Position numbers and translations under genes: made by a program. Source: Bacteroides sp. (GTDB lineage Bacteria > Bacteroidota > Bacteroidia > Bacteroidales > Bacteroidaceae). From it: a DNA stretch of 64,000 nucleotides. A model generated the notes under the pieces. The model was not told where the DNA came from. It saw nothing but the letters and a program-made list of their open reading frames with translations, and did no database searches. This document shows positions 1 through 64,000 of the stretch, piece by piece. The stretch covers positions 1 through 64,000 of the forward strand of contig JAFUNS010000017.1 in assembly GCA_017472925.1 (NCBI GenBank), given 5' to 3'. Numbering within the stretch: position 1 is the first letter of the stretch; each line of letters opens with the position of its first letter.

Positions 1-469
1 TCAATGCATCTTCAACCTTTGTAAAATCGAAAGCCCAATTAATCGGTAGATTTAAAATCTCATAAATGGTTCTACAGGCTTCGTCAACATTGGAATAATC
101 TTTGATTAATCCGACAAAAAGGTTCTTGTCAAAACCTTCGGTGCGAAGATAACCAGATAACCATTCCTGGCGTTCTTGTATCGTTAAAACCGTATCATAA
201 ACATTGATGTTGTTATGTTCATTGGTTGTACTTCGATAAAAGGGTATCGGGCATTCTTCTTGTGGTGGGGTGTCCAAGAACATATATCCCAAAGGTACAT
301 AGAACTTCTTGGCGAAGTCTTCAATATTCTTCATTGTTGGCAGTTTGGTACCTTCAATCCATTTTTGGAAATTGGTATCCTTTTGGGCATATTCATCAAC
401 ATCTTTTCCAACTCGTTTTATCGCCCAAGTCAGAATGTCAGGATTAATATGTACTCTTGTTGCTGCCAT
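1..469 (-). CDS. ImmA/IrrE-family (COG2856-like) regulator/metallopeptidase, N-terminal part, cut by window edge
   Basis: Reading the minus strand from the ATG at 469 gives 156 codons without a stop, running off the window start, so the C-terminus is missing. The protein begins MAATRVHINPDILTWA and continues with KWIEGTKLPTMKNIEDFAKK and YVPLGYMFLDTPP. This is the N-terminal pattern of Bacteroidetes XRE/ImmA-IrrE proteins, in which a short HTH-like segment precedes a zinc metallopeptidase domain. The HExxH motif that would confirm the peptidase would lie beyond the edge, so catalysis is inferred. Family members usually cleave or pair with a repressor or toxin of a mobile or defence locus, so the flank to the left is probably accessory DNA. 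A -33/-7 promoter lies 20 nt upstream. No forward ORF over this stretch looks real. Confidence 0.72.
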   Translation of the reverse strand, partial: MAATRVHINPDILTWAIKRVGKDVDEYAQKDTNFQKWIEGTKLPTMKNIEDFAKKFYVPLGYMFLDTPPQEECPIPFYRSTTNEHNNINVYDTVLTIQERQEWLSGYLRTEGFDKNLFVGLIKDYSNVDEACRTIYEILNLPINWAFDFTKVEDAL

Positions 470-488
470 TTCTTTACAAATTATATTA

Positions 489-519
489 CAAAGATATAAT
501 TAATCAATATATTGGTCAA
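489..519 (-). promoter_or_regulatory. Promoter of the ImmA/IrrE-like gene
   Basis: On the minus strand TTG (519-517) and TATCTTTG (496-489) are separated by 20 nt, a good match to the Bacteroidetes -33/-7 consensus. The predicted transcript starts about 15 nt before the ATG at 469. Confidence 0.6.
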
Positions 520-525
520 GTTTTC

Positions 526-542
526 AGCATAAAAACTATGCT
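526..542. promoter_or_regulatory. Palindrome AGCATA-N5-TATGCT just upstream of the promoter
   Basis: Perfect 6-bp inverted repeat with a 5-nt spacer, immediately upstream of the -33 box of the regulator-like gene. Its size and position suit an operator for a dimeric DNA-binding protein, possibly autoregulation; that role is inference. Confidence 0.35.
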
Positions 543-1151
543 AAAATTATGGAGTTATTGTACTATAATCTAATTAAGTGGTATAATCTGACTAACTATC
601 CATTCTTTGTAAAGTACATAATAGACTGTTGTCCGCCCTGAATGATACGGATTTGAATTCCACATTTTGAGAACAGGTACAAAGTGGGTATTCATCCATG
701 AATATTGACCCAAAACCGAAGTTAAACAGTTAAAAACTCAACGGATAATCCATAAAATATCGATTAATAAAGCGAAAAAAGGTATTTTCTCTACATTTTA
801 AAACCTTTCGTTTCCGTTCGAATCTTATATTCAAAATACATCGTCTATATAATCGATATGTATTAACTATATAATCAAAGCATTATATTTATATATTCAA
901 AGTGCTTTAAATATAAAATATATGCTGATAATCAACAAAATACAGATATTTGTATCTGTTTATTAAAGCAAGAACATTTATTCATGTAGATAAATTTTTC
1001 TCTACATGTTCTCTACATGGCGTAATGTATTGATTATCAGATTCGCTGTAGAGATGTAGAGAAATTATCTAAAAATTAATATTTGTAATTAAAAAGAATA
1101 CTTCCCTGAATAATGCCAGCCATTTGTCGAATGGATGCACCAATTTACCTA
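543..1151. other. Non-coding AT-rich stretch with repeated TTCTCTACAT boxes
   Basis: No convincing gene is seen here on either strand. TTCTCTACAT occurs directly at 787-796, 998-1007 and 1009-1018 (the last two 11 nt apart) and inverted as ATGTAGAGAA at 1054-1063, with a further half site at 1047-1054. An 11-bp inverted repeat (CTGATAATCAA at 925-935, its complement at 1030-1040) brackets the direct pair, and ACAGATA-TTTG-TATCTGT lies at 942-959. The clustering looks like a protein-binding or recombination region at the edge of an accessory segment; no att duplication or integrase is visible. Confidence 0.5.
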
Positions 1152-2354
1152 TCAGTCTTTTTGCAATCGTTTCATGCTTTCGGTGGTAAGTTCTGAAATT
1201 ACTTCTGATGAGAGGCGCATGCTTAATGCCGGATCCAAGTGATATTGTTCACCCAGTTCCCGTTGGATTTTGTCCAATTGGCTGAAGCTTGTGAGGCTCT
1301 GTTTTTGGAAGTCGGCATCATCCAATGTCATGTTCTGGGCTGTATAGATGCCGTTGATGACTTTTTCTGCCCGTTTGCGGAATTCTTTCTTGAAGATTCG
1401 TTCAGCAGTTTGCTGATACTCTGCAGCCTTTTCATCGTGTGCGTTTGGCGTTTGTTGGCGTCGGAGTATGGAATCAGTGGAAGTGGATAGGGTGTAGGAA
1501 GTTGCTTCGTCCGGCAACTCAGCCTTGTTGCTGGGTGGAAGTTCCTTGCGGTGCATTTCCACTTCTTGGGCAAAATGGATGCTTTCTTCCGTTGTGTTCT
1601 CGTCCTTAATGCCATGATATACCAATGTAAGTACACCTATAACGGCAACTCCCTTCAGAAGGCTTACTCCCCAATCGGTATAGCAAGATTGCTTCAAAGC
1701 TTTTCGCAATTGTCCCACGGTGGCATATCGCTTTTCGGGATGCTTGTCAGTTGCCCGACGGATGACTTGTTGTATGCCGATAGAGAGGTGGGAGAAACTG
1801 AATAGAAACTCCATGACCTTCCCCAATGAATAGATATCGCAAGCGGTGGGCTGTTGTATCTCTTCTTGATGGAACAATTCTGGAGCAGAATATTTTTCTT
1901 TAATCAGAAAAAAGGAAGGTTCGCAATTGAGGTAGGAACCTGCAGGATGGGCCAACTTCACATCAAGTGCCCGGCGGGTGATAAGTATGTTTTCCGGTCG
2001 AATGTTCAGATGACTGATACCTTTGCTGTGCAGATATTCCACGGCATCGAGCAATTGCATCATGATCTTCCTTGCTTGTGATTCGGTGTGAAGGTTAATC
2101 GACTCCTCTACCACGGCTCTATGGAGCGGTAGGGCGGCTACGTATTCCATGGCGATGTATTCCCCCTTATCGTCCTTGTCCATCGCAAGATAGCGCAACA
2201 GGTTAGGGTGTGTACATTGCTTTCCTGTTTCCCATTCTTCGGCAAAGGCACGACGATACGCCTCAATAGCAGCAAACTCCTTACAGGGACGCTTGATGTA
2301 AATCTTCTGTTTGTCCTTGTAGGTACCTATGGTGAGTGGTTCGGTTATTTTCAT
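1152..2354 (-). CDS. Membrane-anchored protein pseudokinase (Ser/Thr kinase fold)
   Basis: 400 aa. Residues 1-220 follow the eukaryotic-type protein kinase fold: KIYIKRP holds the lysine of the VAIK position (K21), AMEYV is the hinge, the catalytic-loop position reads SHLNIRPEN (114-122), YSAPEL (155-160) is the APE motif, and CDIYSLGKVMEFL follows. The HRD aspartate is N117 and the DFG position reads HPA (136-138), so both metal/catalytic aspartates are absent. A transmembrane helix lies at about 231-248, followed by a C-terminal region of about 150 residues rich in charged helices. The protein is probably a non-catalytic scaffold or sensor facing the cytoplasm; its partner is unknown. The -7 box TAAGTTTG ends 4 nt before the ATG, so the mRNA may be leaderless. 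It diverges from the aminotransferase gene. Confidence 0.8.
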   Translation of the reverse strand: MKITEPLTIGTYKDKQKIYIKRPCKEFAAIEAYRRAFAEEWETGKQCTHPNLLRYLAMDKDDKGEYIAMEYVAALPLHRAVVEESINLHTESQARKIMMQLLDAVEYLHSKGISHLNIRPENILITRRALDVKLAHPAGSYLNCEPSFFLIKEKYSAPELFHQEEIQQPTACDIYSLGKVMEFLFSFSHLSIGIQQVIRRATDKHPEKRYATVGQLRKALKQSCYTDWGVSLLKGVAVIGVLTLVYHGIKDENTTEESIHFAQEVEMHRKELPPSNKAELPDEATSYTLSTSTDSILRRQQTPNAHDEKAAEYQQTAERIFKKEFRKRAEKVINGIYTAQNMTLDDADFQKQSLTSFSQLDKIQRELGEQYHLDPALSMRLSSEVISELTTESMKRLQKD

Positions 2355-2358
2355 GCGA

Positions 2359-2390
2359 CAAACTTAAGGCTTTTTTCTCAATTAACCAAA
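2359..2390 (-). promoter_or_regulatory. Promoter of the pseudokinase gene (leaderless type)
   Basis: Minus-strand TTTG (2390-2387), 20 nt, TAAGTTTG (2366-2359), then 4 nt to the ATG at 2354. Transcription would start at or beside the start codon. The -33 box is only 6 nt from that of the divergent aminotransferase promoter. Confidence 0.65.
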
Positions 2391-2396
2391 GATTTG

Positions 2397-2428
2397 TTTG
2401 CTTGGTTGCCGATGAAACTGTATCTTTG
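2397..2428 (+). promoter_or_regulatory. Promoter of the aminotransferase-permease operon
   Basis: TTTG (2397-2400), 20 nt, TATCTTTG (2421-2428), which is the full Bacteroidetes consensus, about 30 nt before the ATG at 2458. Confidence 0.7.
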
Positions 2429-2457
2429 CATTTCATTTTAAATATATCAATAACAAT

Positions 2458-3660
2458 ATGCCAACAATATCCATACGAGGAAACGAGATGCCGGCGTCGC
2501 CTATCCGGAAATTAGCTCCGCTGGCTGATGCTGCCAAGCAAAAGGGAATTCATGTGTATCACTTGAATATCGGTCAGCCCGACCTTCCCACTCCACGAGC
2601 GGCCCTCGATGCGATTCATAATATAGACCGAAAGGTTTTGGAATATAGCCCCAGCCAAGGTTATCGCAGTTATCGCGAAAAGTTGGTGGGCTATTATAAG
2701 AAGTATGACATCAATCTTACCGCCGACGATATCATCATTACCACCGGTGGCTCGGAAGCCGTTTTGTTCGCTTTCTTAAGCTGTCTGAATCCGGGTGATG
2801 AAATCATTGTGCCCGAACCTGCTTATGCCAACTATATGGCATTTGCCATTTCGGCTGGTGCAGTTATCCGTACAGTAACTACTACCATTGAAGAGGGTTT
2901 CTCCTTGCCTAAGGTAGAAAAGTTCGAAGAACTCATCAACGAACGCACCAAAGCCATCTTGATTTGTAACCCCAATAACCCAACCGGTTATCTGTATACC
3001 CGTCGGGAAATGAATCAGATACGCGATATGGTGAAGAAGTATGACCTTTACTTGTTCTCCGATGAAGTATATCGTGAATTCATTTATACCGGTTCGCCTT
3101 ATATTTCGGCCTGCCATTTGGAAGGCATCGAACAGAATGTGGTGCTGATTGACTCTGTATCAAAGCGTTATTCAGAATGTGGTATCCGTATTGGTGCTCT
3201 CATCACTAAGAACGAAGAAGTACGCAAGGCTGTAATGAAGTTCTGTCAGGCTCGTTTGAGTCCTCCATTGATTGGGCAGATAGCTGCAGAAGCCTCGCTC
3301 GATGCTCCTGAAGAATATGCACGCGATACATACGATGAATATGTAGAGCGCCGTAAGTGCTTGATTGATGGATTGAACCGCATACCTGGTGTATATTCGC
3401 CCATCCCCATGGGTGCCTTCTATACTGTAGCCAAACTTCCTGTAGACGATTGCGAGAAGTTCTGTGCATGGTGCTTGTCCGACTTCAATTACGAAGGCGA
3501 AACCGTTATGATGGCTCCTGCAACTGGTTTTTATACCACTCCAGGTGCCGGCAAGAACGAAGTCCGTATTGCTTACGTACTGAAGAAAGAAGACTTGGTG
3601 CGTGCCTTGTTCGTGCTTCGTAAGGCTCTCGAAGCCTATCCGGGCAGAGTGGAGGAGTAA
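2458..3660 (+). CDS. PLP-dependent aminotransferase (class I/II, aspartate aminotransferase-like)
   Basis: 400 aa, the usual length for fold-type I aminotransferases. Visible landmarks are NIGQPDLPTP near residue 37, TTGGSEAV (95-102), the cofactor-binding NPNNPTG (171-177), SDEVY (201-205) that positions the pyridine ring, and the Schiff-base lysine in DSVSKRYS (K236), followed by CGIRIG with a phosphate-binding arginine. The enzyme exchanges amino groups between an amino acid and a 2-oxo acid in the cytosol; the exact substrate (aspartate, aromatic or other) cannot be told from sequence. It starts a two-gene operon: only 3 nt separate its stop from the next ATG. A consensus promoter lies just upstream. 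Confidence 0.88.
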   Translation: MPTISIRGNEMPASPIRKLAPLADAAKQKGIHVYHLNIGQPDLPTPRAALDAIHNIDRKVLEYSPSQGYRSYREKLVGYYKKYDINLTADDIIITTGGSEAVLFAFLSCLNPGDEIIVPEPAYANYMAFAISAGAVIRTVTTTIEEGFSLPKVEKFEELINERTKAILICNPNNPTGYLYTRREMNQIRDMVKKYDLYLFSDEVYREFIYTGSPYISACHLEGIEQNVVLIDSVSKRYSECGIRIGALITKNEEVRKAVMKFCQARLSPPLIGQIAAEASLDAPEEYARDTYDEYVERRKCLIDGLNRIPGVYSPIPMGAFYTVAKLPVDDCEKFCAWCLSDFNYEGETVMMAPATGFYTTPGAGKNEVRIAYVLKKEDLVRALFVLRKALEAYPGRVEE

Positions 3661-3663
3661 GCA

Positions 3664-4911
3664 ATGAACTGGAAACTCTTTGTTGCCCGTCGCATCTATC
3701 GTAGCAAGGAGGGCGGTAAGGAAATATCCAAGCCGGCCGTCCGCATTGCTATGGCAGGGATAGCTATTGGCTTGGCGGTGATGATTGTGGCCGTGGCTGT
3801 GGTTATCGGCTTCAAGCATCAGGTGCGCAACAAAGTGGTAGGCATTGGCTCCGATGTATTGGTCACCAATTTCGACCAACAAAAATCTTATGAAACAGTT
3901 CCTATAGTGGCGGGCGATAGTGTGCTTGCCCAATTACGTTCGGTAGAAGGTGTGAAGCATGTTCAGCGCTATTCTACCAAACCTGGTATGATTATGACCG
4001 ATGACAATTTCATGGGCATGGTCTTGAAGGGAGTGGCCAATGAGTATGATTGGACTTTCTTGAAGGGGCATTTGTTGGAAGGGGAGATACCCCTGTTCTC
4101 GGATACGGCATCGACCAATCAAGTGTTGGTGTCGAAAACCATCGCCAACAAACTCAATTTGCAAACGGGTGAAAAACTATATACCTATTATATAGAGGGA
4201 GAGAAGGTGCGTGCCCGTAGATTGGAGGTAGCAGGCATCTATCAGACTAACTTTACGGCTTATGATGATGTTTTCCTTATCACTGACCTTTATACAGTAA
4301 ACCGATTGAACAATTGGAAGACCGACCAAGTAAGCGGCATGGAAGTGGCCATTACCGATTATAATCGGTTGGAAGAAATGAAGGAAGGCATCAGTAGCCT
4401 TGTGGGTATGCAGACTGACCGATATGGTGGCATTTATTATGTGCAGACGGTAGAAGAAGCCAATCCTCAAATCTTTGCATGGCTTGATTTGCTTGATTTG
4501 AATGTATGGGTGATTCTAATCCTAATGACAGGTGTAGCGGGCTTTACTATGATATCGGGCTTGCTTATCATTATCCTTGAACGTACAAACATGATTGGGG
4601 TGCTGAAAGCCTTGGGTGCAGACAATACAGCTATCAGAAAGGTGTTCCTCAGCTTCTCTGTTTTCTTGATAGGTCGAGGTATGGTGTGGGGAAATGTCAT
4701 TGGATTGTTGTTCATTCTCATACAATCGCAATTCAATCTCTTTAAGTTAGATCCTTCCATTTATTATATAGACCATGTGCCGGTAGAGTTCAACTTATGG
4801 CTATATCTGTTGCTCAATGTGTGTACATTGATTGTCTCTGTCCTGATGCTGGTAGGCCCGTCCTATCTCATTGCACACATCCATCCGGCCAAATCCATTC
4901 GTTTTGAATAG
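3664..4911 (+). CDS. LolC/LolE-type FtsX-family ABC transporter permease
   Basis: 415 aa inner-membrane protein with the MacB/FtsX layout: one transmembrane helix at about 26-50, a large periplasmic domain (about 55-275), then three C-terminal helices around NVWVILILMTGVAGF, FSVFLIGRGMVWG and LWLYLLLNVCTLIV. ERTNMIGVLKALGA before the third helix is the cytoplasmic coupling segment conserved in LolC/E. The likely role is passing lipoproteins to a periplasmic carrier. No cognate ATPase is adjacent, as is usual in Bacteroidetes where LolD lies elsewhere. It is translationally close to the aminotransferase gene. Its TAG stop abuts the convergent Sel1-repeat gene with no bases between. Confidence 0.82.
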   Translation: MNWKLFVARRIYRSKEGGKEISKPAVRIAMAGIAIGLAVMIVAVAVVIGFKHQVRNKVVGIGSDVLVTNFDQQKSYETVPIVAGDSVLAQLRSVEGVKHVQRYSTKPGMIMTDDNFMGMVLKGVANEYDWTFLKGHLLEGEIPLFSDTASTNQVLVSKTIANKLNLQTGEKLYTYYIEGEKVRARRLEVAGIYQTNFTAYDDVFLITDLYTVNRLNNWKTDQVSGMEVAITDYNRLEEMKEGISSLVGMQTDRYGGIYYVQTVEEANPQIFAWLDLLDLNVWVILILMTGVAGFTMISGLLIIILERTNMIGVLKALGADNTAIRKVFLSFSVFLIGRGMVWGNVIGLLFILIQSQFNLFKLDPSIYYIDHVPVEFNLWLYLLLNVCTLIVSVLMLVGPSYLIAHIHPAKSIRFE

Positions 4912-5982
4912 TTATCCTAATCGTTTGATTGCCAAATGATGTCCTTCTTCGGCCGCTTTGTGATACCATTTCATAGCTAATACTATATTGTGCTCACCTA
5001 TCCATCCTTCTTCATAGGCTTGTCCGATGCGGTAATGTGCATAAGGATCGGTGGATAGTAGGTATGCTTCGAAAGCTTTCTTTAAATTGGGCTTTACTTT
5101 ACCGCAACCTTTACGATAGAGGTCGCCCAAATTAGTGGGGGCATAAAGGGTATCGCCAGCTTTATAGGCTTCTGTAAACCAATAAATGGCTTCTTCACCA
5201 TCTATAGGTATTCCAATGCCTTCTTGATGAATGGTACCTATATCGTTGAGTACTACTCCCTGCAATTGCAAACCACTATCGTATTCATCGACTAATTCAA
5301 GTAAATGATCTACATCTTCTTGTGAATAGGTCTCATAAGTTTCAGAACCATCCAATTGCCAGGACTTTACCCTACCAATGGGCACATGTTGAGGAATATC
5401 CACTTCCACTTCCTCATCAAGATTGTCGATAGGAATCTCATCCCAATCATCGAAACTGGGAAGTAAATTATTTCTAAGCATGTATTGTATATAGCCGTAG
5501 ATACGTGGGGTAGATGAATGGAGATTTACACCAAATGGATAAAGAATATCTTCTGATACATAATGGAAGTCGTTAAAGGCTTGTGAAAAGAAGTAGCGGG
5601 GCACTACAGTAAGTGTTCCTTTTAATCGGGCTATTTCTTCGGAAATGGTATTTTCTACCCATTCTTCGTTCATCTGTTGGTAGATGTGATTTATGTTCAT
5701 GTTTCCATCCAGATACTTGGTCAGTGTATCTACCAGATAAGGAAAGAACTTCAAGTCATCATAAGCAGCCAGATTGTCTATGCTGATGGTATAAGTGTCT
5801 TTTAGATTGTAACTTATTATAAATAAGGTAGTAGACTTGCCTTCTCGATAAAAGTACCAGTTAATGCTTTCACCGGGTACTTCGAAATGATGTCTGAGTT
5901 GCAATTCGGGAATATCCAGATATTCCTTGAACGCTAGAAAGTCGAGCGATGCCTTTGAATGGATAGTAACAGTAGTATTCAT
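4912..5982 (-). CDS. Sel1-like repeat protein
   Basis: 356 aa, acidic, without signal peptide or membrane segment, so probably cytosolic. The C-terminal 120 residues contain Sel1/TPR-like units: GEEAIYWFTEAYKAGD, LGDLYRKGCGKVKPNLKKA and a final AMKWYHKAAEEGHHLAIKRL. The N-terminal 230 residues match no family I recognise. Sel1 repeats generally bind partner proteins; nothing in the neighbourhood fixes the partner. The minus-strand promoter TTTG-N19-TATCTTTG ends 4 nt before the ATG, predicting a leaderless transcript and supporting this start. Confidence 0.72.
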   Translation of the reverse strand: MNTTVTIHSKASLDFLAFKEYLDIPELQLRHHFEVPGESINWYFYREGKSTTLFIISYNLKDTYTISIDNLAAYDDLKFFPYLVDTLTKYLDGNMNINHIYQQMNEEWVENTISEEIARLKGTLTVVPRYFFSQAFNDFHYVSEDILYPFGVNLHSSTPRIYGYIQYMLRNNLLPSFDDWDEIPIDNLDEEVEVDIPQHVPIGRVKSWQLDGSETYETYSQEDVDHLLELVDEYDSGLQLQGVVLNDIGTIHQEGIGIPIDGEEAIYWFTEAYKAGDTLYAPTNLGDLYRKGCGKVKPNLKKAFEAYLLSTDPYAHYRIGQAYEEGWIGEHNIVLAMKWYHKAAEEGHHLAIKRLG

Positions 5983-5986
5983 GTTA

Positions 5987-6017
5987 CAAAGATAATGCTT
6001 TGAGTGAATGTATCAAA
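5987..6017 (-). promoter_or_regulatory. Promoter of the Sel1-repeat gene (leaderless type)
   Basis: Minus-strand TTTG (6017-6014), 19 nt, TATCTTTG (5994-5987), then TAAC and the ATG at 5982. Confidence 0.65.
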
Positions 6018-6037
6018 ATAATAAAGGTCTATCATAC

Positions 6038-6073
6038 AATGTATCATTCTGAACATGCTCAGAATGATACATT
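6038..6073. terminator. 15-bp perfect hairpin downstream of catalase
   Basis: Arms 6038-6052 and 6059-6073 are perfectly complementary with a 6-nt loop. It sits between the catalase stop and the Sel1 promoter and probably ends the catalase transcript, although there is no long U-tract. Confidence 0.5.
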
Positions 6074-6108
6074 ATGAAAGATTTATTTATGTCACACCCT
6101 TGAAAGAT

Positions 6109-7614
6109 TCACTCGGAAGTAATCTTCAATCGTTCTTCTTCGCTGAGTGAAGCCAAATGTTCTACCCATACAAGGTCCAGATTCATGGCTTCGGCCAATC
6201 GAGTGCCATATTCTTTGTCGGCTAAGTAGCAATGGGCTGCATGGCGATATTTGATGTTGTACGTTACGGGTTTCATGTCGGCAACGGTATTTTGTATCAA
6301 TAGCTTACGCTTGTCTTCTTTCATCAATCTATAAAGGTTCCCCGGTTGGTAAAAACAATTGTCCGTTCGGTCTTCATAGGGATTGTGTCGCATAGACAAT
6401 CCTTCGGTAGGTGATGTAGGATAAGAAGTGCCGGCCTTTGTATTCCATTCTCCGATACTATTGGGTGAATATCCCTTAGTTGCACCATTGTTGCCATCTA
6501 CCCGCATTTGTCCGTCGCGATGATAACTATGCATGGGGCAACGTGGACGATTTACTGGTATTTGGTCGTGATTTACTCCCAACCGATAACGTTGTGCATC
6601 GCCGTATGAGAATAATCTTCCTTGTAGTAACTTGTCGGGTGAAAGTCCTAATCCGGGTACAATGTGCGTTGGATTAAAAGCCGCTTGTTCCACATCGGCA
6701 AAATAGTTGTCTGGATTACGATTCAGTTCCATGACGCCGACTTCTATCAACGGAAATTCCTTATGACTCCATACTTTGGTAATGTCAAATGGATTTTCCT
6801 TATATGTTGCGGCTTGTTCTTCGGTCATGATTTGGAAGTAGAGTGTCCATCGTGGATAATCCCCTTGAGCTATGGCATTGAACAAGTCGCGTTGGTGACT
6901 TTCGCGATCGTTTGCAACAATAGCAGCGGCTTCTTCATTGCTTAAGTTCTTAATTCCTTGTTGGGTACGCCAATGGTATTTCACCCAAAACCTTTTTCCT
7001 TCTTTGTTGATAAGACTATAGGTGTGAGAACCGAAACCATGCATATGTCTATAACTGGCAGGAATACCTCGGTCGGACATAACAATTGTGATTTGATGGA
7101 GAGCTTCGGGTAACATTGTCCAAAAATCCCAATTGGTTTGTGGAGAACGGAGATTGGTTTGCGGGTCTCTCTTTACGGAATGATTCAAATCTGGGAATTG
7201 AAGCGGATCGCGAATAAAAAATACAGGGGTATTGTTACCAACTAAATCCCAATTTCCTTCTTCTGTATAAAACTTCACGGCAAATCCGCGGATATCGCGC
7301 TCTGCATCCGCAGCACCTCGCTCACCTGCTACAGTAGAGAAACGTACGAATACATCCGTCTGCTTGCCCACTTCAGAAAAGAGTTTGGCAGAGGTGTAAA
7401 GTGTTACATCTTGGGTTACGGTAAAAGTTCCGAAAGCTCCGCTACCTTTGGCATGCATCCGTCGTTCAGGGATGACTTCGCGATCAAAGTGGGCTAACTT
7501 CTCGATGAGCCATGTATCTTCCAAAGTTATTGGGCCTCGTTGTCCGGCGGTAAGCGAATGGGTATTGTTTTCTACCGGTGCCCCGTTCTCGTGGGTAAGG
7601 AATTTCTCTTCCAT
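6109..7614 (-). CDS. katA: Monofunctional haem catalase
   Basis: 501 aa, the size of small-subunit (clade 3) catalases. It converts hydrogen peroxide to water and oxygen and protects this anaerobe during oxygen exposure. The distal histidine is H54 ([12 protein letters not shown]), the distal asparagine N127 ([11 protein letters not shown]), and the proximal haem tyrosine Y337 in [32 protein letters not shown] is the catalase signature region. There is no signal peptide, so it is cytosolic. It appears monocistronic, with a -7 box upstream and a strong hairpin downstream. OxyR control is usual for Bacteroides catalases, but I cannot recognise an OxyR site here. B. fragilis calls its enzyme KatB. 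Confidence 0.96.
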
Positions 7615-7657
7615 AAATAGTCTGTTTAGTGGTTGTTTAATAACTGTTTACTTATAA

Positions 7658-7665
7658 CAAACTTA
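7658..7665 (-). promoter_or_regulatory. -7 box of the catalase gene
   Basis: TAAGTTTG on the minus strand about 43 nt before the ATG. No good TTTG is found at the -33 distance, which would suit activator-dependent expression. Confidence 0.45.
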
Positions 7666-7737
7666 TTTATGAGATTGTTTTGAGGATGTATACTTATGTG
7701 AAGATGTGTTGTATATATAATTAATGAGTCTGTGCCT

Positions 7738-7770
7738 AAAAAAAGTGGATGCGTATTTCTACACACCCAC
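7738..7770 (-). terminator. Terminator of lysA
   Basis: On the minus strand a 10-bp stem (7770-7761 with 7754-7745, two G-U pairs) is followed by seven U. The GTGGATG core is shared with terminators at 28.2, 51.3 and 55.2 kb. Confidence 0.75.
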
Positions 7771-7776
7771 AATCAT

Positions 7777-8940
7777 TTATGCTAATTCTTCTGATGTAAT
7801 TCCTTTAGGAAGTTCCCTACAATTATATCGTGATGCCATAATCTCGCCATAAGCACCGGCCGAACGTAGGGCGAATAGGTCGCCACGGTGAACCTTGTTT
7901 AAGTCAACTGATTTTAAGAACACGTCACTCGATTCGCAGATGGGACCAACTACATCATAAGTCTCCTCGGCCTCATTGGAAGTAAGATTCTCTATACGAT
8001 GATAGGCTTGATAGAGGGCAGGGCGGATAAGGTCGGTCATGCCTGCATCGAGGATAGCAAATTGCTTTCCTGTTCCTTGCTTTACATAAGTCACTCTACT
8101 GATGAGGCTGCCACATTGTGCCACAACAGCTCGTCCCAATTCAAAATGAAGAGTTTGACCTGGCAACAAATGCAAATGCTTGTGATAAGTAGCAAAGAAA
8201 TCGGCAAAGTTCGGGATAGGGAAATGATTCGGATGATGATAGTCAATTCCCAAACCACCGCCTACGTTGATGTGTTCACATACAATGTGGTGTTTCAACA
8301 ATCTATCTTGCAATTCATTCACACGATTACAAAGCGCTACAAAATCATCCATTTCCAATATTTGTGAACCGATATGGAAATGAAGGCCCACAAACTTTAT
8401 GTTCTTCATTTGTTGAGCCTGCTCGATAACCGGTATCATATCGTCCATAGTGATGCCGAACTTGTTTTCGGCTAACCCTGTGGTGATATTGGCATGGGTA
8501 TGTGCTCCCACATTAGGATTGATGCGGAAGGCTACATGAGCAATCTTTCCCTTAGCAGCGGCCAATTCATTAATCACTTCCAATTCGGGAATTGATTCTA
8601 CATTGAAGCAGAATATGTCATGATCCAAGCTATAATTGATTTCCTTATCAGTTTTTCCTACACCGGCAAATACAATCTTCTTGTTTGGAAAACCTGCTTC
8701 TACCGAGGCTCTTACTTCGCCACCGCTTACACAATCGGCACCTAATCCGGCTTCGCGTATCACCTTCAATACTTTAGGATTGGCATTGGCTTTGATGGCA
8801 TAATGTACCACAAAGTTCTCGTATTTCCCTGCTTCCCGATTGATGGTACTTAGTGTGTTACGTAATACATCCAAATCGTAGTAATAGAAAGGGGTTTCTA
8901 CTTGCTTGAACTTTTCAATGGGAAATGTTCCTTTAATCAT
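7777..8940 (-). CDS. lysA: Diaminopimelate decarboxylase
   Basis: 387 aa, PLP-dependent fold-type III enzyme that decarboxylates meso-diaminopimelate to L-lysine, the last step of lysine synthesis. The PLP lysine is in HYAIKANANP (K50). GGEVRAS, HFHIGSQI, the glycine loop VGGGLGIDY and the C-terminal CESSDVF, which contributes the active-site cysteine from the other subunit, are all present. It lies downstream of lysC, the first enzyme of the aspartate pathway. The 153-bp gap between them carries a long inverted repeat, so co-transcription is likely but may be modulated. A terminator follows. Confidence 0.95.
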   Translation of the reverse strand: MIKGTFPIEKFKQVETPFYYYDLDVLRNTLSTINREAGKYENFVVHYAIKANANPKVLKVIREAGLGADCVSGGEVRASVEAGFPNKKIVFAGVGKTDKEINYSLDHDIFCFNVESIPELEVINELAAAKGKIAHVAFRINPNVGAHTHANITTGLAENKFGITMDDMIPVIEQAQQMKNIKFVGLHFHIGSQILEMDDFVALCNRVNELQDRLLKHHIVCEHINVGGGLGIDYHHPNHFPIPNFADFFATYHKHLHLLPGQTLHFELGRAVVAQCGSLISRVTYVKQGTGKQFAILDAGMTDLIRPALYQAYHRIENLTSNEAEETYDVVGPICESSDVFLKSVDLNKVHRGDLFALRSAGAYGEIMASRYNCRELPKGITSEELA

Positions 8941-8987
8941 ATAAATAATTGATTATGTGTGATAAGTATATGCGCTGATTTCTATTT

Positions 8988-9071
8988 TAGGCACGGATTA
9001 CACGGATTTCACGGAATAAGATGATGTCTATTATTTATAAGGACCGTGTTAATCTGTGTAATCCGTGCCTA
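8988..9071. repeat. Long inverted repeat, TAGGCACGGATTACACGG type, copy 1
   Basis: A 21-nt arm at 8988-9008 pairs with 9051-9071, with one G-U position, and inner CACGG/CCGTG segments extend the stem. The same arms recur at 36968-37050. It lies between lysC and lysA and would form a strong stem in their shared transcript. Confidence 0.85.
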
Positions 9072-9093
9072 ATTATAAATGATACTTCACAGA

Positions 9094-10410
9094 TTAATGA
9101 TTGAACAAATGCTTGCTGAGTGATTGCAATGCTTCTTTCTTGTCCGATTCGCGGATAAGGAAGGAAATGTTATAGTTGCTACCACCAAACGAAATCATAC
9201 GTACAGGAATGTCGCGCATAGCATCGAGGGCCTTAGCTTCGAAACCAACGTTTTCCCATTCCAAATCACCTACTACGCAAATGATACACATGTCGTGATC
9301 TACGGTTACGGTACCATATTTCTTCAAATCATTCAATATTTCGTTCAGATGCTTGGTGTTATCGATAGATACAGAAACACCGACCTCTGATGTACAAATC
9401 ATGTCAATGGATGTTTGGTAGCTTTCGAAGATTTCGAATACCTTACGAAGGAAACCATAAGCCAATAACATTCGGCCTGACTTGATTTTGATTGCGGTAA
9501 TGTTATCCTTGGCAGCTACGGCTTTGATTTTTCCTTTTTCTGTATCGTTGGAAATCAATGTACCAGGAGCTGTAGGTTCCATGGTGTTGAGCAAACGCAC
9601 TGGAATGTTGGCATACTTGGCCGGTTGAATACAAGTAGGGTGCAAAATTTTGGCACCGAAATAAGCCAACTCGGCTGCTTCTTCAAAGTGCAACTGACGT
9701 ACGGGAGCTGTCTTTTCAACAATACGAGGATCGTTATCGTGCATACCATCGATGTCTGTCCATATTTGGATTTCGTCGGCACCAATAGCGGCACCAATCA
9801 AAGAGGCACTATAGTCGCTACCACCACGTTGAAGATTGTCGATTTCACCATATGCGTTACGACAGATAAATCCTTGAGTAATGTAGATCTCTGCATCAGG
9901 GTAAAGCTCAAGTTGTGCGGCCAATTTGGTTTTGATGTAAGTTGGATCGGGTTCGGCATTCTTATCAGTACGCATGAATTCCAGGGCAGGTAACAATACA
10001 GCTTTAACTCCTTGCTCCTGCAAGTAGTTGGTAACCATGTTGGTAGAGATAAGTTCACCTTGTGCCAAGATAACCTTTTCTTCGAAAAGAGTGAAAATAT
10101 CCTTGGTGTACGAACGGATGTAATTGAATTGTGCCTTGATGAATTCCAATGTCTTTTGTTTGTATTCTTCAGTGCTATATAACTCATTTACATGCTGTTT
10201 GTATTTACTTTCCAACTTATTAATGATTTCATTGGCACCTTCCGGATTCTTTTTGTACAGATAATCCGAGATTTCAACCAAAGTGTTGGTTGTGCCCGAC
10301 ATGGCTGAGAGGACAACAATCTTACGTTCACCATCGGTAATTAACTTGGCTACTTCCTTCATACGTTGTGGAGTACCTACGGATGTACCTCCAAACTTCA
10401 ATACTTTCAT
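9094..10410 (-). CDS. lysC: Aspartate kinase (monofunctional)
   Basis: 438 aa. The enzyme phosphorylates aspartate, the committed step toward lysine, threonine and methionine. The start MKVLKFGGTSVG is the kinase signature, and FICRNAYGEIDNLQRGGSDYSAS is the substrate-binding region. Two ACT domains fill about residues 300-438 (TAIKIKSGRM, CTSEVGVSVSID), so allosteric feedback is expected. There is no homoserine dehydrogenase fusion. It follows ftsE by 37 nt and precedes lysA in the same direction. I see no lysine riboswitch. Confidence 0.95.
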   Translation of the reverse strand: MKVLKFGGTSVGTPQRMKEVAKLITDGERKIVVLSAMSGTTNTLVEISDYLYKKNPEGANEIINKLESKYKQHVNELYSTEEYKQKTLEFIKAQFNYIRSYTKDIFTLFEEKVILAQGELISTNMVTNYLQEQGVKAVLLPALEFMRTDKNAEPDPTYIKTKLAAQLELYPDAEIYITQGFICRNAYGEIDNLQRGGSDYSASLIGAAIGADEIQIWTDIDGMHDNDPRIVEKTAPVRQLHFEEAAELAYFGAKILHPTCIQPAKYANIPVRLLNTMEPTAPGTLISNDTEKGKIKAVAAKDNITAIKIKSGRMLLAYGFLRKVFEIFESYQTSIDMICTSEVGVSVSIDNTKHLNEILNDLKKYGTVTVDHDMCIICVVGDLEWENVGFEAKALDAMRDIPVRMISFGGSNYNISFLIRESDKKEALQSLSKHLFNH

Positions 10411-10447
10411 TTTATCTATTATTTTAAATTATTTAATTCGTATTTAA

Positions 10448-11149
10448 TTATTGTATCATTTCCTCAGATTGACACGCAGATGACTCACAAGTAATATGTT
10501 TGTCTGCAAACCGATATACTTTTCCTGGGTATTCGCTAAGTAAATTCAGGTTGTGTGTAGTCATTAAGATAGCAGAGCCGGATTCGCAAATGTCTCTTAA
10601 CAATTCAACAATCTTTCGTCCTGTTTCTACGTCGAGGTTCCCTGTTGGTTCGTCGGCCAATATCAATTCTGGTTTGTTGAGGATAGCGCGAGCAATCACG
10701 ATGCGTTGTTGTTCGCCACCCGATAGCTCATTGGGCATTTTGTTCCCTTTACCGGTCATCCCAACTAGTTCCAAAACTTCTTCGATACGGTAATCTATTT
10801 CATGCTTGTTCTTCCAACCGGTAGCTCGAAGTACAAATTCCAAATTAGCGTAGATGGTACGATCTGTCAACAATTGGAAGTCTTGAAAGACTATCCCGAT
10901 GCGTCGACGAAGTTCAGGAATATGCTTTTGCTTGATGGTTTTCATGTTATATCCCATGACTTCGGCTTCGCCAGCTTTCACTTCCAATTCTCCATAAAGG
11001 GTTTTCAATAGTGATGTCTTGCCGGAGCCTACTTTACCAATCAAGTAGACAAATTCCCCTTTGTTCAGTTCCAGATTGACATCCTCCAAGATATCGTTGT
11101 CTTGTTGCTGGATGCGTACGTCTTTGTATCGAATCAGTATATCACTCAT
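10448..11149 (-). CDS. ftsE: FtsE-like cell-division ABC ATPase
   Basis: 233 aa ABC ATPase. Walker A is GKVGSGKT (38-45), the signature is LSGGEQQR and Walker B is ELILADEPTGNLD. The compact size and the NLDVETGRKIVELL region match FtsE, which with FtsX controls peptidoglycan hydrolysis at the septum. ftsX is not adjacent, so a LolD or other MacB-type ATPase role cannot be excluded. It lies 9 nt from the hisIE stop and 37 nt before lysC, inside the his-lys transcription unit. That placement next to lysC is familiar from Bacteroides. Confidence 0.75.
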   Translation of the reverse strand: MSDILIRYKDVRIQQQDNDILEDVNLELNKGEFVYLIGKVGSGKTSLLKTLYGELEVKAGEAEVMGYNMKTIKQKHIPELRRRIGIVFQDFQLLTDRTIYANLEFVLRATGWKNKHEIDYRIEEVLELVGMTGKGNKMPNELSGGEQQRIVIARAILNKPELILADEPTGNLDVETGRKIVELLRDICESGSAILMTTHNLNLLSEYPGKVYRFADKHITCESSACQSEEMIQ

Positions 11150-11158
11150 AAATATGGT

Positions 11159-11770
11159 TTAATGTCTTTTCCACGTTGAACTATGACGCTCTTTCAATTC
11201 GCGGGCGAGGTCTTCGATGCGATATCCTTTCGAAGTAAGCAACACGATGAGGTGGTAGATAAGGTCGGCTCCTTCGTAAATGAGTCGTTCATCGGTTCCG
11301 TTGCAAGCTTCGATTACCGCTTCTACGGCTTCTTCGCCTACTTTTTGCGCCATTTTGTTTACGCCACTTTTGAAGAGGCTGGTGGTGTACGAGCCTTCGG
11401 GCATTTCTTCATAGCGCTTGCAGATGAAGTCTTGTAGTTCTTTGATGAACATGATGTCTTGTTTGTTTTCTTCTCCCCAACAAGTATCGGCGCCTGTATG
11501 GCATACGGGACCTACCGGATTCGCCTTTATTAATAAGGTGTCGTTGTCGCAATCCACTTTGATGTCGACTACGTTCAGAAAGTTTCCGCTTTCTTCGCCT
11601 TTTGTCCAGAGGCGGTTCTTGGTGCGGCTGAAGAAGGTAACCTTACCTGTTTCTAAAGTCTTTTGGTAGGCCTCTTCGTTCATGAAACCGAGCATGAGCA
11701 CCTTCTGTGTATAGTTGTCTTGTATGATGGCGGGGATAAGTCCGTTCATCTTTTCGAAATCCAAATTCAT
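11159..11770 (-). CDS. hisI: Bifunctional phosphoribosyl-AMP cyclohydrolase / phosphoribosyl-ATP pyrophosphatase
   Basis: 203 aa HisIE fusion catalysing steps 2 and 3 of histidine synthesis. The N-terminal HisI domain (about 1-110) shows LGFMNEEAYQKTLETGKVTFFSR, DCDNDTLL and CHTGADTCWGE with its zinc-binding cysteines and aspartates. The C-terminal HisE domain (about 111-203) shows the GEEAVEAVIEA helix and EGADLIYHLIVLL. It is separated from hisF by 103 bp containing three 22-nt palindromic repeat units, while the rest of the his genes are tightly packed. Confidence 0.95.
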   Translation of the reverse strand: MNLDFEKMNGLIPAIIQDNYTQKVLMLGFMNEEAYQKTLETGKVTFFSRTKNRLWTKGEESGNFLNVVDIKVDCDNDTLLIKANPVGPVCHTGADTCWGEENKQDIMFIKELQDFICKRYEEMPEGSYTTSLFKSGVNKMAQKVGEEAVEAVIEACNGTDERLIYEGADLIYHLIVLLTSKGYRIEDLARELKERHSSTWKRH

Positions 11771-11802
11771 TGTATCTATTCTTTCTAATGGTTCCTAAAT
11801 TC

Positions 11803-11868
11803 GTAAAACGATGTTTTCTTGTGTGTAAAACGATGTTTTCCTCTTCGTAAAACGACGTTTTCTTGAGG
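11803..11868. repeat. 22-nt-period palindromic repeat array, locus A
   Basis: Three tandem 22-nt units begin at 11803, 11825 and 11847. Each contains GTAAAACGAYGTTTTC followed by a variable 6-nt tail. The array fills the gap between hisF and hisIE inside an operon. The related loci are at 31436 and 55743. Confidence 0.88.
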
Positions 11869-11873
11869 AGAAC

Positions 11874-12629
11874 TCATAGCCTTACATTGATTCCTTGGGC
11901 ACAAAGATAATGCTTTAATTCGGGAATCTTTATTTCTCCGAAGTGAAAAACGCTGGCGGCCAGTGCGGCATCTGCTTTCCCTTCGATGAATGTATCTTTG
12001 AAATGCTCCATTTTTCCGGCTCCTCCCGATGCGATGACGGGGATGGAGAGTATATCGGAAAGGTGGGCGAGGGCTTCGTTGGCATAGCCGGTCTTCACGC
12101 CATCGTGATCCATACTGGTGAAGAGAATCTCACCGGCACCACGTTCGTTGGCTTCTTTGGCCCAATCGAACAGGTATTTGTCGGTTTCTATGCGTCCGCC
12201 ATTCAGATAGCATTTCCATCCTTGGGGCGTTTGTTTGGCATCGATGGCTACTACACAAACTTGTGAGCCAAAGTGTTTGGCTATCTCGTCAATCAATTGC
12301 GGATTCTTGATGGCCGATGAGTTGATGGATACTTTATCGGCGCCGGCACTCAACAGACGGTCAACATCGGACAGCTCGTGGATGCCTCCTCCTACGGTGA
12401 AGGGGATGCTGATGTTGGCGGCCACCCGTTTTACCAAATCGGTAAAGGTCTTGCGGCCTTCGTGACTGGCAGTTATGTCGAGATAAACCAGCTCATCAGC
12501 TCCTTGTTCGCTATAGGCTCGCCCCAATTCTACGGGGTCTCCCGCTTGGCGGAGGTTTACAAAATTGGTTCCTTTTACGGTTTGCCCGTCCTTGATGTCG
12601 AGGCATGGTATGATTCTTTTAGCTAACAT
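11874..12629 (-). CDS. hisF: Imidazole glycerol phosphate synthase, cyclase subunit
   Basis: 251 aa (beta/alpha)8 barrel. It uses ammonia from HisH to close the imidazole ring. The start [15 protein letters not shown] with catalytic D11, the phosphate-binding [26 protein letters not shown] and C-terminal [15 protein letters not shown] are diagnostic; D-containing [14 protein letters not shown] carries the second catalytic aspartate. It lies 9 nt after hisA and forms the HisHF complex with the product of hisH two genes upstream. Confidence 0.97.
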
Positions 12630-12638
12630 AGGCTTCCT

Positions 12639-13358
12639 TTACATAAAACGGTTCAAGTCTTTCATTGTAATTTTTCCTTCGTAAAGTGCTTTCCCAAATA
12701 CAACGGCGGGAATCTTGGCCTCTTGAAGTTTAATGATATCGTCTATCGAGCTTACCCCACCGCTGGCTATGAGGTGCATTTCGGGAAATTGTTGCATGAT
12801 TTGCTTGTACAATTCAATGGAAGGACCTTGCAACATGCCATCGCGACTGATGTCTGTACAAAGTACTTTTCTAATGCCTTCCTTGGTATATCCTTCGAGG
12901 AAAGGCAACAATTCTTGTGTGCTTTCTTCCTTCCATCCGCTTACGGCTATGCGATTATCCTTAGCATCGGCTCCCAAAATGATTTTATCGGCTCCATATT
13001 GATGCAACCATTTCTTGAACAATTCAGGATTCTTGACGGCTATACTTCCAAGCGTAACCATTTGTGCACCATTCTCGAAAGCGATAATCAAGTCTTCGTC
13101 ACTCTTGATGCCCCCTCCAAAATCTATAATCAGTGAAGTGCGGCTTGCTATGGTTTCCAATACCCGATAGTTGACGATATGATGAGAAGCGGCACCATCC
13201 AAATCGACAACATGCAAACGACGGATGCCGTGTGCTTCGAATTCTTTGGCTACTTCCAACGGATTCTCGTTGTATATCTTCTTTGAATTGTAATCGCCTT
13301 GCGACAAACGAACACATTTTCCGTCTATAATGTCGATGGCAGGAATCAATTCTATCAT
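12639..13358 (-). CDS. hisA: ProFAR isomerase
   Basis: 239 aa barrel enzyme, homologous to HisF. It isomerises ProFAR to PRFAR by Amadori rearrangement. [18 protein letters not shown] holds the catalytic aspartate, [12 protein letters not shown] and [12 protein letters not shown] form the first phosphate site, and [13 protein letters not shown] holds the second aspartate. It lies 16 nt after hisH and 9 nt before hisF. Confidence 0.96.
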
Positions 13359-13374
13359 AATTCTTCTCCTTATA

Positions 13375-13965
13375 TTATAGTTCTATAAAATTGCGCAAAA
13401 TACGTTCACCTACCTTACCACTCTTCTCAGGGTGAAACTGAGTGGCATAAAAATTGTCCTTATGCAAGGCCGAGCTATAAGGAAGTATATATTCCGTTTG
13501 TGCAGCTGTATGCTCGTTCAACGGTACGTAGAAGCTATGGACGAAATATACGAACTCTTCTTTCTCGAAGCCTTTGAACAATGCACTATGGGTATTTGTC
13601 AAGGTGTTCCATCCCATGTGAGGCACTTTTTCTTCGTGGCGTGTCGGTTGGAATTTCTTTACATCAATATCGAAGATGCCTAAACAATCGGCATCACCCT
13701 CTTCCGAATGGCTACACATCAATTGCATCCCCAGACAAATGCCCAATACCGGTTGTTTCAAATCTTTAATAAGCAAATCGAGCTTTTGTTCACGAAGATA
13801 GTTCATGGTTGTTTCTGCTTCACCCACTCCTGGAAAAATCACCTTGTCGGCTTTCAATAATGCTTCCTTGTCGGCGGTAATAACAGCTTCCACACCCAAG
13901 CGTCTCAAGGCATAATCTACCGAGTAGATATTCCCTGCATTGTATTTTACGATAGCTATGTTCAT
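13375..13965 (-). CDS. hisH: Imidazole glycerol phosphate synthase, glutaminase subunit
   Basis: 196 aa class I glutamine amidotransferase that supplies ammonia to HisF. The nucleophile is in [10 protein letters not shown], and the histidine and glutamate are in [20 protein letters not shown] forms the oxyanion region. Its ATG overlaps the purU stop by one base (TGATG), showing translational coupling. Confidence 0.96.
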
Positions 13966-14822
13966 CAGTTAAAGATAACAGTTTTATTCTTATATGTCAA
14001 TACTTTACGGTCGATGTGTTTCAATACGGCACGCGAAAGCACAATTTTTTCTAAGTCCTTACCTTTGCTCACCAAATCCAGAACGGTGTCCTTGTGTGTG
14101 ATTCTTACTACATCTTGTTCGATGATGGGACCCGCATCAAGCTCCGTAGTGACATAATGGCTGGTGGCACCAATAATTTTTACCCCTCTTTCAAATGCAG
14201 CATGGTAGGGTTTGGCACCTACAAAAGCCGGCAAGAATGAATGGTGTATATTAATAATGTGGTTAGGATATGCCTCAATCATCTGTTCGGAGATTACTTG
14301 CATATAGCGTGCCAACACAATGAAACTCACTTTGTGCTTCTTCAGCAATTCCATCTCGGCCTTTTCCTGTTCGACTTTATTTTCTTTGGTGATAGGGAAG
14401 AGGTAGAAAGGAATACCAAAGCGTTCGGCCACATGTTGCAGATCAGAATGGTTACTGATGATAAGTGGAATTTCTACATTCCATTCACCGGCGGTATATC
14501 TAGCCAACATATCGAACAAGCAATGTGACATCTTTGAAACAAATATGGCCATACGAGGTTTTATGTCCGAGAAATACAATTTGAACTTCATGTTGTATTT
14601 TTGGGCATATAATGTATCAAAGTAGTCTTGAATCTTGTCTTTAGGAATTAAGAAATCCTTCAATTCCCATTCTATACGCATGAAGAAAATATTTTCGGCA
14701 TGGTCAACGTATTGATCCAAATATACAATGTTACCTTTATTTATAGTAATAAAGTTGGTTACCTCGGCCAAAATTCCTGGTTGGTCGGGACAATGCAACA
14801 ATAATTTAGCTGTAGTATTCAT
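13965..14822 (-). CDS. purU: Formyltetrahydrofolate deformylase
   Basis: 285 aa. An N-terminal ACT domain (LLLHCPDQPGILAEVTNFI, about 7-80) precedes a formyl-transferase-type hydrolase domain with RYMQVISEQMIE, INIHHSFLPAFVGAKPYH and GATSHYVTTELDAGPII; these carry the Asn-His-Asp catalytic set. It hydrolyses 10-formyl-THF to formate and THF, balancing one-carbon pools. It is the first gene of the purU-hisHAF-hisIE unit. The link to histidine makes sense because AICAR released by HisHF re-enters purine synthesis using 10-formyl-THF. Confidence 0.94.
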   Translation of the reverse strand: MNTTAKLLLHCPDQPGILAEVTNFITINKGNIVYLDQYVDHAENIFFMRIEWELKDFLIPKDKIQDYFDTLYAQKYNMKFKLYFSDIKPRMAIFVSKMSHCLFDMLARYTAGEWNVEIPLIISNHSDLQHVAERFGIPFYLFPITKENKVEQEKAEMELLKKHKVSFIVLARYMQVISEQMIEAYPNHIINIHHSFLPAFVGAKPYHAAFERGVKIIGATSHYVTTELDAGPIIEQDVVRITHKDTVLDLVSKGKDLEKIVLSRAVLKHIDRKVLTYKNKTVIFN

Positions 14823-14999
14823 CTTATTTATTCGATTGTTATCTTTTGAAGGCGCAAAAATAGCGAAATATTACTAATTAACTATATTTTTGAGCAAGAA
14901 GTTTGCAAAAAAGATGAAAATAATGACAAATGAGTGTTTTGCTTAACTCTCATTATTTGTTGGTAAATGAAATTATTTGATGTTTTTTCGTCAAAACCC

Positions 15000-15029
15000 T
15001 TGCGAAATTAAAAATAATGCGTACCTTTG
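15000..15029 (+). promoter_or_regulatory. tRNA operon promoter
   Basis: TTG (15000-15002), 19 nt, TACCTTTG (15022-15029), about 28 nt before tRNA-Asp. Confidence 0.7.
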
Positions 15030-15056
15030 CACTCGCAATCGGAAACGATGCCCAAT

Positions 15057-15133
15057 GGTGTGGTAGTTCAGCTGGTTAGAATACCTGCCTGTCACGCAGG
15101 GGGTCGCGGGTTCGAGTCCCGTCCATACCGCCA
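15057..15133 (+). tRNA. tRNA-Asp (GTC)
   Basis: A full cloverleaf: acceptor GGTGTGG/CCATACC, anticodon stem CCTGC/GCAGG around anticodon GTC, T-arm with GGTTCGAGTCC, and discriminator G with CCA encoded in the DNA. It is the first gene of a two-tRNA unit. Confidence 0.97.
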
Positions 15134-15156
15134 TTCGGAAGAATGAGAATTGGTTT

Positions 15157-15229
15157 GATTCGCTAGCTCAGCAGGTAGAGCACAACACTTTTAATGTTGG
15201 GGTCTTGGGTTCGAGCCCCAAGCGGATCA
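15157..15229 (+). tRNA. tRNA-Lys (TTT)
   Basis: Acceptor GATTCGC pairs with GCGGATC (one T-G), anticodon stem CAACA/TGTTG around TTT, T-arm GGTTCGAGCC. CCA is not encoded. It follows tRNA-Asp by 23 nt. Confidence 0.97.
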
Positions 15230-15230
15230 C

Positions 15231-15270
15231 AAAGAAAGGAGTCACTAATAATTTAGTGACTCCTTTCTTT
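15231..15270 (+). terminator. Terminator of the tRNA-Asp/Lys unit
   Basis: 17-bp perfect stem (15231-15247 with 15254-15270) and a 6-nt loop, directly after tRNA-Lys; the stem itself ends in a T-rich run. Confidence 0.8.
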
Positions 15271-15314
15271 ATTATATTGGATATAAATTCTTTTAATATA
15301 TATCATTTTAAATG

Positions 15315-15791
15315 TTATAAGTAGTTATTATCAAATGAAAAAGGTAGTAGAGCTTTTACACCTTCTATAATAATTGTTTCCTTTTCTCCAAACAATAGAA
15401 TCTTTATGGGGTGCCCGAATCTTTTCTCGGTTTCCATGATTACTTGTCGACAAGCCCCACAGGGGGTAATGGGTGTTTGAGTAAATCCTTCTTGAGATTT
15501 GGCTGCTATGGCCAGCATTTTTACAGGTTGGTCGGGATATTGACTGTTGGCATAAAACAAAGCGGTACGCTCGGCGCAAATACCTGATGGATAAGCAGCA
15601 TTTTCTTGATTGCTACCTGTAATGATTTCATCGTTTGCTAATAGGACAGCTGCTCCCACAGAAAAATGTGAGTATGGAGAATAACTCTTATCTGTTGCTC
15701 GACGGGCGCATTCTATCAAGTGTTGTTCTATTGCAGACAACTCTTCGTAAGTGACCCTTAGATATTTAATTACTATTCTTCCTTCCATCAT
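15315..15791 (-). CDS. cdd: Cytidine deaminase
   Basis: 158 aa homotetrameric-type cytidine deaminase. It converts (deoxy)cytidine to (deoxy)uridine in pyrimidine salvage. The zinc site is visible as CAERTALF (with C and the catalytic E) and TPCGACRQVI (two cysteines); YSHFSVGAAV and NQENAAYPSG bind the nucleoside. A -7 box lies about 26 nt upstream. The second ATG, one codon downstream, is an equal start candidate. Confidence 0.95.
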   Translation of the reverse strand: MMEGRIVIKYLRVTYEELSAIEQHLIECARRATDKSYSPYSHFSVGAAVLLANDEIITGSNQENAAYPSGICAERTALFYANSQYPDQPVKMLAIAAKSQEGFTQTPITPCGACRQVIMETEKRFGHPIKILLFGEKETIIIEGVKALLPFSFDNNYL

Positions 15792-15816
15792 GGTTTAGAG
15801 AGTTTACTTGTTTTTG

Positions 15817-15824
15817 CAAATATA
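15817..15824 (-). promoter_or_regulatory. -7 box of cdd
   Basis: TATATTTG on the minus strand. No clear -33 partner is visible. Confidence 0.45.
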
Positions 15825-15859
15825 CGTTTTTTCTTTGGAAATAGATATTAGTGGACGCA

Positions 15860-15891
15860 TTTGTTTCAACTCTTGATTTGCATTATCTTTG
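15860..15891 (+). promoter_or_regulatory. Promoter of the radical SAM/SPASM gene
   Basis: TTTG (15860-15863), 20 nt, TATCTTTG (15884-15891); the ATG follows 31 nt later. Confidence 0.7.
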
Positions 15892-15922
15892 CGCTGATTA
15901 ATATATTTCTATTTTCATTCTT

Positions 15923-16762
15923 ATGATTACCAGATGTTATCTTGAAATAACGAATGTATGCAATCTTGATTGTGTGTTTTGTCCTAAGACTCGTCGGACA
16001 AAGCATAGGCTTACAATGGATGAATTCGAAACGTTGACAGATAAGTTGAAAGGGCATGTCCGATTCTTGTATTTCCATTTGATGGGAGAACCCTTTCTTC
16101 ATCCTCAATTGTCACAATTTATCTATGTAGCTAAGGAGAAAGGATTTGTACCGGTATTGACAACCAATGGTACGCTCTTATCGGATGCTGAAGATGTTAT
16201 TGCTGCTCATCCACATAAAATTCAGATTTCTTTGCATTCGCACGAAGGAAATGGAAAGGAATCTCCTGAAACCTATATTGAAGAAGTAATGAACTTTGCT
16301 CTGAAAGCTTCAAATCAAGGAATTATAATAATACTTCGTCTATGGAATGAAGGCGGGTATGATTCTGCGAATGAACAGATTCTTCAATTGATAGCACGTT
16401 TTCTGCCACACCCCTGGACGAAACGGAATGACGGATGGAAATTGACTGATAATCTCTATATAGAATTTGATAAGATGTTCGAATGGCCGGATGAAAGTCG
16501 TGATTTTTATACTGATAACAATATATTTTGTTATGCGCTTCGTAACCAGATAGGAGTATTGGTGGATGGGAGCGTTGTTCCTTGTTGTTTAGATCATGAA
16601 GGTGATATGGCTTTAGGAAATTTGTTCGAACAGTCATTTGAAGAAATATTGTCATCAACTCGTGCTTGTTCCATATACGATGGCTTTACTAATCATAAAG
16701 CAGTAGAGACCATGTGTCAACGCTGTGGATATGCAGTACTAACCAAATGTTTCCGCCAATAA
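15923..16762 (+). CDS. Radical SAM protein with C-terminal SPASM-type cysteine cluster
   Basis: 279 aa. The SAM-binding [4Fe-4S] motif is CNLDCVFC near residue 13, followed by LMGEPFLHP and TTNGTLL typical of the AdoMet barrel. C-terminal cysteines in GSVVPCCLDHEGDMALGN and CQRCGYAVLTKCF fit a SPASM or twitch domain holding an auxiliary cluster. Such proteins modify peptides, proteins or tRNA, but there is no precursor peptide or transporter next to it, so the substrate is unknown. It is a single gene with its own consensus promoter. Confidence 0.82.
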   Translation: MITRCYLEITNVCNLDCVFCPKTRRTKHRLTMDEFETLTDKLKGHVRFLYFHLMGEPFLHPQLSQFIYVAKEKGFVPVLTTNGTLLSDAEDVIAAHPHKIQISLHSHEGNGKESPETYIEEVMNFALKASNQGIIIILRLWNEGGYDSANEQILQLIARFLPHPWTKRNDGWKLTDNLYIEFDKMFEWPDESRDFYTDNNIFCYALRNQIGVLVDGSVVPCCLDHEGDMALGNLFEQSFEEILSSTRACSIYDGFTNHKAVETMCQRCGYAVLTKCFRQ

Positions 16763-16850
16763 AACGGGCTTGTAGAGTCACTTCTTTTTAACCTTATATA
16801 CTTTTTGCAAAAAACAAAGGGATAAATGTTTCTATCTATCTAATTTTTTG

Positions 16851-16858
16851 TACCTTTG
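16851..16858 (+). promoter_or_regulatory. -7 box of the ileS operon
   Basis: TACCTTTG, with no clean TTTG at -33. It overlaps an upstream in-frame ATG at 16856, which therefore cannot be the start. Downstream TGGAGG-TG-CCTCCA (16871-16884) is an inverted repeat in the leader. Confidence 0.6.
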
Positions 16859-16918
16859 CAATTTAAAATTTGGAGGTGCCTCCAGAAACTTAATCGATTA
16901 AGAAAAAAACTACATAAT

Positions 16919-19900
16919 ATGAGTAAGAAATTTGCAGAACTTTCGCAACTCAACCTTTCGCAGGTAAACAAGGAAGTGTTGGCTAAATGGGATGAGAATG
17001 ATGTATTCTCTAAAAGTATGACAGAACGTGAAGGATGTCCGTCTTTCGTATTTTACGAAGGTCCTCCTTCTGCAAATGGTATGCCTGGTATTCACCACGT
17101 AATGGCACGTACCATTAAGGATACTTTCTGTCGATACAAAACCATGAAGGGTTTTCAAGTTAAGCGTAAAGCAGGATGGGATACCCATGGACTTCCTGTT
17201 GAACTTGGTGTAGAAAAAGCATTGGGCATTACTAAAGAAGATATTGGTAAGACTATTTCTGTAGCCGAATATAATGCTGCATGTCGTAAAGACGTCATGA
17301 AGTTTACCAAAGAATGGACTGATCTTACTCATAAGATGGGTTATTGGGTGGATTTGGACGATCCATATATCACTTACGATAACCGTTACATTGAAACTTT
17401 ATGGTGGCTTTTGAAGCAACTTTACAACAAGGGCTTGCTCTATAAAGGTTACACTATCCAACCGTATTCTCCAGCTGCAGGTACAGGCCTTAGCTCACAC
17501 GAATTGAATCAACCAGGTTGTTATCGTGACGTGAAGGATACTACTGTTATCGGTCAATTCAAGATGAAGAACCCGAAACCGGAAATGGCAGAATGGGGTA
17601 CTCCGTACTTTATTGCTTGGACCACTACTCCTTGGACATTGCCTTCAAACGTGGCTCTTTGTGTGGGTCCGAAGATTGACTATGTAGCTGTTCAGACTTA
17701 CAATAGCTATTCTGGTGAAAAGATGACCGTAGTATTGGCTAAGCCTCTTTTGAATATGCACTTCAACCCGAAGGCTGCTGACCTTGCTCTTGAAGACTAC
17801 AAGCCCGGTGATAAGCTTGTTCCATTCAAAGTGGTAGGAGAATATAAGGGTACTGACCTTGTGGGCATGGAATATGAACAACTCCTTCCTTGGGTTAAGC
17901 CGGTAAGTGTGGACGAAAACGGCCAATGGAAAGACGCATCTGCTCAGGCTTTCCGTGTGATTCCTGGTGACTACGTAACTACCGAAGACGGTACAGGTAT
18001 CGTACACATCGCTCCGACTTTCGGTGCGGACGACGCCTTTGTTGCGAAAGCTGCCGGCATCCCGTCACTTTTTATGATAAACAAGAAGGACGAGACACGT
18101 CCGATGGTAGACCTTACCGGTAAGTTCTACTTGATGGAAGAACTTGATGAAACATTCTTGGATACTTGCGTGAACAAGGAACTTTATAAGGATTATGAAG
18201 GCCGTTGGGTCAAGAATGCTTATGATCCTCAGTTCACCGTAGATGGTAAGTATGATGAAAAGGCTGCTCAGCAAGCTGAATCACTTGATGTGTTCATCTG
18301 CATCAACATGAAGGGTGAAAACAAGGCCTTCAAGATTGAAAAGCATGTGCACAACTATCCACATTGTTGGCGTACGGACAAGCCGGTATTGTATTATCCG
18401 CTCGATAGCTGGTTCATCCGCTCTACTGCCGCCAAGGAACGCATGATGGAATTGAACAAGACTATCAATTGGAAACCTGAATCAACAGGTACTGGCCGTT
18501 TCGGTAAGTGGCTTGAAAACTTGAATGACTGGAATTTGAGCCGTTCACGTTATTGGGGTACTCCGCTTCCTATTTGGCGTAGCGAAGAAGGCGAAGAACT
18601 CTGCATCGGTTCGGTAGAAGAACTTTATAACGAAATCGAAAAATCAATTGCTGCTGGTTACATGACCACCAATCCATATAAGGAAATGGGATTTGAACCG
18701 GGAGTATATAATAAGGAGAACTACGATAAGATTGACCTTCATCGTCCTTATGTAGATGATATTACTTTGGTATCTGCATCGGGTAAACCTATGAAACGCG
18801 AACTTGACCTTATCGATGTGTGGTTTGATTCGGGTGCTATGCCTTATGCTCAGCTTCACTATCCTTTTGAAAACAAGGAAATAGTAGACAATCGTTCTTA
18901 TTATCCAGCTGATTTCATTGCTGAAGGTGTAGACCAGACTCGTGGTTGGTTCTTTACACTTCATGCTATTGCTACCATGGTATTTGATAGTGTATCGTAC
19001 AAGAACGTTATTTCAAATGGTTTGGTGTTGGACAAGAATGGTAATAAGATGTCCAAGCGTTTGGGTAATGCGGTTGATCCATTTGGTGCTATCGAACAAT
19101 ATGGTTCAGACCCATTGCGTTGGTATATGATTACTAACGCTTCTCCATGGGATAACTTGAAGTTTGACGTGGAAGGTGTAATGGAAGTAACTCGTAAGTT
19201 CTTTGGAACCCTTCATAATACCTATAAGTTCTTTGCTCCGTATGCTAACCTTGATGGATTTACATATGCTGAGGCAGAAGTGCCAGTTGCAGAACGTCCT
19301 GAAATTGACCGTTGGATTTTGTCTGAACTTAATTCATTGATTAAGAATGTAGATGCTTGCTATGCAGATTACGAACCAACTAAGGCGGGCCGATTGATTA
19401 ATGATTTTGTGAACGATAATCTTTCTAACTGGTATGTTCGTCTTTGTCGTAAACGTTTCTGGGGTACAGGTTACACACAAGATAAACTTGCAGCTTATCA
19501 AACGCTTTATGTCTGTTTGGAAACTGTAGCTAAATTGATGGCTCCAATTTCACCGTTCTATGCCGACCAATTGTATATGAACTTAGTATCAACTACAGGT
19601 CGTGATAATGTAGTATCAGTACACTTGGCCAAGTTCCCAGAATGTGATGAAAGCATTATCGATAAGGAACTCGAAAACCGTATGCAAATGGCTCAGAAGG
19701 TATCGTCTATGGGCTTGGCACTCCGTAAGAAAATCAACATCATTGTGAAGCAACCACTTCAGAAGTTAATGATTCCGGTAGATGCTGTGACCAAAGAACG
19801 TTTGGAAGCGGTGAAGTCACTCATCATGAATGAAGTTAACATCAAGGAAATTGATTTTGTTGAAGGTGCTTCTGATATCCTTGTGAAGAAGGTGAAGTGT

Positions 19901-20404
19901 AACTTCAAGATTATGGGTAAGAAGTTTGGTCCGTTGATGAAGCAAGTAGCTGCAGCAGTAACTACTATGAGTCAAGAACAAATTGCAGAATTAGAAACCA
20001 ATGGTAAACTTACTCTCGATTTGAATGGTACGCCTGCTGAAATTGAAGCTGGAGAAGTTGAAATCTTCAGTGAAGATATCCCAGGATGGGTAGTAGCCAA
20101 TGAAGGTACCTTGACCGTAGCACTTGATACTGTTGTGACAGATGAACTTCGTCGCGAAGGTATTGCTCGTGAATTAGTAAGTAAGATTCAAAATATCAGA
20201 AAGAGCAGTGGCTTTGAAATTACAGATAAGATTAACATCACTCTTTCAAAAAATGCTCAGACAGATGATGCGATAAATGAATATAATACTTATATTTGCA
20301 ACCAAGTATTGGCTAATAGCTTACAGTTGGCTGATAATGTGGAAGGTACAGAATTAGTATTTGATGAATTTACGCTTTATATAAATGTAGTGAAAGAATA
20401 TTAA
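16919..20404 (+). CDS. ileS: Isoleucyl-tRNA synthetase
   Basis: 1161 aa from the ATG at 16919 (MSKKFAELSQLNLSQ). Class I synthetase charging tRNA-Ile. The HIGH motif appears as GMPGIHHVMA near residue 62 and the KMSKS motif as NKMSKRLGN; the editing insert lies between them with TTTPWTLPSNVA and DDAFV. The C-terminal anticodon-binding domain has WILSELNSL and NWYVRLCRKRFW. The length fits the long eukaryote-like form found in Bacteroidetes. The alternative in-frame ATG at 16856 overlaps the -7 box and is rejected. It heads the ileS/dksA-like/lspA unit, with 19 nt to the next gene. Confidence 0.97.
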   Translation: MSKKFAELSQLNLSQVNKEVLAKWDENDVFSKSMTEREGCPSFVFYEGPPSANGMPGIHHVMARTIKDTFCRYKTMKGFQVKRKAGWDTHGLPVELGVEKALGITKEDIGKTISVAEYNAACRKDVMKFTKEWTDLTHKMGYWVDLDDPYITYDNRYIETLWWLLKQLYNKGLLYKGYTIQPYSPAAGTGLSSHELNQPGCYRDVKDTTVIGQFKMKNPKPEMAEWGTPYFIAWTTTPWTLPSNVALCVGPKIDYVAVQTYNSYSGEKMTVVLAKPLLNMHFNPKAADLALEDYKPGDKLVPFKVVGEYKGTDLVGMEYEQLLPWVKPVSVDENGQWKDASAQAFRVIPGDYVTTEDGTGIVHIAPTFGADDAFVAKAAGIPSLFMINKKDETRPMVDLTGKFYLMEELDETFLDTCVNKELYKDYEGRWVKNAYDPQFTVDGKYDEKAAQQAESLDVFICINMKGENKAFKIEKHVHNYPHCWRTDKPVLYYPLDSWFIRSTAAKERMMELNKTINWKPESTGTGRFGKWLENLNDWNLSRSRYWGTPLPIWRSEEGEELCIGSVEELYNEIEKSIAAGYMTTNPYKEMGFEPGVYNKENYDKIDLHRPYVDDITLVSASGKPMKRELDLIDVWFDSGAMPYAQLHYPFENKEIVDNRSYYPADFIAEGVDQTRGWFFTLHAIATMVFDSVSYKNVISNGLVLDKNGNKMSKRLGNAVDPFGAIEQYGSDPLRWYMITNASPWDNLKFDVEGVMEVTRKFFGTLHNTYKFFAPYANLDGFTYAEAEVPVAERPEIDRWILSELNSLIKNVDACYADYEPTKAGRLINDFVNDNLSNWYVRLCRKRFWGTGYTQDKLAAYQTLYVCLETVAKLMAPISPFYADQLYMNLVSTTGRDNVVSVHLAKFPECDESIIDKELENRMQMAQKVSSMGLALRKKINIIVKQPLQKLMIPVDAVTKERLEAVKSLIMNEVNIKEIDFVEGASDILVKKVKCNFKIMGKKFGPLMKQVAAAVTTMSQEQIAELETNGKLTLDLNGTPAEIEAGEVEIFSEDIPGWVVANEGTLTVALDTVVTDELRREGIARELVSKIQNIRKSSGFEITDKINITLSKNAQTDDAINEYNTYICNQVLANSLQLADNVEGTELVFDEFTLYINVVKEY

Positions 20405-20423
20405 CCTTTAAAAATACAATGTT

Positions 20424-20804
20424 ATGGCTGAAAAGACAAGATACTCTGATGCGGAATTAGAAGAATTTCGAGCCATCATCATGGAAAAACTCGAAGTGGC
20501 ACAACGTGAATATGATAGACTGAAAAGTACTATTATGAACAAGGATGGAAATAGTGTGGACGATACATCACCTACTTATAAGATATTGGAAGAAGGTGCA
20601 AACACTCTTTCTAAAGAAGAAACAACCCGTTTGGCTGCACGTCAACAAAAATTTATCCAGAACCTTCAAGCTGCTTTGATTCGTATTGAGAACAAGACCT
20701 ATGGAATTTGTCGTGAAACAGGTAAATTGATACCTGCTGGACGTCTTCGTGCGGTTCCTCATGCGACTTTGAGTATTGAAGCAAAACAATCTGGAAGTAA
20801 ATAA
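20424..20804 (+). CDS. TraR/DksA-family protein lacking the zinc cysteines
   Basis: 126 aa. A coiled-coil N-terminal part (about 10-90) with AEKTRYSDAELEEFR is followed by the family C-terminal block YGICRETGKLIPAGRLRAVPH. In zinc-containing DksA four cysteines coordinate the metal. Here only C96 remains, and the others are T99, S117 and A120. The fold may be stabilised without zinc, as in other Bacteroidetes members and the cysteine-poor DksA2 type. The expected role is binding RNA polymerase through the secondary channel in the stringent response; that is inferred from family. It lies 19 nt after ileS. Confidence 0.85.
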   Translation: MAEKTRYSDAELEEFRAIIMEKLEVAQREYDRLKSTIMNKDGNSVDDTSPTYKILEEGANTLSKEETTRLAARQQKFIQNLQAALIRIENKTYGICRETGKLIPAGRLRAVPHATLSIEAKQSGSK

Positions 20805-20820
20805 TGATGATTTATTGGTT

Positions 20821-20854
20821 ATTCTGAATGGAGATAGTATCTTCTATTCAGAAT
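20821..20854 (+). terminator. Hairpin between the dksA-like gene and lspA
   Basis: ATTCTGAAT arms (20821-20829, 20846-20854) with further inner pairing, followed by GACTATTTTTT. It could be a weak or partial terminator within the ileS-lspA region. Confidence 0.5.
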
Positions 20855-20881
20855 GACTATTTTTTGTACAAAAACTGAATA

Positions 20882-21532
20882 ATGAATAAATTTCTTTCCA
20901 AAGGACAACTCTCAATTCTTATTATATTTTCGGTACTTATCATTGACCAAATTATAAAAATATGGGTAAAAACCAACATGTTTTGGCATGAAAGTATCCG
21001 TATAACCGATTGGTTCTTTATCTATTTTACAGAGAATAATGGCATGGCTTTTGGTATGGAAATAATAGGAAAATTATTTCTTACTTCTTTCCGTATCATA
21101 GCTGTAGTTTTGATTATTTGGTATTTGATAAAGATAGTGAAGCAGAATTTAAAGACCGGGTATATTGTTTGTATCTCATTGATTTTAGCTGGCGCTATCG
21201 GTAACATTATTGATTGTGTGTTTTATGGGGTATTGTTCAGTGAAAGCACACATAGCTCTTTAGCTACTTTTGTACCTATAGGTGAAGGTTATTCTGAATG
21301 GTTTTATGGAAAGGTGGTAGATATGTTCTATTTCCCAATCATTGATACAAATTGGCCAGAATGGATGCCTTTTGTTGGGGGAGAACATTTCATATTCTTT
21401 AGTCCTATTTTTAATTTTGCCGATGCAGCTATCAGTTGCGGTATTATTGCCTTGATTTTGTTTTATAGTAAATATCTGAATGATAATATGCATCATTCGG
21501 CAGAAAAGAATGAAACAGATGCGGATAAATAA
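20882..21532 (+). CDS. lspA: Lipoprotein signal peptidase (signal peptidase II)
   Basis: 216 aa inner-membrane aspartyl protease that removes signal peptides from prolipoproteins after lipidation. Hydrophobic helices lie at about 9-27, 62-82, 93-115 and 180-200. The catalytic aspartates are in KVVDMFYF and FNFADAAIS; FTENNGMAFG is the conserved loop. It is longer than the E. coli enzyme because of an insert around the periplasmic loop, common in Bacteroidetes. The following lipoprotein gene overlaps its 3' end by 23 nt, which fits a functional pairing. Confidence 0.93.
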   Translation: MNKFLSKGQLSILIIFSVLIIDQIIKIWVKTNMFWHESIRITDWFFIYFTENNGMAFGMEIIGKLFLTSFRIIAVVLIIWYLIKIVKQNLKTGYIVCISLILAGAIGNIIDCVFYGVLFSESTHSSLATFVPIGEGYSEWFYGKVVDMFYFPIIDTNWPEWMPFVGGEHFIFFSPIFNFADAAISCGIIALILFYSKYLNDNMHHSAEKNETDADK

Positions 21533-22400
21533 TTGGCTTGTCGGAGTATTGTTGAGCTGTTTGATTGTTGGTTGTGGAAAACAGATACCAAGTGATGTTA
21601 TCCAACCCAGTCAAATGGAGGAGATTTTGTATGATTACCATCTTTCTGTAAGTATGACCAATAATCTGAAATCGGATGAATATTATAAGAGAAAAGCTTA
21701 TCAAGATTATATCTTTCAGAAGCATTCGGTAACAGAAGCTGAGTTTGATTCGTCCATGGTTTGGTATACGCGTCATACAAGTGAATTGGCAGCTATCTAT
21801 TCAAACTTGAGTGAGCGTTTCAAGAAGGACAAACAACGTATTGAAATGTTCTTGAATGCAAGAGGAGAAGAGGAATTCGTGTCATTACCTGGTGATACTG
21901 TTGATGCGTGGCCATATCGTAAATTGTATTGGTTGGCTGATAATCCAATGAATAATTTGTTTGTCTTTGAAATAGAACCAGATACTAATTTTCATTTGAA
22001 AGACGCTTTTTTATGGAAAGCCAATTATACCTTTTTATCTGAAGGTAGTGTAATTATGGCAATGAATGTGCAGTATGATAATGATTCTGTTATTGGACAA
22101 AGTAAGCAAATAGTACGTTCTGGAATGGATAGTATATATTTACATACTGATTCTACTTATCAAATAAAGAAGATTAACGGTTTCTTTTATTTATCAGGAG
22201 ATTCTTTACAGAAACCTAATGTGTTGATTAATGATGTATCATTGACTAAGTATCATGCTCCTAAAGATTCAATTGTCAGCGAACTACAAGATAGTATAAA
22301 TGCATCTTTAGTGAAGGATTCTGTCAATGTACTACCCCGATCAAAGAATAAGCTGATTGATAAACCTATCAAATTACAAAGAACACTACCTAATGAATGA
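21510..22400 (+). CDS. DUF4296 lipoprotein
   Basis: 296 aa from the ATG at 21510 (MKQMRINNWL); the ATG at 21519 is equally possible. A hydrophobic stretch ends in the lipobox LIVGC, giving a lipidated cysteine and periplasmic or outer-membrane location. After it, IPSDVIQPSQMEEILYDYHL is the DUF4296 signature. The rest is unassigned, with beta-rich segments after residue 140. Function is unknown. It overlaps lspA and the next gene, so the three are translationally coupled. Confidence 0.8.
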   Translation: MKQMRINNWLVGVLLSCLIVGCGKQIPSDVIQPSQMEEILYDYHLSVSMTNNLKSDEYYKRKAYQDYIFQKHSVTEAEFDSSMVWYTRHTSELAAIYSNLSERFKKDKQRIEMFLNARGEEEFVSLPGDTVDAWPYRKLYWLADNPMNNLFVFEIEPDTNFHLKDAFLWKANYTFLSEGSVIMAMNVQYDNDSVIGQSKQIVRSGMDSIYLHTDSTYQIKKINGFFYLSGDSLQKPNVLINDVSLTKYHAPKDSIVSELQDSINASLVKDSVNVLPRSKNKLIDKPIKLQRTLPNE

Positions 22401-22719
22401 CATAAAGAAATTTGCGTGTCATAAGCTCTATTGGAATATAGATTCCTGTCAAGGGCAGTCTGTTGTTAGTGTCAATGATAGAGGTGAGGTAATTTCTTTT
22501 CAATTATTGGACGAAGAAATAAGACATACTGAATGGATAGGAGGGGTGATTATTCTTTCTCCTATGATAGAATTAAGTATGGCAAGAGATTTCAAAACAC
22601 TGCTTAATGATGCTTTTCGAGAAAAAAATGATTCTCATTTATATGCATGGCATGTATCTCATTTCGATTTTACCAAAGAGGATATAAATCCTCAAAGTAT
22701 TTTAAGAAAACTACATTGA
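22393..22719 (+). CDS. Small conserved protein of the lspA operon, amidohydrolase-like N-terminal domain
   Basis: 108 aa from the ATG at 22393 (MNDIKKFACHKLYWN), overlapping the previous stop. The pattern of short beta strands (SVVSVNDRGEVISFQLLDEE, WIGGVIILSP) resembles the N-terminal beta-sandwich of amidohydrolases, but no metal-binding motif follows. I recognise a similar protein after lspA/DUF4296 genes in Bacteroides only as hypothetical. Its 3' end overlaps the convergent methyltransferase gene by 9 nt. Confidence 0.65.
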   Translation: MNDIKKFACHKLYWNIDSCQGQSVVSVNDRGEVISFQLLDEEIRHTEWIGGVIILSPMIELSMARDFKTLLNDAFREKNDSHLYAWHVSHFDFTKEDINPQSILRKLH

Positions 22720-23475
22720 TCGTCTTCTGAATTCAGCACATACGATAGCAGTTGCTATGGCAACATTCAGCGATTCAGAGGTCTCTCTAGAAGTTGGATA
22801 GTTGGGTATATATAGTTTCTTATTGATTAGTTTCGACACTTCTTTACTTACTCCGTTCCCTTCATTTCCCATGATGATAAGTCCATTCTTGGATAAGTCT
22901 TCTCCGTATATATTGTTGCCATCAAGGAATGTCCCGAAAATCGGAATATCCTTTACAGATGTAATGAGTTTAACCAAATCGCAATAATGTAACTTGACAC
23001 GTGCCAAAGCACCCATAGTCGCTTGAATAACTTTAGGATTATATACATCTACAGTACCATGGGAACAGAAAATATTTTCAATACCAAACCAATCGGCCAA
23101 TCGAATGATGGTGCCTAAATTACCTGGATCTTGTATATCGTCTAATGCAAGGCATAGGGAATGTTTCATTATATCTGTTGGCGTTTCATAATGTGGTTGC
23201 TCAAATATGGCTAAAACATCTTGTGGCGTTTTCAATAAACTGGCGCGAGATAATTCATCGGGTGTTACTTCAATGATTTCATCTGCAGTAACTTTGGGAT
23301 TCTTTTCTAACCAATTGGGAAGTGCTACAATGAGTTTACAAGGAAAATGACCTAATAAATCGCCTACTAATTTATGTCCTTCGGCTATAAATACTCCTTC
23401 TTCCTTACGATTTTTCTTTAATTCTAATGAGTGGATATATTTAATCTTGTTTTTGCTAAGCATAAATTTATTCAA
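22711..23475 (-). CDS. TrmH/SpoU-family RNA 2'-O-methyltransferase
   Basis: 254 aa. The N-terminal substrate-binding domain (SLELKKNRKEEGVFIAEG, about 15-100) precedes the SPOUT knot: LALDDIQDPGNLGTIIRLADWFG, LIIMGNEGNGVSKEV and IPNYPTSRETSESLNVAIATAI are the three SpoU motifs. It methylates a ribose in rRNA or tRNA using SAM; the target nucleotide is not predictable. It is divergent from tamL, with 83 bp between them carrying both -7 boxes. Confidence 0.9.
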   Translation of the reverse strand: MNKFMLSKNKIKYIHSLELKKNRKEEGVFIAEGHKLVGDLLGHFPCKLIVALPNWLEKNPKVTADEIIEVTPDELSRASLLKTPQDVLAIFEQPHYETPTDIMKHSLCLALDDIQDPGNLGTIIRLADWFGIENIFCSHGTVDVYNPKVIQATMGALARVKLHYCDLVKLITSVKDIPIFGTFLDGNNIYGEDLSKNGLIIMGNEGNGVSKEVSKLINKKLYIPNYPTSRETSESLNVAIATAIVCAEFRRRSM

Positions 23476-23492
23476 AATACAATTATTATTGG

Positions 23493-23500
23493 CAAAGCTA
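23493..23500 (-). promoter_or_regulatory. -7 box of the TrmH-family gene
   Basis: TAGCTTTG on the minus strand, 17 nt before the ATG at 23475. Confidence 0.5.
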
Positions 23501-23523
23501 AAAAGATATTTTTAATTTATAGC

Positions 23524-23531
23524 TATATTTG
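23524..23531 (+). promoter_or_regulatory. -7 box of tamL
   Basis: TATATTTG, 27 nt before the ATG at 23559; no clear -33 box. Confidence 0.45.
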
Positions 23532-23558
23532 TGGAAAAATTATGAGAACCATTAAGGT

Positions 23559-25865
23559 ATGATGAAGAGTTTACCACTTTATATATATATTCTTTGTGTA
23601 TCATTGTTATGCTCTTGTTCCGTCAATAAATTTATTCCTGACGGAAGCTATTTATTGGATGAGGTTAACATTGAATCTGATACAAAAGAAGTAAATCCCT
23701 CTCAGTTTTCCAGCTATATCCGACAGAATCCTAATGCCAAATGGTTTAATTTGGTCAAAGTGCCTTTGCGTATCTATTGTATCTCGGGTAAAGATTCTAC
23801 CAAGCGAATCAATCGCTTTTTTCGAAACATAGGTGATGCTCCTGAAATTTTTGATGAAGAAATCGCTTTGAAAACGCAAATGGAGATAGAAAAAGCGGTA
23901 AGGAACATGGGATATATGCAGGCGAATGTTAGCATGAACAAACAAATAAAGAAAAAGAAACTGAAACTGACGTACGATATTGCAGCAGGTAATCCTTATA
24001 TGGTTAAGCATATTGCTTATGATATTAACGACCATTTGATTAGCGATATAATTGAAGCGGATTCCATCCAATCATATCTGTATGAAGGTATGCCTTTGGA
24101 TGTGACGATATTGGATAATGAACGTCAACGAATTACCAAACAACTACAAAATAGTGGATATTATAAATTCAATAAAGATTTTATAGTATATCAGGCTGAT
24201 ACGATAAGAAATTCTCGTCTTGTAGATTTAACGATGAAGTTGTTGCCTTACCAGCGTAGGAAAGAAGATTTGCCAACACCTCATCAACGTTATACAATTA
24301 GGAATGTGAATTTTTTGGTGGATAATGATATCGCTCGTGTCGACAACAATTTTACGGGATATGATTCTTTGAGTTATAAAGATTACCATATTTATTATAA
24401 GGGTAAGACTTATCTGCGTCCAGGTACTTTGGTTGACTTCAATTATATTCAACCGCATGAATTGTTTAATGAGCAGGATGTGCAGAATACTTATTCGTCA
24501 ATGGGACGTTTGCGCGCCTTGAAATATATTAATATACGTTTTGATGAGCTGGCAGATAGCGATAATCAATTGGATGCTAATATCCTTTTGACTAAAGGAA
24601 AGGATAAATCATTGTCTTTTGAAGTTGAAGGAACAAATTCGGCAGGTGACTTGGGAGCTGCAGCATCAGTTACTTTTCAACACCGTAATTTGTTTAAAGG
24701 GTCAGAAACCTTTACGTTTAAGGTGCGTGGAGCATATGAGGCAATTACAGGCTTGGAAGAAGGATATGAAAATGATGACTATAAAGAATATGGTATTGAA
24801 AGTAGTTTGAATTTCCCTCAATTTATGTTCCCTTTCTTGTCGTCTGAATTTAAGAGTAGAATTAGAGCAACCTCTGAAGTGGGAGCAAAGTTCAATTCGC
24901 AACTAAGACCAGAATTTACAAGAACATTGGCTTCTGCATCGTGGAGTTATCGATGGACGGATAAGATACGTTCCCAACATCGTCTGGATTTATTGGATAT
25001 TAACTATATTTATGTACCCTGGAAATCTCAGACATTTACTGAATATCTTGAAAACTTGACAGACCGTAATTCTATCTTGATAAAGAGTTATGAAGACCAA
25101 TTGATTGTAAAGATGGGCTATTCATATACATATAATAGTGCCAATAATCCGCTTGAAGCTAAAAAGCGTAGGAATACATATTCTATCCGTGTAAATATTG
25201 AAGAATCCGGTAATTTATTGTATGTTGCATCTAAATTGGTACACGATAAACCTAAAGGAAATTCAGGCTATGAAATAGCCAATATACCTTTTGCGCAGTA
25301 TGTTAAAGGAGACTTTGATTATGCCCATCATTTCAATATTGACAATCGAAATTCTTTGGTTTTTCATATAGGGATGGGTATAGCATATCCGTATGCAAAT
25401 TCTCAAATGCTTCCTTTTGAAAAGCGTTATTTCTCTGGAGGCCCCAATAGTGTGCGTGGATGGTCGGTACGTTCATTAGGTCCTGGATCATATAAGGGAG
25501 CTGATGGAGGCATGAATTATATTAATCATGCAGGTGATATAAAATTAGATTTGAATATAGAATATCGCACTTATTTGTTTTGGAAATTTCATGGAGCAGC
25601 ATTTGTTGATGCAGGTAATATATGGAATATACACGAATATGAAGGACAAGAAGAAGGTACATTCCGGATGAAAACCTTTTATAAGCAGTTGGCGGTTGCT
25701 TATGGTTTGGGACTTCGTCTTGATTTGGATTACTTGATTCTTCGTTTTGATGGAGGTATGAAAGCAGTGAATCCTATGGATTCGGGAAAAGACAAGTATC
25801 CCTTTTTGCGTCCTCGTATGGGGCGTGACTTTGCTTTCCATTTTGCAGTTGGATATCCTTTCTAA
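23559..25865 (+). CDS. tamL: TamL: BamA/TamA-family outer-membrane protein with lipoprotein signal
   Basis: 768 aa. The signal segment ends in LLCSC (C20), so the N-terminus is predicted to be lipidated, the feature separating Bacteroidetes TamL from TamA. POTRA domains span about residues 30-330 and a 16-strand barrel the rest. The barrel shows RYFSGGPNSVRGWSVRSLGPG (loop 6 region) and the terminal strand FAFHFAVGYPF with its aromatic end. It is expected to work with inner-membrane TamB in inserting or lipid-supplying the outer membrane; tamB is not adjacent. A small gene follows by 18 nt. Confidence 0.88.
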   Translation: MMKSLPLYIYILCVSLLCSCSVNKFIPDGSYLLDEVNIESDTKEVNPSQFSSYIRQNPNAKWFNLVKVPLRIYCISGKDSTKRINRFFRNIGDAPEIFDEEIALKTQMEIEKAVRNMGYMQANVSMNKQIKKKKLKLTYDIAAGNPYMVKHIAYDINDHLISDIIEADSIQSYLYEGMPLDVTILDNERQRITKQLQNSGYYKFNKDFIVYQADTIRNSRLVDLTMKLLPYQRRKEDLPTPHQRYTIRNVNFLVDNDIARVDNNFTGYDSLSYKDYHIYYKGKTYLRPGTLVDFNYIQPHELFNEQDVQNTYSSMGRLRALKYINIRFDELADSDNQLDANILLTKGKDKSLSFEVEGTNSAGDLGAAASVTFQHRNLFKGSETFTFKVRGAYEAITGLEEGYENDDYKEYGIESSLNFPQFMFPFLSSEFKSRIRATSEVGAKFNSQLRPEFTRTLASASWSYRWTDKIRSQHRLDLLDINYIYVPWKSQTFTEYLENLTDRNSILIKSYEDQLIVKMGYSYTYNSANNPLEAKKRRNTYSIRVNIEESGNLLYVASKLVHDKPKGNSGYEIANIPFAQYVKGDFDYAHHFNIDNRNSLVFHIGMGIAYPYANSQMLPFEKRYFSGGPNSVRGWSVRSLGPGSYKGADGGMNYINHAGDIKLDLNIEYRTYLFWKFHGAAFVDAGNIWNIHEYEGQEEGTFRMKTFYKQLAVAYGLGLRLDLDYLILRFDGGMKAVNPMDSGKDKYPFLRPRMGRDFAFHFAVGYPF

Positions 25866-25883
25866 ACAATAATATATATAATT

Positions 25884-26105
25884 ATGGGCCCCTATACGTT
25901 AGAAAAACTAAATGAATTAAAGGAATGGTTTGATACACATGAACTACCAATAGATTTGCAATTGGATAAATCTACATATATACCCGATTTGAAAGATACA
26001 GTGTTGGCTCTTTTGGATCAAGCGTTTGTATGTTATTCAAATCCGAAGATGCAAGGAGGTATTGTATTGCTTGAAAAAATTAAAATCCATTTGGATAAAA
26101 CTTAA
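25884..26105 (+). CDS. Small DUF6965-like protein
   Basis: 73 aa, soluble, acidic and mostly helical. TLEKLNELKEWFDTHELP and LQLDKSTYIPDLKDTV resemble small Bacteroidetes proteins of the DUF6965 type; function is unknown. It follows tamL by 18 nt and is probably co-transcribed. The aquaporin promoter starts 14 nt after its stop. Confidence 0.6.
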   Translation: MGPYTLEKLNELKEWFDTHELPIDLQLDKSTYIPDLKDTVLALLDQAFVCYSNPKMQGGIVLLEKIKIHLDKT

Positions 26106-26119
26106 AAATGAACGGATAT

Positions 26120-26151
26120 TTTGTCTGTTTTCTTCTTTTTTTATACATTTG
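26120..26151 (+). promoter_or_regulatory. Promoter of aqpZ
   Basis: TTTG (26120-26123), 20 nt, TACATTTG (26144-26151), a full consensus, 32 nt before the ATG at 26184. Confidence 0.75.
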
Positions 26152-26183
26152 GCAATAATTTACTAACATTTAATAATTTTATC

Positions 26184-26843
26184 ATGAAAAAGTATTTGGC
26201 AGAAATGATTGGTACAATGGTTCTTGTACTCATGGGATGCGGCACAGCCGTTAGTCTTAATTGTGGTGTTGATCCAGCTTCTGTAGTTGGTACGGCAATA
26301 GCATTTGGTTTGGCGGTAGTTGCTATGGCGTATACCATTGGTGGTATCAGTGGTTGTCACATAAATCCTGCTATAACATTAGGTTGTTTGTTGAGTGGAC
26401 GTATCGGTGGTAAGGATGCTGGTATGTATATGATTTTCCAGGTAATTGGTGCATTTATTGGTTCTGCTTTATTGGCTGTATTGGTTAGTGGCTTGACTCC
26501 TGAAGGAACTGCTACAGGTGCCAATGCATGTTCTGGAGATGTTATGAATGGTTTGATTGCAGAAATCGTATTAACCTTTATCTTTGTGCTGGTAGTATTG
26601 GGTACTACAGATGCTAAGAAGGGTGCAGGAAACTTTGCAGGTTTGGCAATTGGTCTTTCATTGATTCTTATCCACTTGGTAGGTATCCATTATACAGGTA
26701 CATCTGTAAATCCAGCTCGTAGTATTGCTCCTGCTATTTTTGAAGGAGGTAAAGCTTTGAGTGAATTATGGGTGTTTATTGTAGGTCCATTCATTGGTGC
26801 TGCTCTTTCTGCATTGGTGTGGAAAGTGATTGGTAAGGAATAA
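26184..26843 (+). CDS. aqpZ: Aquaporin Z-type water channel
   Basis: 219 aa MIP-family channel with six hydrophobic helices. The two NPA half-helices are in CHINPAITLG and TSVNPARSIAPA. The selectivity-filter arginine follows the second NPA, and a histidine lies in helix 5 (LIHLVGIHYTG), the pattern of water-selective channels rather than glycerol facilitators. An upstream in-frame start at 26121 falls inside the promoter and is rejected. A terminator follows. Confidence 0.93.
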   Translation: MKKYLAEMIGTMVLVLMGCGTAVSLNCGVDPASVVGTAIAFGLAVVAMAYTIGGISGCHINPAITLGCLLSGRIGGKDAGMYMIFQVIGAFIGSALLAVLVSGLTPEGTATGANACSGDVMNGLIAEIVLTFIFVLVVLGTTDAKKGAGNFAGLAIGLSLILIHLVGIHYTGTSVNPARSIAPAIFEGGKALSELWVFIVGPFIGAALSALVWKVIGKE

Positions 26844-26864
26844 AATGACCTGATATAAAAAAAG

Positions 26865-26897
26865 AAATCCTTGAATCAAACGATTCAAGGATTTTTT
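26865..26897 (+). terminator. Terminator of aqpZ
   Basis: 13-bp perfect stem (26865-26877 with 26882-26894), a 4-nt AAAC loop and a T run. Confidence 0.88.
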
Positions 26898-26939
26898 ATT
26901 GGTATAAATTTATAAGGAACAATAGGTTGTTTGAATTGC

Positions 26940-26970
26940 AAAAAAATTAGAGATAACCAAGTTATCTCTA
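26940..26970 (-). terminator. Terminator of the tRNA-Lys pair
   Basis: On the minus strand TAGAGATAAC and its complement (26970-26961, 26957-26948) with a 3-nt loop, followed by a seven-T run. It begins 5 nt after the last tRNA. Confidence 0.88.
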
Positions 26971-26974
26971 TTAG

Positions 26975-27047
26975 TACACTCTCAGGGATTCGAACCCTGG
27001 ACCCACTGATTAAGAGTCAGTTGCTCTACCAACTGAGCTAAGAGTGC
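26975..27047 (-). tRNA. tRNA-Lys (CTT), second copy of tandem pair
   Basis: Acceptor GCACTCT/AGAGTGT, anticodon stem ACTGA/TCAGT around CTT, T-arm GGTTCGAATCC. It is identical over 73 nt to the copy at 27067 and is promoter-distal; CCA is not encoded. Confidence 0.96.
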
Positions 27048-27066
27048 AAATGCAAACTCTATTTGG

Positions 27067-27139
27067 TACACTCTCAGGGATTCGAACCCTGGACCCACTG
27101 ATTAAGAGTCAGTTGCTCTACCAACTGAGCTAAGAGTGC
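27067..27139 (-). tRNA. tRNA-Lys (CTT), first copy of tandem pair
   Basis: Same 73-nt sequence as the copy at 26975, 19 nt upstream of it. Here the bases after the discriminator happen to read CCA (27066-27064). Confidence 0.96.
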
Positions 27140-27158
27140 ATCTTCTCATTTGCGGTTG

Positions 27159-27190
27159 CAAAGGTAGGTGTTTTATTTGAATTCACCAAA
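27159..27190 (-). promoter_or_regulatory. Promoter of the tRNA-Lys pair
   Basis: Minus-strand TTTG (27190-27187), 20 nt, TACCTTTG (27166-27159), 19 nt before the first tRNA. Confidence 0.75.
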
Positions 27191-27225
27191 TGTTTTTTGA
27201 TGTTTTTTTGCCTTTTCATCGAATT

Positions 27226-28029
27226 TTATTCAAACGTATAAAACTCGGAAGGCGTACTTCGCTTTAAAGCAGCGAGTTGCACATCTTTGCCTACCAATAT
27301 ACCTTTACTCCTTAATGAAAGTTCTACGGTCTTATAAGCAAGTTCCGGATGATTGTTGTCTTTGCTTAAATGGCAAAGCCAGATGTATTTTAAACCTTCA
27401 TGGATATTTTCCGCTAAGAATTCAGCTGTATCCTTATTGCACATATGGCCGATTTCGCTGGTGATTCTTTCCTTTAAATATTTAGGATAGGGCCCCATGC
27501 GTAGCATTTCTTCATCATAGTTGGCTTCTATAATCAAGTAATGGGCTTTGCAGATGTATTTGGCTGCTATAGGTGTAATGTATCCCATATCCGTCAGGAA
27601 AGAAAACACTTTACCGTCTATCTCTATACAATATCCTACATTGTCTGTTCCGTCGTGTGGAACTTCGAAAGGGGTAATTTTAAAGTCTTTCAATTCCAGT
27701 GGAGTCTCTTTGTATAAATGGCGTACACTGGTAGAGAGCTTTTCGGTCATGCAATAGCTTTTATTGATACCTTTATGGGTTTCGGGAGTGGCATAGATGG
27801 GGATGCCGTATTTCTCGCCTAATGTTCCTACGGCTTTGATATGGTCTGCATGGTCATGAGTAACCAATACAGCCTGAATCTGTTCAAAATTCAAACCGTA
27901 TTCTTTTAATACTTTCTTGATGGTACGTACCCCAATACCTGCATCAATGAGTATTCCGTATGTTTCTGTCCCCAAGTAGTAACAGTTACCGCTACTACCA
28001 CTTGCAAGACTTAAGAATTTTATTTTCAT
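27226..28029 (-). CDS. Metallo-beta-lactamase-fold hydrolase (YycJ/WalJ-like)
   Basis: 267 aa. SLASGSSGNCYYLGTE at the N-terminus and VTHDHADHIKAVG (the HxHxDH metal motif) define the family; EVPHDGTDNVGYCIE and WLCHLSKDNNHPE supply further metal-ligand histidines. YycJ-type proteins are cytosolic nucleases or phosphodiesterases implicated in DNA mismatch repair in Firmicutes; the role here is inferred. A -7 box TATCTTTG is at 28091-28084. It is alone between tRNA genes and uxaC. Confidence 0.87.
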   Translation of the reverse strand: MKIKFLSLASGSSGNCYYLGTETYGILIDAGIGVRTIKKVLKEYGLNFEQIQAVLVTHDHADHIKAVGTLGEKYGIPIYATPETHKGINKSYCMTEKLSTSVRHLYKETPLELKDFKITPFEVPHDGTDNVGYCIEIDGKVFSFLTDMGYITPIAAKYICKAHYLIIEANYDEEMLRMGPYPKYLKERITSEIGHMCNKDTAEFLAENIHEGLKYIWLCHLSKDNNHPELAYKTVELSLRSKGILVGKDVQLAALKRSTPSEFYTFE

Positions 28030-28206
28030 TCTGTTACTTTCTTAATTTCGTTGGTTGCCGAGTTTTATCGGCGATAAAGGTTACAAAGATACGAATAAAC
28101 GAGCAAGAAATATCAAGCTTGCTTGATTTTTTTTCCAGCGAGTGTAAGTATCTTCGAGGTTTACTCAAAGATAATAAAAAGTAAAGGAATACGAATGATA
28201 AGACAT

Positions 28207-28238
28207 AAAAAAAGTGGATGTGCGTTTGGCACATCCAC
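28207..28238 (-). terminator. Terminator of uxaC
   Basis: On the minus strand a 10-bp perfect GTGGATGTGC stem (28238-28229 with 28223-28214), a 5-nt loop and a seven-T run. Confidence 0.9.
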
Positions 28239-28255
28239 TCTGTATTGTTTCCCAA

Positions 28256-29662
28256 TTAGAATTGGAAGAAGTTCTTTGCGTTGTTGTAGCAGATATCTTC
28301 TACCATTTGGTTGAGACGTTCCATTTCGCTTGCAGGAATTTCACCGTTTTCTACATCCTTACCCAACAAGTTACACAAGGTACGACGGAAATATTCATGA
28401 CGCGGATAAGAGAGGAATGAACGTGAGTCGGTCAACATACCAACGAAACGGCTCAATAAACCAAGAACAGACAAAGCATTCATTTGCTTTTCCATACCGT
28501 CCTTCTGATCCAGGAACCACCAACCTGAACCGAATTGAATCTTTCCAGGAACTGAACCGTCTTGGAAGTTACCTAACATAGTAGCGATTACTTCGTTGGC
28601 ACATGGATTCAAGTTATAAAGGATAGTCTTAGTTAACTTGCCGGCTGTATTCAGCTTGTCAAGATACTTAGCCATAGCCTTAGCTGTAGTAAATTCGCCG
28701 ATAGAGTCGAAACCGGTATCAGGGCCGAGAAGCTTAAACATCTTGGTGTTGTTGTTACGGATAGCACCATAGTGGAATTGTTGTGTCCAACCCTTTTCCC
28801 AATCCATTTCACCAAATACAATCATCATGGCCGATTTGAACTTCAAGATTTCTTCCTTAGTCAATTCTGTGCCACCATATACCTTATTAAATATAGCCTT
28901 GATCTCGGCATCGGTATAATCTTCAGCATAGAATTCTTCAATACCATGGTCAGACAATTTACATCCTTGTTCAGCGAAGAAATCATGACGCTTGCGGAGG
29001 GCAGCTACCATATCATCGAAAGTAGAGATGGTTACACCACTTACTTCGGCCAATTTTTCCATGTATGTACGGAATTCAGCAGGAACTTCTACAGCCATGG
29101 CCTTGTCTGGACGCCATGTAGGAAGCATCTTCACTTCGAATCCGCTTTCGCGGGTCTTGATATGATATTCCAAAGAATCTACTGGATCATCGGTGGTACA
29201 AACGGTTTCTACGTGATAACGACGCATCATACCGCGAGCTGAATATTCGGGCTTTTGAAGCTTTTCGTTACATTCATCGTAAATTTCACGTGCAGTTTTT
29301 GGATTCAAGATCTTGTCGATACCGAAAGCGGTCTTCAATTCCAAGTGTGTCCAGTGGTACAATGGGTTACGGAAAGTATAAGGTACTGTTTCAGCCCATT
29401 TTTCGAACTTTTCCCAATCGGTTGTATCCTTACCTGTACAGAAGCGTTCGTCTACGCCATTGGTACGCATAGCACGCCATTTATAGTGGTCACCACCTAA
29501 CCAAATTTCAGTCAATGACTTGAATTGATAGTCGTCGGCTACCATTTGGGGAATCAAGTGGCAATGATAGTCAATGATAGGCATCTTGGCCGCATGTTCA
29601 TGATACAACTTCTGTGCAGTTTCGGTTTGCAACAAGAAGTTTTCATCCATAAAGTTCTTCAT
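28256..29662 (-). CDS. uxaC: Glucuronate/galacturonate isomerase
   Basis: 468 aa, typical length. It isomerises D-glucuronate to fructuronate and D-galacturonate to tagaturonate. The amidohydrolase-like site shows IIDYHCHLIPQ with the HxH pair, RFVGMLTDSRSFLSYPRHEYFRR and VCTTDDPVDSLEYH. It is divergent from uxaB, the next enzyme of galacturonate breakdown. The shared 227-bp control region carries face-to-face promoters. Confidence 0.96.
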   Translation of the reverse strand: MKNFMDENFLLQTETAQKLYHEHAAKMPIIDYHCHLIPQMVADDYQFKSLTEIWLGGDHYKWRAMRTNGVDERFCTGKDTTDWEKFEKWAETVPYTFRNPLYHWTHLELKTAFGIDKILNPKTAREIYDECNEKLQKPEYSARGMMRRYHVETVCTTDDPVDSLEYHIKTRESGFEVKMLPTWRPDKAMAVEVPAEFRTYMEKLAEVSGVTISTFDDMVAALRKRHDFFAEQGCKLSDHGIEEFYAEDYTDAEIKAIFNKVYGGTELTKEEILKFKSAMMIVFGEMDWEKGWTQQFHYGAIRNNNTKMFKLLGPDTGFDSIGEFTTAKAMAKYLDKLNTAGKLTKTILYNLNPCANEVIATMLGNFQDGSVPGKIQFGSGWWFLDQKDGMEKQMNALSVLGLLSRFVGMLTDSRSFLSYPRHEYFRRTLCNLLGKDVENGEIPASEMERLNQMVEDICYNNAKNFFQF

Positions 29663-29768
29663 ACTTGTATTCGTTAAAATTGTTAATATTTTAAAAGGTC
29701 GTAATCGTTAAAAACTCTAAAAGGAGAGAAGGCCCCTTTTCTTTAGATTTATTAACCGTTATCGAACA

Positions 29769-29799
29769 CGAAAGTAGATATTTTACTTGGAATAACAAA
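29769..29799 (-). promoter_or_regulatory. Promoter of uxaC
   Basis: Minus-strand TTTG (29799-29796), 19 nt, TACTTTCG (29776-29769), one mismatch in the -7 box. It overlaps the divergent uxaB promoter. CGTTA-rich segments at 29670-29765 may be operators. Confidence 0.55.
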
Positions 29800-29815
29800 A
29801 TTATTTGTATCTTTG
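29787..29815 (+). promoter_or_regulatory. Promoter of uxaB
   Basis: TTG (29787-29789), 18 nt, TATCTTTG (29808-29815). It interleaves with the uxaC promoter on the other strand. Confidence 0.6.
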
Positions 29816-29889
29816 TGCCGAATATTTAAAGATTTTAAATGCTTTGAGTGTTCGGTATAAATTATGAATTACACATTAATTAATATTTT

Positions 29890-31329
29890 ATGAAAGCATT
29901 GAACAAGGAAACATGCGCTAAAACTCAGCGCCCTGAAAGAATCATTCAATTTGGTGAAGGTAATTTTTTGCGTGCATTTGTAGATTGGATTATCTATAAT
30001 ATGAACGAAAAGACCGATTTCAACAGCAGTGTTGTGGTTGTACAGCCTATTGACAGAGGTATGGTAGACATGCTGAATGCCCAAGATTGTCTGTATCATG
30101 TCAACCTCCAAGGTTTGGATAAAGGGGAAGTAGTCAATAGTTTGACTAAGATTGATGTCATTAGCCGTGCCTTGAATCCTTATACACAGAACGATGAGTT
30201 CATGAAGTTGGCCGAACAACCCGAAATGCGCTTCGTTATTTCGAATACTACAGAAGCTGGTATTGCTTTTGATCCGGCTTGTAAGCTCGATGATGCACCC
30301 GCTTCTTCTTATCCAGGTAAGTTGACTCAATTGTTGTATCATCGTTACAAAACATTCAATGGCGATATGAGCAAGGGTTTGATTATCTTCCCATGCGAAT
30401 TGATTTTCTTGAATGGTCATAAGTTGAAAGAAACTATCTATCAATACATCGAATTGTGGAACCTTGGCGAAGACTTCAAGAAGTGGTTCGAAGGTGCTTG
30501 TGGTGTATATGCTACATTGGTTGACCGTATCGTACCGGGATTCCCACGCAAGGAAATCGATGCTATCAAAGAAAAATTGCAATACGATGATAATTTGGTA
30601 GTTCAAGGTGAAATCTTCCACCTTTGGGTTATCGAAGCTCCACAAGAAGTGGCTAAGGAATTCCCAGCAGACAAGGCTGGCTTGAACGTATTGTTCGTAC
30701 CATCAGAAGAACCATATCACGAAAGAAAGGTAACTCTCTTGAATGGTCCTCATACCGTTCTTTCACCGGTAGCTTATTTGTCGGGCATCAACATCGTACG
30801 CGATGCTTGTCAGCACGAAGTGGTTGGTAAGTATATCAATAAGGTTATGTTCGACGAATTGATGGAAACATTGAACTTGCCGAAGGATGAACTTCAGAAG
30901 TTTGCCGAAGATGTATTGGAACGCTTCAACAATCCGTTTGTTGATCACCAAGTGACTTCTATCATGCTTAATTCCTTCCCGAAATATGAAACTCGCGACC
31001 TTCCAGGTTTGAAGACATACTTGCAACGTAAGGGTGAATTGCCAAAGGGCTTGGTACTTGGCTTGGCTGCTATCATCACTTATTATAAGGGTGGTGTACG
31101 CGAAGACGGTGCTGAAATCGTTCCAAACGATGCTCCTGAAATCATGAACATGCTGAAGGAACTTTGGGCTACTGGTTGCACTAAGAAGGTGGCCGAAGGT
31201 GTATTGGCAGCTGAATCTATTTGGGGGGAAAACTTGAACAACATCCCAGGTTTGACAGATGCTATCGTAGCTAACTTGAATTCTATTCAAGAAAAGGGTA
31301 TGCTTGAAACTGTTAAGAGCATTCTCTAA
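29890..31329 (+). CDS. uxaB: Tagaturonate reductase (altronate oxidoreductase)
   Basis: 479 aa mannitol-dehydrogenase-family oxidoreductase. It reduces tagaturonate to altronate with NADH. RIIQFGEGNFLRAFVDWI is the nucleotide-binding N-terminus, FPCELIFLNGHKLKE holds the conserved substrate region and LLNGPHTVLSPVAYLSG the catalytic lysine/asparagine/histidine region. It works after UxaC on galacturonate, for example from pectin. uxaA is not nearby. A terminator follows. Confidence 0.93.
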   Translation: MKALNKETCAKTQRPERIIQFGEGNFLRAFVDWIIYNMNEKTDFNSSVVVVQPIDRGMVDMLNAQDCLYHVNLQGLDKGEVVNSLTKIDVISRALNPYTQNDEFMKLAEQPEMRFVISNTTEAGIAFDPACKLDDAPASSYPGKLTQLLYHRYKTFNGDMSKGLIIFPCELIFLNGHKLKETIYQYIELWNLGEDFKKWFEGACGVYATLVDRIVPGFPRKEIDAIKEKLQYDDNLVVQGEIFHLWVIEAPQEVAKEFPADKAGLNVLFVPSEEPYHERKVTLLNGPHTVLSPVAYLSGINIVRDACQHEVVGKYINKVMFDELMETLNLPKDELQKFAEDVLERFNNPFVDHQVTSIMLNSFPKYETRDLPGLKTYLQRKGELPKGLVLGLAAIITYYKGGVREDGAEIVPNDAPEIMNMLKELWATGCTKKVAEGVLAAESIWGENLNNIPGLTDAIVANLNSIQEKGMLETVKSIL

Positions 31330-31351
31330 TCCATACGGATAAATACATAAG

Positions 31352-31383
31352 AAAAGCGGGTGTGAAAACATCCGCTTTTTTAA
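31352..31383 (+). terminator. Terminator of uxaB
   Basis: 11-bp stem (31352-31362 with 31369-31379, one G-U), a 6-nt loop and a T run. Confidence 0.85.
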
Positions 31384-31435
31384 TATCTCTAACTTTTACA
31401 TTCAAAGTTGAATTTAGTTATTTCATACGGTTTTT

Positions 31436-31611
31436 GTAAAACGTCGAGTTAGTGATAGTAAAACGGCGTTTTACGTGGAAGAAAACGACGTTTTCTATCC
31501 TGAAACTTGATGAAGGATGTGAATGGTTATTTGTTAATAAAACATACACATTGTTTAATGGCTCGTAGAACATTGTTTAATGAGTAAAAGAACATTATTT
31601 TCTTCCTCACA
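31436..31611. repeat. 22-nt-period palindromic repeat array, locus B
   Basis: Clear palindromic units begin at 31436, 31458 and 31480; the middle one, GTAAAACG-G-CGTTTTAC, is perfect. In the same 22-nt phase, units at 31546, 31568 and 31590 share (G/A)(A/C)ACATTgTTTaATG, a different but related-looking sequence. The array fills most of the 402-bp gap between uxaB and the CbiA-like gene. Confidence 0.75.
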
Positions 31612-31674
31612 GTACAATGCTTTCTTGTTTATTGGGAAGAAACCTTGAAAAGTTAGAAGAAAACAAGAGGAAAG

Positions 31675-31708
31675 TTTGGTCGTGAATCAGTTTTTAATTC
31701 TATATTTG
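31675..31708 (+). promoter_or_regulatory. Promoter of the CbiA-like gene
   Basis: TTTG (31675-31678), 22 nt, TATATTTG (31701-31708), 23 nt before the GTG start. Confidence 0.5.
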
Positions 31709-31731
31709 CATCGGATTAAAGAAAGAACATC

Positions 31732-33012
31732 GTGAAACCACAATTTATGATAGGAGCAGTATCTGCCGGTAGCGGAAAAACACTTTTCGCTATGGGATTG
31801 ATGCGTGCATTACTGAAACGTGGTTTGAAAGTACAGCCTTATAAGTGTGGAACTGATTTTATGGATGCGCAGTTTCTTTCCTTAGCAGCCGACCATGAAA
31901 CGGTGCATCTTGATACTTGGATTGCCTCGTACACCCATGTACAGCACTTGTATAATAAATATGGTGAAAAGGCAGATGTGTGTGTGGTGGATGGAAGCGG
32001 TGGCTTGTATGATGGTTTCCGGAAGATGCAGGGAAGTAATATAGATATGGCCAAGTTGCTCGATATACCCGTGGTATTGTTGGTAAATGCCCGTGTGGCC
32101 GGTTATTCTGTGGCTCCCATTATTTATGGATTCAAGAAATTTTGTCCGTCTATGAAGATAGCCGGTGTAGTCTTTAATCAAGTGGGTTCACAAGCCCATT
32201 ATGCCTTATTGAAAGAAGCCTGTCTGGATGCCGGAGTAGATACATTGGGCTTTCTCTCTTTTTCGGAAGAATGGAAATTGCCAAACAAGCATACCGGACT
32301 TACTTTGACCGTAAAGAAGGAGTTGGATGATAAGGTAGAGAAGTTGTCCGAACAGATAACAGAACAAGTAGATATACAGCGCTTGTTGAGCAAATGCAAT
32401 GGTGGTTTTCCTTGTAGATATATGTTGCCTTATAGTTCGGATACGGAATTCGATTCGTTTGTGGCTCCCATGCGCAAGATTAAGATAGCCATTGCCCGTG
32501 ATGCGGCGTTTAACTTTACCTATCGGGAAAATATAGCCAGCTTGAAACGGATAGGGGAGATAACCTATTTCAGCCCTGTATATGGTAGTGATTTGCCCGA
32601 AGCCGATTTGGTTTATTTACCGGGTGGTTTCCCTGAACTCTTTGCCCGCCAGTTGCATCGTCGTCGTAAACTGATGGATGATTTGAAGACCTTTGCGGAA
32701 AAAGGTGGTAAAATATTGGCCGAAGGTGGTGGAACCGTGTTATTGGGAAAATCGCTTACTACCCGACAAGGGGGGACGGCATATGCTATGAGTGATATTT
32801 TACCTTATGATTTTGAGTTGATAAACAATCGGTTACAAACCAAATATAGAAAATATTCCATGGCGGATGTGGAATTGAAAGGACATGAATACCGTTATTT
32901 TCAATTGCCCAATGGTGTTGCCACCGATTCAATCGTAAGGTATAAGAACGTGATAGCTTGCTTCGGACATCTGTATTGGGGTGAGACCGAGCTTTTGAAG
33001 TGGTGGAATTAG
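31732..33012 (+). CDS. CbiA/CobB-type cobyrinate a,c-diamide synthase-like protein, glutaminase Cys replaced
   Basis: 426 aa with a GTG start (MKPQFMIGAVSAGSGKT). The N-terminal ATPase has the P-loop VSAGSGKT (10-17), GTDFMDAQF and VDGSGGLYDG, as in CbiA. The C-terminal GATase_3 domain has YLPGGFPELFARQL and the end ACFGHLYWGE, with the catalytic histidine H413. The nucleophile motif normally reads ECGG but here is EGGG (331-334), so the cysteine is a glycine and glutamine hydrolysis should be lost. The family amidates cobyrinate in B12 synthesis. No other cobalamin gene or riboswitch is nearby. It may use free ammonia, have another substrate, or be decaying. Its stop overlaps the convergent DUF456 stop. 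Confidence 0.8.
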   Translation: MKPQFMIGAVSAGSGKTLFAMGLMRALLKRGLKVQPYKCGTDFMDAQFLSLAADHETVHLDTWIASYTHVQHLYNKYGEKADVCVVDGSGGLYDGFRKMQGSNIDMAKLLDIPVVLLVNARVAGYSVAPIIYGFKKFCPSMKIAGVVFNQVGSQAHYALLKEACLDAGVDTLGFLSFSEEWKLPNKHTGLTLTVKKELDDKVEKLSEQITEQVDIQRLLSKCNGGFPCRYMLPYSSDTEFDSFVAPMRKIKIAIARDAAFNFTYRENIASLKRIGEITYFSPVYGSDLPEADLVYLPGGFPELFARQLHRRRKLMDDLKTFAEKGGKILAEGGGTVLLGKSLTTRQGGTAYAMSDILPYDFELINNRLQTKYRKYSMADVELKGHEYRYFQLPNGVATDSIVRYKNVIACFGHLYWGETELLKWWN

Positions 33013-33482
33013 ACGAAGGCTGCTATCGCTTCGTACAAGAAATAGAACCCTACCATCACTTTCAACAAGGTACCTAAGACAAATCCTATCATCGACCCGA
33101 TTCCTGCTTTTAGGGCATGTCCCAAATCTCTTCCTCCCAACATTTCGCCGATAACCGCCCCTAAAAAGGGTCCCATAATGATTCCCCATGGCATAAAGAA
33201 AAGACCTACGATGGTACCTGCTATACAACCACGGTTACCGTATGTGGTTCCTCCACTATATTTACTGCCTAACATGGGGGTGATATAATCCAATACTTGT
33301 AGGACGATGACTACTATCAGCCATACTATCAATTGGGTAGTGGTAAATTGCACTTGATTGGTGAAGTGTAGCAATAATATACCTGCATACGATAGAGGAG
33401 TACCTGGAAGCATAGGAACAATACATCCTACAATGCCAAGCACTATCAAAACGAATGCAATGATAAAGAGTAGGATTTCCAT
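33009..33482 (-). CDS. DUF456 membrane protein
   Basis: 157 aa, almost entirely hydrophobic. It begins with a helix (LLFIIAFVLIVLGIVGCIVPMLPGTP), and glycine-rich segments FFMPWGIIMGPFLGAVIGEMLGG and ALKAGIGSMIGFVLGTL match DUF456. It is an inner-membrane protein of unknown function. Its ATG overlaps the FHA gene stop (TAATG), so the two are coupled. Confidence 0.85.
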   Translation of the reverse strand: MEILLFIIAFVLIVLGIVGCIVPMLPGTPLSYAGILLLHFTNQVQFTTTQLIVWLIVVIVLQVLDYITPMLGSKYSGGTTYGNRGCIAGTIVGLFFMPWGIIMGPFLGAVIGEMLGGRDLGHALKAGIGSMIGFVLGTLLKVMVGFYFLYEAIAAFV

Positions 33483-34009
33483 TATTTCTTTTCTGCGGCT
33501 CGTAAAATAAGTGTAGTGGCCCCTAAGGTAAAGATGGCACCATCTTCAATGCGGACCCGGTCTTTATCGCCTAATATCTCGTTCATAAGGAAAGTGCCGG
33601 TGATGCTTTGATTGTCGCGGAGAGTATAAATCACTTCCCCTTGTTTGTTTTGACGAACATTCAATACACAATGTTTGCGATCCATACTGGGGTCGGAAGT
33701 CTCGATTGATACATCTACTTCTGTACCTTTGTTTCTACGGCCTATGATATTGTCTCCTTCCTTCAAAGGAAGTACCTGCTTGTATCCAAATACGTTTTCT
33801 ATTACCACAATACTTCCAAAATCCTGGCTGTTTTCTTGTTCATCAAGCACTTCTTCTTTGCGGGTAGCTTTCAGTTTGGTTCTTCCTATGCGGATGCTGA
33901 ACTGTTTTTTGCAATGTTCGCAAATGAAGACCAAGGATTGGCCTTCGGAATATTGAGTCTCATCGAATGTGATATAGTTATCGCATTTGGGACAAAGGAT
34001 TCTCTTCAT
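33482..34009 (-). CDS. Zinc-ribbon plus FHA-domain protein
   Basis: 175 aa from the ATG at 34009 (MKRILCPKCDNYITF); an upstream ATG at 34042 would overlap the previous gene and add an unconserved leader. CPKC and CEHC form an N-terminal zinc ribbon (about 6-40). An FHA domain follows at about 85-170 (EGDNIIGRR, DPSMDRKHCVLNV, NQSITGTFLMN). FHA domains bind phosphothreonine, so it may read phosphorylation by a Ser/Thr kinase encoded elsewhere. It is in an operon with the SPOR protein and DUF456. Confidence 0.85.
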   Translation of the reverse strand: MKRILCPKCDNYITFDETQYSEGQSLVFICEHCKKQFSIRIGRTKLKATRKEEVLDEQENSQDFGSIVVIENVFGYKQVLPLKEGDNIIGRRNKGTEVDVSIETSDPSMDRKHCVLNVRQNKQGEVIYTLRDNQSITGTFLMNEILGDKDRVRIEDGAIFTLGATTLILRAAEKK

Positions 34010-34020
34010 AATGGATGGAA

Positions 34021-35136
34021 TTATTTGGAAGTCAGCAACCATGCACCTGGAAAGGCATTGTTCTGCTTCAGTTCATTCAGTTTTTGATTGGCCACCGATT
34101 TGTCTGTATAGCTGCATAATGAAATGCGGAAACGTCCGCTCCCTTCTACAATTGATGCTCCTTGGTAACCCTTTTGCTTAAATGATAGCAAGTATTGTTT
34201 GGCATCGGCCGATGTTGCCAGACTGGCCACAATAATATGATATTTCTTTAGGTTCTGCTTAACGGGAGCAATAGGCTCTTTCTTTGGTGCAGGAGTCGAA
34301 ACGTTCTGTACTTCCTTCTTGGCGGGAACAGATTTTGTTTCTATCTTCTTGGGCTCTTCTGCTTTAGGAAGCGGAGCTACTTTCTCTACTTTTACTACAA
34401 TAGGCTTGGGCTCTTCTGTTTTTCTTCGTTGTGGCATTTCATTTGCCTTGGAAGTGGTCAGTGTAGTTGCCATGGAGTGTGAACGAATGGCGTCGAACAA
34501 GCAATCTGTTCCTAATGATGCATAGTTTCCTTTGTCTATGTACGTATTTTCTACGGGTACAGACAATATAAAGAACATGATGGCTGCTATGGCTACAGCT
34601 ACAGCATTGCCCAACCAACGTTGGGTATTCAGTCGGTATTCCTTTGGCTTGGATACCGCCTTTTGAGGCATTTCAATGATTGTGGCTTCTTTTTCTACTT
34701 CAGATACCACTTCTTCTGTTAATAATGGTATGGAGAAACTATCCAATCCGTAAAGGGAAGGAGAGAGAGCACCGCTTTCGTTGGGCTCAAATTCATACAT
34801 ACCATATATATTATATCGCAAAGTACCTATACCATGAAATTCAACGATTCCTTCATCATACAATTGTTCCTTCAGTTGGTTAACTGTCATTTCTATTTTA
34901 CGGGTAGCATCAGGAAAGTCTGTATGATAGGCTTGCATGTACGATTGAACCAACATACCATCATTCATGGTAAGTTGCGGATTGAAGCCTATGGTACGGG
35001 TAGGAGGAAAGAAAAGGCCTTCAGCTTCTTCATAATGAGCCGATTGACTATGCGCTATGAATCCACCAAGGTCGGGAACCACCACACAATCGTTATCCAA
35101 AAGCAAATATTCTATATGTTTAGCCAGTTCAATCAT
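34021..35136 (-). CDS. CCDC81-HU / SPOR domain membrane protein
   Basis: 371 aa. Residues 1-120 (HIEYLLLDNDCVVVPDLGGF, GFNPQLTMNDGMLVQSYM, FHGIGTLRYN) match the bacterial CCDC81 HU-like domain. A transmembrane helix lies at about 176-192, a Pro/Lys/Glu-rich linker at 235-295, and a SPOR domain at about 298-371 (YHIIVASLATSADAKQYL, GRFRISL). SPOR binds denuded septal peptidoglycan, so the protein links the cytoplasm to the division site. It heads the SPOR-FHA-DUF456 operon. A TAAATTTG box ends 4 nt before the ATG, again suggesting a leaderless transcript. Confidence 0.85.
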   Translation of the reverse strand: MIELAKHIEYLLLDNDCVVVPDLGGFIAHSQSAHYEEAEGLFFPPTRTIGFNPQLTMNDGMLVQSYMQAYHTDFPDATRKIEMTVNQLKEQLYDEGIVEFHGIGTLRYNIYGMYEFEPNESGALSPSLYGLDSFSIPLLTEEVVSEVEKEATIIEMPQKAVSKPKEYRLNTQRWLGNAVAVAIAAIMFFILSVPVENTYIDKGNYASLGTDCLFDAIRSHSMATTLTTSKANEMPQRRKTEEPKPIVVKVEKVAPLPKAEEPKKIETKSVPAKKEVQNVSTPAPKKEPIAPVKQNLKKYHIIVASLATSADAKQYLLSFKQKGYQGASIVEGSGRFRISLCSYTDKSVANQKLNELKQNNAFPGAWLLTSK

Positions 35137-35140
35137 AGTG

Positions 35141-35148
35141 CAAATTTA
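35141..35148 (-). promoter_or_regulatory. -7 box of the SPOR gene (leaderless type)
   Basis: TAAATTTG on the minus strand, then CACT and the ATG at 35136. No clean -33 TTTG is visible. Confidence 0.45.
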
Positions 35149-35201
35149 AGCTTTTTATTCCATTTCTTTGCATTTTTAGACGAATAAAATTCAAGAAAGA
35201 T

Positions 35202-35220
35202 TATATTTGTTGTATTTTTG
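35202..35220 (+). promoter_or_regulatory. Candidate -7 boxes of ugd
   Basis: Two overlapping candidates, TATATTTG (35202-35209) and TATTTTTG (35213-35220); neither has a clear -33 partner. Confidence 0.4.
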
Positions 35221-35260
35221 TCGCAGTTTTTAATTGGACTAATCTAACACTAAATTAATT

Positions 35261-36574
35261 ATGAATATTGCAATTGTAGGAACCGGATATGTAGGATTGG
35301 TTACCGGTACTTGTTTTGCTGAAACAGGTGCCAATGTTACTTGTATAGATGTAAACGAAGAGAAGATAGCTAAACTGAAAGAAGGAATTATTCCCATCTA
35401 TGAGCCTGGCCTTGAAGATATGGTGGAAAGAAATGTGAAGGCAGGCCGTTTGCATTTCTCGACTTCGCTTGTTGAATGTCTGGATGATGTTGAAATTGTA
35501 TTCAGTGCTGTAGGTACACCTCCTGATGAAGATGGTAGTGCTGATTTGAAATATGTGCTCGAAGTGGCTCGTACCATTGGTAAGCACATCAACAAGTATA
35601 CATTGGTAGTTACCAAGAGTACTGTACCTGTAGGAACTGCTAAAAAAGTAAAGGCTGCCATTCAGGAACAATTGGATAAACGAGGAGTAGATGTAGCGTT
35701 TGATGTAGCATCGAATCCTGAATTCTTAAAGGAGGGGAATGCCATTGATGACTTTATGAGTCCTGACCGTGTAGTGGTGGGCGTAGAAAGTGAACGTGCC
35801 AAGAAGTTGATGTCCAAACTTTACAAGCCTTTTATGTATGTGAATTTCCGTGTTATCTTTATGGATATTCCATCGGCTGAAATGACTAAGTATGCTGCTA
35901 ACTCCATGTTGGCTACCCGTATCAGTTTTATGAACGATATAGCCAATTTATGTGAACTGGTTGGTGCTAATGTAACAGCTGTTCGCGATGGTATAGGGTC
36001 GGATAGTCGTATTGGCCGCAAGTTCTTGTATGCCGGTTGTGGATATGGTGGTTCTTGTTTCCCAAAGGATGTAAAGGCTTTGATAAAGACTGCCGAACAG
36101 AATGGATATGATATGAAGGTGTTGAAGGCCGTTGAAGATGTCAATGAGCGCCAAAAAAGCATCTTGTTTGATAAACTGAACCGTCATTTCGAAGGAGAAC
36201 TGAAAGGCAAGACCATTGCTTTGTGGGGATTGGCCTTCAAACCAGGTACAGATGATATGCGTGAGGCTCCATCATTGGTGTTGATTGAAAAACTAAAAGC
36301 GGCCGGCTGTCATGTTCGTGCATTTGACCCTGTAGCCATCAATGAATCCAAACGTAGAATTGGAGATACTATTTATTATGCTACTGACATTTATGATGCT
36401 GTGCTTGAAGCTGATGCGCTGATGCTTGTTACTGAATGGAAAGAATTCCGTATGCCTAATTGGAAGGTTATCAAGAAAGTGATGAATGAGCCGGTAGTAT
36501 TTGATGGACGAAATATCTTTGATTCTGATGATGTACAAGAAAACGGATTTATTTATCATTGTATAGGAAAATAA
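35261..36574 (+). CDS. ugd: UDP-glucose 6-dehydrogenase
   Basis: 437 aa. It oxidises UDP-glucose to UDP-glucuronate with two NAD, for capsule or glycan precursors. The Rossmann motif is GTGYVGLVTGTCFAE, the catalytic cysteine lies in GYGGSCFPKD, and NPEFLKEG and ALWGLAFKPGTDDMREAPS are conserved. It is cytosolic. The YkvA-type gene follows 4 nt later. It is not in the polysaccharide-export operon 11 kb away but may feed it. Confidence 0.95.
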   Translation: MNIAIVGTGYVGLVTGTCFAETGANVTCIDVNEEKIAKLKEGIIPIYEPGLEDMVERNVKAGRLHFSTSLVECLDDVEIVFSAVGTPPDEDGSADLKYVLEVARTIGKHINKYTLVVTKSTVPVGTAKKVKAAIQEQLDKRGVDVAFDVASNPEFLKEGNAIDDFMSPDRVVVGVESERAKKLMSKLYKPFMYVNFRVIFMDIPSAEMTKYAANSMLATRISFMNDIANLCELVGANVTAVRDGIGSDSRIGRKFLYAGCGYGGSCFPKDVKALIKTAEQNGYDMKVLKAVEDVNERQKSILFDKLNRHFEGELKGKTIALWGLAFKPGTDDMREAPSLVLIEKLKAAGCHVRAFDPVAINESKRRIGDTIYYATDIYDAVLEADALMLVTEWKEFRMPNWKVIKKVMNEPVVFDGRNIFDSDDVQENGFIYHCIGK

Positions 36575-36578
36575 CAGA

Positions 36579-36962
36579 ATGAGTTTTATAACTGCATTTA
36601 CAAAAGGTGGTTGGCTGAAAAAGGCAAAAGTCTATGCCTATAATCCTCAAAAGATGAAAACCTTGCTTACTCAATTGGGGGCTTGTCTTTCACGGAAAGG
36701 ATTGCGTGGTATAAAAGATTCCTTGTTGCTGATGCGTGATTATTTACGTGATGTAACGACTGGTAATTATAAAGACTATAATACTGGTAAAATGTTGCTG
36801 ATAGTAGCGGCTGTTGTATATGTAGTTTCTCCTTTTGATTTCCTTCCTGATCTCTTGCCTGGTGGATTGATTGACGATGTGTCTATAGCCGTTTGGGCCA
36901 TGAAAGAAGTCTCTGAGGAATTGAAGAAATATAAGGAAAAGACAACAGGAGAATTGGAGTAA
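36579..36962 (+). CDS. YkvA-family (DUF1232) membrane protein
   Basis: 127 aa. The central DUF1232 motif is VSPFDFLPDLLPGGLIDD, preceded by a hydrophobic segment (MLLIVAAVVYVV) and followed by WAMKEVSEELKKY. Its function is unknown. It starts 4 nt after ugd and is probably co-transcribed. A long inverted repeat follows 5 nt after the stop and may end the transcript. Confidence 0.85.
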   Translation: MSFITAFTKGGWLKKAKVYAYNPQKMKTLLTQLGACLSRKGLRGIKDSLLLMRDYLRDVTTGNYKDYNTGKMLLIVAAVVYVVSPFDFLPDLLPGGLIDDVSIAVWAMKEVSEELKKYKEKTTGELE

Positions 36963-36967
36963 AAATT

Positions 36968-37050
36968 TAGGCACGGATTACACGGATTACAAGGATTTAG
37001 TTGATATTTAATATGCTAAAACCGTATAAATCTGTGTAATCCGTGCCTTA
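36968..37050. repeat. Long inverted repeat, TAGGCACGGATTACACGG type, copy 2
   Basis: The arm at 36968-36988 is identical to that at 8988-9008, and 37029-37048 is its near complement. The loop differs from copy 1. It sits between convergent genes. Confidence 0.85.
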
Positions 37051-37081
37051 GTTTATATATTGCGTCTTATCACGGGAGCAT

Positions 37082-39553
37082 TTAGCCCATCACTACTTCT
37101 ACCTTGTGGTTTCCTATAGCGTGTGAAACCACTTGTCCTTCAATGTCTTGTCCGTCTACCGTGATACTCTTAACGCCTTTGCATACTCCGTTGGGATTAT
37201 AAATGGTGATGTCATAATTGGCGCCACGGAATTTACGCTTCACATTATATTGTTTCCATTCAGAAGGAATACAAGGGTTAATTTCCAAACCGTTGTAGGC
37301 GGGTTTTATACCAAGAATGAATTGAGTAATGGCATAATAGTTCCATGCAGCTGTACCTGTAAGCCAGCTGTTCTTGGCTTCACCTGGGCGAGCGGCATCT
37401 TTACCGGCTATCATTTGTGAATAAACATAGGGTTCCACCTTGTGAAGAGCGCTATGTTCTTCAGTATAAGAAGGACATATCTTACGGAAATAATCCCATG
37501 CATAGTTTCCACGTCCTAAAACTGTTTCGCCAATGATTACCCAAGGATTATTGTGGCAGAAGATGCCGGCATTTTCCTTATAACCGGCAGGGTAAGAGGA
37601 TATTTCACCATATTCTACTACGTACTTTGTGAAAGCCGGATTATTGAGAACAATACCATGTTCACAATCTAAGCGTTCTTTAACGGAATTTAGGGCTTTT
37701 TCTACCATACCATCCTCTAGTCCGATACCAGCCATGGTACACCAACCTTGTGATTCAATGAATATCTGACCTTCTTCGTTTTCCTTGGAGCCGACCTTAT
37801 TGCCAAAATAGTCGTATGCACGTAAGTACCATTCACCATCCCAACCATGTTTTTTGACGGCTTCTACCATTTGGTCAATAAATCGTTGTGCACGTTGAGC
37901 TTCTTCGTTCTTTCCTATTTGTTGGCAGAGTTCAACGTAATCACGTCCACATACCACAAACAAACCGGCAATCATTAATGATTCAGCCTTAGAACCTTCT
38001 GTCTTGTTTTCGGTAGTTTGGAAAGATTCGTTCGGATCCCATGAGAAACAATTCAGATTCAAGCAATCGTTCCAGTCGGCACGTCCGATAAGCGGAAGCA
38101 TGTGTGGTCCTAGATTTTCAATCACATGGTTGAAAGATATTCGTAAGTGTTCGAAAAGTGATACTTCTGAACCTTCTTGATTATCAAAAGGAACCGCTTC
38201 ATCCAAGATGCTAAAGTCGCCCGATTCCTTGATATAAGCTACTGTGCCAAAGATTAACCACATAGGGTCATCATTAAATCCGCCACCAATGTCATTGTTA
38301 CCTCGTTTGGTGAGAGGTTGGTATTGGTGATAACATCCTCCGTCTGGGAATTGGGTTGATGCAATATCTATAATACGTTGACGTGCACGTTCGGGAATTT
38401 GATGTACAAATCCTACAAGGTCTTGATTAGAGTCGCGGAATCCCATACCTCGTCCGATACCGCTTTCGAAGAACGAAGCCGAACGACTCATATTAAAGGT
38501 AATCATACATTGATATTGGTTCCATATATTTACCATACGGTCCAATTTTTCTTCTTGACTGGTAAGTACATAGATATCCAATAGCTTATCCCAATATGCT
38601 TTCAGCTTGGCAAATGCTTCGTTCACTTTTTCGGTTGTATTAAGCGATTCAATCATGGCTTTGGCTTTCGCCTTGTTTATAATAGGCGATGAACCACTAT
38701 GCAACAATCCGGGAGTTGCTTCTGCGAACTTATCATTCTGTTCGTTTTCTACATATCCTAATAAGAAGATGAAATCTTTGCTTTCACCGGGCTGAAGCTC
38801 TATTTCTATGTAATGGGATGCAATGGGGCTCCATCCATGTGCGATACTTTTTCCGGTAGTGCCTTCCATAACTTTTTGAGGATCGCGAAATTCATTATAT
38901 AAGCCAATAAATGTTTCGCGGTCAGTGTCGAATCCTTGTATAGGAACATTAACACTATAGAATGCATAATGGTTGCGGCGTTCTTTGTATTCGGTCTTAT
39001 GATAAATCACCGAACCATCTACTTCCACTTCCCCTGTCGAGAAGTTACGCTGGAAATTTTCCATGTCGGTAGCAGCATTCCACAAGCACCATTCAGCAAA
39101 TGAATATAACTTGAATACTTTATTAGCTGATGATAGATTCTTAAGGGTAAGCTTCTGTACTTCGCCCCAAGTATTTAAAGGAACAAAAAAGAGTACACTG
39201 GCTTCTAACTCGTTTTTGGCACCAGTAATACGAGTATAACTCATTCCATGGCGACATTCGTAAAAATCGAGTGGAGTTTTGCAAGGTTTCCATCCAGGTG
39301 ACCAAACGGTTTCACCATCGTTGATGTAAAAATAGCGTCCTCCGTTGTCCATCGGAACATTATTGTATCGATAGCGGGTTATACGACGGAATTTGGCATC
39401 CTTATAAAAACAATACCCACCGGCTGTATTCGATATGAGTGAAAAGAAGTCTTCATTTCCCAAATAATTAATCCATGGCCAAGGAGTTTGGGGATTGGTA
39501 ATGACATATTCGCGGTTCTGATCGTCGAAATATCCAAATTTTTCGTTTTGCAT
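37082..39553 (-). CDS. GH94 cellobiose-phosphorylase-like enzyme
   Basis: 823 aa, the length of cellobiose phosphorylases. [44 protein letters not shown] and [17 protein letters not shown] match that family; the aspartate of RADWND is the general acid. The enzyme would split a beta-1,4-linked disaccharide with phosphate to glucose 1-phosphate and a sugar. There is no signal peptide, so it acts in the cytosol on imported disaccharide. Related specificities (mannosylglucose, chitobiose) are not fully excluded. No transporter or SusCD pair is adjacent. A possible -7 box (TAATTTTG) is at 39619-39612. Confidence 0.87.
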
Positions 39554-39641
39554 TTTAAGTTTATGGGTTAGTTGTATAAAAATTAAAGGTTGTTCATTAT
39601 GAACTTTGCTACAAAATTAATGTATTTCTTTTGAGTTTTTA

Positions 39642-39670
39642 TTGAGTATAGCATAAAATTTGTATCTTTG
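39642..39670 (+). promoter_or_regulatory. Promoter of the first histidine kinase gene
   Basis: TTG (39642-39644), 18 nt, TATCTTTG (39663-39670), 32 nt before the ATG. Confidence 0.55.
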
Positions 39671-39702
39671 TTGCAATTTTGGTTGTAATCCTTTATTAGG
39701 AT

Positions 39703-41625
39703 ATGATAAAAAGATTAGGTATAAGTAAATATATTCTGTGGATTATCGGATGGCTATTATTGCCCTTTTCTCTTAGGGCCGTTGAAAGTGTATCTCATAA
39801 AGTATTAGTCATAACATCCTATAATCCTGATACTCAATCTATGGCTTCTCATCTGAGCGCTTTTGTCGATGAATATAATTATATGGGTGGTCAAAGCCAT
39901 ATAATAGTAGAAAGTATCAATTGCAAGAACCTTTCGGAGTTATATGCTTGGAAAGGAAGGATTCTCGATATATTAGAAGAACATGCTTATGGTGATGATA
40001 AGCCATCATTGGTTATTATTATGGGACAAGAGGCGTGGGCATCTTATTTGTCTATAGAAGAAGATTGGGTGAAAAATCTACCAGTAATTGGGACAATTAT
40101 CAGTGAAAATGCAGTGCCTATTCCTAGTGAAAAGATGAATCTTGTGAATTGGAATCCGAATAGTACGAATCCATTTGAAAATAATTGGTCTCGTAATATA
40201 TTAGGCGGTATAGCTTATGTATATGATGTTGAGAAGAATATTGATTTGATACTGAAGTGTTTTCCTAAAACGCAACAAATAGCTTTCATTTCTGATAATA
40301 CGTATGGAGGAATTGCCATGCAAGCGCTGGTTAGGAAAACCATGAAGAAATACCCCGAATTGGATCTTATATTGTTGGATGGCAGAAGAGACTCCTTTAT
40401 GGAGGTTAGTGAAAAGATAAGTAAGCTTCCTAACAATACGTGTATTTTAATGGGGACATGGAGAGTAGATTGTTCTGAAAATTATATAATGGGTAATACA
40501 ACTTATATTCTACATGATGCTAACGCTTCAATTCCTGCTTTTTCATTGACAACAACAGGTTTAGGCCATTGGGTGTTGGGTGGTTATACTCCATATTATC
40601 ATAATTTGGGATACGAAATGGCTGATATGGTGTATCATTATTTGGATAAAGGTGATAAATCAGCTGCCAAATTGATTAAAGTGAATGGTGGATATCGTTT
40701 TGATGTACAGAAAATAGAAGAATTTGGATTGCAAGATTTGGAACTACCCCAACATGCAGAACTTGTAAATAAGCCTTTGAATTTCTTTGAACAACATAGA
40801 ACTTTGGTTCGTATATCGATAACTGTATTGAGTATTCTTATATTGTGCTTGTTGGGTACTAGTTATTATGCTCTTTATATTCGTAAGTTGAAGAATAGTT
40901 TGATTGCTTCGCAGAAACAATTGGTAATAGCCAGAGACAAGGCGGAGGAAGCCAATCGCCTGAAATCGGCTTTCTTGGCTAATATGAGTCACGAAATCCG
41001 TACTCCTTTGAATGCTATTGTCGGATTTTCACAAGTGCTAACCAGTGGTGAATTTTCACAAGAAGAGCAGAAAGAATTTTGTAATATTATTAAAAAGAAT
41101 TCAGACTCACTTTTAGTATTGGTCAGTGATATATTGGATATTTCACGTATGGAATCTGGACATATTAAGATGACACTTGAAAAAGCTGATGTTGTTGAAG
41201 TAATTAGACATTCTGTTTTAACAGTTAAGCAGACTAAAAAAACAGATGCAGAAATTCGGATTGATGTATCAAATGATAGTTTAGTGGTAATGACAGATGC
41301 TTATCGTTTAAAACAAGTGTTGGTTAATTTGTTGTCGAATGCAATTAAATTTACTAAAGAGGGCTTTATTACTGTATCAATGGAGGTGGATGAAGAATTA
41401 CAGTTATTACGTATTGCTGTAACAGACACTGGATGTGGTATACCTGAAGAAAAAGCAGAGAAGGTATTTGAACGCTTTGAAAAATTAGATGAATTTGCAC
41501 AAGGTTCTGGATTGGGCCTTTCCATTTCACGTCTTATTGTAGAGAAATTAGGCGGAAAAATTTGGGTGGATACCAATTATAAAGCAGGTGCAAGGTTTAT
41601 TTTCACTCATCCGATGCAAATGTAA
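39703..41625 (+). CDS. Membrane histidine kinase with periplasmic substrate-binding-protein-like sensor
   Basis: 640 aa. A signal peptide (about 1-25) is followed by a periplasmic region of about 340 residues. That region resembles type 1 periplasmic binding proteins of the ABC sugar/tryptophan type (VLVITSYNPDTQSMASHL, SLVIIMGQEAW, IAFISDNTYGG). A transmembrane helix (368-393) leads to HisKA with H430 (NMSHEIRTPLNAIVGFS) and HATPase_c motifs NLLSNAIKF, DTGCGIPEEKAE and GSGLGLSISR. No receiver domain is fused and no response regulator is adjacent. The ligand is unknown. Confidence 0.88.
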   Translation: MIKRLGISKYILWIIGWLLLPFSLRAVESVSHKVLVITSYNPDTQSMASHLSAFVDEYNYMGGQSHIIVESINCKNLSELYAWKGRILDILEEHAYGDDKPSLVIIMGQEAWASYLSIEEDWVKNLPVIGTIISENAVPIPSEKMNLVNWNPNSTNPFENNWSRNILGGIAYVYDVEKNIDLILKCFPKTQQIAFISDNTYGGIAMQALVRKTMKKYPELDLILLDGRRDSFMEVSEKISKLPNNTCILMGTWRVDCSENYIMGNTTYILHDANASIPAFSLTTTGLGHWVLGGYTPYYHNLGYEMADMVYHYLDKGDKSAAKLIKVNGGYRFDVQKIEEFGLQDLELPQHAELVNKPLNFFEQHRTLVRISITVLSILILCLLGTSYYALYIRKLKNSLIASQKQLVIARDKAEEANRLKSAFLANMSHEIRTPLNAIVGFSQVLTSGEFSQEEQKEFCNIIKKNSDSLLVLVSDILDISRMESGHIKMTLEKADVVEVIRHSVLTVKQTKKTDAEIRIDVSNDSLVVMTDAYRLKQVLVNLLSNAIKFTKEGFITVSMEVDEELQLLRIAVTDTGCGIPEEKAEKVFERFEKLDEFAQGSGLGLSISRLIVEKLGGKIWVDTNYKAGARFIFTHPMQM

Positions 41626-41729
41626 TCAGGGGATGTATTTATTTCTGAGTATTATACCTCTTTAACACAAAACCATATTTTGCATTCGAATTGTTAGTTC
41701 TATGTTTGCAATGCTAAATAGCATCAATA

Positions 41730-41776
41730 AATAAAGTGAAGAATTAGTTTATACTATGTAGATTCTTCACTTTATT
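41730..41776. terminator. Bidirectional terminator between kinase and fcl
   Basis: 15-bp perfect stem (41730-41744 with 41762-41776) and a 17-nt loop, with A- and T-rich ends on both sides, between convergent genes. Confidence 0.8.
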
Positions 41777-41808
41777 TTATGAATGGCTTAATAATTTGAA
41801 TATTCTCT

Positions 41809-42750
41809 TTATCTTTCAGCTCTCATTGGATTATTCAAAAAATCATTGTATGCCAATTGGATACCTTCTTTTAATTCAGTTTTATATTTCCATCCTAACT
41901 TTTCTGCTTTGCTGACATCAAGTAGTTTCCGCGGGGTTCCGTTGGGCTTGGACGTATCCCATAGAATTTTTCCTTGATAGCCCACAACTTGTGCCACCAT
42001 TTCTGTCAGTTCCTTGATGCTCAGTTCCTTTCCTGTACCGGCATTCACCGTTTCATCTCCGCTATAGTGATTCATCAGGAATACGCATAAATTGGCGAGG
42101 TCGTCTACGTACAGGAATTCGCGTAATGGGCTACCGTCTCCCCAGCAGGTAACGGTATCCAATCCTTGTTCCTTGGCTTCATGGAAGCGACGGATGAGGG
42201 CCGGAAGCACATGGCTGTGGGTAGGGTGGTAGTTGTCATTCGGTCCATAGAGGTTAGTCGGCATGACACTGATGTAGTCAGTACCGTATTGCTTGTTCAG
42301 GAACTCACAATATTTCAATCCGGAAATCTTGGCCAAGGCATACGCTTCATTAGTCTTTTCCAATTCGCCGGTAAGTAAGCAACTTTCGGGCATGGGTTGG
42401 GGAGCCAAGCGAGGATAGATACAGCTTGATCCTAAAAACAAAAGTTTCTTGCATCCGTTTTTCCAGGCTTCGTGAATGACATTCATCTCGAGCATCATGT
42501 TATCGTACATGAAGTCGGCCAATGCACTTTGGTTAGCTATGATGCCACCAACTTTTGCTGCAGCAAGGAATACATATTCAGGCTTTTCTTCTTGAAAAAA
42601 ACGTTCTACAGCTTCTTGTCGGCAAAGGTCGAGTTCGCTATGAGTACGGGTAATAATGTGGGTATATCCCTGTCGTTCCAATTCACGAATAATGGCAGAA
42701 CCTACCATTCCTCGGTGTCCTGCCACATAAATTTTAGCGTCTTTGTTCAT
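41809..42750 (-). CDS. fcl: GDP-L-fucose synthase
   Basis: 313 aa SDR-type epimerase/reductase. It turns GDP-4-keto-6-deoxymannose into GDP-L-fucose using NADPH. The Rossmann motif is [30 protein letters not shown] carries the catalytic serine/cysteine and YALAKISG the YxxxK pair. It lies 5 nt after gmd and completes the GDP-fucose pathway. Bacteroides also use GDP-fucose for protein O-glycosylation and capsule. Confidence 0.96.
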
Positions 42751-42755
42751 CGTTA

Positions 42756-43841
42756 TTATTCCTTATCCAATTGTGCTTTTAGGTGAAGTTTCTTCACAAA
42801 ACGCATATCGTGTTCAACCATGATGTGTACCAATTCAGGGAAAGAAGTCTTTTGGGGATTCCATCCCAATAAGGTCTTTGCTTTGGTTGGGTCACCCAAT
42901 AATTGATCGACTTCACACGGGCGGAAATATTTGGGGTCTACTTCTACTAAAACTCTGTTTGTAGCTGTGTCAATACCCTTTTCGTTCACACCTTCACCTT
43001 CCCATCGTAGTTCAATGCCCACTTCCTTGAAAGCTAAGGTAGCGAATTCGCGTACGGTGTGGTATTCACCAGTGGCAATGACAAAATCTTCAGGAGTCTC
43101 GTGCTGAAGAATCAACCACATACATTCTACATAATCTTTGGCGTATCCCCAATCGCGTAAAGAATCCAAATTTCCTAAATACAATTTATCTTGATAACCT
43201 TGTGCAATACGGGCTGCAGCTAATGTAATCTTACGGGTAACAAATGTTTCACCACGGCGTTCACTCTCGTGATTAAAAAGAATTCCGTTTACCGCAAACA
43301 TTCCATAACTTTCACGATAGTTCTTGGTAATCCAGAAACCATATTGCTTAGCTACACCATATGGAGAACGGGGGTAGAAGGGGGTTGTCTCTTTTTGAGG
43401 AACTTCCTGTACCTTTCCATATAATTCAGAAGTCGAAGCTTGATAGATACGGCAAGTCTTTTCTAATCCACATATTCGAACAGCTTCTAACAATCTGAGT
43501 GTACCAACTGCATCAGCTTCTGCTGTATATTCGGGTACATCGAAACTAACTTTAACGTGGCTTTGTGCAGCCAAGTTATATATTTCAGTCGGATGGATAT
43601 CACTGATGATACGAATAAGAGAACTACTATCAGTCATGTCTCCCCAGTGGAGATTGACCAAGCGACTCTTTTTCATATCCCGTACCCATTCATCCAAATA
43701 TAAGTGTTCAATACGAGCTGTATTGAATGATGAGGATCGGCGAAGTATGCCATGTACTTCATATCCTTTCTCAATTAAAAATTCGGCTAAAAATGAGCCG
43801 TCTTGTCCGGTTATACCGGTAATTAACGCTACTTTTCTCAT
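42756..43841 (-). CDS. gmd: GDP-mannose 4,6-dehydratase
   Basis: 361 aa from the ATG at 43841 ([16 protein letters not shown]). It forms GDP-4-keto-6-deoxymannose. [42 protein letters not shown] (YxxxK) and [15 protein letters not shown] are diagnostic. An upstream ATG at 43868 would add nine unconserved residues and overlaps a possible -7 box (TAAATTTG, 43873-43866). That box could provide an internal promoter for gmd-fcl within the export operon. Confidence 0.95.
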
Positions 43842-43885
43842 ATAATATATTAATTGTTGAATTTTCAAATTTAAGCTCGTTTGTT

Positions 43886-45025
43886 CTATTCTGAGATTTC
43901 TTTGGGTTGTACTTTCAATTCATTTTTAATCTTTCCCCACATGTCTTTTCCAAAAAGAATCCATGCTGAAGTTGCTGCTATAGCTAAAAAAATTATACCT
44001 ATTAATATTATTTTTCTACTTGTTCCTGATGGGAGTAATGGTACTGTAGGAGGTTCTACTACTGCAAAAGCAGGCTTTGCTTCTTGAACTTTAGCTCTAG
44101 CTAATTGAAGTTGTGTTGCTACATTACTATATACTTGATATGCTAAATTCATTTCATTTTGTAGTCGCTCACGTTCTGTTAATACACTTTGTAGGACAAC
44201 ATTTTTATTAGCATCTACATAGTTAGCATATGCTTGTTGTGCAGTATAATAATCAGATTGTCTTTCGTTATATATTTGCTCCCAATATTTGCAGTCATTC
44301 TCAGCTTTATTGGTGCGGTAGCTGGTGACACGTTCTTGTAGTTTCACAACAACTGTATCTGCTATAATTGCACATATTAAAGGGTCTTGCATAGTAGTTG
44401 TAATAGTAGTAACACCTGTCTTTTTATCTACATTTGCTATAATTACTTTTTTAAGTCCTCCTATAACTTGGGATTGTTCCTTTGATAAATGGAAAGAGTT
44501 AATAAATGTTGGATCTTGATTATTTTCATCATCGTTTGATGAAAATAATTTACTGACAAATCCAATAACCTTAAATGGTATAGAAATAATTGAACCTATT
44601 AATGACTGTTTTTGATATTCGTTAAGATAACCAATTAGTGTGGTGTCAGGAATATCTTCATCAATAGATTTTACAGGTGTATCTAGCAAGTCGATAATAA
44701 ATGGAGTAGATGAAACCACATCAGGATATAACATTACACTTAATGCATCAGCATCATTGCCCATATTTAAACCTCCTACACCTAACATAGATGCAATACC
44801 TCCTAAACTACTAGAACCTTTTGAGGATTCAGGAGCAAGTGTAACACTTACCGTATAAACTTTAGGAGTAGTAAATGCTATTATTATTCCTACTATTGCT
44901 GCTATTCCTGCTACTTTCAACAATAATTTTCTAGCTGCCCAAAGTTTACGTGCATATTCCATTAAGTCAATCTCTAATTCCTCTTCAACTTGAGAAGGAA
45001 CTGTATAATTTTTATTTTCTACCAT
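43886..45025 (-). CDS. Wzz-type polysaccharide chain-length/co-polymerase protein
   Basis: 379 aa inner-membrane protein. There are transmembrane helices near each end (about 35-52 and 343-362), an N-terminal Wzz domain after [20 protein letters not shown], and a long periplasmic coiled coil (about 255-330). The proline-rich [13 protein letters not shown] before the second helix is typical. No tyrosine-kinase domain is attached. It should regulate chain length or couple polymerisation to the outer-membrane exporter encoded just upstream (6 nt gap). Confidence 0.87.
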
Positions 45026-45031
45026 TTTATT

Positions 45032-47452
45032 TTATTTTAATATGTTAGCTATACTTGCAATCATAGTGGCAAGCGATGCACTTGTTGTTGCAATACTTAA
45101 CATGTTCTGGAGTTGGAAACTGTTTTTTTGTTTAGTAGGTACAATTATCTCACAACCAGGCTCGATTAAATTACTGCTGTATCTATTGGCTTTTTTTACT
45201 TGTCCGTTCATATAAACAATAAATGCACGTTTTTTCTTAGCACTTTGACTATAATCACCAGCTTGTTCTATATAGTAACTTAATTTTTTACCTTCCACAT
45301 AACTTACAGTGTTAGGGTACATAACTTCACCGCTAATACGTACTGTATTATTATATTCAGGTACAATCAATTGATCACCTTCTCTGAGTACAATATCAGC
45401 ATTACTTCCTGGATTCTTTAATGCCGCTTCTAGATCAATTCCTACATAATATATATCACCTAATTCTAATTTTGTAATATCAATTGAATCCTTGTCAGCC
45501 GTAGTTCTTGCTATACTAAGTACTGCGTTCATACGATGGCGTTCTTCTGTATTGATTCGGCGGGATATTTTAGCTCCTTTAATATATGCATATGGAGTTA
45601 CTCCACCTGCTTTCATAACAAGATCACTTACACGTTCTGATTTATGTGTCAAAGCATATGTACCAGAATACATAACTTCCCCACTAACACCCACATTAAT
45701 CTGTTCTTGATATGCAGGACTTTTACGAACAAATATTTGATCGTAAGGTTTAAGCTCAAATCCAGGTTCACCGTCAATGACAAATCCATCTTTAAGTGAG
45801 AATGTAAACATTTCACCTATTATATCTGTAGTGGTAGTGCCTTTGCTATTTTTGATACGTCGGGAAATATCAATTCGAACAGTAGAGGCTGACTCTTTTA
45901 ATCCTCCCGCTTGAATAATAATGTCTTCTATTGTTGTATTTTCTGCATATGGGAATGAACCAGGACGAGCTACTTCACCATATACGCTGATAATCCCAAT
46001 GTCTTGCAAATCATGAATACTTGGAATATATAATATATCATTACGTTGTAAAGCAATGTCTGGAATATTACCATCCATTACTCCTTTTATATTAACAGGA
46101 ATTACTTCTAAGGTTAAGTCTTCGCGTTCGCGATGTAATACAGCACGATTCATAAAAGCATCTCCTTTGAGCCCTTCAGCTTTTTGTACTAATTGGCGTA
46201 CAGTGTTAAGTTGGCCGCTATATTGGTAAATACCAGGACGATATACAGCACCTTTAATTTCTATACGATTTTCATATCTATCAAGCATGGCACTTACACT
46301 GAGTACGTCACCATCCATTAGTTTGAATATAGAATAGTCCATATCATCTATTGTATAGATTTGATATTCACGTCCGTTTTGACGAGTCATTCTTATATTC
46401 TTAGTATAAGCATCACCTGTAAAATTACCTGCATATTCTATAAGGTTTTGTACAGTTTCACCATTTTTCATTTCATAGAACATTGGACGTTTTACGTTAC
46501 CTTGAATATCAACTAATAATTCATATGGAGGAACTATTATAACATCTCCTTCTTGAAGACGAATGTCATCCATCGTTTTACCCTTTAAAATGAAATCGTA
46601 TACATCAACGGAAGCAACTTTTTTCCCATTTCGAATTAAATTTATATTTCGTAAACTACCTAAATTACTTACACCTCCTGCACGATATAAAGCGTGAAAT
46701 ATAGTTGAGAAAGAAGATAATGCATAAGTACCTGGCATAGCTACTTCACCCATGATGTTAATTTGAATGGTGCGTATTTGACCTAAACTTAGTTTGATGT
46801 CTGATGTAGAACTATTATCATTACCTATAGAGAAAATTTTACTTAATTCTCGGCGTAAATAATTCTCAGCATCTTTTATAGTCATTCCATTTAAATAAAT
46901 TAATCCAATGGTTTCAATGTTAATATTGCCATCAGGTGAAATTATTTCGCGAATGGTTGTTTGGTTGCTTCCCCATATATCAATGATAACTTCATCTCCA
47001 GGACCTAATTTGTAATTTGCAGGAGTCGCTAAATTTTGACTAGGAGCAAATGTTAAATTGCGATTGTTGAAAATATTTCGTCCAAAAACCAAACGTGCAG
47101 CTGTTTCTGTAGCTTGTTCTGTAGGATCTGTTATGTCTGCTGTTATGGCATCCATCTCTCCTTCAACCATCATGTCAGAAACTTCTGTTGTCTGTCGCAT
47201 ACGGTTCTTAGCTATTGCACCCATGTTTGACTTGGCTGATTGTTGTTCATCATAACGCTTTTTAATACGCTCTGCCTGTACACGTGTAACACCCTTTAAT
47301 GCCAATTCATTAATAATTTGTTTTTGTGATTTACCAGCTGCACTAGCAGTTTTAACATACTCTATCACTTGCTCATCACTCATAGATTGAGCTAATATAG
47401 CTCCATTTGCAAGTAAGGCAAACAATAACAACGAAAATAGTTTTTTTATCAT
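45032..47452 (-). CDS. Wza-like polysaccharide export protein with multiple SLBB domains
   Basis: 806 aa. There is a signal peptide (about 1-21, ending ILAQ) without a lipobox cysteine. A short helical region follows, then the poly_export domain (YKLGPGDEVIIDIWGSNQTT, about 150-230), then about six SLBB repeats, each with the GEVxxPGxY pattern (GEVAMPGTYAL, GEVARPGSFPY, GEVMYSGTYAL, GEVMYPNTVSY). A hydrophobic C-terminal segment may sit in the membrane. It forms the outer-membrane export channel. It heads the operon SLBB-wzz-gmd-fcl; no glycosyltransferase, flippase or polymerase gene is included. A 231-bp IS-derived element with an outward promoter lies upstream. Confidence 0.88.
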   Translation of the reverse strand: MIKKLFSLLLFALLANGAILAQSMSDEQVIEYVKTASAAGKSQKQIINELALKGVTRVQAERIKKRYDEQQSAKSNMGAIAKNRMRQTTEVSDMMVEGEMDAITADITDPTEQATETAARLVFGRNIFNNRNLTFAPSQNLATPANYKLGPGDEVIIDIWGSNQTTIREIISPDGNINIETIGLIYLNGMTIKDAENYLRRELSKIFSIGNDNSSTSDIKLSLGQIRTIQINIMGEVAMPGTYALSSFSTIFHALYRAGGVSNLGSLRNINLIRNGKKVASVDVYDFILKGKTMDDIRLQEGDVIIVPPYELLVDIQGNVKRPMFYEMKNGETVQNLIEYAGNFTGDAYTKNIRMTRQNGREYQIYTIDDMDYSIFKLMDGDVLSVSAMLDRYENRIEIKGAVYRPGIYQYSGQLNTVRQLVQKAEGLKGDAFMNRAVLHREREDLTLEVIPVNIKGVMDGNIPDIALQRNDILYIPSIHDLQDIGIISVYGEVARPGSFPYAENTTIEDIIIQAGGLKESASTVRIDISRRIKNSKGTTTTDIIGEMFTFSLKDGFVIDGEPGFELKPYDQIFVRKSPAYQEQINVGVSGEVMYSGTYALTHKSERVSDLVMKAGGVTPYAYIKGAKISRRINTEERHRMNAVLSIARTTADKDSIDITKLELGDIYYVGIDLEAALKNPGSNADIVLREGDQLIVPEYNNTVRISGEVMYPNTVSYVEGKKLSYYIEQAGDYSQSAKKKRAFIVYMNGQVKKANRYSSNLIEPGCEIIVPTKQKNSFQLQNMLSIATTSASLATMIASIANILK

Positions 47453-47499
47453 ATTCCCAATACTTTTATTAATTTTCGATTTAATTCTTTTATAGCTTA

Positions 47500-47507
47500 C
47501 AAAGTTA
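47500..47507 (-). promoter_or_regulatory. -7 box proximal to the export operon
   Basis: TAACTTTG on the minus strand, 47 nt before the ATG; no matching -33 box is seen. Confidence 0.45.
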
Positions 47508-47608
47508 CGAATTTAAAATGAATTGTTAGATATAAAACATACGTTTTTTAGGTTGTCTTTTATTATTATATATAAATACACAGTAGTGTCCACTAAAAAA
47601 GTGGACGA

Positions 47609-47701
47609 TTAAAAATTAAATAAACTTGGTTCACTAGAACCGAATCGTTCATTGACATTGTTGATATCTAATTGAGCGAAAACGTATTTGTCTTTATTCA
47701 T
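47609..47701 (-). pseudogene. Internally deleted transposase remnant (30 codons)
   Basis: ATG at 47701, stop at 47609. The product begins MNKDKYVFAQL, the N-terminus typical of IS4-family DUF4372 transposases, and ends NERFGSSEPSLFNF, which resembles their C-terminus. About 350 codons are missing between them, joined in frame. It may be translated as a 30-residue peptide, but it lacks any catalytic domain. Confidence 0.75.
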
Positions 47702-47720
47702 AACGCTCTGATTATGACCG

Positions 47721-47751
47721 CAAAAGTAATTTCAAATCGTTGCGCATCAAA
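47721..47751 (-). promoter_or_regulatory. Transposase promoter inside the MITE, facing the export operon
   Basis: Minus-strand TTTG (47751-47748), 19 nt, TACTTTTG (47728-47721), starting RNA near 47715. No terminator is seen between it and the SLBB gene at 47452, so it could drive that operon. Confidence 0.6.
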
Positions 47752-47931
47752 AAACTTCGTAACAAATTAAATATCAATCATTTCAAAGAACTATTTCGAT
47801 TTTTTAGTGGACACTTATGATAAATACATAGTTTTATATTTTGTAATTGGACGTTTTTTGTAAAACAAGGTCTAATTGTTTAAGAGTAGCGTGGTTATAT
47901 GGTACTTATTGTGATTTATTCATTGAAATTC

Positions 47932-47962
47932 TTGTTTTTGTTATTTGCATTCCTTACTTTTG
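47932..47962 (+). promoter_or_regulatory. Promoter of the second histidine kinase operon
   Basis: TTG (47932-47934), 20 nt, TACTTTTG (47955-47962), 63 nt before the ATG. Confidence 0.6.
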
Positions 47963-48025
47963 CCAATAGTTAAACTATAAACCTTAAATGTAACTTTAAA
48001 CTATTTATTGTTTGGGAGGAGTTTT

Positions 48026-49069
48026 ATGGAACTCAGTTCAAAGATTGTACGGGCATTGCCTGAATTTATATTTGTCTTCAATAGAGACTTTATCTTTACG
48101 GATGTAATGAAGTCTGATTATGTGGAATTATTTCATACCCGTGAAGAATTGATTGGATCTAGCGGAAGGATGATTTATTCACCGGAAGTATCAGAAATGT
48201 TCATTAAAAATATTCATGGTTGTTTGTCTGATGGACAATTGCGCTTAATGGAATATTCTGTAGATTTTGGTGATAAGGGAGTGCGTCACTATGAAGCACG
48301 TCTAACTCCATATGACGAGGAAAATGTTTTGGTGCTGATTCGTGATATTTGTATACAAGTGGAGAGAGAAAAGGAATTGCTTGAAGCACGAATGAAAGCT
48401 GAAGAGTCCGACCGCTTGAAATCTGAATTTTGGGCAAATATCAGTCACGAAATACGTACACCGTTAAATGCTATTGTGGGATTCTCGGAATACATTATTT
48501 CACCCGATTTTGATGAAGAAGAACGTAAAGAGTTCGCGAAAATAATAAAATTGAATAGCGAACAGCTACAAAATTTGATAAATGATGTTCTTGATTTGTC
48601 ACGTATAGAAGCTGGTAGAACTGAAATTGTGATGGCTCATGTTGAGCTGGCCGAATTGATTCGTCAGTTAGGCAGAAGTCAAGAACCTAAGCTAAATAAA
48701 GAAGTTAAACTTAATATAAATATTCCTGATGAGTTGAAGGTGGTAACCGATGCAAGTCGTGTATCCCAAATTGTTACAAACTTTTTGTCGAATGCCATAA
48801 AATATACAGAGAAGGGTGAAATATCATTGAGTATGGAACGGATTGACGAAGGTCATGTTAGTATATCTGTAAAGGATACTGGATGTGGCATTTCGGCAGC
48901 TAATTTAACCAAAGTGTTTGACCGTTTTGAGAAGATACATTCATCGAAACAAGGAACAGGATTAGGACTTTGTATTTGTAAAAATTTGGCAGACTTACTT
49001 GGTGGTGAAGTCTTTGCACATTCAACTTTAGGGGAAGGTTCAGAATTTGTGTTAATATTACCTGCATAA
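48026..49069 (+). CDS. Cytosolic PAS-type histidine kinase
   Basis: 347 aa from the ATG at 48026, chosen over a TTG at 48008 because GGGAGGAG (48014-48021) is a good ribosome-binding site for it. Residues 1-110 form a PAS-like sensor (LPEFIFVFNRDFIFTDV). HisKA has H141 in ANISHEIRTPLNAIVGFS, and HATPase_c shows NFLSNAIKYTEKG, DTGCGISAAN and GTGLGLCICKN. No transmembrane segment or receiver domain is present, and no response regulator is adjacent. Its stop directly abuts the ATG of the RluA-family gene, so the two are co-expressed. Confidence 0.87.
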   Translation: MELSSKIVRALPEFIFVFNRDFIFTDVMKSDYVELFHTREELIGSSGRMIYSPEVSEMFIKNIHGCLSDGQLRLMEYSVDFGDKGVRHYEARLTPYDEENVLVLIRDICIQVEREKELLEARMKAEESDRLKSEFWANISHEIRTPLNAIVGFSEYIISPDFDEEERKEFAKIIKLNSEQLQNLINDVLDLSRIEAGRTEIVMAHVELAELIRQLGRSQEPKLNKEVKLNINIPDELKVVTDASRVSQIVTNFLSNAIKYTEKGEISLSMERIDEGHVSISVKDTGCGISAANLTKVFDRFEKIHSSKQGTGLGLCICKNLADLLGGEVFAHSTLGEGSEFVLILPA

Positions 49070-50734
49070 ATGATACATTTATTCAAACAAGAACAACTAC
49101 TAGGAGTAGAATTGCCTTTGAGGTTTACATATCCTTTTTGTTATACACCTCATCCTTTATGCGAAATAGCAGCCCTTGAAACTCAAAAGTATATTCAGAA
49201 ACGTGATGATTGGGCTGATGAACTTAAACAGGGGAAGATGTTTGGGGTGTTGGTTGTTCAAACACCTCAAAAGGATATTGGCTTTTTAGCCGCTTTTTCG
49301 GGTTTGCTATGTGGAAGCAATCGTCATGATTATTTTGTTCCACCCGTTTACGATTTGTTGTCTCCAGACAGCTTCTTTAAGAAAGAGGAAAAAAAGATTT
49401 CTTCGATGAGCAAGCAAATTGAAAAAATGAAAGCCAAAATGCTGCCCTACGAAAATAAGATGGAAGCAAAACTGGAACAGATGCGTAAAAAGGCAGAAAC
49501 AGAACTTCTTGCATTTAAGGAGAACATGAATCTTGCTAAGGAACAACGCAGTAGACGACGTACTGAAGGTGATTTGTCAGAAAAGGAAAAAACGGAATTG
49601 ATACGCGAAAGCCAGCACATGAGTGCTGAATACAAAAGATTGGATGAAAAATGGAAAAAACGTATCAATGAGCTTCAGGGGGCTCTGGATTTTTTCCGGA
49701 TGCCTATTACGGTGTTTGAGGATGAACGCAAACAAGCTTCTTATTCTTTGCAGATGAAATTGTTTGAACAATATCAATTGTATAATGCATTGGGCGAAAA
49801 GCGTAATTTGTGTGATATCTTTCGTGAAACTCCCCAACAAATACCGCCTGCCGGTACAGGCGAATGTGCGGCTCCCAAGTTGTTGCAATATGCCTATAAC
49901 AATGGATTGAAGCCTTTGGCTATGGCAGAGTTCTGGTGGGGTGAGTCTCCGAAGTCTGAAGTTCGTATACAAGGTAATTATTATCCTTCATGTAAACAAA
50001 AATGCGGTCCTATATTGGCACATATGCTAAAAGGACTTGACGTGGAACCAAATCCGCTTCAACAATGTGACGTTGAAGTAACTGAAATTTCAGTTGTATA
50101 TGAAGATGACTGGTTGATGGTTGTAAATAAACCGTCAGGATTGCTTTCTGTACCAGGAAAAGAAGATTTACCATCTGTATATGATTATATTAAGGAAAAA
50201 TACCCAGATATATCTGGACCTTTATTAGTTCATCGTCTTGATATGGATACATCCGGATTGTTGCTTGTTGCTAAGAATAAGGAAGTTCATGAACAATTGC
50301 AGAATCTATTTGAAAGTCGTAAAGTCAAGAAACGATATATCGCTTTATTGGATGGTGAGTTGCCTATAGAGTCTTCATCAGACGGCTTCATTAGATTACC
50401 TCTTTCTCCAGATTATACAAATCGGCCTTATCAGTTGGTTGACTTTAAAGCAGGTAAGCCTGCTGTTACCCGTTATGAAGTCCTTGGTGTAGAACAAATA
50501 CAGATATCAGAAACCATTCATAAGATAACTCGTATTGCTTATTATCCGCAGACGGGACGTACACATCAGTTACGTGTGCATTCAGCCCATCCGTTGGGTA
50601 TGAATCTTCCAATTTTAGGTGATGGCATTTATGGCCAACGTAAAGACAGGCTTTACCTGCATGCTGACAAATTGGAATTTAAGCATCCTATTACTGAAAA
50701 AATAGTAAAAATAGAGTTGCCGGCTCCTTTTTAG
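49070..50734 (+). CDS. RluA-family pseudouridine synthase with large N-terminal extension
   Basis: 554 aa, about twice the catalytic core. The C-terminal domain (about 340-554) has VVNKPSGLLSVPG, the catalytic aspartate in HRLDMDTSGLLLVAKN, and QTGRTHQLRVHSAHPLG. The N-terminal half contains a charged coiled coil (about 105-215) and a cysteine-bearing segment (GTGECAAPKLLQYAY, PSCKQKCGPILAHML) conserved in the large Bacteroidetes and gamma-proteobacterial versions. It isomerises uridine in rRNA or tRNA; the target is unknown. It starts immediately after the kinase stop. Confidence 0.9.
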   Translation: MIHLFKQEQLLGVELPLRFTYPFCYTPHPLCEIAALETQKYIQKRDDWADELKQGKMFGVLVVQTPQKDIGFLAAFSGLLCGSNRHDYFVPPVYDLLSPDSFFKKEEKKISSMSKQIEKMKAKMLPYENKMEAKLEQMRKKAETELLAFKENMNLAKEQRSRRRTEGDLSEKEKTELIRESQHMSAEYKRLDEKWKKRINELQGALDFFRMPITVFEDERKQASYSLQMKLFEQYQLYNALGEKRNLCDIFRETPQQIPPAGTGECAAPKLLQYAYNNGLKPLAMAEFWWGESPKSEVRIQGNYYPSCKQKCGPILAHMLKGLDVEPNPLQQCDVEVTEISVVYEDDWLMVVNKPSGLLSVPGKEDLPSVYDYIKEKYPDISGPLLVHRLDMDTSGLLLVAKNKEVHEQLQNLFESRKVKKRYIALLDGELPIESSSDGFIRLPLSPDYTNRPYQLVDFKAGKPAVTRYEVLGVEQIQISETIHKITRIAYYPQTGRTHQLRVHSAHPLGMNLPILGDGIYGQRKDRLYLHADKLEFKHPITEKIVKIELPAPF

Positions 50735-50759
50735 ATATAATGTTTTTAGTTGATAAGCT

Positions 50760-50789
50760 TTTGAATATTGCACATTTTTGCTAACTTTG
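50760..50789 (+). promoter_or_regulatory. Promoter of the MaoC-like gene
   Basis: TTTG (50760-50763), 18 nt, TAACTTTG (50782-50789). Confidence 0.6.
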
Positions 50790-50838
50790 CGCAGTTCTAA
50801 AAAGTAAAAGTGAAGTTTTAAATAATTTATTAAGTAAT

Positions 50839-51303
50839 ATGGCAAAGTTAGTGATTAATTCTTACGAAGATTTTGAAAAATATGTAGGCCAAGAATTAGG
50901 AGTCTCTGATTATGTGGAATTGAATCAAGAGCGTATCAATTTATTTGCTGATGCAACACTTGATCACCAATGGATTCACGTAGATACAGAAAAAGCAGCC
51001 GTTGAAAGTCCTTTTAAAAGTACAATTGCTCATGGCTACCTTACTCTTTCTATGCTTCCCTATATGTGGAATCAGATAATTGAAGTGAACAATCTGAAAA
51101 TGATGATCAATTATGGGATGGACAAGATGAAGTTTGGGCAGGCTGTATTGTCGGGACAGAGTATTCGTTTGAAGACTGTTTTACAAAGCTTGCAAAATCT
51201 TCGTGGAGTAGCTAAAGCTGAAATAAAATTTACGATAGAAATCAAAGACCAAAGAAAACCGGCTGTTGAAGGTGTAGCGGTATTCCTTTATTATTTTAAA
51301 TGA
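50839..51303 (+). CDS. MaoC-like (hot-dog fold) dehydratase
   Basis: 154 aa. The hydratase 2 motif region is ERINLFADATLDHQWIHVDTEKA, with the catalytic aspartate and histidine, followed by STIAHGYLTLSMLPYM. MaoC-type proteins hydrate or dehydrate enoyl-thioesters such as enoyl-CoA. The acyl-CoA synthetase at 56 kb is the only related gene in the window. It is monocistronic with its own promoter and a strong terminator. Confidence 0.88.
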   Translation: MAKLVINSYEDFEKYVGQELGVSDYVELNQERINLFADATLDHQWIHVDTEKAAVESPFKSTIAHGYLTLSMLPYMWNQIIEVNNLKMMINYGMDKMKFGQAVLSGQSIRLKTVLQSLQNLRGVAKAEIKFTIEIKDQRKPAVEGVAVFLYYFK

Positions 51304-51312
51304 AAGCAGAAT

Positions 51313-51368
51313 CATTATAAAAAGAAAGTGGATGTGCATTTCAACACACCCACTTTCTTTTTATAATG
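51313..51368. terminator. Strong bidirectional terminator
   Basis: 19-bp perfect stem (51313-51331 with 51350-51368) with A- and T-rich ends, between convergent genes. The inner GTGGATGTG segment matches the other GTGGATG terminators. Confidence 0.92.
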
Positions 51369-51378
51369 TTGTAGTATA

Positions 51379-52806
51379 TTACCAATTGTCGGTACGGAAT
51401 GGTATGGCTGGAAGTTCATTGCCGCCAATGATGGTTCCTATTTGGAAGTCGTGGAAACAATAACGAACGGCCACGGGATTCAGGACTTTTGAGGAGGATA
51501 TGACAAACTCATTAGTCTCCCATTGGAAACGTATCTGTTCGGCCGGGTAGAATACTTTGTTTTCTCCTGCAATTTCAAAACCTTGAATGTCGTAATTGCG
51601 GCAAATTCCCATTCCGATATGGTCAAAGCCTACATAAGCCGTATTACCCTCTATGCGTAAGCTTTTGTATTGCGGATGTTCGATATGGAATTGCTTGTAT
51701 CCATAAGTAAGATTTAATGCAGCAAAGCTCAAACGGCGTCCTACCATTGTTTTATTTCGTGGGTGGATGTTCATGCGTTCATAGGGCTCAACCAAATCGT
51801 TGATGCATACCATAAAACTGTTGGGAATCATACTTTGTGCCTTGAATTGGGCTTCGCGTAGGTATGGAGACTTTTCGTCTTCATGTCCCTGATCGTAATC
51901 ATACGGAGCAATATCTACATAATAGAAAGGAATATCTCCTTGTCCCCATATTTCTCTCCAGTGCTTTACCATGGTAGTAAAACGTTCGGCATAGGTGTCG
52001 TAGCGTGCTACGTTCGTTTCACCCTGATACCAAATGAATCCTTTGATTGTATAATTCTTGACGGGATTAAGCATACCATTGTACATCAGTAGTGGACGTG
52101 CCCATTCCAACCATGTTTCAATACCTGCCTTGTCGAGTGGTATGTCGTTATAGTTCTGAAGGATTTCTTTGGGTAACCAGCTTTCTACAGATGAACCGCC
52201 GTATGCACAAGTTACTATTCCTATGGGGACTTGAAGCACTCGACTGAGCGAAGTGGCATAATGATAGGCTGTAGCGCTGAAATCACCGGCTGTGGAAGGT
52301 GAGGCCATATTCCATTGGCCTCCACACGAGGTTTGTGGCTCGTAACATTGGCGCTTGGGTACGGTAAACATACGTACCCCCTTGTTCTCGGCAGAGTATG
52401 CTATATCTTCTATTCCGTTCATGATGCAGCATCCGCCAAACCCTTTAAGCGGCATTTCCATGTTGCTCTGTCCCGATGCAAGCCACACTTCGCCTACCAA
52501 TACATTATTAATTTTTATTTTTTCTCCATCGTCGAATGTCACGCTGTATGGAGTGTATCCTGCTTCCGGAGTTTCAACTTTCAATATCCATTCCCCCTTA
52601 TTATTGGCTTTACAGCTATATTCCTTGTTGTTCCATGAGGGGATGACTTTTACTGTGGCATTTGGTGATGCTTCGCCCCAGAGGTTTACGGAAGTTTGTT
52701 GTTGAAGAATCATATTGTCGCCTATCAGGCTGGGCAGTTTGACTTTGGCATTAAGGCCCATAGCCGCAAAAAAGAGTGCGGTGGTGAGGATATTTCTTGC
52801 TTTCAT
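51379..52806 (-). CDS. Sialate O-acetylesterase
   Basis: 475 aa. A signal peptide (about 1-20, MGLNA-KVKLP) is followed by an Ig-like N-terminal sandwich. The SGNH-type esterase domain has the nucleophile S114 in WLASGQSNMEMPL, and FIWYQGETNVAR as the block with the conserved Gln/Glu/Asn. It removes acetyl groups from sialic acids or other glycans in the periplasm, aiding host-glycan foraging. It is not in a SusCD locus here. A TACTTTCG box at 52838-52831 is a likely -7, the same variant as before uxaC. Confidence 0.9.
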   Translation of the reverse strand: MKARNILTTALFFAAMGLNAKVKLPSLIGDNMILQQQTSVNLWGEASPNATVKVIPSWNNKEYSCKANNKGEWILKVETPEAGYTPYSVTFDDGEKIKINNVLVGEVWLASGQSNMEMPLKGFGGCCIMNGIEDIAYSAENKGVRMFTVPKRQCYEPQTSCGGQWNMASPSTAGDFSATAYHYATSLSRVLQVPIGIVTCAYGGSSVESWLPKEILQNYNDIPLDKAGIETWLEWARPLLMYNGMLNPVKNYTIKGFIWYQGETNVARYDTYAERFTTMVKHWREIWGQGDIPFYYVDIAPYDYDQGHEDEKSPYLREAQFKAQSMIPNSFMVCINDLVEPYERMNIHPRNKTMVGRRLSFAALNLTYGYKQFHIEHPQYKSLRIEGNTAYVGFDHIGMGICRNYDIQGFEIAGENKVFYPAEQIRFQWETNEFVISSSKVLNPVAVRYCFHDFQIGTIIGGNELPAIPFRTDNW

Positions 52807-52830
52807 GAGTAATTTATTAAAAGTTGTTTG

Positions 52831-52838
52831 CGAAAGTA
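52831..52838 (-). promoter_or_regulatory. -7 box of the sialate O-acetylesterase gene
   Basis: TACTTTCG on the minus strand, 24 nt before the ATG. Confidence 0.4.
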
Positions 52839-52881
52839 GATATTTTTAGAGAAATAACCAACGTAAATCAATTAAATGTCT

Positions 52882-52889
52882 TACCTTTG
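52882..52889 (+). promoter_or_regulatory. -7 box of the porin/Gate operon
   Basis: TACCTTTG, 57 nt before the ATG at 52947; no clear -33 box. Confidence 0.5.
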
Positions 52890-52946
52890 CATAAAATTTG
52901 TATATTTAAGTTTTTATTGGTTAGCCTATATTAAGAATTAGGAATT

Positions 52947-53978
52947 ATGAAGAAAATCTTAGGTACATTGCTCATGTTTGCAATATGTACAAACTATTCT
53001 TTTGCACAGGAACAAAATCTGCTTGATTTGAAGGCAGAAGTCCGAATGGATTATCAACGTGAATATGTTGATGGTGATGCAGTCAAACCAAATTCGGGAT
53101 TCAAAGGAAAGTACCTCAACATTATTCTGAATGGTACTATTAATGATCACTTTTCTTACGCCTATCGTCAGCGATTGAATAAGGCGCACAAAGATGCCAG
53201 CTTTTTCGATGCTACCGATTGGGTATACCTTACTTATAAGGCAAATGATAACTGGAGTTTTTCAGGCGGTAAACAGGTGGTAGGTGTAGGTGGTTATGAA
53301 TATGACCGTGCCCCTATTGACTTATACATTACTTCGGAATATTGGAATAATATACCTTGTTATCAGTTGGGTGTAAGCGCTACTTATAGCATGAACGAGG
53401 GAAAGGATAAGATTATGGCCCAGATTTGCGAAAGCCCGTTCGATTTCCTTAGTCAGGATCTTTATGCTTATAACTTGATGTGGTATGGCTCACATGGTAA
53501 TTATGGTACTATCTGGTCGGTGAACATGCAGGAATACACTCCCGGAAAGTTCATTTATTACATAGCTTTGGGTAATGAATTCAAATTCGGTAATGCCAAG
53601 CTTCAGCTCGATTTCATGAATCGTGCTACCGACCAACATGCTTTCTTCTTTAAGGATTGCTCGGTAATGGGCGAACTTTCGTGCATGGTCAATAATAAGT
53701 TGAACTTGTTTGGTAAAGTATCCTATGATGTGAATAATACGAATAGTGTTGGTGACTATTGTGTACTCCCCGGTACTGAAATGACTAAAGTAGGAGCTGG
53801 TGTTGAATACTATCCATTAGGCAATAATCGCAACATCCGTTTTCATGCCAACTGCTCGTATGCATGGGGCAAAAACACCAACGAAAATGGTACAGTGGTG
53901 CCCGAACAAACTTTGTTCGATGTGGGTGTAAAGTGGAAAGTGGACATTCTCTCGATAACTAATAAAATCTTTAAATAA
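52947..53978 (+). CDS. Outer-membrane porin (OprO/OprP-like barrel)
   Basis: 343 aa. A signal peptide of about 20 residues is cleaved after NYSFA. The mature part alternates short aromatic-bounded strands (KGKYLNIILNGTINDHFSYAYRQRLN, DWVYLTYKANDNWSFSGGKQ) typical of a 16-strand porin barrel. GKQVVGVGGYEYDRAPIDLY resembles the phosphate-selective porin family. Selectivity is unknown. It is followed after 2 nt by a Gate-domain inner-membrane protein, so the pair probably handles one solute across both membranes. Confidence 0.8.
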   Translation: MKKILGTLLMFAICTNYSFAQEQNLLDLKAEVRMDYQREYVDGDAVKPNSGFKGKYLNIILNGTINDHFSYAYRQRLNKAHKDASFFDATDWVYLTYKANDNWSFSGGKQVVGVGGYEYDRAPIDLYITSEYWNNIPCYQLGVSATYSMNEGKDKIMAQICESPFDFLSQDLYAYNLMWYGSHGNYGTIWSVNMQEYTPGKFIYYIALGNEFKFGNAKLQLDFMNRATDQHAFFFKDCSVMGELSCMVNNKLNLFGKVSYDVNNTNSVGDYCVLPGTEMTKVGAGVEYYPLGNNRNIRFHANCSYAWGKNTNENGTVVPEQTLFDVGVKWKVDILSITNKIFK

Positions 53979-53980
53979 TT

Positions 53981-55129
53981 ATGAGTAACAAAAAGTTCAA
54001 CCTCTGGAAATTTATCCCGACCGGCATCCCATGTTTGGTCATTGTATTTGGTATGTTTGCTTATATCGGTTCAATTATGGGTGTACCCAATATGTTGAAT
54101 ACGATTATGAACACAGCACACGATTTGTTGCTGAACACTTGTTTTTATCTTATGGCCATTTGTGTGATTACAGGTGCCCTTGGTAAAATCTTTGTAGAAT
54201 TTGGAGTTGTTTCGTTGTTGGAAAAGCTGTTGCGTCCGTTAATGCGCCCGTTGTTCAATTTGCCAGGTGTAGCTTCTTTGGGTGCTGTAATGACTTTCCT
54301 TTCAGATAATCCGGCCATTATCTCTTTGTCTCGTGACAAGAATTTCAGTGGCTATTTTAAGAAATACCAACTTATTTCTCTTACTAATTTCGGTACGGCA
54401 TTTGGTATGGGCTTGATTGTAATTGTCTTTATGATGGGTCAAGGTTATTTTGCTGAACCGTTCATTGGTTTCTTTGCTGCATTCTGTGGATGTATCGTTT
54501 CCACACGATTGATGCAACGTTTCGTATTGAAGGCATATCCTAATTATGCCGTTGAAAATGCCAGCGATGCTAAGATTGATGAAAAGCAAGAAGAAGAAGT
54601 GATAGAAGAGAAGTCTATGTTTACACGTATCCTTAATTCACTTCTCGATGGTGGTAAGACAGGGGTTGATGTAGGTATGGCCATTATTCCTGGTGTATTG
54701 ATTATCTCTACATTGGTTATGATGCTTACTTTTGGTGCATCTGCTGATGGTGCATATACCGGTGCAGCCTATCAGGGTGTAGAATTGTTGCCTTGGTTGG
54801 CAAGCAAGATTAATATTCTCTTTGAATGGTTGTTTGGTTTCAAAGATCCACATCTTGTGGCATTCCCTATTACAGCTTTAGGTGCTGTAGGTGCTGCACT
54901 TGGTTTGGTCCCGAGTTTTGTGGCCGAAGGTTGGGCTGATGGTAATGCTATTGCAGTATTTACCGCTATCGGTATGTGTTGGAGTGGATATTTGAGTACA
55001 CATACAGCTATGCTTGATTCATTGGGTTATCGTGAACTGACCTCGAAGGCAATTCTTGCTCACACAGTGGGTGGCTTGGTAGCAGCATTTGTTGCTCATT
55101 GGGTATTTGTACTTTATTCACTTATCTGA
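53981..55129 (+). CDS. Nucleoside-recognition (Gate) domain membrane protein
   Basis: 382 aa, polytopic. Two Gate-type halves are separated by a charged loop at about 190-220 (DAKIDEKQEEEVIEEKS). Conserved pieces are GALGKIFVEFGVVSLLEKLLRPLMRPLF, FLSDNPAIISLS and, near the end, GMCWSGYLSTHTAMLDSLG. The family includes nucleoside transporters and the spore-maturation SpmA/B proteins; the substrate here is unknown. It is coupled to the porin gene and followed by a terminator. Confidence 0.82.
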   Translation: MSNKKFNLWKFIPTGIPCLVIVFGMFAYIGSIMGVPNMLNTIMNTAHDLLLNTCFYLMAICVITGALGKIFVEFGVVSLLEKLLRPLMRPLFNLPGVASLGAVMTFLSDNPAIISLSRDKNFSGYFKKYQLISLTNFGTAFGMGLIVIVFMMGQGYFAEPFIGFFAAFCGCIVSTRLMQRFVLKAYPNYAVENASDAKIDEKQEEEVIEEKSMFTRILNSLLDGGKTGVDVGMAIIPGVLIISTLVMMLTFGASADGAYTGAAYQGVELLPWLASKINILFEWLFGFKDPHLVAFPITALGAVGAALGLVPSFVAEGWADGNAIAVFTAIGMCWSGYLSTHTAMLDSLGYRELTSKAILAHTVGGLVAAFVAHWVFVLYSLI

Positions 55130-55158
55130 TAATAACCTGACAATTACAATAAGAAATG

Positions 55159-55194
55159 ATGTGGATGCGTAAATTTATGCATCCACATTTTTTT
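55159..55194 (+). terminator. Terminator of the porin/Gate operon
   Basis: 12-bp stem ATGTGGATGCGT/ATGCATCCACAT (one G-U), a 6-nt loop and seven T. Confidence 0.9.
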
Positions 55195-55212
55195 GTTTCA
55201 TTTTCAAGAAAA

Positions 55213-55303
55213 GTTGCGGGTTGCAGAGTTGCGGGTTGCGTTTTGTTTTGCCTTTACAGCATGTTGTAGCAAGGATTCCGGACGCAACCCGCAACCCGCA
55301 ACC
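55213..55303. repeat. GGGTTGC hairpin element, copy 1
   Basis: GTTGCGGGTTGC units on the left and GCAACCCGCAACC units on the right; 55228-55241 and 55282-55295 form a 14-bp perfect inverted repeat. The enclosed segment, read in reverse, has a core CTACAACATGCTGTA similar to copy 2. Confidence 0.85.
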
Positions 55304-55350
55304 TTTATTGGTTTTTTATTTTTTGTGTGTATTCCATCTATCTGTATTGG

Positions 55351-55420
55351 TATATATTATGTATATATTTATATATAGTATATATATTATATAATATAAT
55401 AAATAATAAAAATAAAAAAA
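55351..55420. repeat. Low-complexity TATA/A-rich tract
   Basis: About 70 bp of TA-repeats and A-runs between the two GGGTTGC elements. No gene is seen. A 10-bp palindrome GGTTGCAACC lies at 55437-55446. Confidence 0.8.
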
Positions 55421-55490
55421 AAGAACCACCTTACAGGGTTGCAACCTATAGGACCAAGATAAACACACATTTACAGAAAAAAAATCAAAA

Positions 55491-55590
55491 GCGCAACCGG
55501 GTTGCGGGTTGCGTTTTTGGTAAATATCGCCCCTACAATATGCTACAGGCAGGATTATTGGCGCAACCGCAACCCGCAACCCGCAACTTG
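55491..55590. repeat. GGGTTGC hairpin element, copy 2
   Basis: 55500-55513 and 55568-55581 form a 14-bp perfect inverted repeat of GGTTGCGGGTTGCG. The core CTACAATATGCTACA matches that of copy 1 in reverse, so the two elements face opposite ways, about 190 bp apart. Confidence 0.85.
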
Positions 55591-55742
55591 CAATGCATTT
55601 CACTTTGGAAATGGCGATTGTTATTTTTTTTTGAAAATAATTCCCGAAATACTTGACAACCGCTATTGTGAAATTGTATATTTGCAATGTAGACGAAGAT
55701 GACTATAACTGACAATTATAGGCAGGCAAAATTTTGAATGAA

Positions 55743-55808
55743 GTAAAACGATGTTTTATCGGCCGTAAAACGACGTTTTCTTCCTTTTGAAATGACGGGT
55801 TCTGATTC
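55743..55808. repeat. 22-nt-period palindromic repeat array, locus C
   Basis: Units at 55743 and 55765 carry GTAAAACGAYGTTTT; a degenerate third at 55787 keeps GAAATGACGGGTTC in phase. It lies in the 890-bp gap before the acyl-CoA synthetase gene. Confidence 0.85.
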
Positions 55809-55940
55809 TTCCTTGACGTCCGGAAATCCTAACCCCCTTCCAGGTTGTCCAGAGAACTCTATGTGGAATGGAGCTGATGACAATTACCGGTTGAGTAAGG
55901 CCCCAAAAATCATAGAAAGTACCTGACTGATAGTCACTTC
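55809..55940. other. Unassigned intergenic sequence before the acyl-CoA synthetase promoter
   Basis: Less AT-rich than nearby intergenic DNA (CCCCCTTCC, ACGTCCGG). I see no ORF, strong hairpin or recognisable RNA. Confidence 0.4.
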
Positions 55941-55971
55941 TTGCATATGTAATTTTATTTTGTTAACTTTG
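55941..55971 (+). promoter_or_regulatory. Promoter of the acyl-CoA synthetase gene
   Basis: TTG (55941-55943), 20 nt, TAACTTTG (55964-55971), 49 nt before the ATG. Confidence 0.65.
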
Positions 55972-56020
55972 CACCGGTTTTAATTGACCGGCTTTGTGAA
56001 GTCGGCTAAATGAAAGAATA

Positions 56021-57910
56021 ATGAAAAAGACAATTGTAGATTTGTTTGAAGAGTCGGTAAGACTTTATCCCAACAATACATTCTTGTTGGAAAAGACAAA
56101 GAAAGTATTTGAACCTACTACTTATACACAAGTAAAGGAAAAGGTATATTCATTGGGTGCCGGACTTCAGGCATTAGGCGTGAAAAAGGGTGATAACATG
56201 GCACTCTTGAGTGAAGGACGCAACTGGTGGATTATTGGCGAACTTGCCATGTTTTATGCAGGTGCTATCAATGTACCCTTGTCCATCAAACTGGAAGAAA
56301 GTAACGACTTGCTTTTCCGCCTCATCCATGGTGATGTAAAGTTTGTGATGGTTTCGGGTACTCAATTAAAGAAGATTCGTCTCATCAAGGAACAATTGCC
56401 AGAGGTAAAGAAAATCATCGTATTCGATGAACAGGACCACTACGAAGAAAACGAATTGTTCATCGGTGATGTAGTGAAGATGGGAGAGGAGTTCTTGAAG
56501 GAACATACACTCGAAGAATTCTTGAGCGTGTCAAAGTCCATTCAGAATGATGATATCGCTACCATTACCTACACCAGTGGTACCACTGCTGACCCGAAAG
56601 GGGTAGTGCTTACTCATCGTAATTATACCTCGAATGTAGAGCAATCATTGACTTTGGTTAATATTGACCAGACATGGCGTACGCTTATCATTCTTCCGCT
56701 TGACCACTGCTTTGCTCATGTGGTAGGATTCTACATCATGATGTCACGTGGTGCTACCGTAGCAACCGTACAAGTTGGACGTACTCCACTTGAATCGCTT
56801 AAGAACATACCTTTGAACATCAAGGAAGTGAAACCGCACTTTATCCTCAGTGTGCCTGCACTTGCCAAGACATTCAAGAAGAATGTAGAAAATGGTATCC
56901 GTGCAAAGGGTAAAACAACCGTAAGACTGTTTAACTTCGGTATGAAGCTCCGCCAAGTATATTATGGCGACAGCAACTTGGATTTCAAGGGATGGCGCTA
57001 TCTGCTCAAACCATTGGTGGTATTGTTCGACAAGATTATCTTCTCGAAGGTTCGTGAAAACTTCGGTGGTGAATTGAAGTTCTTTATCGGTGGTGGCGCA
57101 TTGCTTGACAAGAACTTGCAGAAGTTCTATGTAGGTATCGGCATACCTATGTATCAGGGTTATGGACTTTCTGAAGCTACCCCCGTACTTTCATCGAACG
57201 GACCTGAAAAGTATCGTTTCGGCTCAAGTGGTAAGTTGGTTAAGCCTATCGAACTTAAGATTTGTGATAATGACGGAAAGGAACTTCCTGTGGGTGAACA
57301 AGGCGAAATTGTAGTGAAGGGTGAAAACGTGATGGCCGGCTATTGGAAGAATCCCGAAGCAACAGCTGATACAGTAAAGGACGGATGGCTTTATACTGGT
57401 GACTTGGGATACATGTCTAATGAAGGTTTGCTTTACGTTAAGGGCCGTTTCAAGAGCCTCCTCATCAGTAGTGATGGCGAAAAGTACAGTCCGGAAGGTA
57501 TTGAAGAAGCCTTGGTAGGACAATCCAAATACATCGACCAAGTGATGCTTTACAATAATCAATCACCGTACACCATTGCGTTGATTGTACCAAACAAGGA
57601 TAACTTGAAGCGTAAAGGTTATGATTTGGCTACTGAAGAAGGACGCAAGGATGCCTTGAAGAAGTTGGAAAAAGAACTGAATAAGTATAAGAAGGGTGGC
57701 GATTTTGAAGGTATGTTCCCCGAACGTTGGTTGCCTAGTACTTTTGGTGTATTGGCAGAGCCATTTACTGAACAAAACCAGATGATTAACAGTACAATGA
57801 AAATGGTTCGAGGAAAAATCGAAAAAGCCTATGCAGCTCGTATTGATTACTTGTTTACTCCCGAAGGTAAGCAGCTGATGAATCAAGAAAACTTGAATGC
57901 ATTAAAATAA
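56021..57910 (+). CDS. Long-chain fatty-acid-CoA ligase (AMP-forming)
   Basis: 629 aa ANL-superfamily enzyme. It activates a fatty acid through an acyl-AMP. The P-loop is ITYTSGTTADPKGVVLTHRN, the A5 motif YQGYGLSEATPV, and A7/A8 are DGWLYTGDLGYM and KGRFKSLLISSDGEKYSPEGIE; the C-terminal lysine region is STMKMVRGKI. It is cytosolic or membrane-associated. Chain length specificity is not readable, and no beta-oxidation genes are adjacent. It is monocistronic with promoter and terminator. Confidence 0.92.
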   Translation: MKKTIVDLFEESVRLYPNNTFLLEKTKKVFEPTTYTQVKEKVYSLGAGLQALGVKKGDNMALLSEGRNWWIIGELAMFYAGAINVPLSIKLEESNDLLFRLIHGDVKFVMVSGTQLKKIRLIKEQLPEVKKIIVFDEQDHYEENELFIGDVVKMGEEFLKEHTLEEFLSVSKSIQNDDIATITYTSGTTADPKGVVLTHRNYTSNVEQSLTLVNIDQTWRTLIILPLDHCFAHVVGFYIMMSRGATVATVQVGRTPLESLKNIPLNIKEVKPHFILSVPALAKTFKKNVENGIRAKGKTTVRLFNFGMKLRQVYYGDSNLDFKGWRYLLKPLVVLFDKIIFSKVRENFGGELKFFIGGGALLDKNLQKFYVGIGIPMYQGYGLSEATPVLSSNGPEKYRFGSSGKLVKPIELKICDNDGKELPVGEQGEIVVKGENVMAGYWKNPEATADTVKDGWLYTGDLGYMSNEGLLYVKGRFKSLLISSDGEKYSPEGIEEALVGQSKYIDQVMLYNNQSPYTIALIVPNKDNLKRKGYDLATEEGRKDALKKLEKELNKYKKGGDFEGMFPERWLPSTFGVLAEPFTEQNQMINSTMKMVRGKIEKAYAARIDYLFTPEGKQLMNQENLNALK

Positions 57911-57911
57911 G

Positions 57912-57940
57912 ATAAGGGGAATTAATCCCCTTATTTTTTT
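57912..57940 (+). terminator. Terminator of the acyl-CoA synthetase gene
   Basis: 9-bp stem ATAAGGGGA/TCCCCTTAT (57912-57920 with 57926-57934) and a 5-nt loop, then six T. Confidence 0.88.
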
Positions 57941-59069
57941 ACATTTTTATCAATTCATAACTACGAGTGCCAAGACCTATCTTTTCGGCATGTTCCAAAC
58001 AGGATTTCCATTCTGATTCTGGAGTAGAATTGGTAAAGTAGTCATGGTGCTCACAAAAATCGGGTGATGTAATGTGGTCATGCAATTGACTGTTGGCAAG
58101 TGGAGTAGCTTTTAAACAAGCATCTACACATGCTTGGTCGAGGGCAAGCGGGTCAGTTGAAATGAACATACCGATGTTTGGTAGGATTGGAGCATCATTT
58201 TCGGCATGACAATCGCAATTGGGTGATACATCAACCACTAATGATATGTGGAATTGTGGTCTTCCGCTAACTACTGCTTTTGTGTATTCGGCTATTTTAC
58301 GATTGAGTAATTGAGGTGCATGATAGTCTTCGAATTGGATGGCGTCAAAATTACATGCACCTAAACATCTGCCGCATCCCACACAATGTTCCTTGTCAAC
58401 ACTCATCTTTTTAGTATCTGCATTCCATATCAATCCTTCATTGGCACATTGTTTTAGACAAGCTTTACAGCCTCGACAAAGTTCTGTATCTATTTGAGGT
58501 TGACCGCTTATGTGCATTTCGGTTTTCCCTGCTCGGGAACCGCATCCCATACCAATGTTTTTAATGGTGCCACCAAATCCAGTCATCTCGTGTCCCTTAA
58601 AGTGAGTAAGGCTGACAAATACATCGGCATCCATGATGGCACGACCTATTTTAGCGTTCTTGACGTATTCACCACCTTCAACAGGTATTTCTATTTCGTC
58701 GGTACCCTTCAAACCATCGGCTATAAGGATAGGACAACCGGCACTTAGTGGGGTAAATCCATTTTCCCATGCACAATACAAATGGTCGATGGCATTCTTA
58801 CGGTATCCGGGATACATGGTGTTACAATCTGTCAAGAAAGGTTTTCCTCCTAATGACCTGATAACATCGGCTACAGCTTTTGCATAGTTGGGTCGCAAAT
58901 AACTCAAATTCCCTAATTCTCCAAAATGCATTTTAATAGCCACAAACTTTCCGTCTAAATCAAGTTCGGCTATACCTGCCTTCTTCATTAATTTTTTAAG
59001 TTTGGTAGGAAGACTGTCTCCGTTCATTGGTGTACGGAAATCGGTAAAGTATACGTTCGCTTTCTTCAT
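57939..59069 (-). CDS. DUF362 protein with two [4Fe-4S] ferredoxin motifs
   Basis: 376 aa. The DUF362 domain (about 35-185: AIKMHFGELGNLSYLRP, LTHFKGHEMTGFGGTIKNIGMG) is followed by CRGCKACLKQCANEG and CVGCGRCLGACNF, two ferredoxin clusters, and a C-terminal DUF362 continuation with VDVSPNCDCHAEND. It is probably a cytosolic redox protein; the substrate is unknown. A -7 box TAAATTTG lies at 59103-59096. It is convergent with the acyl-CoA synthetase gene. Confidence 0.88.
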   Translation of the reverse strand: MKKANVYFTDFRTPMNGDSLPTKLKKLMKKAGIAELDLDGKFVAIKMHFGELGNLSYLRPNYAKAVADVIRSLGGKPFLTDCNTMYPGYRKNAIDHLYCAWENGFTPLSAGCPILIADGLKGTDEIEIPVEGGEYVKNAKIGRAIMDADVFVSLTHFKGHEMTGFGGTIKNIGMGCGSRAGKTEMHISGQPQIDTELCRGCKACLKQCANEGLIWNADTKKMSVDKEHCVGCGRCLGACNFDAIQFEDYHAPQLLNRKIAEYTKAVVSGRPQFHISLVVDVSPNCDCHAENDAPILPNIGMFISTDPLALDQACVDACLKATPLANSQLHDHITSPDFCEHHDYFTNSTPESEWKSCLEHAEKIGLGTRSYELIKM

Positions 59070-59095
59070 GGTTGATTTGATAATAATTTATACTA

Positions 59096-59103
59096 CAAAT
59101 TTA
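59096..59103 (-). promoter_or_regulatory. -7 box of the DUF362 gene
   Basis: TAAATTTG on the minus strand, 26 nt before the ATG. Confidence 0.4.
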
Positions 59104-59233
59104 AAAAAGAAAGTGCAGATTGTTATAATTTAATCCTATAAATTTTCTTTGTTGTTGATATCTTGAGAACCAATTTAATACAGAAGGTGTTTTATTGAGT
59201 AGGTAAAAATTTATTAAATGATGCGGAAATGAG

Positions 59234-59262
59234 TTGATTTTGAATTAATGTTTGTATATTTG
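59234..59262 (+). promoter_or_regulatory. Promoter of the S41 protease gene
   Basis: TTG (59234-59236), 18 nt, TATATTTG (59255-59262). It overlaps the upstream alternative TTG start at 59252, which argues for the ATG at 59294. Confidence 0.5.
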
Positions 59263-59293
59263 TGAAATGTTATTTATAAATGTAGAAAGAATT

Positions 59294-60928
59294 ATGAAGA
59301 ATTTTTGGAAAATTATATGTTTCGTCATGGTACTCCCTTCCTTATTATGTGTATCATGTTCAGATGATGATGAATATAATCGTAATAAGACTCCTATTAT
59401 TAATCCTACTCCTGGAGGAGATGAACCTAAAGATTCCACGTCACAGAATCCTACGGTCAGCTATTATACTGATCCTAACTATTATGCAGGATTTTTTGCT
59501 TTTAATGTAATGAGTGTTTACTATTTATGGAAAGATGAAATAGCCTCTTCACTGTCTAATTGGAAGATGGACGAAGATCCTATCAAGAAGGTGGATGCCA
59601 TTCGATATAAACAAAATGGCACTTATGTAGACAAATGGACACAATTGACCAATGATTATGAAAAATTCATTGGAGGGGTAGACGGAGTTGTTACTACTAC
59701 TTTTGGGGTATCATACCAATTTTATCTAAAAAAGGAAGGCTCCGATGATGTTGTCGCTTTTGTCCTTTATACTTATCCGGATAGTCCTGCTGCCAATGCT
59801 GGTTTAAAACGTGGTGACGTAGTGGTGAAAAATAATGGAAAGACTTTGAATTTGAACAATTATATGGATTTGTATAATAGTCCTTCTGTTGAGTTGGGAC
59901 TGGCCGTCTATAATCCTGTTAATAAAGTTTATACTGAAACAGGAAAGAGCGTTTCTATGACTGCTGTAAACATGTATGAAAATCCGGTCTTGATGACGAA
60001 AGTCTTTGATTGTGGTGGTAAAAAAGTAGGATATTTGGCCTATATGAGCTTTACACTCGATTCATGTGAGGATTTGATTAAAGCAGCAAAATCCTTCAAG
60101 GAACAAGGAGTTACTGAACTTATACTCGACCTTCGCTATAATGGAGGGGGATATGTGATTACAGAACAATTATTGGCTTCGATGTTGGCTCCGCAAGATA
60201 AGGTAACCAACAAGGAGGTGTTCCAAACTGAAGTGTATAATAAGGATTACATGGATTATTATAAAAAAGAAGGTGTAGACTTGAATACTTATTTTGAAAC
60301 TGAGTATAATTTCAAGGACCATAACGAAAAAGATCATTCATATTCTACCAAAGATTACAATTTAGGGCTGAATAAAATCTATGCATTGGTGTCTAGTGGT
60401 AGTGCTTCAGCATCCGAATCTGTATTGGTTGGGTTATTGCCTTATATGAATATTGAAATTATTGGCGAACAGACTCACGGCAAGTATTGTACAGGTTGGA
60501 TACTTTCGGCTACTGATTGGTTTGAGGGAAATAAAGATTTCTTCAAGGCTGGTGCTGATTATGAAGAATATCAAAAGTGGGAAACTTACGCTAAGAATTG
60601 GGGCATATATGTAATGGTTAGTCGCTATGCGGATAAGAATGGTAATTGCCCTTGTATGCCCAATGGATTTATTCCAGATATAGAGGTGATTGATCGATTT
60701 TATGAACCTTATGATTTAGGAGATGATCGTGAAGCACTTTTACGTAAAGCCTTGACTAAAGCTGGTTATACAAATTTTACTCCTATAGAAGATAATAAGG
60801 GAACATCACGTGCAGCTATCAGAATTATAGGTGTACCGTTTAAATCAGTTTCCCGTAATCCGTTGGATGGAAAGCGTATTTTATTACAACGTCCACATAA
60901 AACTTATGATTTGAAACAACCAAAATAA
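59294..60928 (+). CDS. S41-family peptidase, probable surface lipoprotein
   Basis: 544 aa from the ATG at 59294. The lipoprotein signal ends LLCVSC (C22), and the next residues SDDDE fit the acidic lipoprotein export signal of Bacteroidetes, so surface exposure is likely. A PDZ domain (about 130-225, YPDSPAANAGLKRGDVVVKNNG) precedes the S41 core with ELILDLRYNGGGYV, the nucleophile in LVSSGSASASESVL and the lysine in IGEQTHGKYC. It is a C-terminal-processing-type serine protease. The substrate is unknown. It is monocistronic with a perfect terminator. Confidence 0.9.
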   Translation: MKNFWKIICFVMVLPSLLCVSCSDDDEYNRNKTPIINPTPGGDEPKDSTSQNPTVSYYTDPNYYAGFFAFNVMSVYYLWKDEIASSLSNWKMDEDPIKKVDAIRYKQNGTYVDKWTQLTNDYEKFIGGVDGVVTTTFGVSYQFYLKKEGSDDVVAFVLYTYPDSPAANAGLKRGDVVVKNNGKTLNLNNYMDLYNSPSVELGLAVYNPVNKVYTETGKSVSMTAVNMYENPVLMTKVFDCGGKKVGYLAYMSFTLDSCEDLIKAAKSFKEQGVTELILDLRYNGGGYVITEQLLASMLAPQDKVTNKEVFQTEVYNKDYMDYYKKEGVDLNTYFETEYNFKDHNEKDHSYSTKDYNLGLNKIYALVSSGSASASESVLVGLLPYMNIEIIGEQTHGKYCTGWILSATDWFEGNKDFFKAGADYEEYQKWETYAKNWGIYVMVSRYADKNGNCPCMPNGFIPDIEVIDRFYEPYDLGDDREALLRKALTKAGYTNFTPIEDNKGTSRAAIRIIGVPFKSVSRNPLDGKRILLQRPHKTYDLKQPK

Positions 60929-60930
60929 TA

Positions 60931-60966
60931 AATAAGAAATCCTCCGAATTCGGAGGATTTCTTATT
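60931..60966. terminator. Bidirectional terminator between S41 and YgiQ genes
   Basis: 16-bp perfect stem (60931-60946 with 60951-60966) and an AATT loop. It overlaps the last two bases of the YgiQ gene. Confidence 0.9.
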
Positions 60967-62791
60967 ATTTGCCATATAGTTTGTCAATCAAATCAGATCG
61001 TCCAATCCGTTTTAATTCTTGAATGATGGAGCGTCGTTCTTCAGGTTTGTACCAAAAGAAAAACATGCGTTGCGCCAATTTTTCCCGTTGGGTCTTAGCT
61101 GAAAAAATGGATTGTAGGGTATAGGGATGATAACCTGTATACCATGCTTCCGTAGCTACAGTCATGGGAGTTGGTGTAAAGTCCTGTACTTGTTCCAAGT
61201 GAAAATCCAGACGTTTGGTTATAACGGCCAATTCTGCCATATCTTCTGGAGTACACCCAGGATGACTACTGATGAAATAGGGAATGATTTGTTGTTTTAA
61301 ATTCAGTTCTCTATTTATCTTGTCGAATATTTTCTTGAAATCATAGAATTGGGCAAACGATGGTTTTCGCATGATATTTAGTACCCGGTCGCTGGTGTGT
61401 TCGGGAGCTACCTTTAGTCGTCCGCTAACATGTTTGGCTATCAATTCTCGGGTATATTCACGAGTACTTTGGTTGATAGCGGAATCCTTACTTTCATGGA
61501 GTAACAAATCATATCGTACACCGCTTCCGATAAAGCTTTTTTTAATTCCGGGTAATGCATCTACCGCATGATAGATGTCCAACAGCGGACGGTGGTCAGT
61601 ATTTAAATTGGGACATATCCTTGGATGGATACACGAAGGTCGTTTACATTGATGACATTTTTCTTCATCCTTACCACGCATGTCATACATGTTGGCACTG
61701 GGTCCTCCCAAATCGCTCAGATAGCCTTTAAAGTCAGGCATTTCTGTGATAGCTTTTACTTCCCGTAAGATACTTTCTTTACTACGACTGACGATAAATT
61801 TTCCTTGATGGGCAGAAATGGTACAAAAAGCACATCCACCAAAACACCCTCGATGTAAATTAACGGAGAACTTTATCATATCGAAAGCCGGTATTCGTTT
61901 CCCTTTATATTTGGGATGGGGAAGACGTGTATATGGTAAGTCAAACGACATGTCTAATTCTCCTTGTGACATGGGTGGATAAGGAGGATTGACCACTACT
62001 GTACAGTTACCCGTCGGTTGAAGGATGCGTGCAGCTTCGTACTTATTTGATTCTTCTTCTATGTATCGGAAATTTTCGGCCTCCTTTTTCTTGTCGGCCA
62101 AACAATCTTCGTGGGAATGCAAATAGATATCTTCCTTTTGGCTGATACTGGGAGGAATGGATTGTCGTCCTCTAATTAAATATACGGTTTGAGGGATGTC
62201 GTGAGGAATGTCAGGACATTCTTTCATTCGTTTGCACAATTCAGTTATCGGCTTTTCTCCCATACCGTAAATCAATAAGTCAGCTTCTGAATCAATCAAT
62301 ATACTCCGTTGTACTTTATCCTGCCAATAATCATAGTGGCTCAATCGGCGGAGTGAAGCTTCAATACCTCCTATAATCACGGGAACATCCGGATACAAAC
62401 GTTTCAATATTTGTGAATATACGATGGTTGGATATTCAGGACGCATATCGTGTCTACCATCTGGAGTATAGGCATCTTCGCTTCGCAAACGCTTGTTGGC
62501 TGTATATTTGTTGACCATACTATCCATGCATCCCGCTGATATACCAAAGAACAAACGTGGTTTACCCAATTTCTTGAAATCGCGTAAATCATCACGCCAA
62601 TTAGGTTGGGGGACAATGGCTACTTTTAAGCCTTGAGCCTCGAGTAACCGGCCGATAACAGCTGCACCAAAGGATGGATGGTCTACATAAGCATCACCAC
62701 TGAATAAAATAACGTCCAGTTCGTTCCATCCTCGAAGTTCCATTTCCTTCTTGGTGGTAGGTAGCCAATCGGTCAGTCTGTATTCTTTCAT
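60965..62791 (-). CDS. YgiQ-family radical SAM protein
   Basis: 608 aa from the ATG at 62791, which overlaps the upstream stop as ATGA; an upstream in-frame ATG at 62827 is less likely. The N-terminal B12-binding-like domain (LPTTKKEMELRGWNELDVILFSGDAYVDHPSFGAAVIGRLLE) precedes the radical SAM core with CFGGCAFC and ISAHQGKFIVSRS, then KCHQCKRPSCIHPRICPN. The size fits the UPF0313/YgiQ family, whose reaction is unknown. Confidence 0.9.
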   Translation of the reverse strand: MKEYRLTDWLPTTKKEMELRGWNELDVILFSGDAYVDHPSFGAAVIGRLLEAQGLKVAIVPQPNWRDDLRDFKKLGKPRLFFGISAGCMDSMVNKYTANKRLRSEDAYTPDGRHDMRPEYPTIVYSQILKRLYPDVPVIIGGIEASLRRLSHYDYWQDKVQRSILIDSEADLLIYGMGEKPITELCKRMKECPDIPHDIPQTVYLIRGRQSIPPSISQKEDIYLHSHEDCLADKKKEAENFRYIEEESNKYEAARILQPTGNCTVVVNPPYPPMSQGELDMSFDLPYTRLPHPKYKGKRIPAFDMIKFSVNLHRGCFGGCAFCTISAHQGKFIVSRSKESILREVKAITEMPDFKGYLSDLGGPSANMYDMRGKDEEKCHQCKRPSCIHPRICPNLNTDHRPLLDIYHAVDALPGIKKSFIGSGVRYDLLLHESKDSAINQSTREYTRELIAKHVSGRLKVAPEHTSDRVLNIMRKPSFAQFYDFKKIFDKINRELNLKQQIIPYFISSHPGCTPEDMAELAVITKRLDFHLEQVQDFTPTPMTVATEAWYTGYHPYTLQSIFSAKTQREKLAQRMFFFWYKPEERRSIIQELKRIGRSDLIDKLYGK

Positions 62792-63105
62792 TCTTCTTCT
62801 TTTACTTCCTGATTCTCCTTTTCCCAACGGATATATAAAAGAATAAGCTGATGTAAACCAAAGGCCTTCATGTTGTTATGGTATATTACATCGATGCATA
62901 AATCAAGTAATTCCTTGCAATTCCCTTCAGCGGATGCTATGAGTGAACGAATGTTCAGTTTAAGCTTGTCAAGAACAGATTCATCCACAATTCCGTTGCT
63001 GTCAATCAGATGCTGGAAGAGTGCAAAATTTTGAATGGTTTGCAAGTTTTCTTCCGATATTTCCATGCTTCGGGTTCCCGAAGCGTTTGTCTGTATAGTA
63101 TACAT
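62788..63105 (-). CDS. Small helical protein upstream of ygiQ
   Basis: 105 aa, acidic and mostly helical, with no signal or membrane segment. I do not recognise a family. MEISEENLQTIQNFALFQHL from an internal ATG (63066) is an alternative start that removes 13 residues; the -7 box TAACTTTG at 63138-63131 gives a leader of about 20 nt for the upstream ATG. It overlaps ygiQ by ATGA, so co-translation is likely. Confidence 0.6.
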   Translation of the reverse strand: MYTIQTNASGTRSMEISEENLQTIQNFALFQHLIDSNGIVDESVLDKLKLNIRSLIASAEGNCKELLDLCIDVIYHNNMKAFGLHQLILLYIRWEKENQEVKEEE

Positions 63106-63130
63106 TTTCTTTGTATTATGATTTATATGA

Positions 63131-63138
63131 CAAAGTTA
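63131..63138 (-). promoter_or_regulatory. -7 box of the small gene/ygiQ operon
   Basis: TAACTTTG on the minus strand, 25 nt before the ATG at 63105. Confidence 0.45.
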
Positions 63139-63176
63139 GGGCTTTTTATGAAATATTGATTCTTTTCTTACCATTT

Positions 63177-64000
63177 TTATTCAAAGAAACCCAATATCGC
63201 TTTCATTATTCGAGTTCGTTTTTCTTCTCCAACTATGCTTTCCAAAGGAAAACCGAATACAAAAGTACGGTATTTATCATCCTTGTAAGCTATGGCTGCA
63301 CTATAATTACCTGGTGTATATATGAAAGTTGAATAAGCTCCGTTTACAGGAAGCAAACAGTCTGGAGCTGGAACGGCATAGGTCTTTTCATTAGGACGGA
63401 TGGGAAAATTATAGCTACTTCCTGCCCCTTGTACCTCGCCTGTCGTAATGTTTTTCAGACTACCTCCATAGGTGTATTTCAATATATTCTCTGTAAATAT
63501 TATTTCCTCGGGACTATTCATTTCACTACCTACATAAGATCCGCTTATCAATAATCGACCGCCGTTATTGGTGTAGTTCGTAAGATGTTCTTGCATAATT
63601 GGGCTGAAAGGTGCTTTTTCTGCTCCACGAATGATGTCAACAATAGGAAAATCGTTTATATTGACAAATCCACGTTCTATGGCTTTGTCACTACAAGATA
63701 TAAAGGAATGTCCTCCTGCAGCTTGAATCGCTTTCCCATGAATGAATGGATAATCGAATGTGTTTCCTGCTATTAACATCCCTTCTAATTCGATTCCGCT
63801 ATAACCTAATCCATCTTCGGTTTCTTTACCTATCCCTTGACGGTTGAAGTTTAATTGTGCACCACAATAAGCTGGAGTATTTATATAGGGTATACCGAGG
63901 TCTCCATTTAAATCAAATCCCTGATAGGTAGGTGTGTTGAATGATGCAGGACCGCTTGTCCGATTGAAACTATTGACAATCAGTATAGTTCCATGATTGT
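63177..64000 (-). CDS. Golvesin/xanthan-lyase-type secreted protein, C-terminal part, 5' end beyond window
   Basis: The reading frame is open from 64000 to the stop at 63177 (274 codons). The internal ATG at 63779 is not the start, because coding continues upstream with GTILIVNSFNRTSGP and GFDLNGDLGIPYINTPAYCG in frame. Together with NDFPIVDIIRGAEKAPFSP and GGRLLISGSYVGSEM this matches the C-terminal region of large Bacteroides proteins annotated as xanthan lyase or fibronectin type III/golvesin proteins. Such proteins carry an N-terminal amidase-like part and are secreted. Enzymatic activity is unproven for the family. Confidence 0.75.
   Translation of the reverse strand, partial: NHGTILIVNSFNRTSGPASFNTPTYQGFDLNGDLGIPYINTPAYCGAQLNFNRQGIGKETEDGLGYSGIELEGMLIAGNTFDYPFIHGKAIQAAGGHSFISCSDKAIERGFVNINDFPIVDIIRGAEKAPFSPIMQEHLTNYTNNGGRLLISGSYVGSEMNSPEEIIFTENILKYTYGGSLKNITTGEVQGAGSSYNFPIRPNEKTYAVPAPDCLLPVNGAYSTFIYTPGNYSAAIAYKDDKYRTFVFGFPLESIVGEEKRTRIMKAILGFFE

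Follow-up and report, generated by a model that had tools for sequence, protein, structure and literature searches.

MITEs in general are short, end in terminal inverted repeats, lack a transposase and are accompanied by a target duplication. The element described here, found in a 64,000-nucleotide stretch of Bacteroides DNA (the window), is likened to MITEs by these general features: it is short, has terminal inverted repeats and a target duplication, and is without a transposase. It differs from them in that the sequence available holds one copy only, with no evidence of spread. An example of a MITE is MITE1, which the excerpted text of PMC9138018 assigns to the Bacteroides fragilis cfiA element. 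The IS4Sa subgroup is characterized in Table 1 of PMC2266710, as excerpted, by the YREK motif, CA------T ends, duplications of 8-10 bp and lengths of 1150-1750 bp. The full-length parent of our element resembles IS4Sa in its Y..R...E......K motif, its CA(C/T)(T/A)AGTGT ends, its 9-bp duplication and its length of 1310 bp, a likeness drawn from motif, ends, size and duplication rather than from transposase clustering; the window copy itself differs from IS4Sa in having no transposase.

Insertion sequences that activate neighbouring genes are described in Bacteroides, among them IS614 and the ISs upstream of cfiA (PMC7260799, PMC9330008 and PMC9138018, as excerpted). In Bacteroides caccae, the available part of PMC7260799 reports four IS614 insertions with a promoter in sense to the next gene, the expression of which rose 3- to 8-fold relative to the upstream neighbour. 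What our element has in common with these ISs, so far as the excerpts describe them, is an IS-borne promoter, here a motif, aimed at a neighbouring gene. The putative outward promoter of IS614, according to the same excerpts, lies antisense to its transposase and near its 5' end, whereas in our element it is the predicted transposase promoter itself that points outward, the internal deletion brings this promoter near the far end, and 3' hairpins stand between it and the neighbouring operon.

The element and its full-length parent

The first-pass annotation had placed an IS4-type deletion derivative of 231 bp at 47585..47815, between perfect 16-bp inverted repeats. The perfect repeats stand (47585-47600 and 47800-47815, with 199 nt between them), but the extent does not: the true ends lie four bases further out on each side, at 47581 and 47819, because the termini of relatives and the 9-bp target duplications place them there (Table 1). 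The full 20-bp repeats are imperfect, consisting of CAGT/CATA plus the 16 perfect positions. The ATAAATACA duplication around the element matches at 9/9 positions, for which the chance at a fixed place is about 6e-5 given the local base composition, and a 9/9 duplication, in line with the roughly 10 bp typical of the IS4 family, was also found in all 8/8 full-length-type copies for which the flanks on the two sides could be read; two of these copies are divided between contigs. The duplication script took nine relatives, and in five one-piece full-length copies of 1310-1327 bp (L010, L011, L012, L015 and L085) the ends are of the CANTAGTGTCC type and are flanked by perfect 9-bp duplications. 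The 5' end of L084 deviates from this pattern, so that the script returned no row for it; the flanks of L084, read by hand, carry TTTTACAAA on both sides. A perfect duplication was absent from three shortened copies, which match at 3, 5 and 6 of 9 positions, respectively: a 905-bp copy in G010, an 87-bp copy in G034 and a 1177-bp copy in a Parabacteroides plasmid.

Table 1. Features of the element and its surroundings in the window
Feature	Position	Strand	Basis or remark
IS4-family (DUF4372/DDE) internal-deletion derivative, 239 bp	47581..47819	- (transposase sense)	Matches to full-length copies; target duplications of relatives
Left terminal inverted repeat CAGTAGTGTCCACTAAAAAA (transposase 3' end)	47581..47600	+	
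Right terminal inverted repeat CATAAGTGTCCACTAAAAAA (transposase 5' end)	47800..47819	-	
9-bp target duplication ATAAATACA, left copy	47572..47580	.	
9-bp target duplication ATAAATACA, right copy	47820..47828	.	
Transposase promoter motif: -33 TTTG (47751-47748), 19-nt spacer, -7 TACTTTTG (47728-47721)	47721..47751	-	
Deletion junction CAATTAG / ATATCAAC (transposase sense)	47667..47668	.	No evident microhomology
In-frame remnant of 30 codons: 11 N-terminal, 1 junction and 18 C-terminal transposase codons	47609..47701	-	
Terminator-like hairpin GGTTC-TAGT-GAACC, then T-rich tail	47628..47641	-	
Terminal hairpin GTCCACT...AGTGGAC: left inverted repeat and adjacent reversed arm	47588..47606	-	
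Candidate -7 box native to the SLBB operon, TAACTTTG	47500..47507	-	Aligned TATCTTTG in G031
First operon gene, for a polysaccharide export protein (SLBB/Poly_export)	45032..47452	-	PF02563, PF10531, PF22461
wzz-like, gmd-like and fcl-like genes, further downstream within the presumed operon	41809..45025	-	PF02706; PF16363; PF01370
PAS-HisKA-HATPase histidine kinase gene, divergent, other side of the element	48035..49069	+	

A full-length parent is present in the same genome (G000), on contig C8, as an IS of 1310 bp with an open transposase frame of 387 codons. This transposase has the DUF4372 (PF14294) and DDE (PF01609) domains, scores 249.9 bits against the NCBIfam IS4 model NF033592 (cut-off 115) and shows the YREK spacing Y-(2)-R-(3)-E-(6)-K as YRNRWSVELFFKWLK, while the ends of the IS, CACTAGTGT and CATAAGTGT, together with its length, fit the ends and size of IS4Sa. 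This IS copy spans the end of C8 and the start of contig C44, which overlap by 141 exact bases, and its flanks give the 9-bp duplication ACTTAATAT. By a same-genome search both halves of the element were found at the two ends of the longer C8 IS with 91-92% identity, and the 16-bp repeats of the element are identical to those of the full-length IS. Cut at the junction, the 5' part of the element (152 nt) is identical to the C8 copy in 142/154 aligned columns, to a fragment in G029 that covers this part in 149/152 and to a copy in G036, another species of the genus, in 140/141; the 3' part (87 nt), which alone barely tells the last from C8, gives 85/87 for C8 and 86/87 for G036. Both parts are 92-99% identical to full-length copies. 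The G036 copy, closer than C8, is likewise split over two contigs and has the duplication GTTTAACCT on both sides. A search for a full-length IS with these ends, the check that had been proposed for the annotation, was thus run without refuting it, and the reading as a deletion derivative of a DUF4372/IS4-type IS is borne out by the parent in the same genome. The identity and parentage of the element are firm. A PDB sequence search with the transposase returned 0 matches, and literature searches returned no paper pairing DUF4372 with a transposase and none linking an IS4 insertion sequence and its promoter to polysaccharide in Phocaeicola.

Relative to C8, the element lacks 1071 nt, a multiple of three, and past the junction the sequence of the parents diverges from that of the element on each side. 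A 30-codon minus-strand ORF joining the two ends of the transposase in frame had been annotated, and it is there (47701-47609). We reject any importance of this ORF, as searches of Pfam and NCBIfam at E 0.001 matched it to nothing and an in-frame junction has a one-in-three chance; the in-frame join requires nothing beyond chance. Deletion in place and deletion before insertion both fit the sequence of this genome.

Several related copies were seen in passing. The 87-bp derivative (L018, G034:C33:28793-28879) belongs to the same IS group, and its left end is palindrome-like over 33 bp. The 905-bp related IS (L014, G010:C23) has lost the first of the two 3' hairpins described below. L083 (NZ_OY725889.1) is a 1318-bp circular record, catalogued as a Bacteroides finegoldii plasmid, with one annotated gene, an IS4-family transposase; it carries IS ends of this group and resembles either a circle formed by IS excision or an artefact of assembly. 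A Parabacteroides distasonis plasmid carries a related IS copy (L086, near position 1759) whose end immediately precedes a DMT-family transporter gene.

Copy number and the question of a MITE

The joined 239-bp form is present in one copy in G000 and was absent from the other 60 genus genomes in a DNA search in which at most 12 candidates were scored per genome; among the candidates scored, some match to parts of the element was found in 27/61 genus genomes. When exact 13-bp inner repeats 171-231 nt apart were sought, with no mismatch allowed, the window copy stood alone among 301 family genomes, an even sample with about 20 of the genus, and the viral collection gave 0 matches to exact inner repeats at a gap of 186-216. 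With a shorter gap range of 10-70 nt, only G034 was recovered among the 61 genus genomes. Plasmid and phage records contained partial matches only, 31 plasmid and 1 phage, none of which covers 80% of the query. The assembly of G000 is 79.7% complete and in pieces and the genome sets contain one genome per species, and therefore there is room for unseen copies.

The name MITE, which the first-pass annotation had used, fits loosely. Short length, terminal inverted repeats, target duplication and the missing transposase agree with it; multiple dispersed copies do not, the 239-bp form having turned up a single time in the home genome and in none of the others searched. In the available sequence the element is a single deletion derivative and not a spread MITE. 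The element makes no transposase, and the full-length transposase encoded elsewhere in the genome could in principle move it in trans, a movement that is conceivable because the 16-bp repeats of the two are identical; we infer such mobility from these repeats, and no spread of the element was seen in the genomes searched. A true MITE that moves in trans as a 239-bp unit, and is single-copy in this assembly by chance, is the best of the alternatives and still rather unlikely. Its repeats are complete, a full-length transposase with identical repeats is at hand, and its target duplication is perfect where those of the three other shortened copies are not, but neither the 301 family genomes, searched with exact 13-bp inner repeats, nor the 61 genus genomes yielded a second copy.

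Promoter motif, 3' hairpins and the neighbouring operon

A -33/-7 promoter of preserved spacing, aimed at the SLBB-wzz-gmd-fcl operon about 260 bp away, had been annotated on the minus strand, and our analysis confirms it as a motif: an outward promoter motif directed at the neighbouring gene is present. The names gmd and fcl come from that annotation and from domain content. Of 2000 versions of the element shuffled by dinucleotides, 13 contained the pattern TTTG-N19..21-TAnnTTTG. Among aligned IS 5' ends, 12/14 have the -7 box TAnnTTTG, a count that covers the -7 box, includes the window copy and contains some rows that are alike or from one genome; the box is also found in 4/4 plasmid-borne relatives. 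The two 5' ends without it are L013, in which the box is changed, and L018, which lacks it because this 87-bp derivative lost the region. Judged by its position, the minus-strand motif is the transposase promoter of the IS, and its -33/-7 type matches the Bacteroides consensus as given in the excerpts of PMC7366714 and PMC9330008. The predicted RNA start lies near 47714, which leaves about 260 bp to the SLBB gene. An E. coli-type match, TGGACA-N16-TATAAT (11/12), runs from the inverted repeat into the host flank at 47565-47592 on the minus strand; it was rejected, since Bacteroidota use the -33/-7 type according to the excerpted PMC7366714, and is probably irrelevant there. Promoters inside the element toward the kinase gene were also rejected, as no plus-strand TAnnTTTG occurs in it.

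It had further been stated that no terminator lies between this promoter and the operon. The statement is unsupported, because the element keeps the 3' end of the IS with a terminator-like site at 47641-47628 and a second hairpin at 47606-47588. The former was the sole terminator-like site in a scan of 47400-48050 (651 bp), in which 0.1 were expected. For comparison among relatives, 14 3' ends were sought and 13 recovered (L085 was unmatched), of which 10 are distinct. The terminal hairpin forms in 10/10 distinct ends folded, has no T-run after it, and has a stem that varies with the repeat (GTCCAC/GTGGAC, TTGTCC/GGACAG, GTCCCA/TGGGAC and TGTCCGC/GTGGACA). The first hairpin is intact in 6 of the 10; of the other four, 2 have a single mismatch in it and 2 do not form it. 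Within 6 chosen ends, which omit L014 (hairpin lost), L015, L035 and L084 and include two alignment rows cut or lengthened outside the hairpin columns, 3/5 pairs are changed on both sides, and the share of cells that pair is 93%. Three covariation measures for this hairpin were reached by 1/500 shuffles, and the number of further pair types, 3 against a shuffled mean of 3.8, was equalled or exceeded by 500/500 shuffles; in a control with the partners slid by +1, two pairs were still changed on both sides, compared with three unslid. The minus-strand fold z-score is -3.15 for 47560-47660 and -3.13 for 47560-47715. The two 3' hairpins are putative terminators and could weaken RNA synthesis that leaves the element.

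The operon also appears to have a promoter of its own. A putative native -7 box is separated from the element by 73 bp and from the start codon by 47 bp, and the insertion leaves this core promoter whole. In G031, which has the same operon and divergent kinase and no element in the gap, TATCTTTG aligns at the position of the native box. A contig scan, from which records of this same genome may be missing, gave 8 loci, with 57% as the best identity, 7 of which were used for upstream promoter scans (L076 starts inside the gene): TATCTTTG is close upstream of the same gene in L074 and L075 (Phocaeicola plebeius), L077, L078, L080 and L081 have -7 boxes at other distances, and L079 has no -7 box within 400 bp upstream of the gene. 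The native -33 box is poor (2/4), and therefore the operon may depend on other input. The kinase gene is divergent to the SLBB-wzz operon both in the window and in G031; in G036 one extra gene, which resembles a dTDP-glucose dehydratase as read from its ORF alone, lies between them. From this linkage, the kinase may regulate the operon.

Possible effect of the element on the operon

We consider it likely that the locus carries an ordinary IS deletion derivative from which weakened promoter read-through would add no more than modestly to the output of the promoter that the operon itself has. A 1310-bp IS4-family element with IS4Sa-like ends would have entered the AT-rich gap between the kinase gene and the polysaccharide-export operon, or an already deleted form would have inserted there; a 9-bp target duplication would be left either way. 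The in-frame internal deletion spared the two termini, the promoter of the transposase and the hairpins at the 3' end. The element promoter should still start RNA toward the operon, and many of these transcripts would be expected to weaken at the retained hairpins, so that at most a small net gain is predicted. Read-through from the element into the operon is plausible from the arrangement of these features. The regulatory role proposed by the first-pass annotation is possible and a reasonable hypothesis, with two results contrary to it, the 3' hairpins and the native -7 box.

A stronger form of this role, in which the stripped element is the working promoter of the operon and was kept since its shortening brought that promoter within about 260 bp, seems to us improbable. 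The complete and correctly spaced motif toward the operon, the poor native -33 box and the precedent of IS614 in B. caccae (PMC7260799, as excerpted) would all suit such a promoter, but the T-tailed terminator-like hairpin and the terminal hairpin stand in its way, a native -7 box precedes the operon, and the joined form, found in a single one of the genomes searched, shows no sign of selection. We give still less credence to the proposal that the deletion made a small mobile promoter out of an IS that normally has conserved hairpins at its 3' end, a promoter by which the level of the surface-polysaccharide export operon would be set with the hairpins as an attenuator. It is also very unlikely that the element, instead of driving the operon, makes a small, stable RNA, about 90-130 nt long and composed of the transposase leader and the 3' hairpins, for although the promoter and hairpins would bound such a transcript and the two fold z-scores are in keeping with it, it has no known target and searches of other genomes did not recover the fused RNA.

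In our preferred reading, that of an ordinary deletion derivative with weakened read-through, two points bear on ISs of this kind, neither of which overturns existing knowledge. An internal deletion can offer a simple route by which the transposase promoter of an IS is brought near a host operon. A 3'-terminal hairpin that varies in step with the inverted repeat is retained by copies of this IS group, and this hairpin may limit outward transcription.
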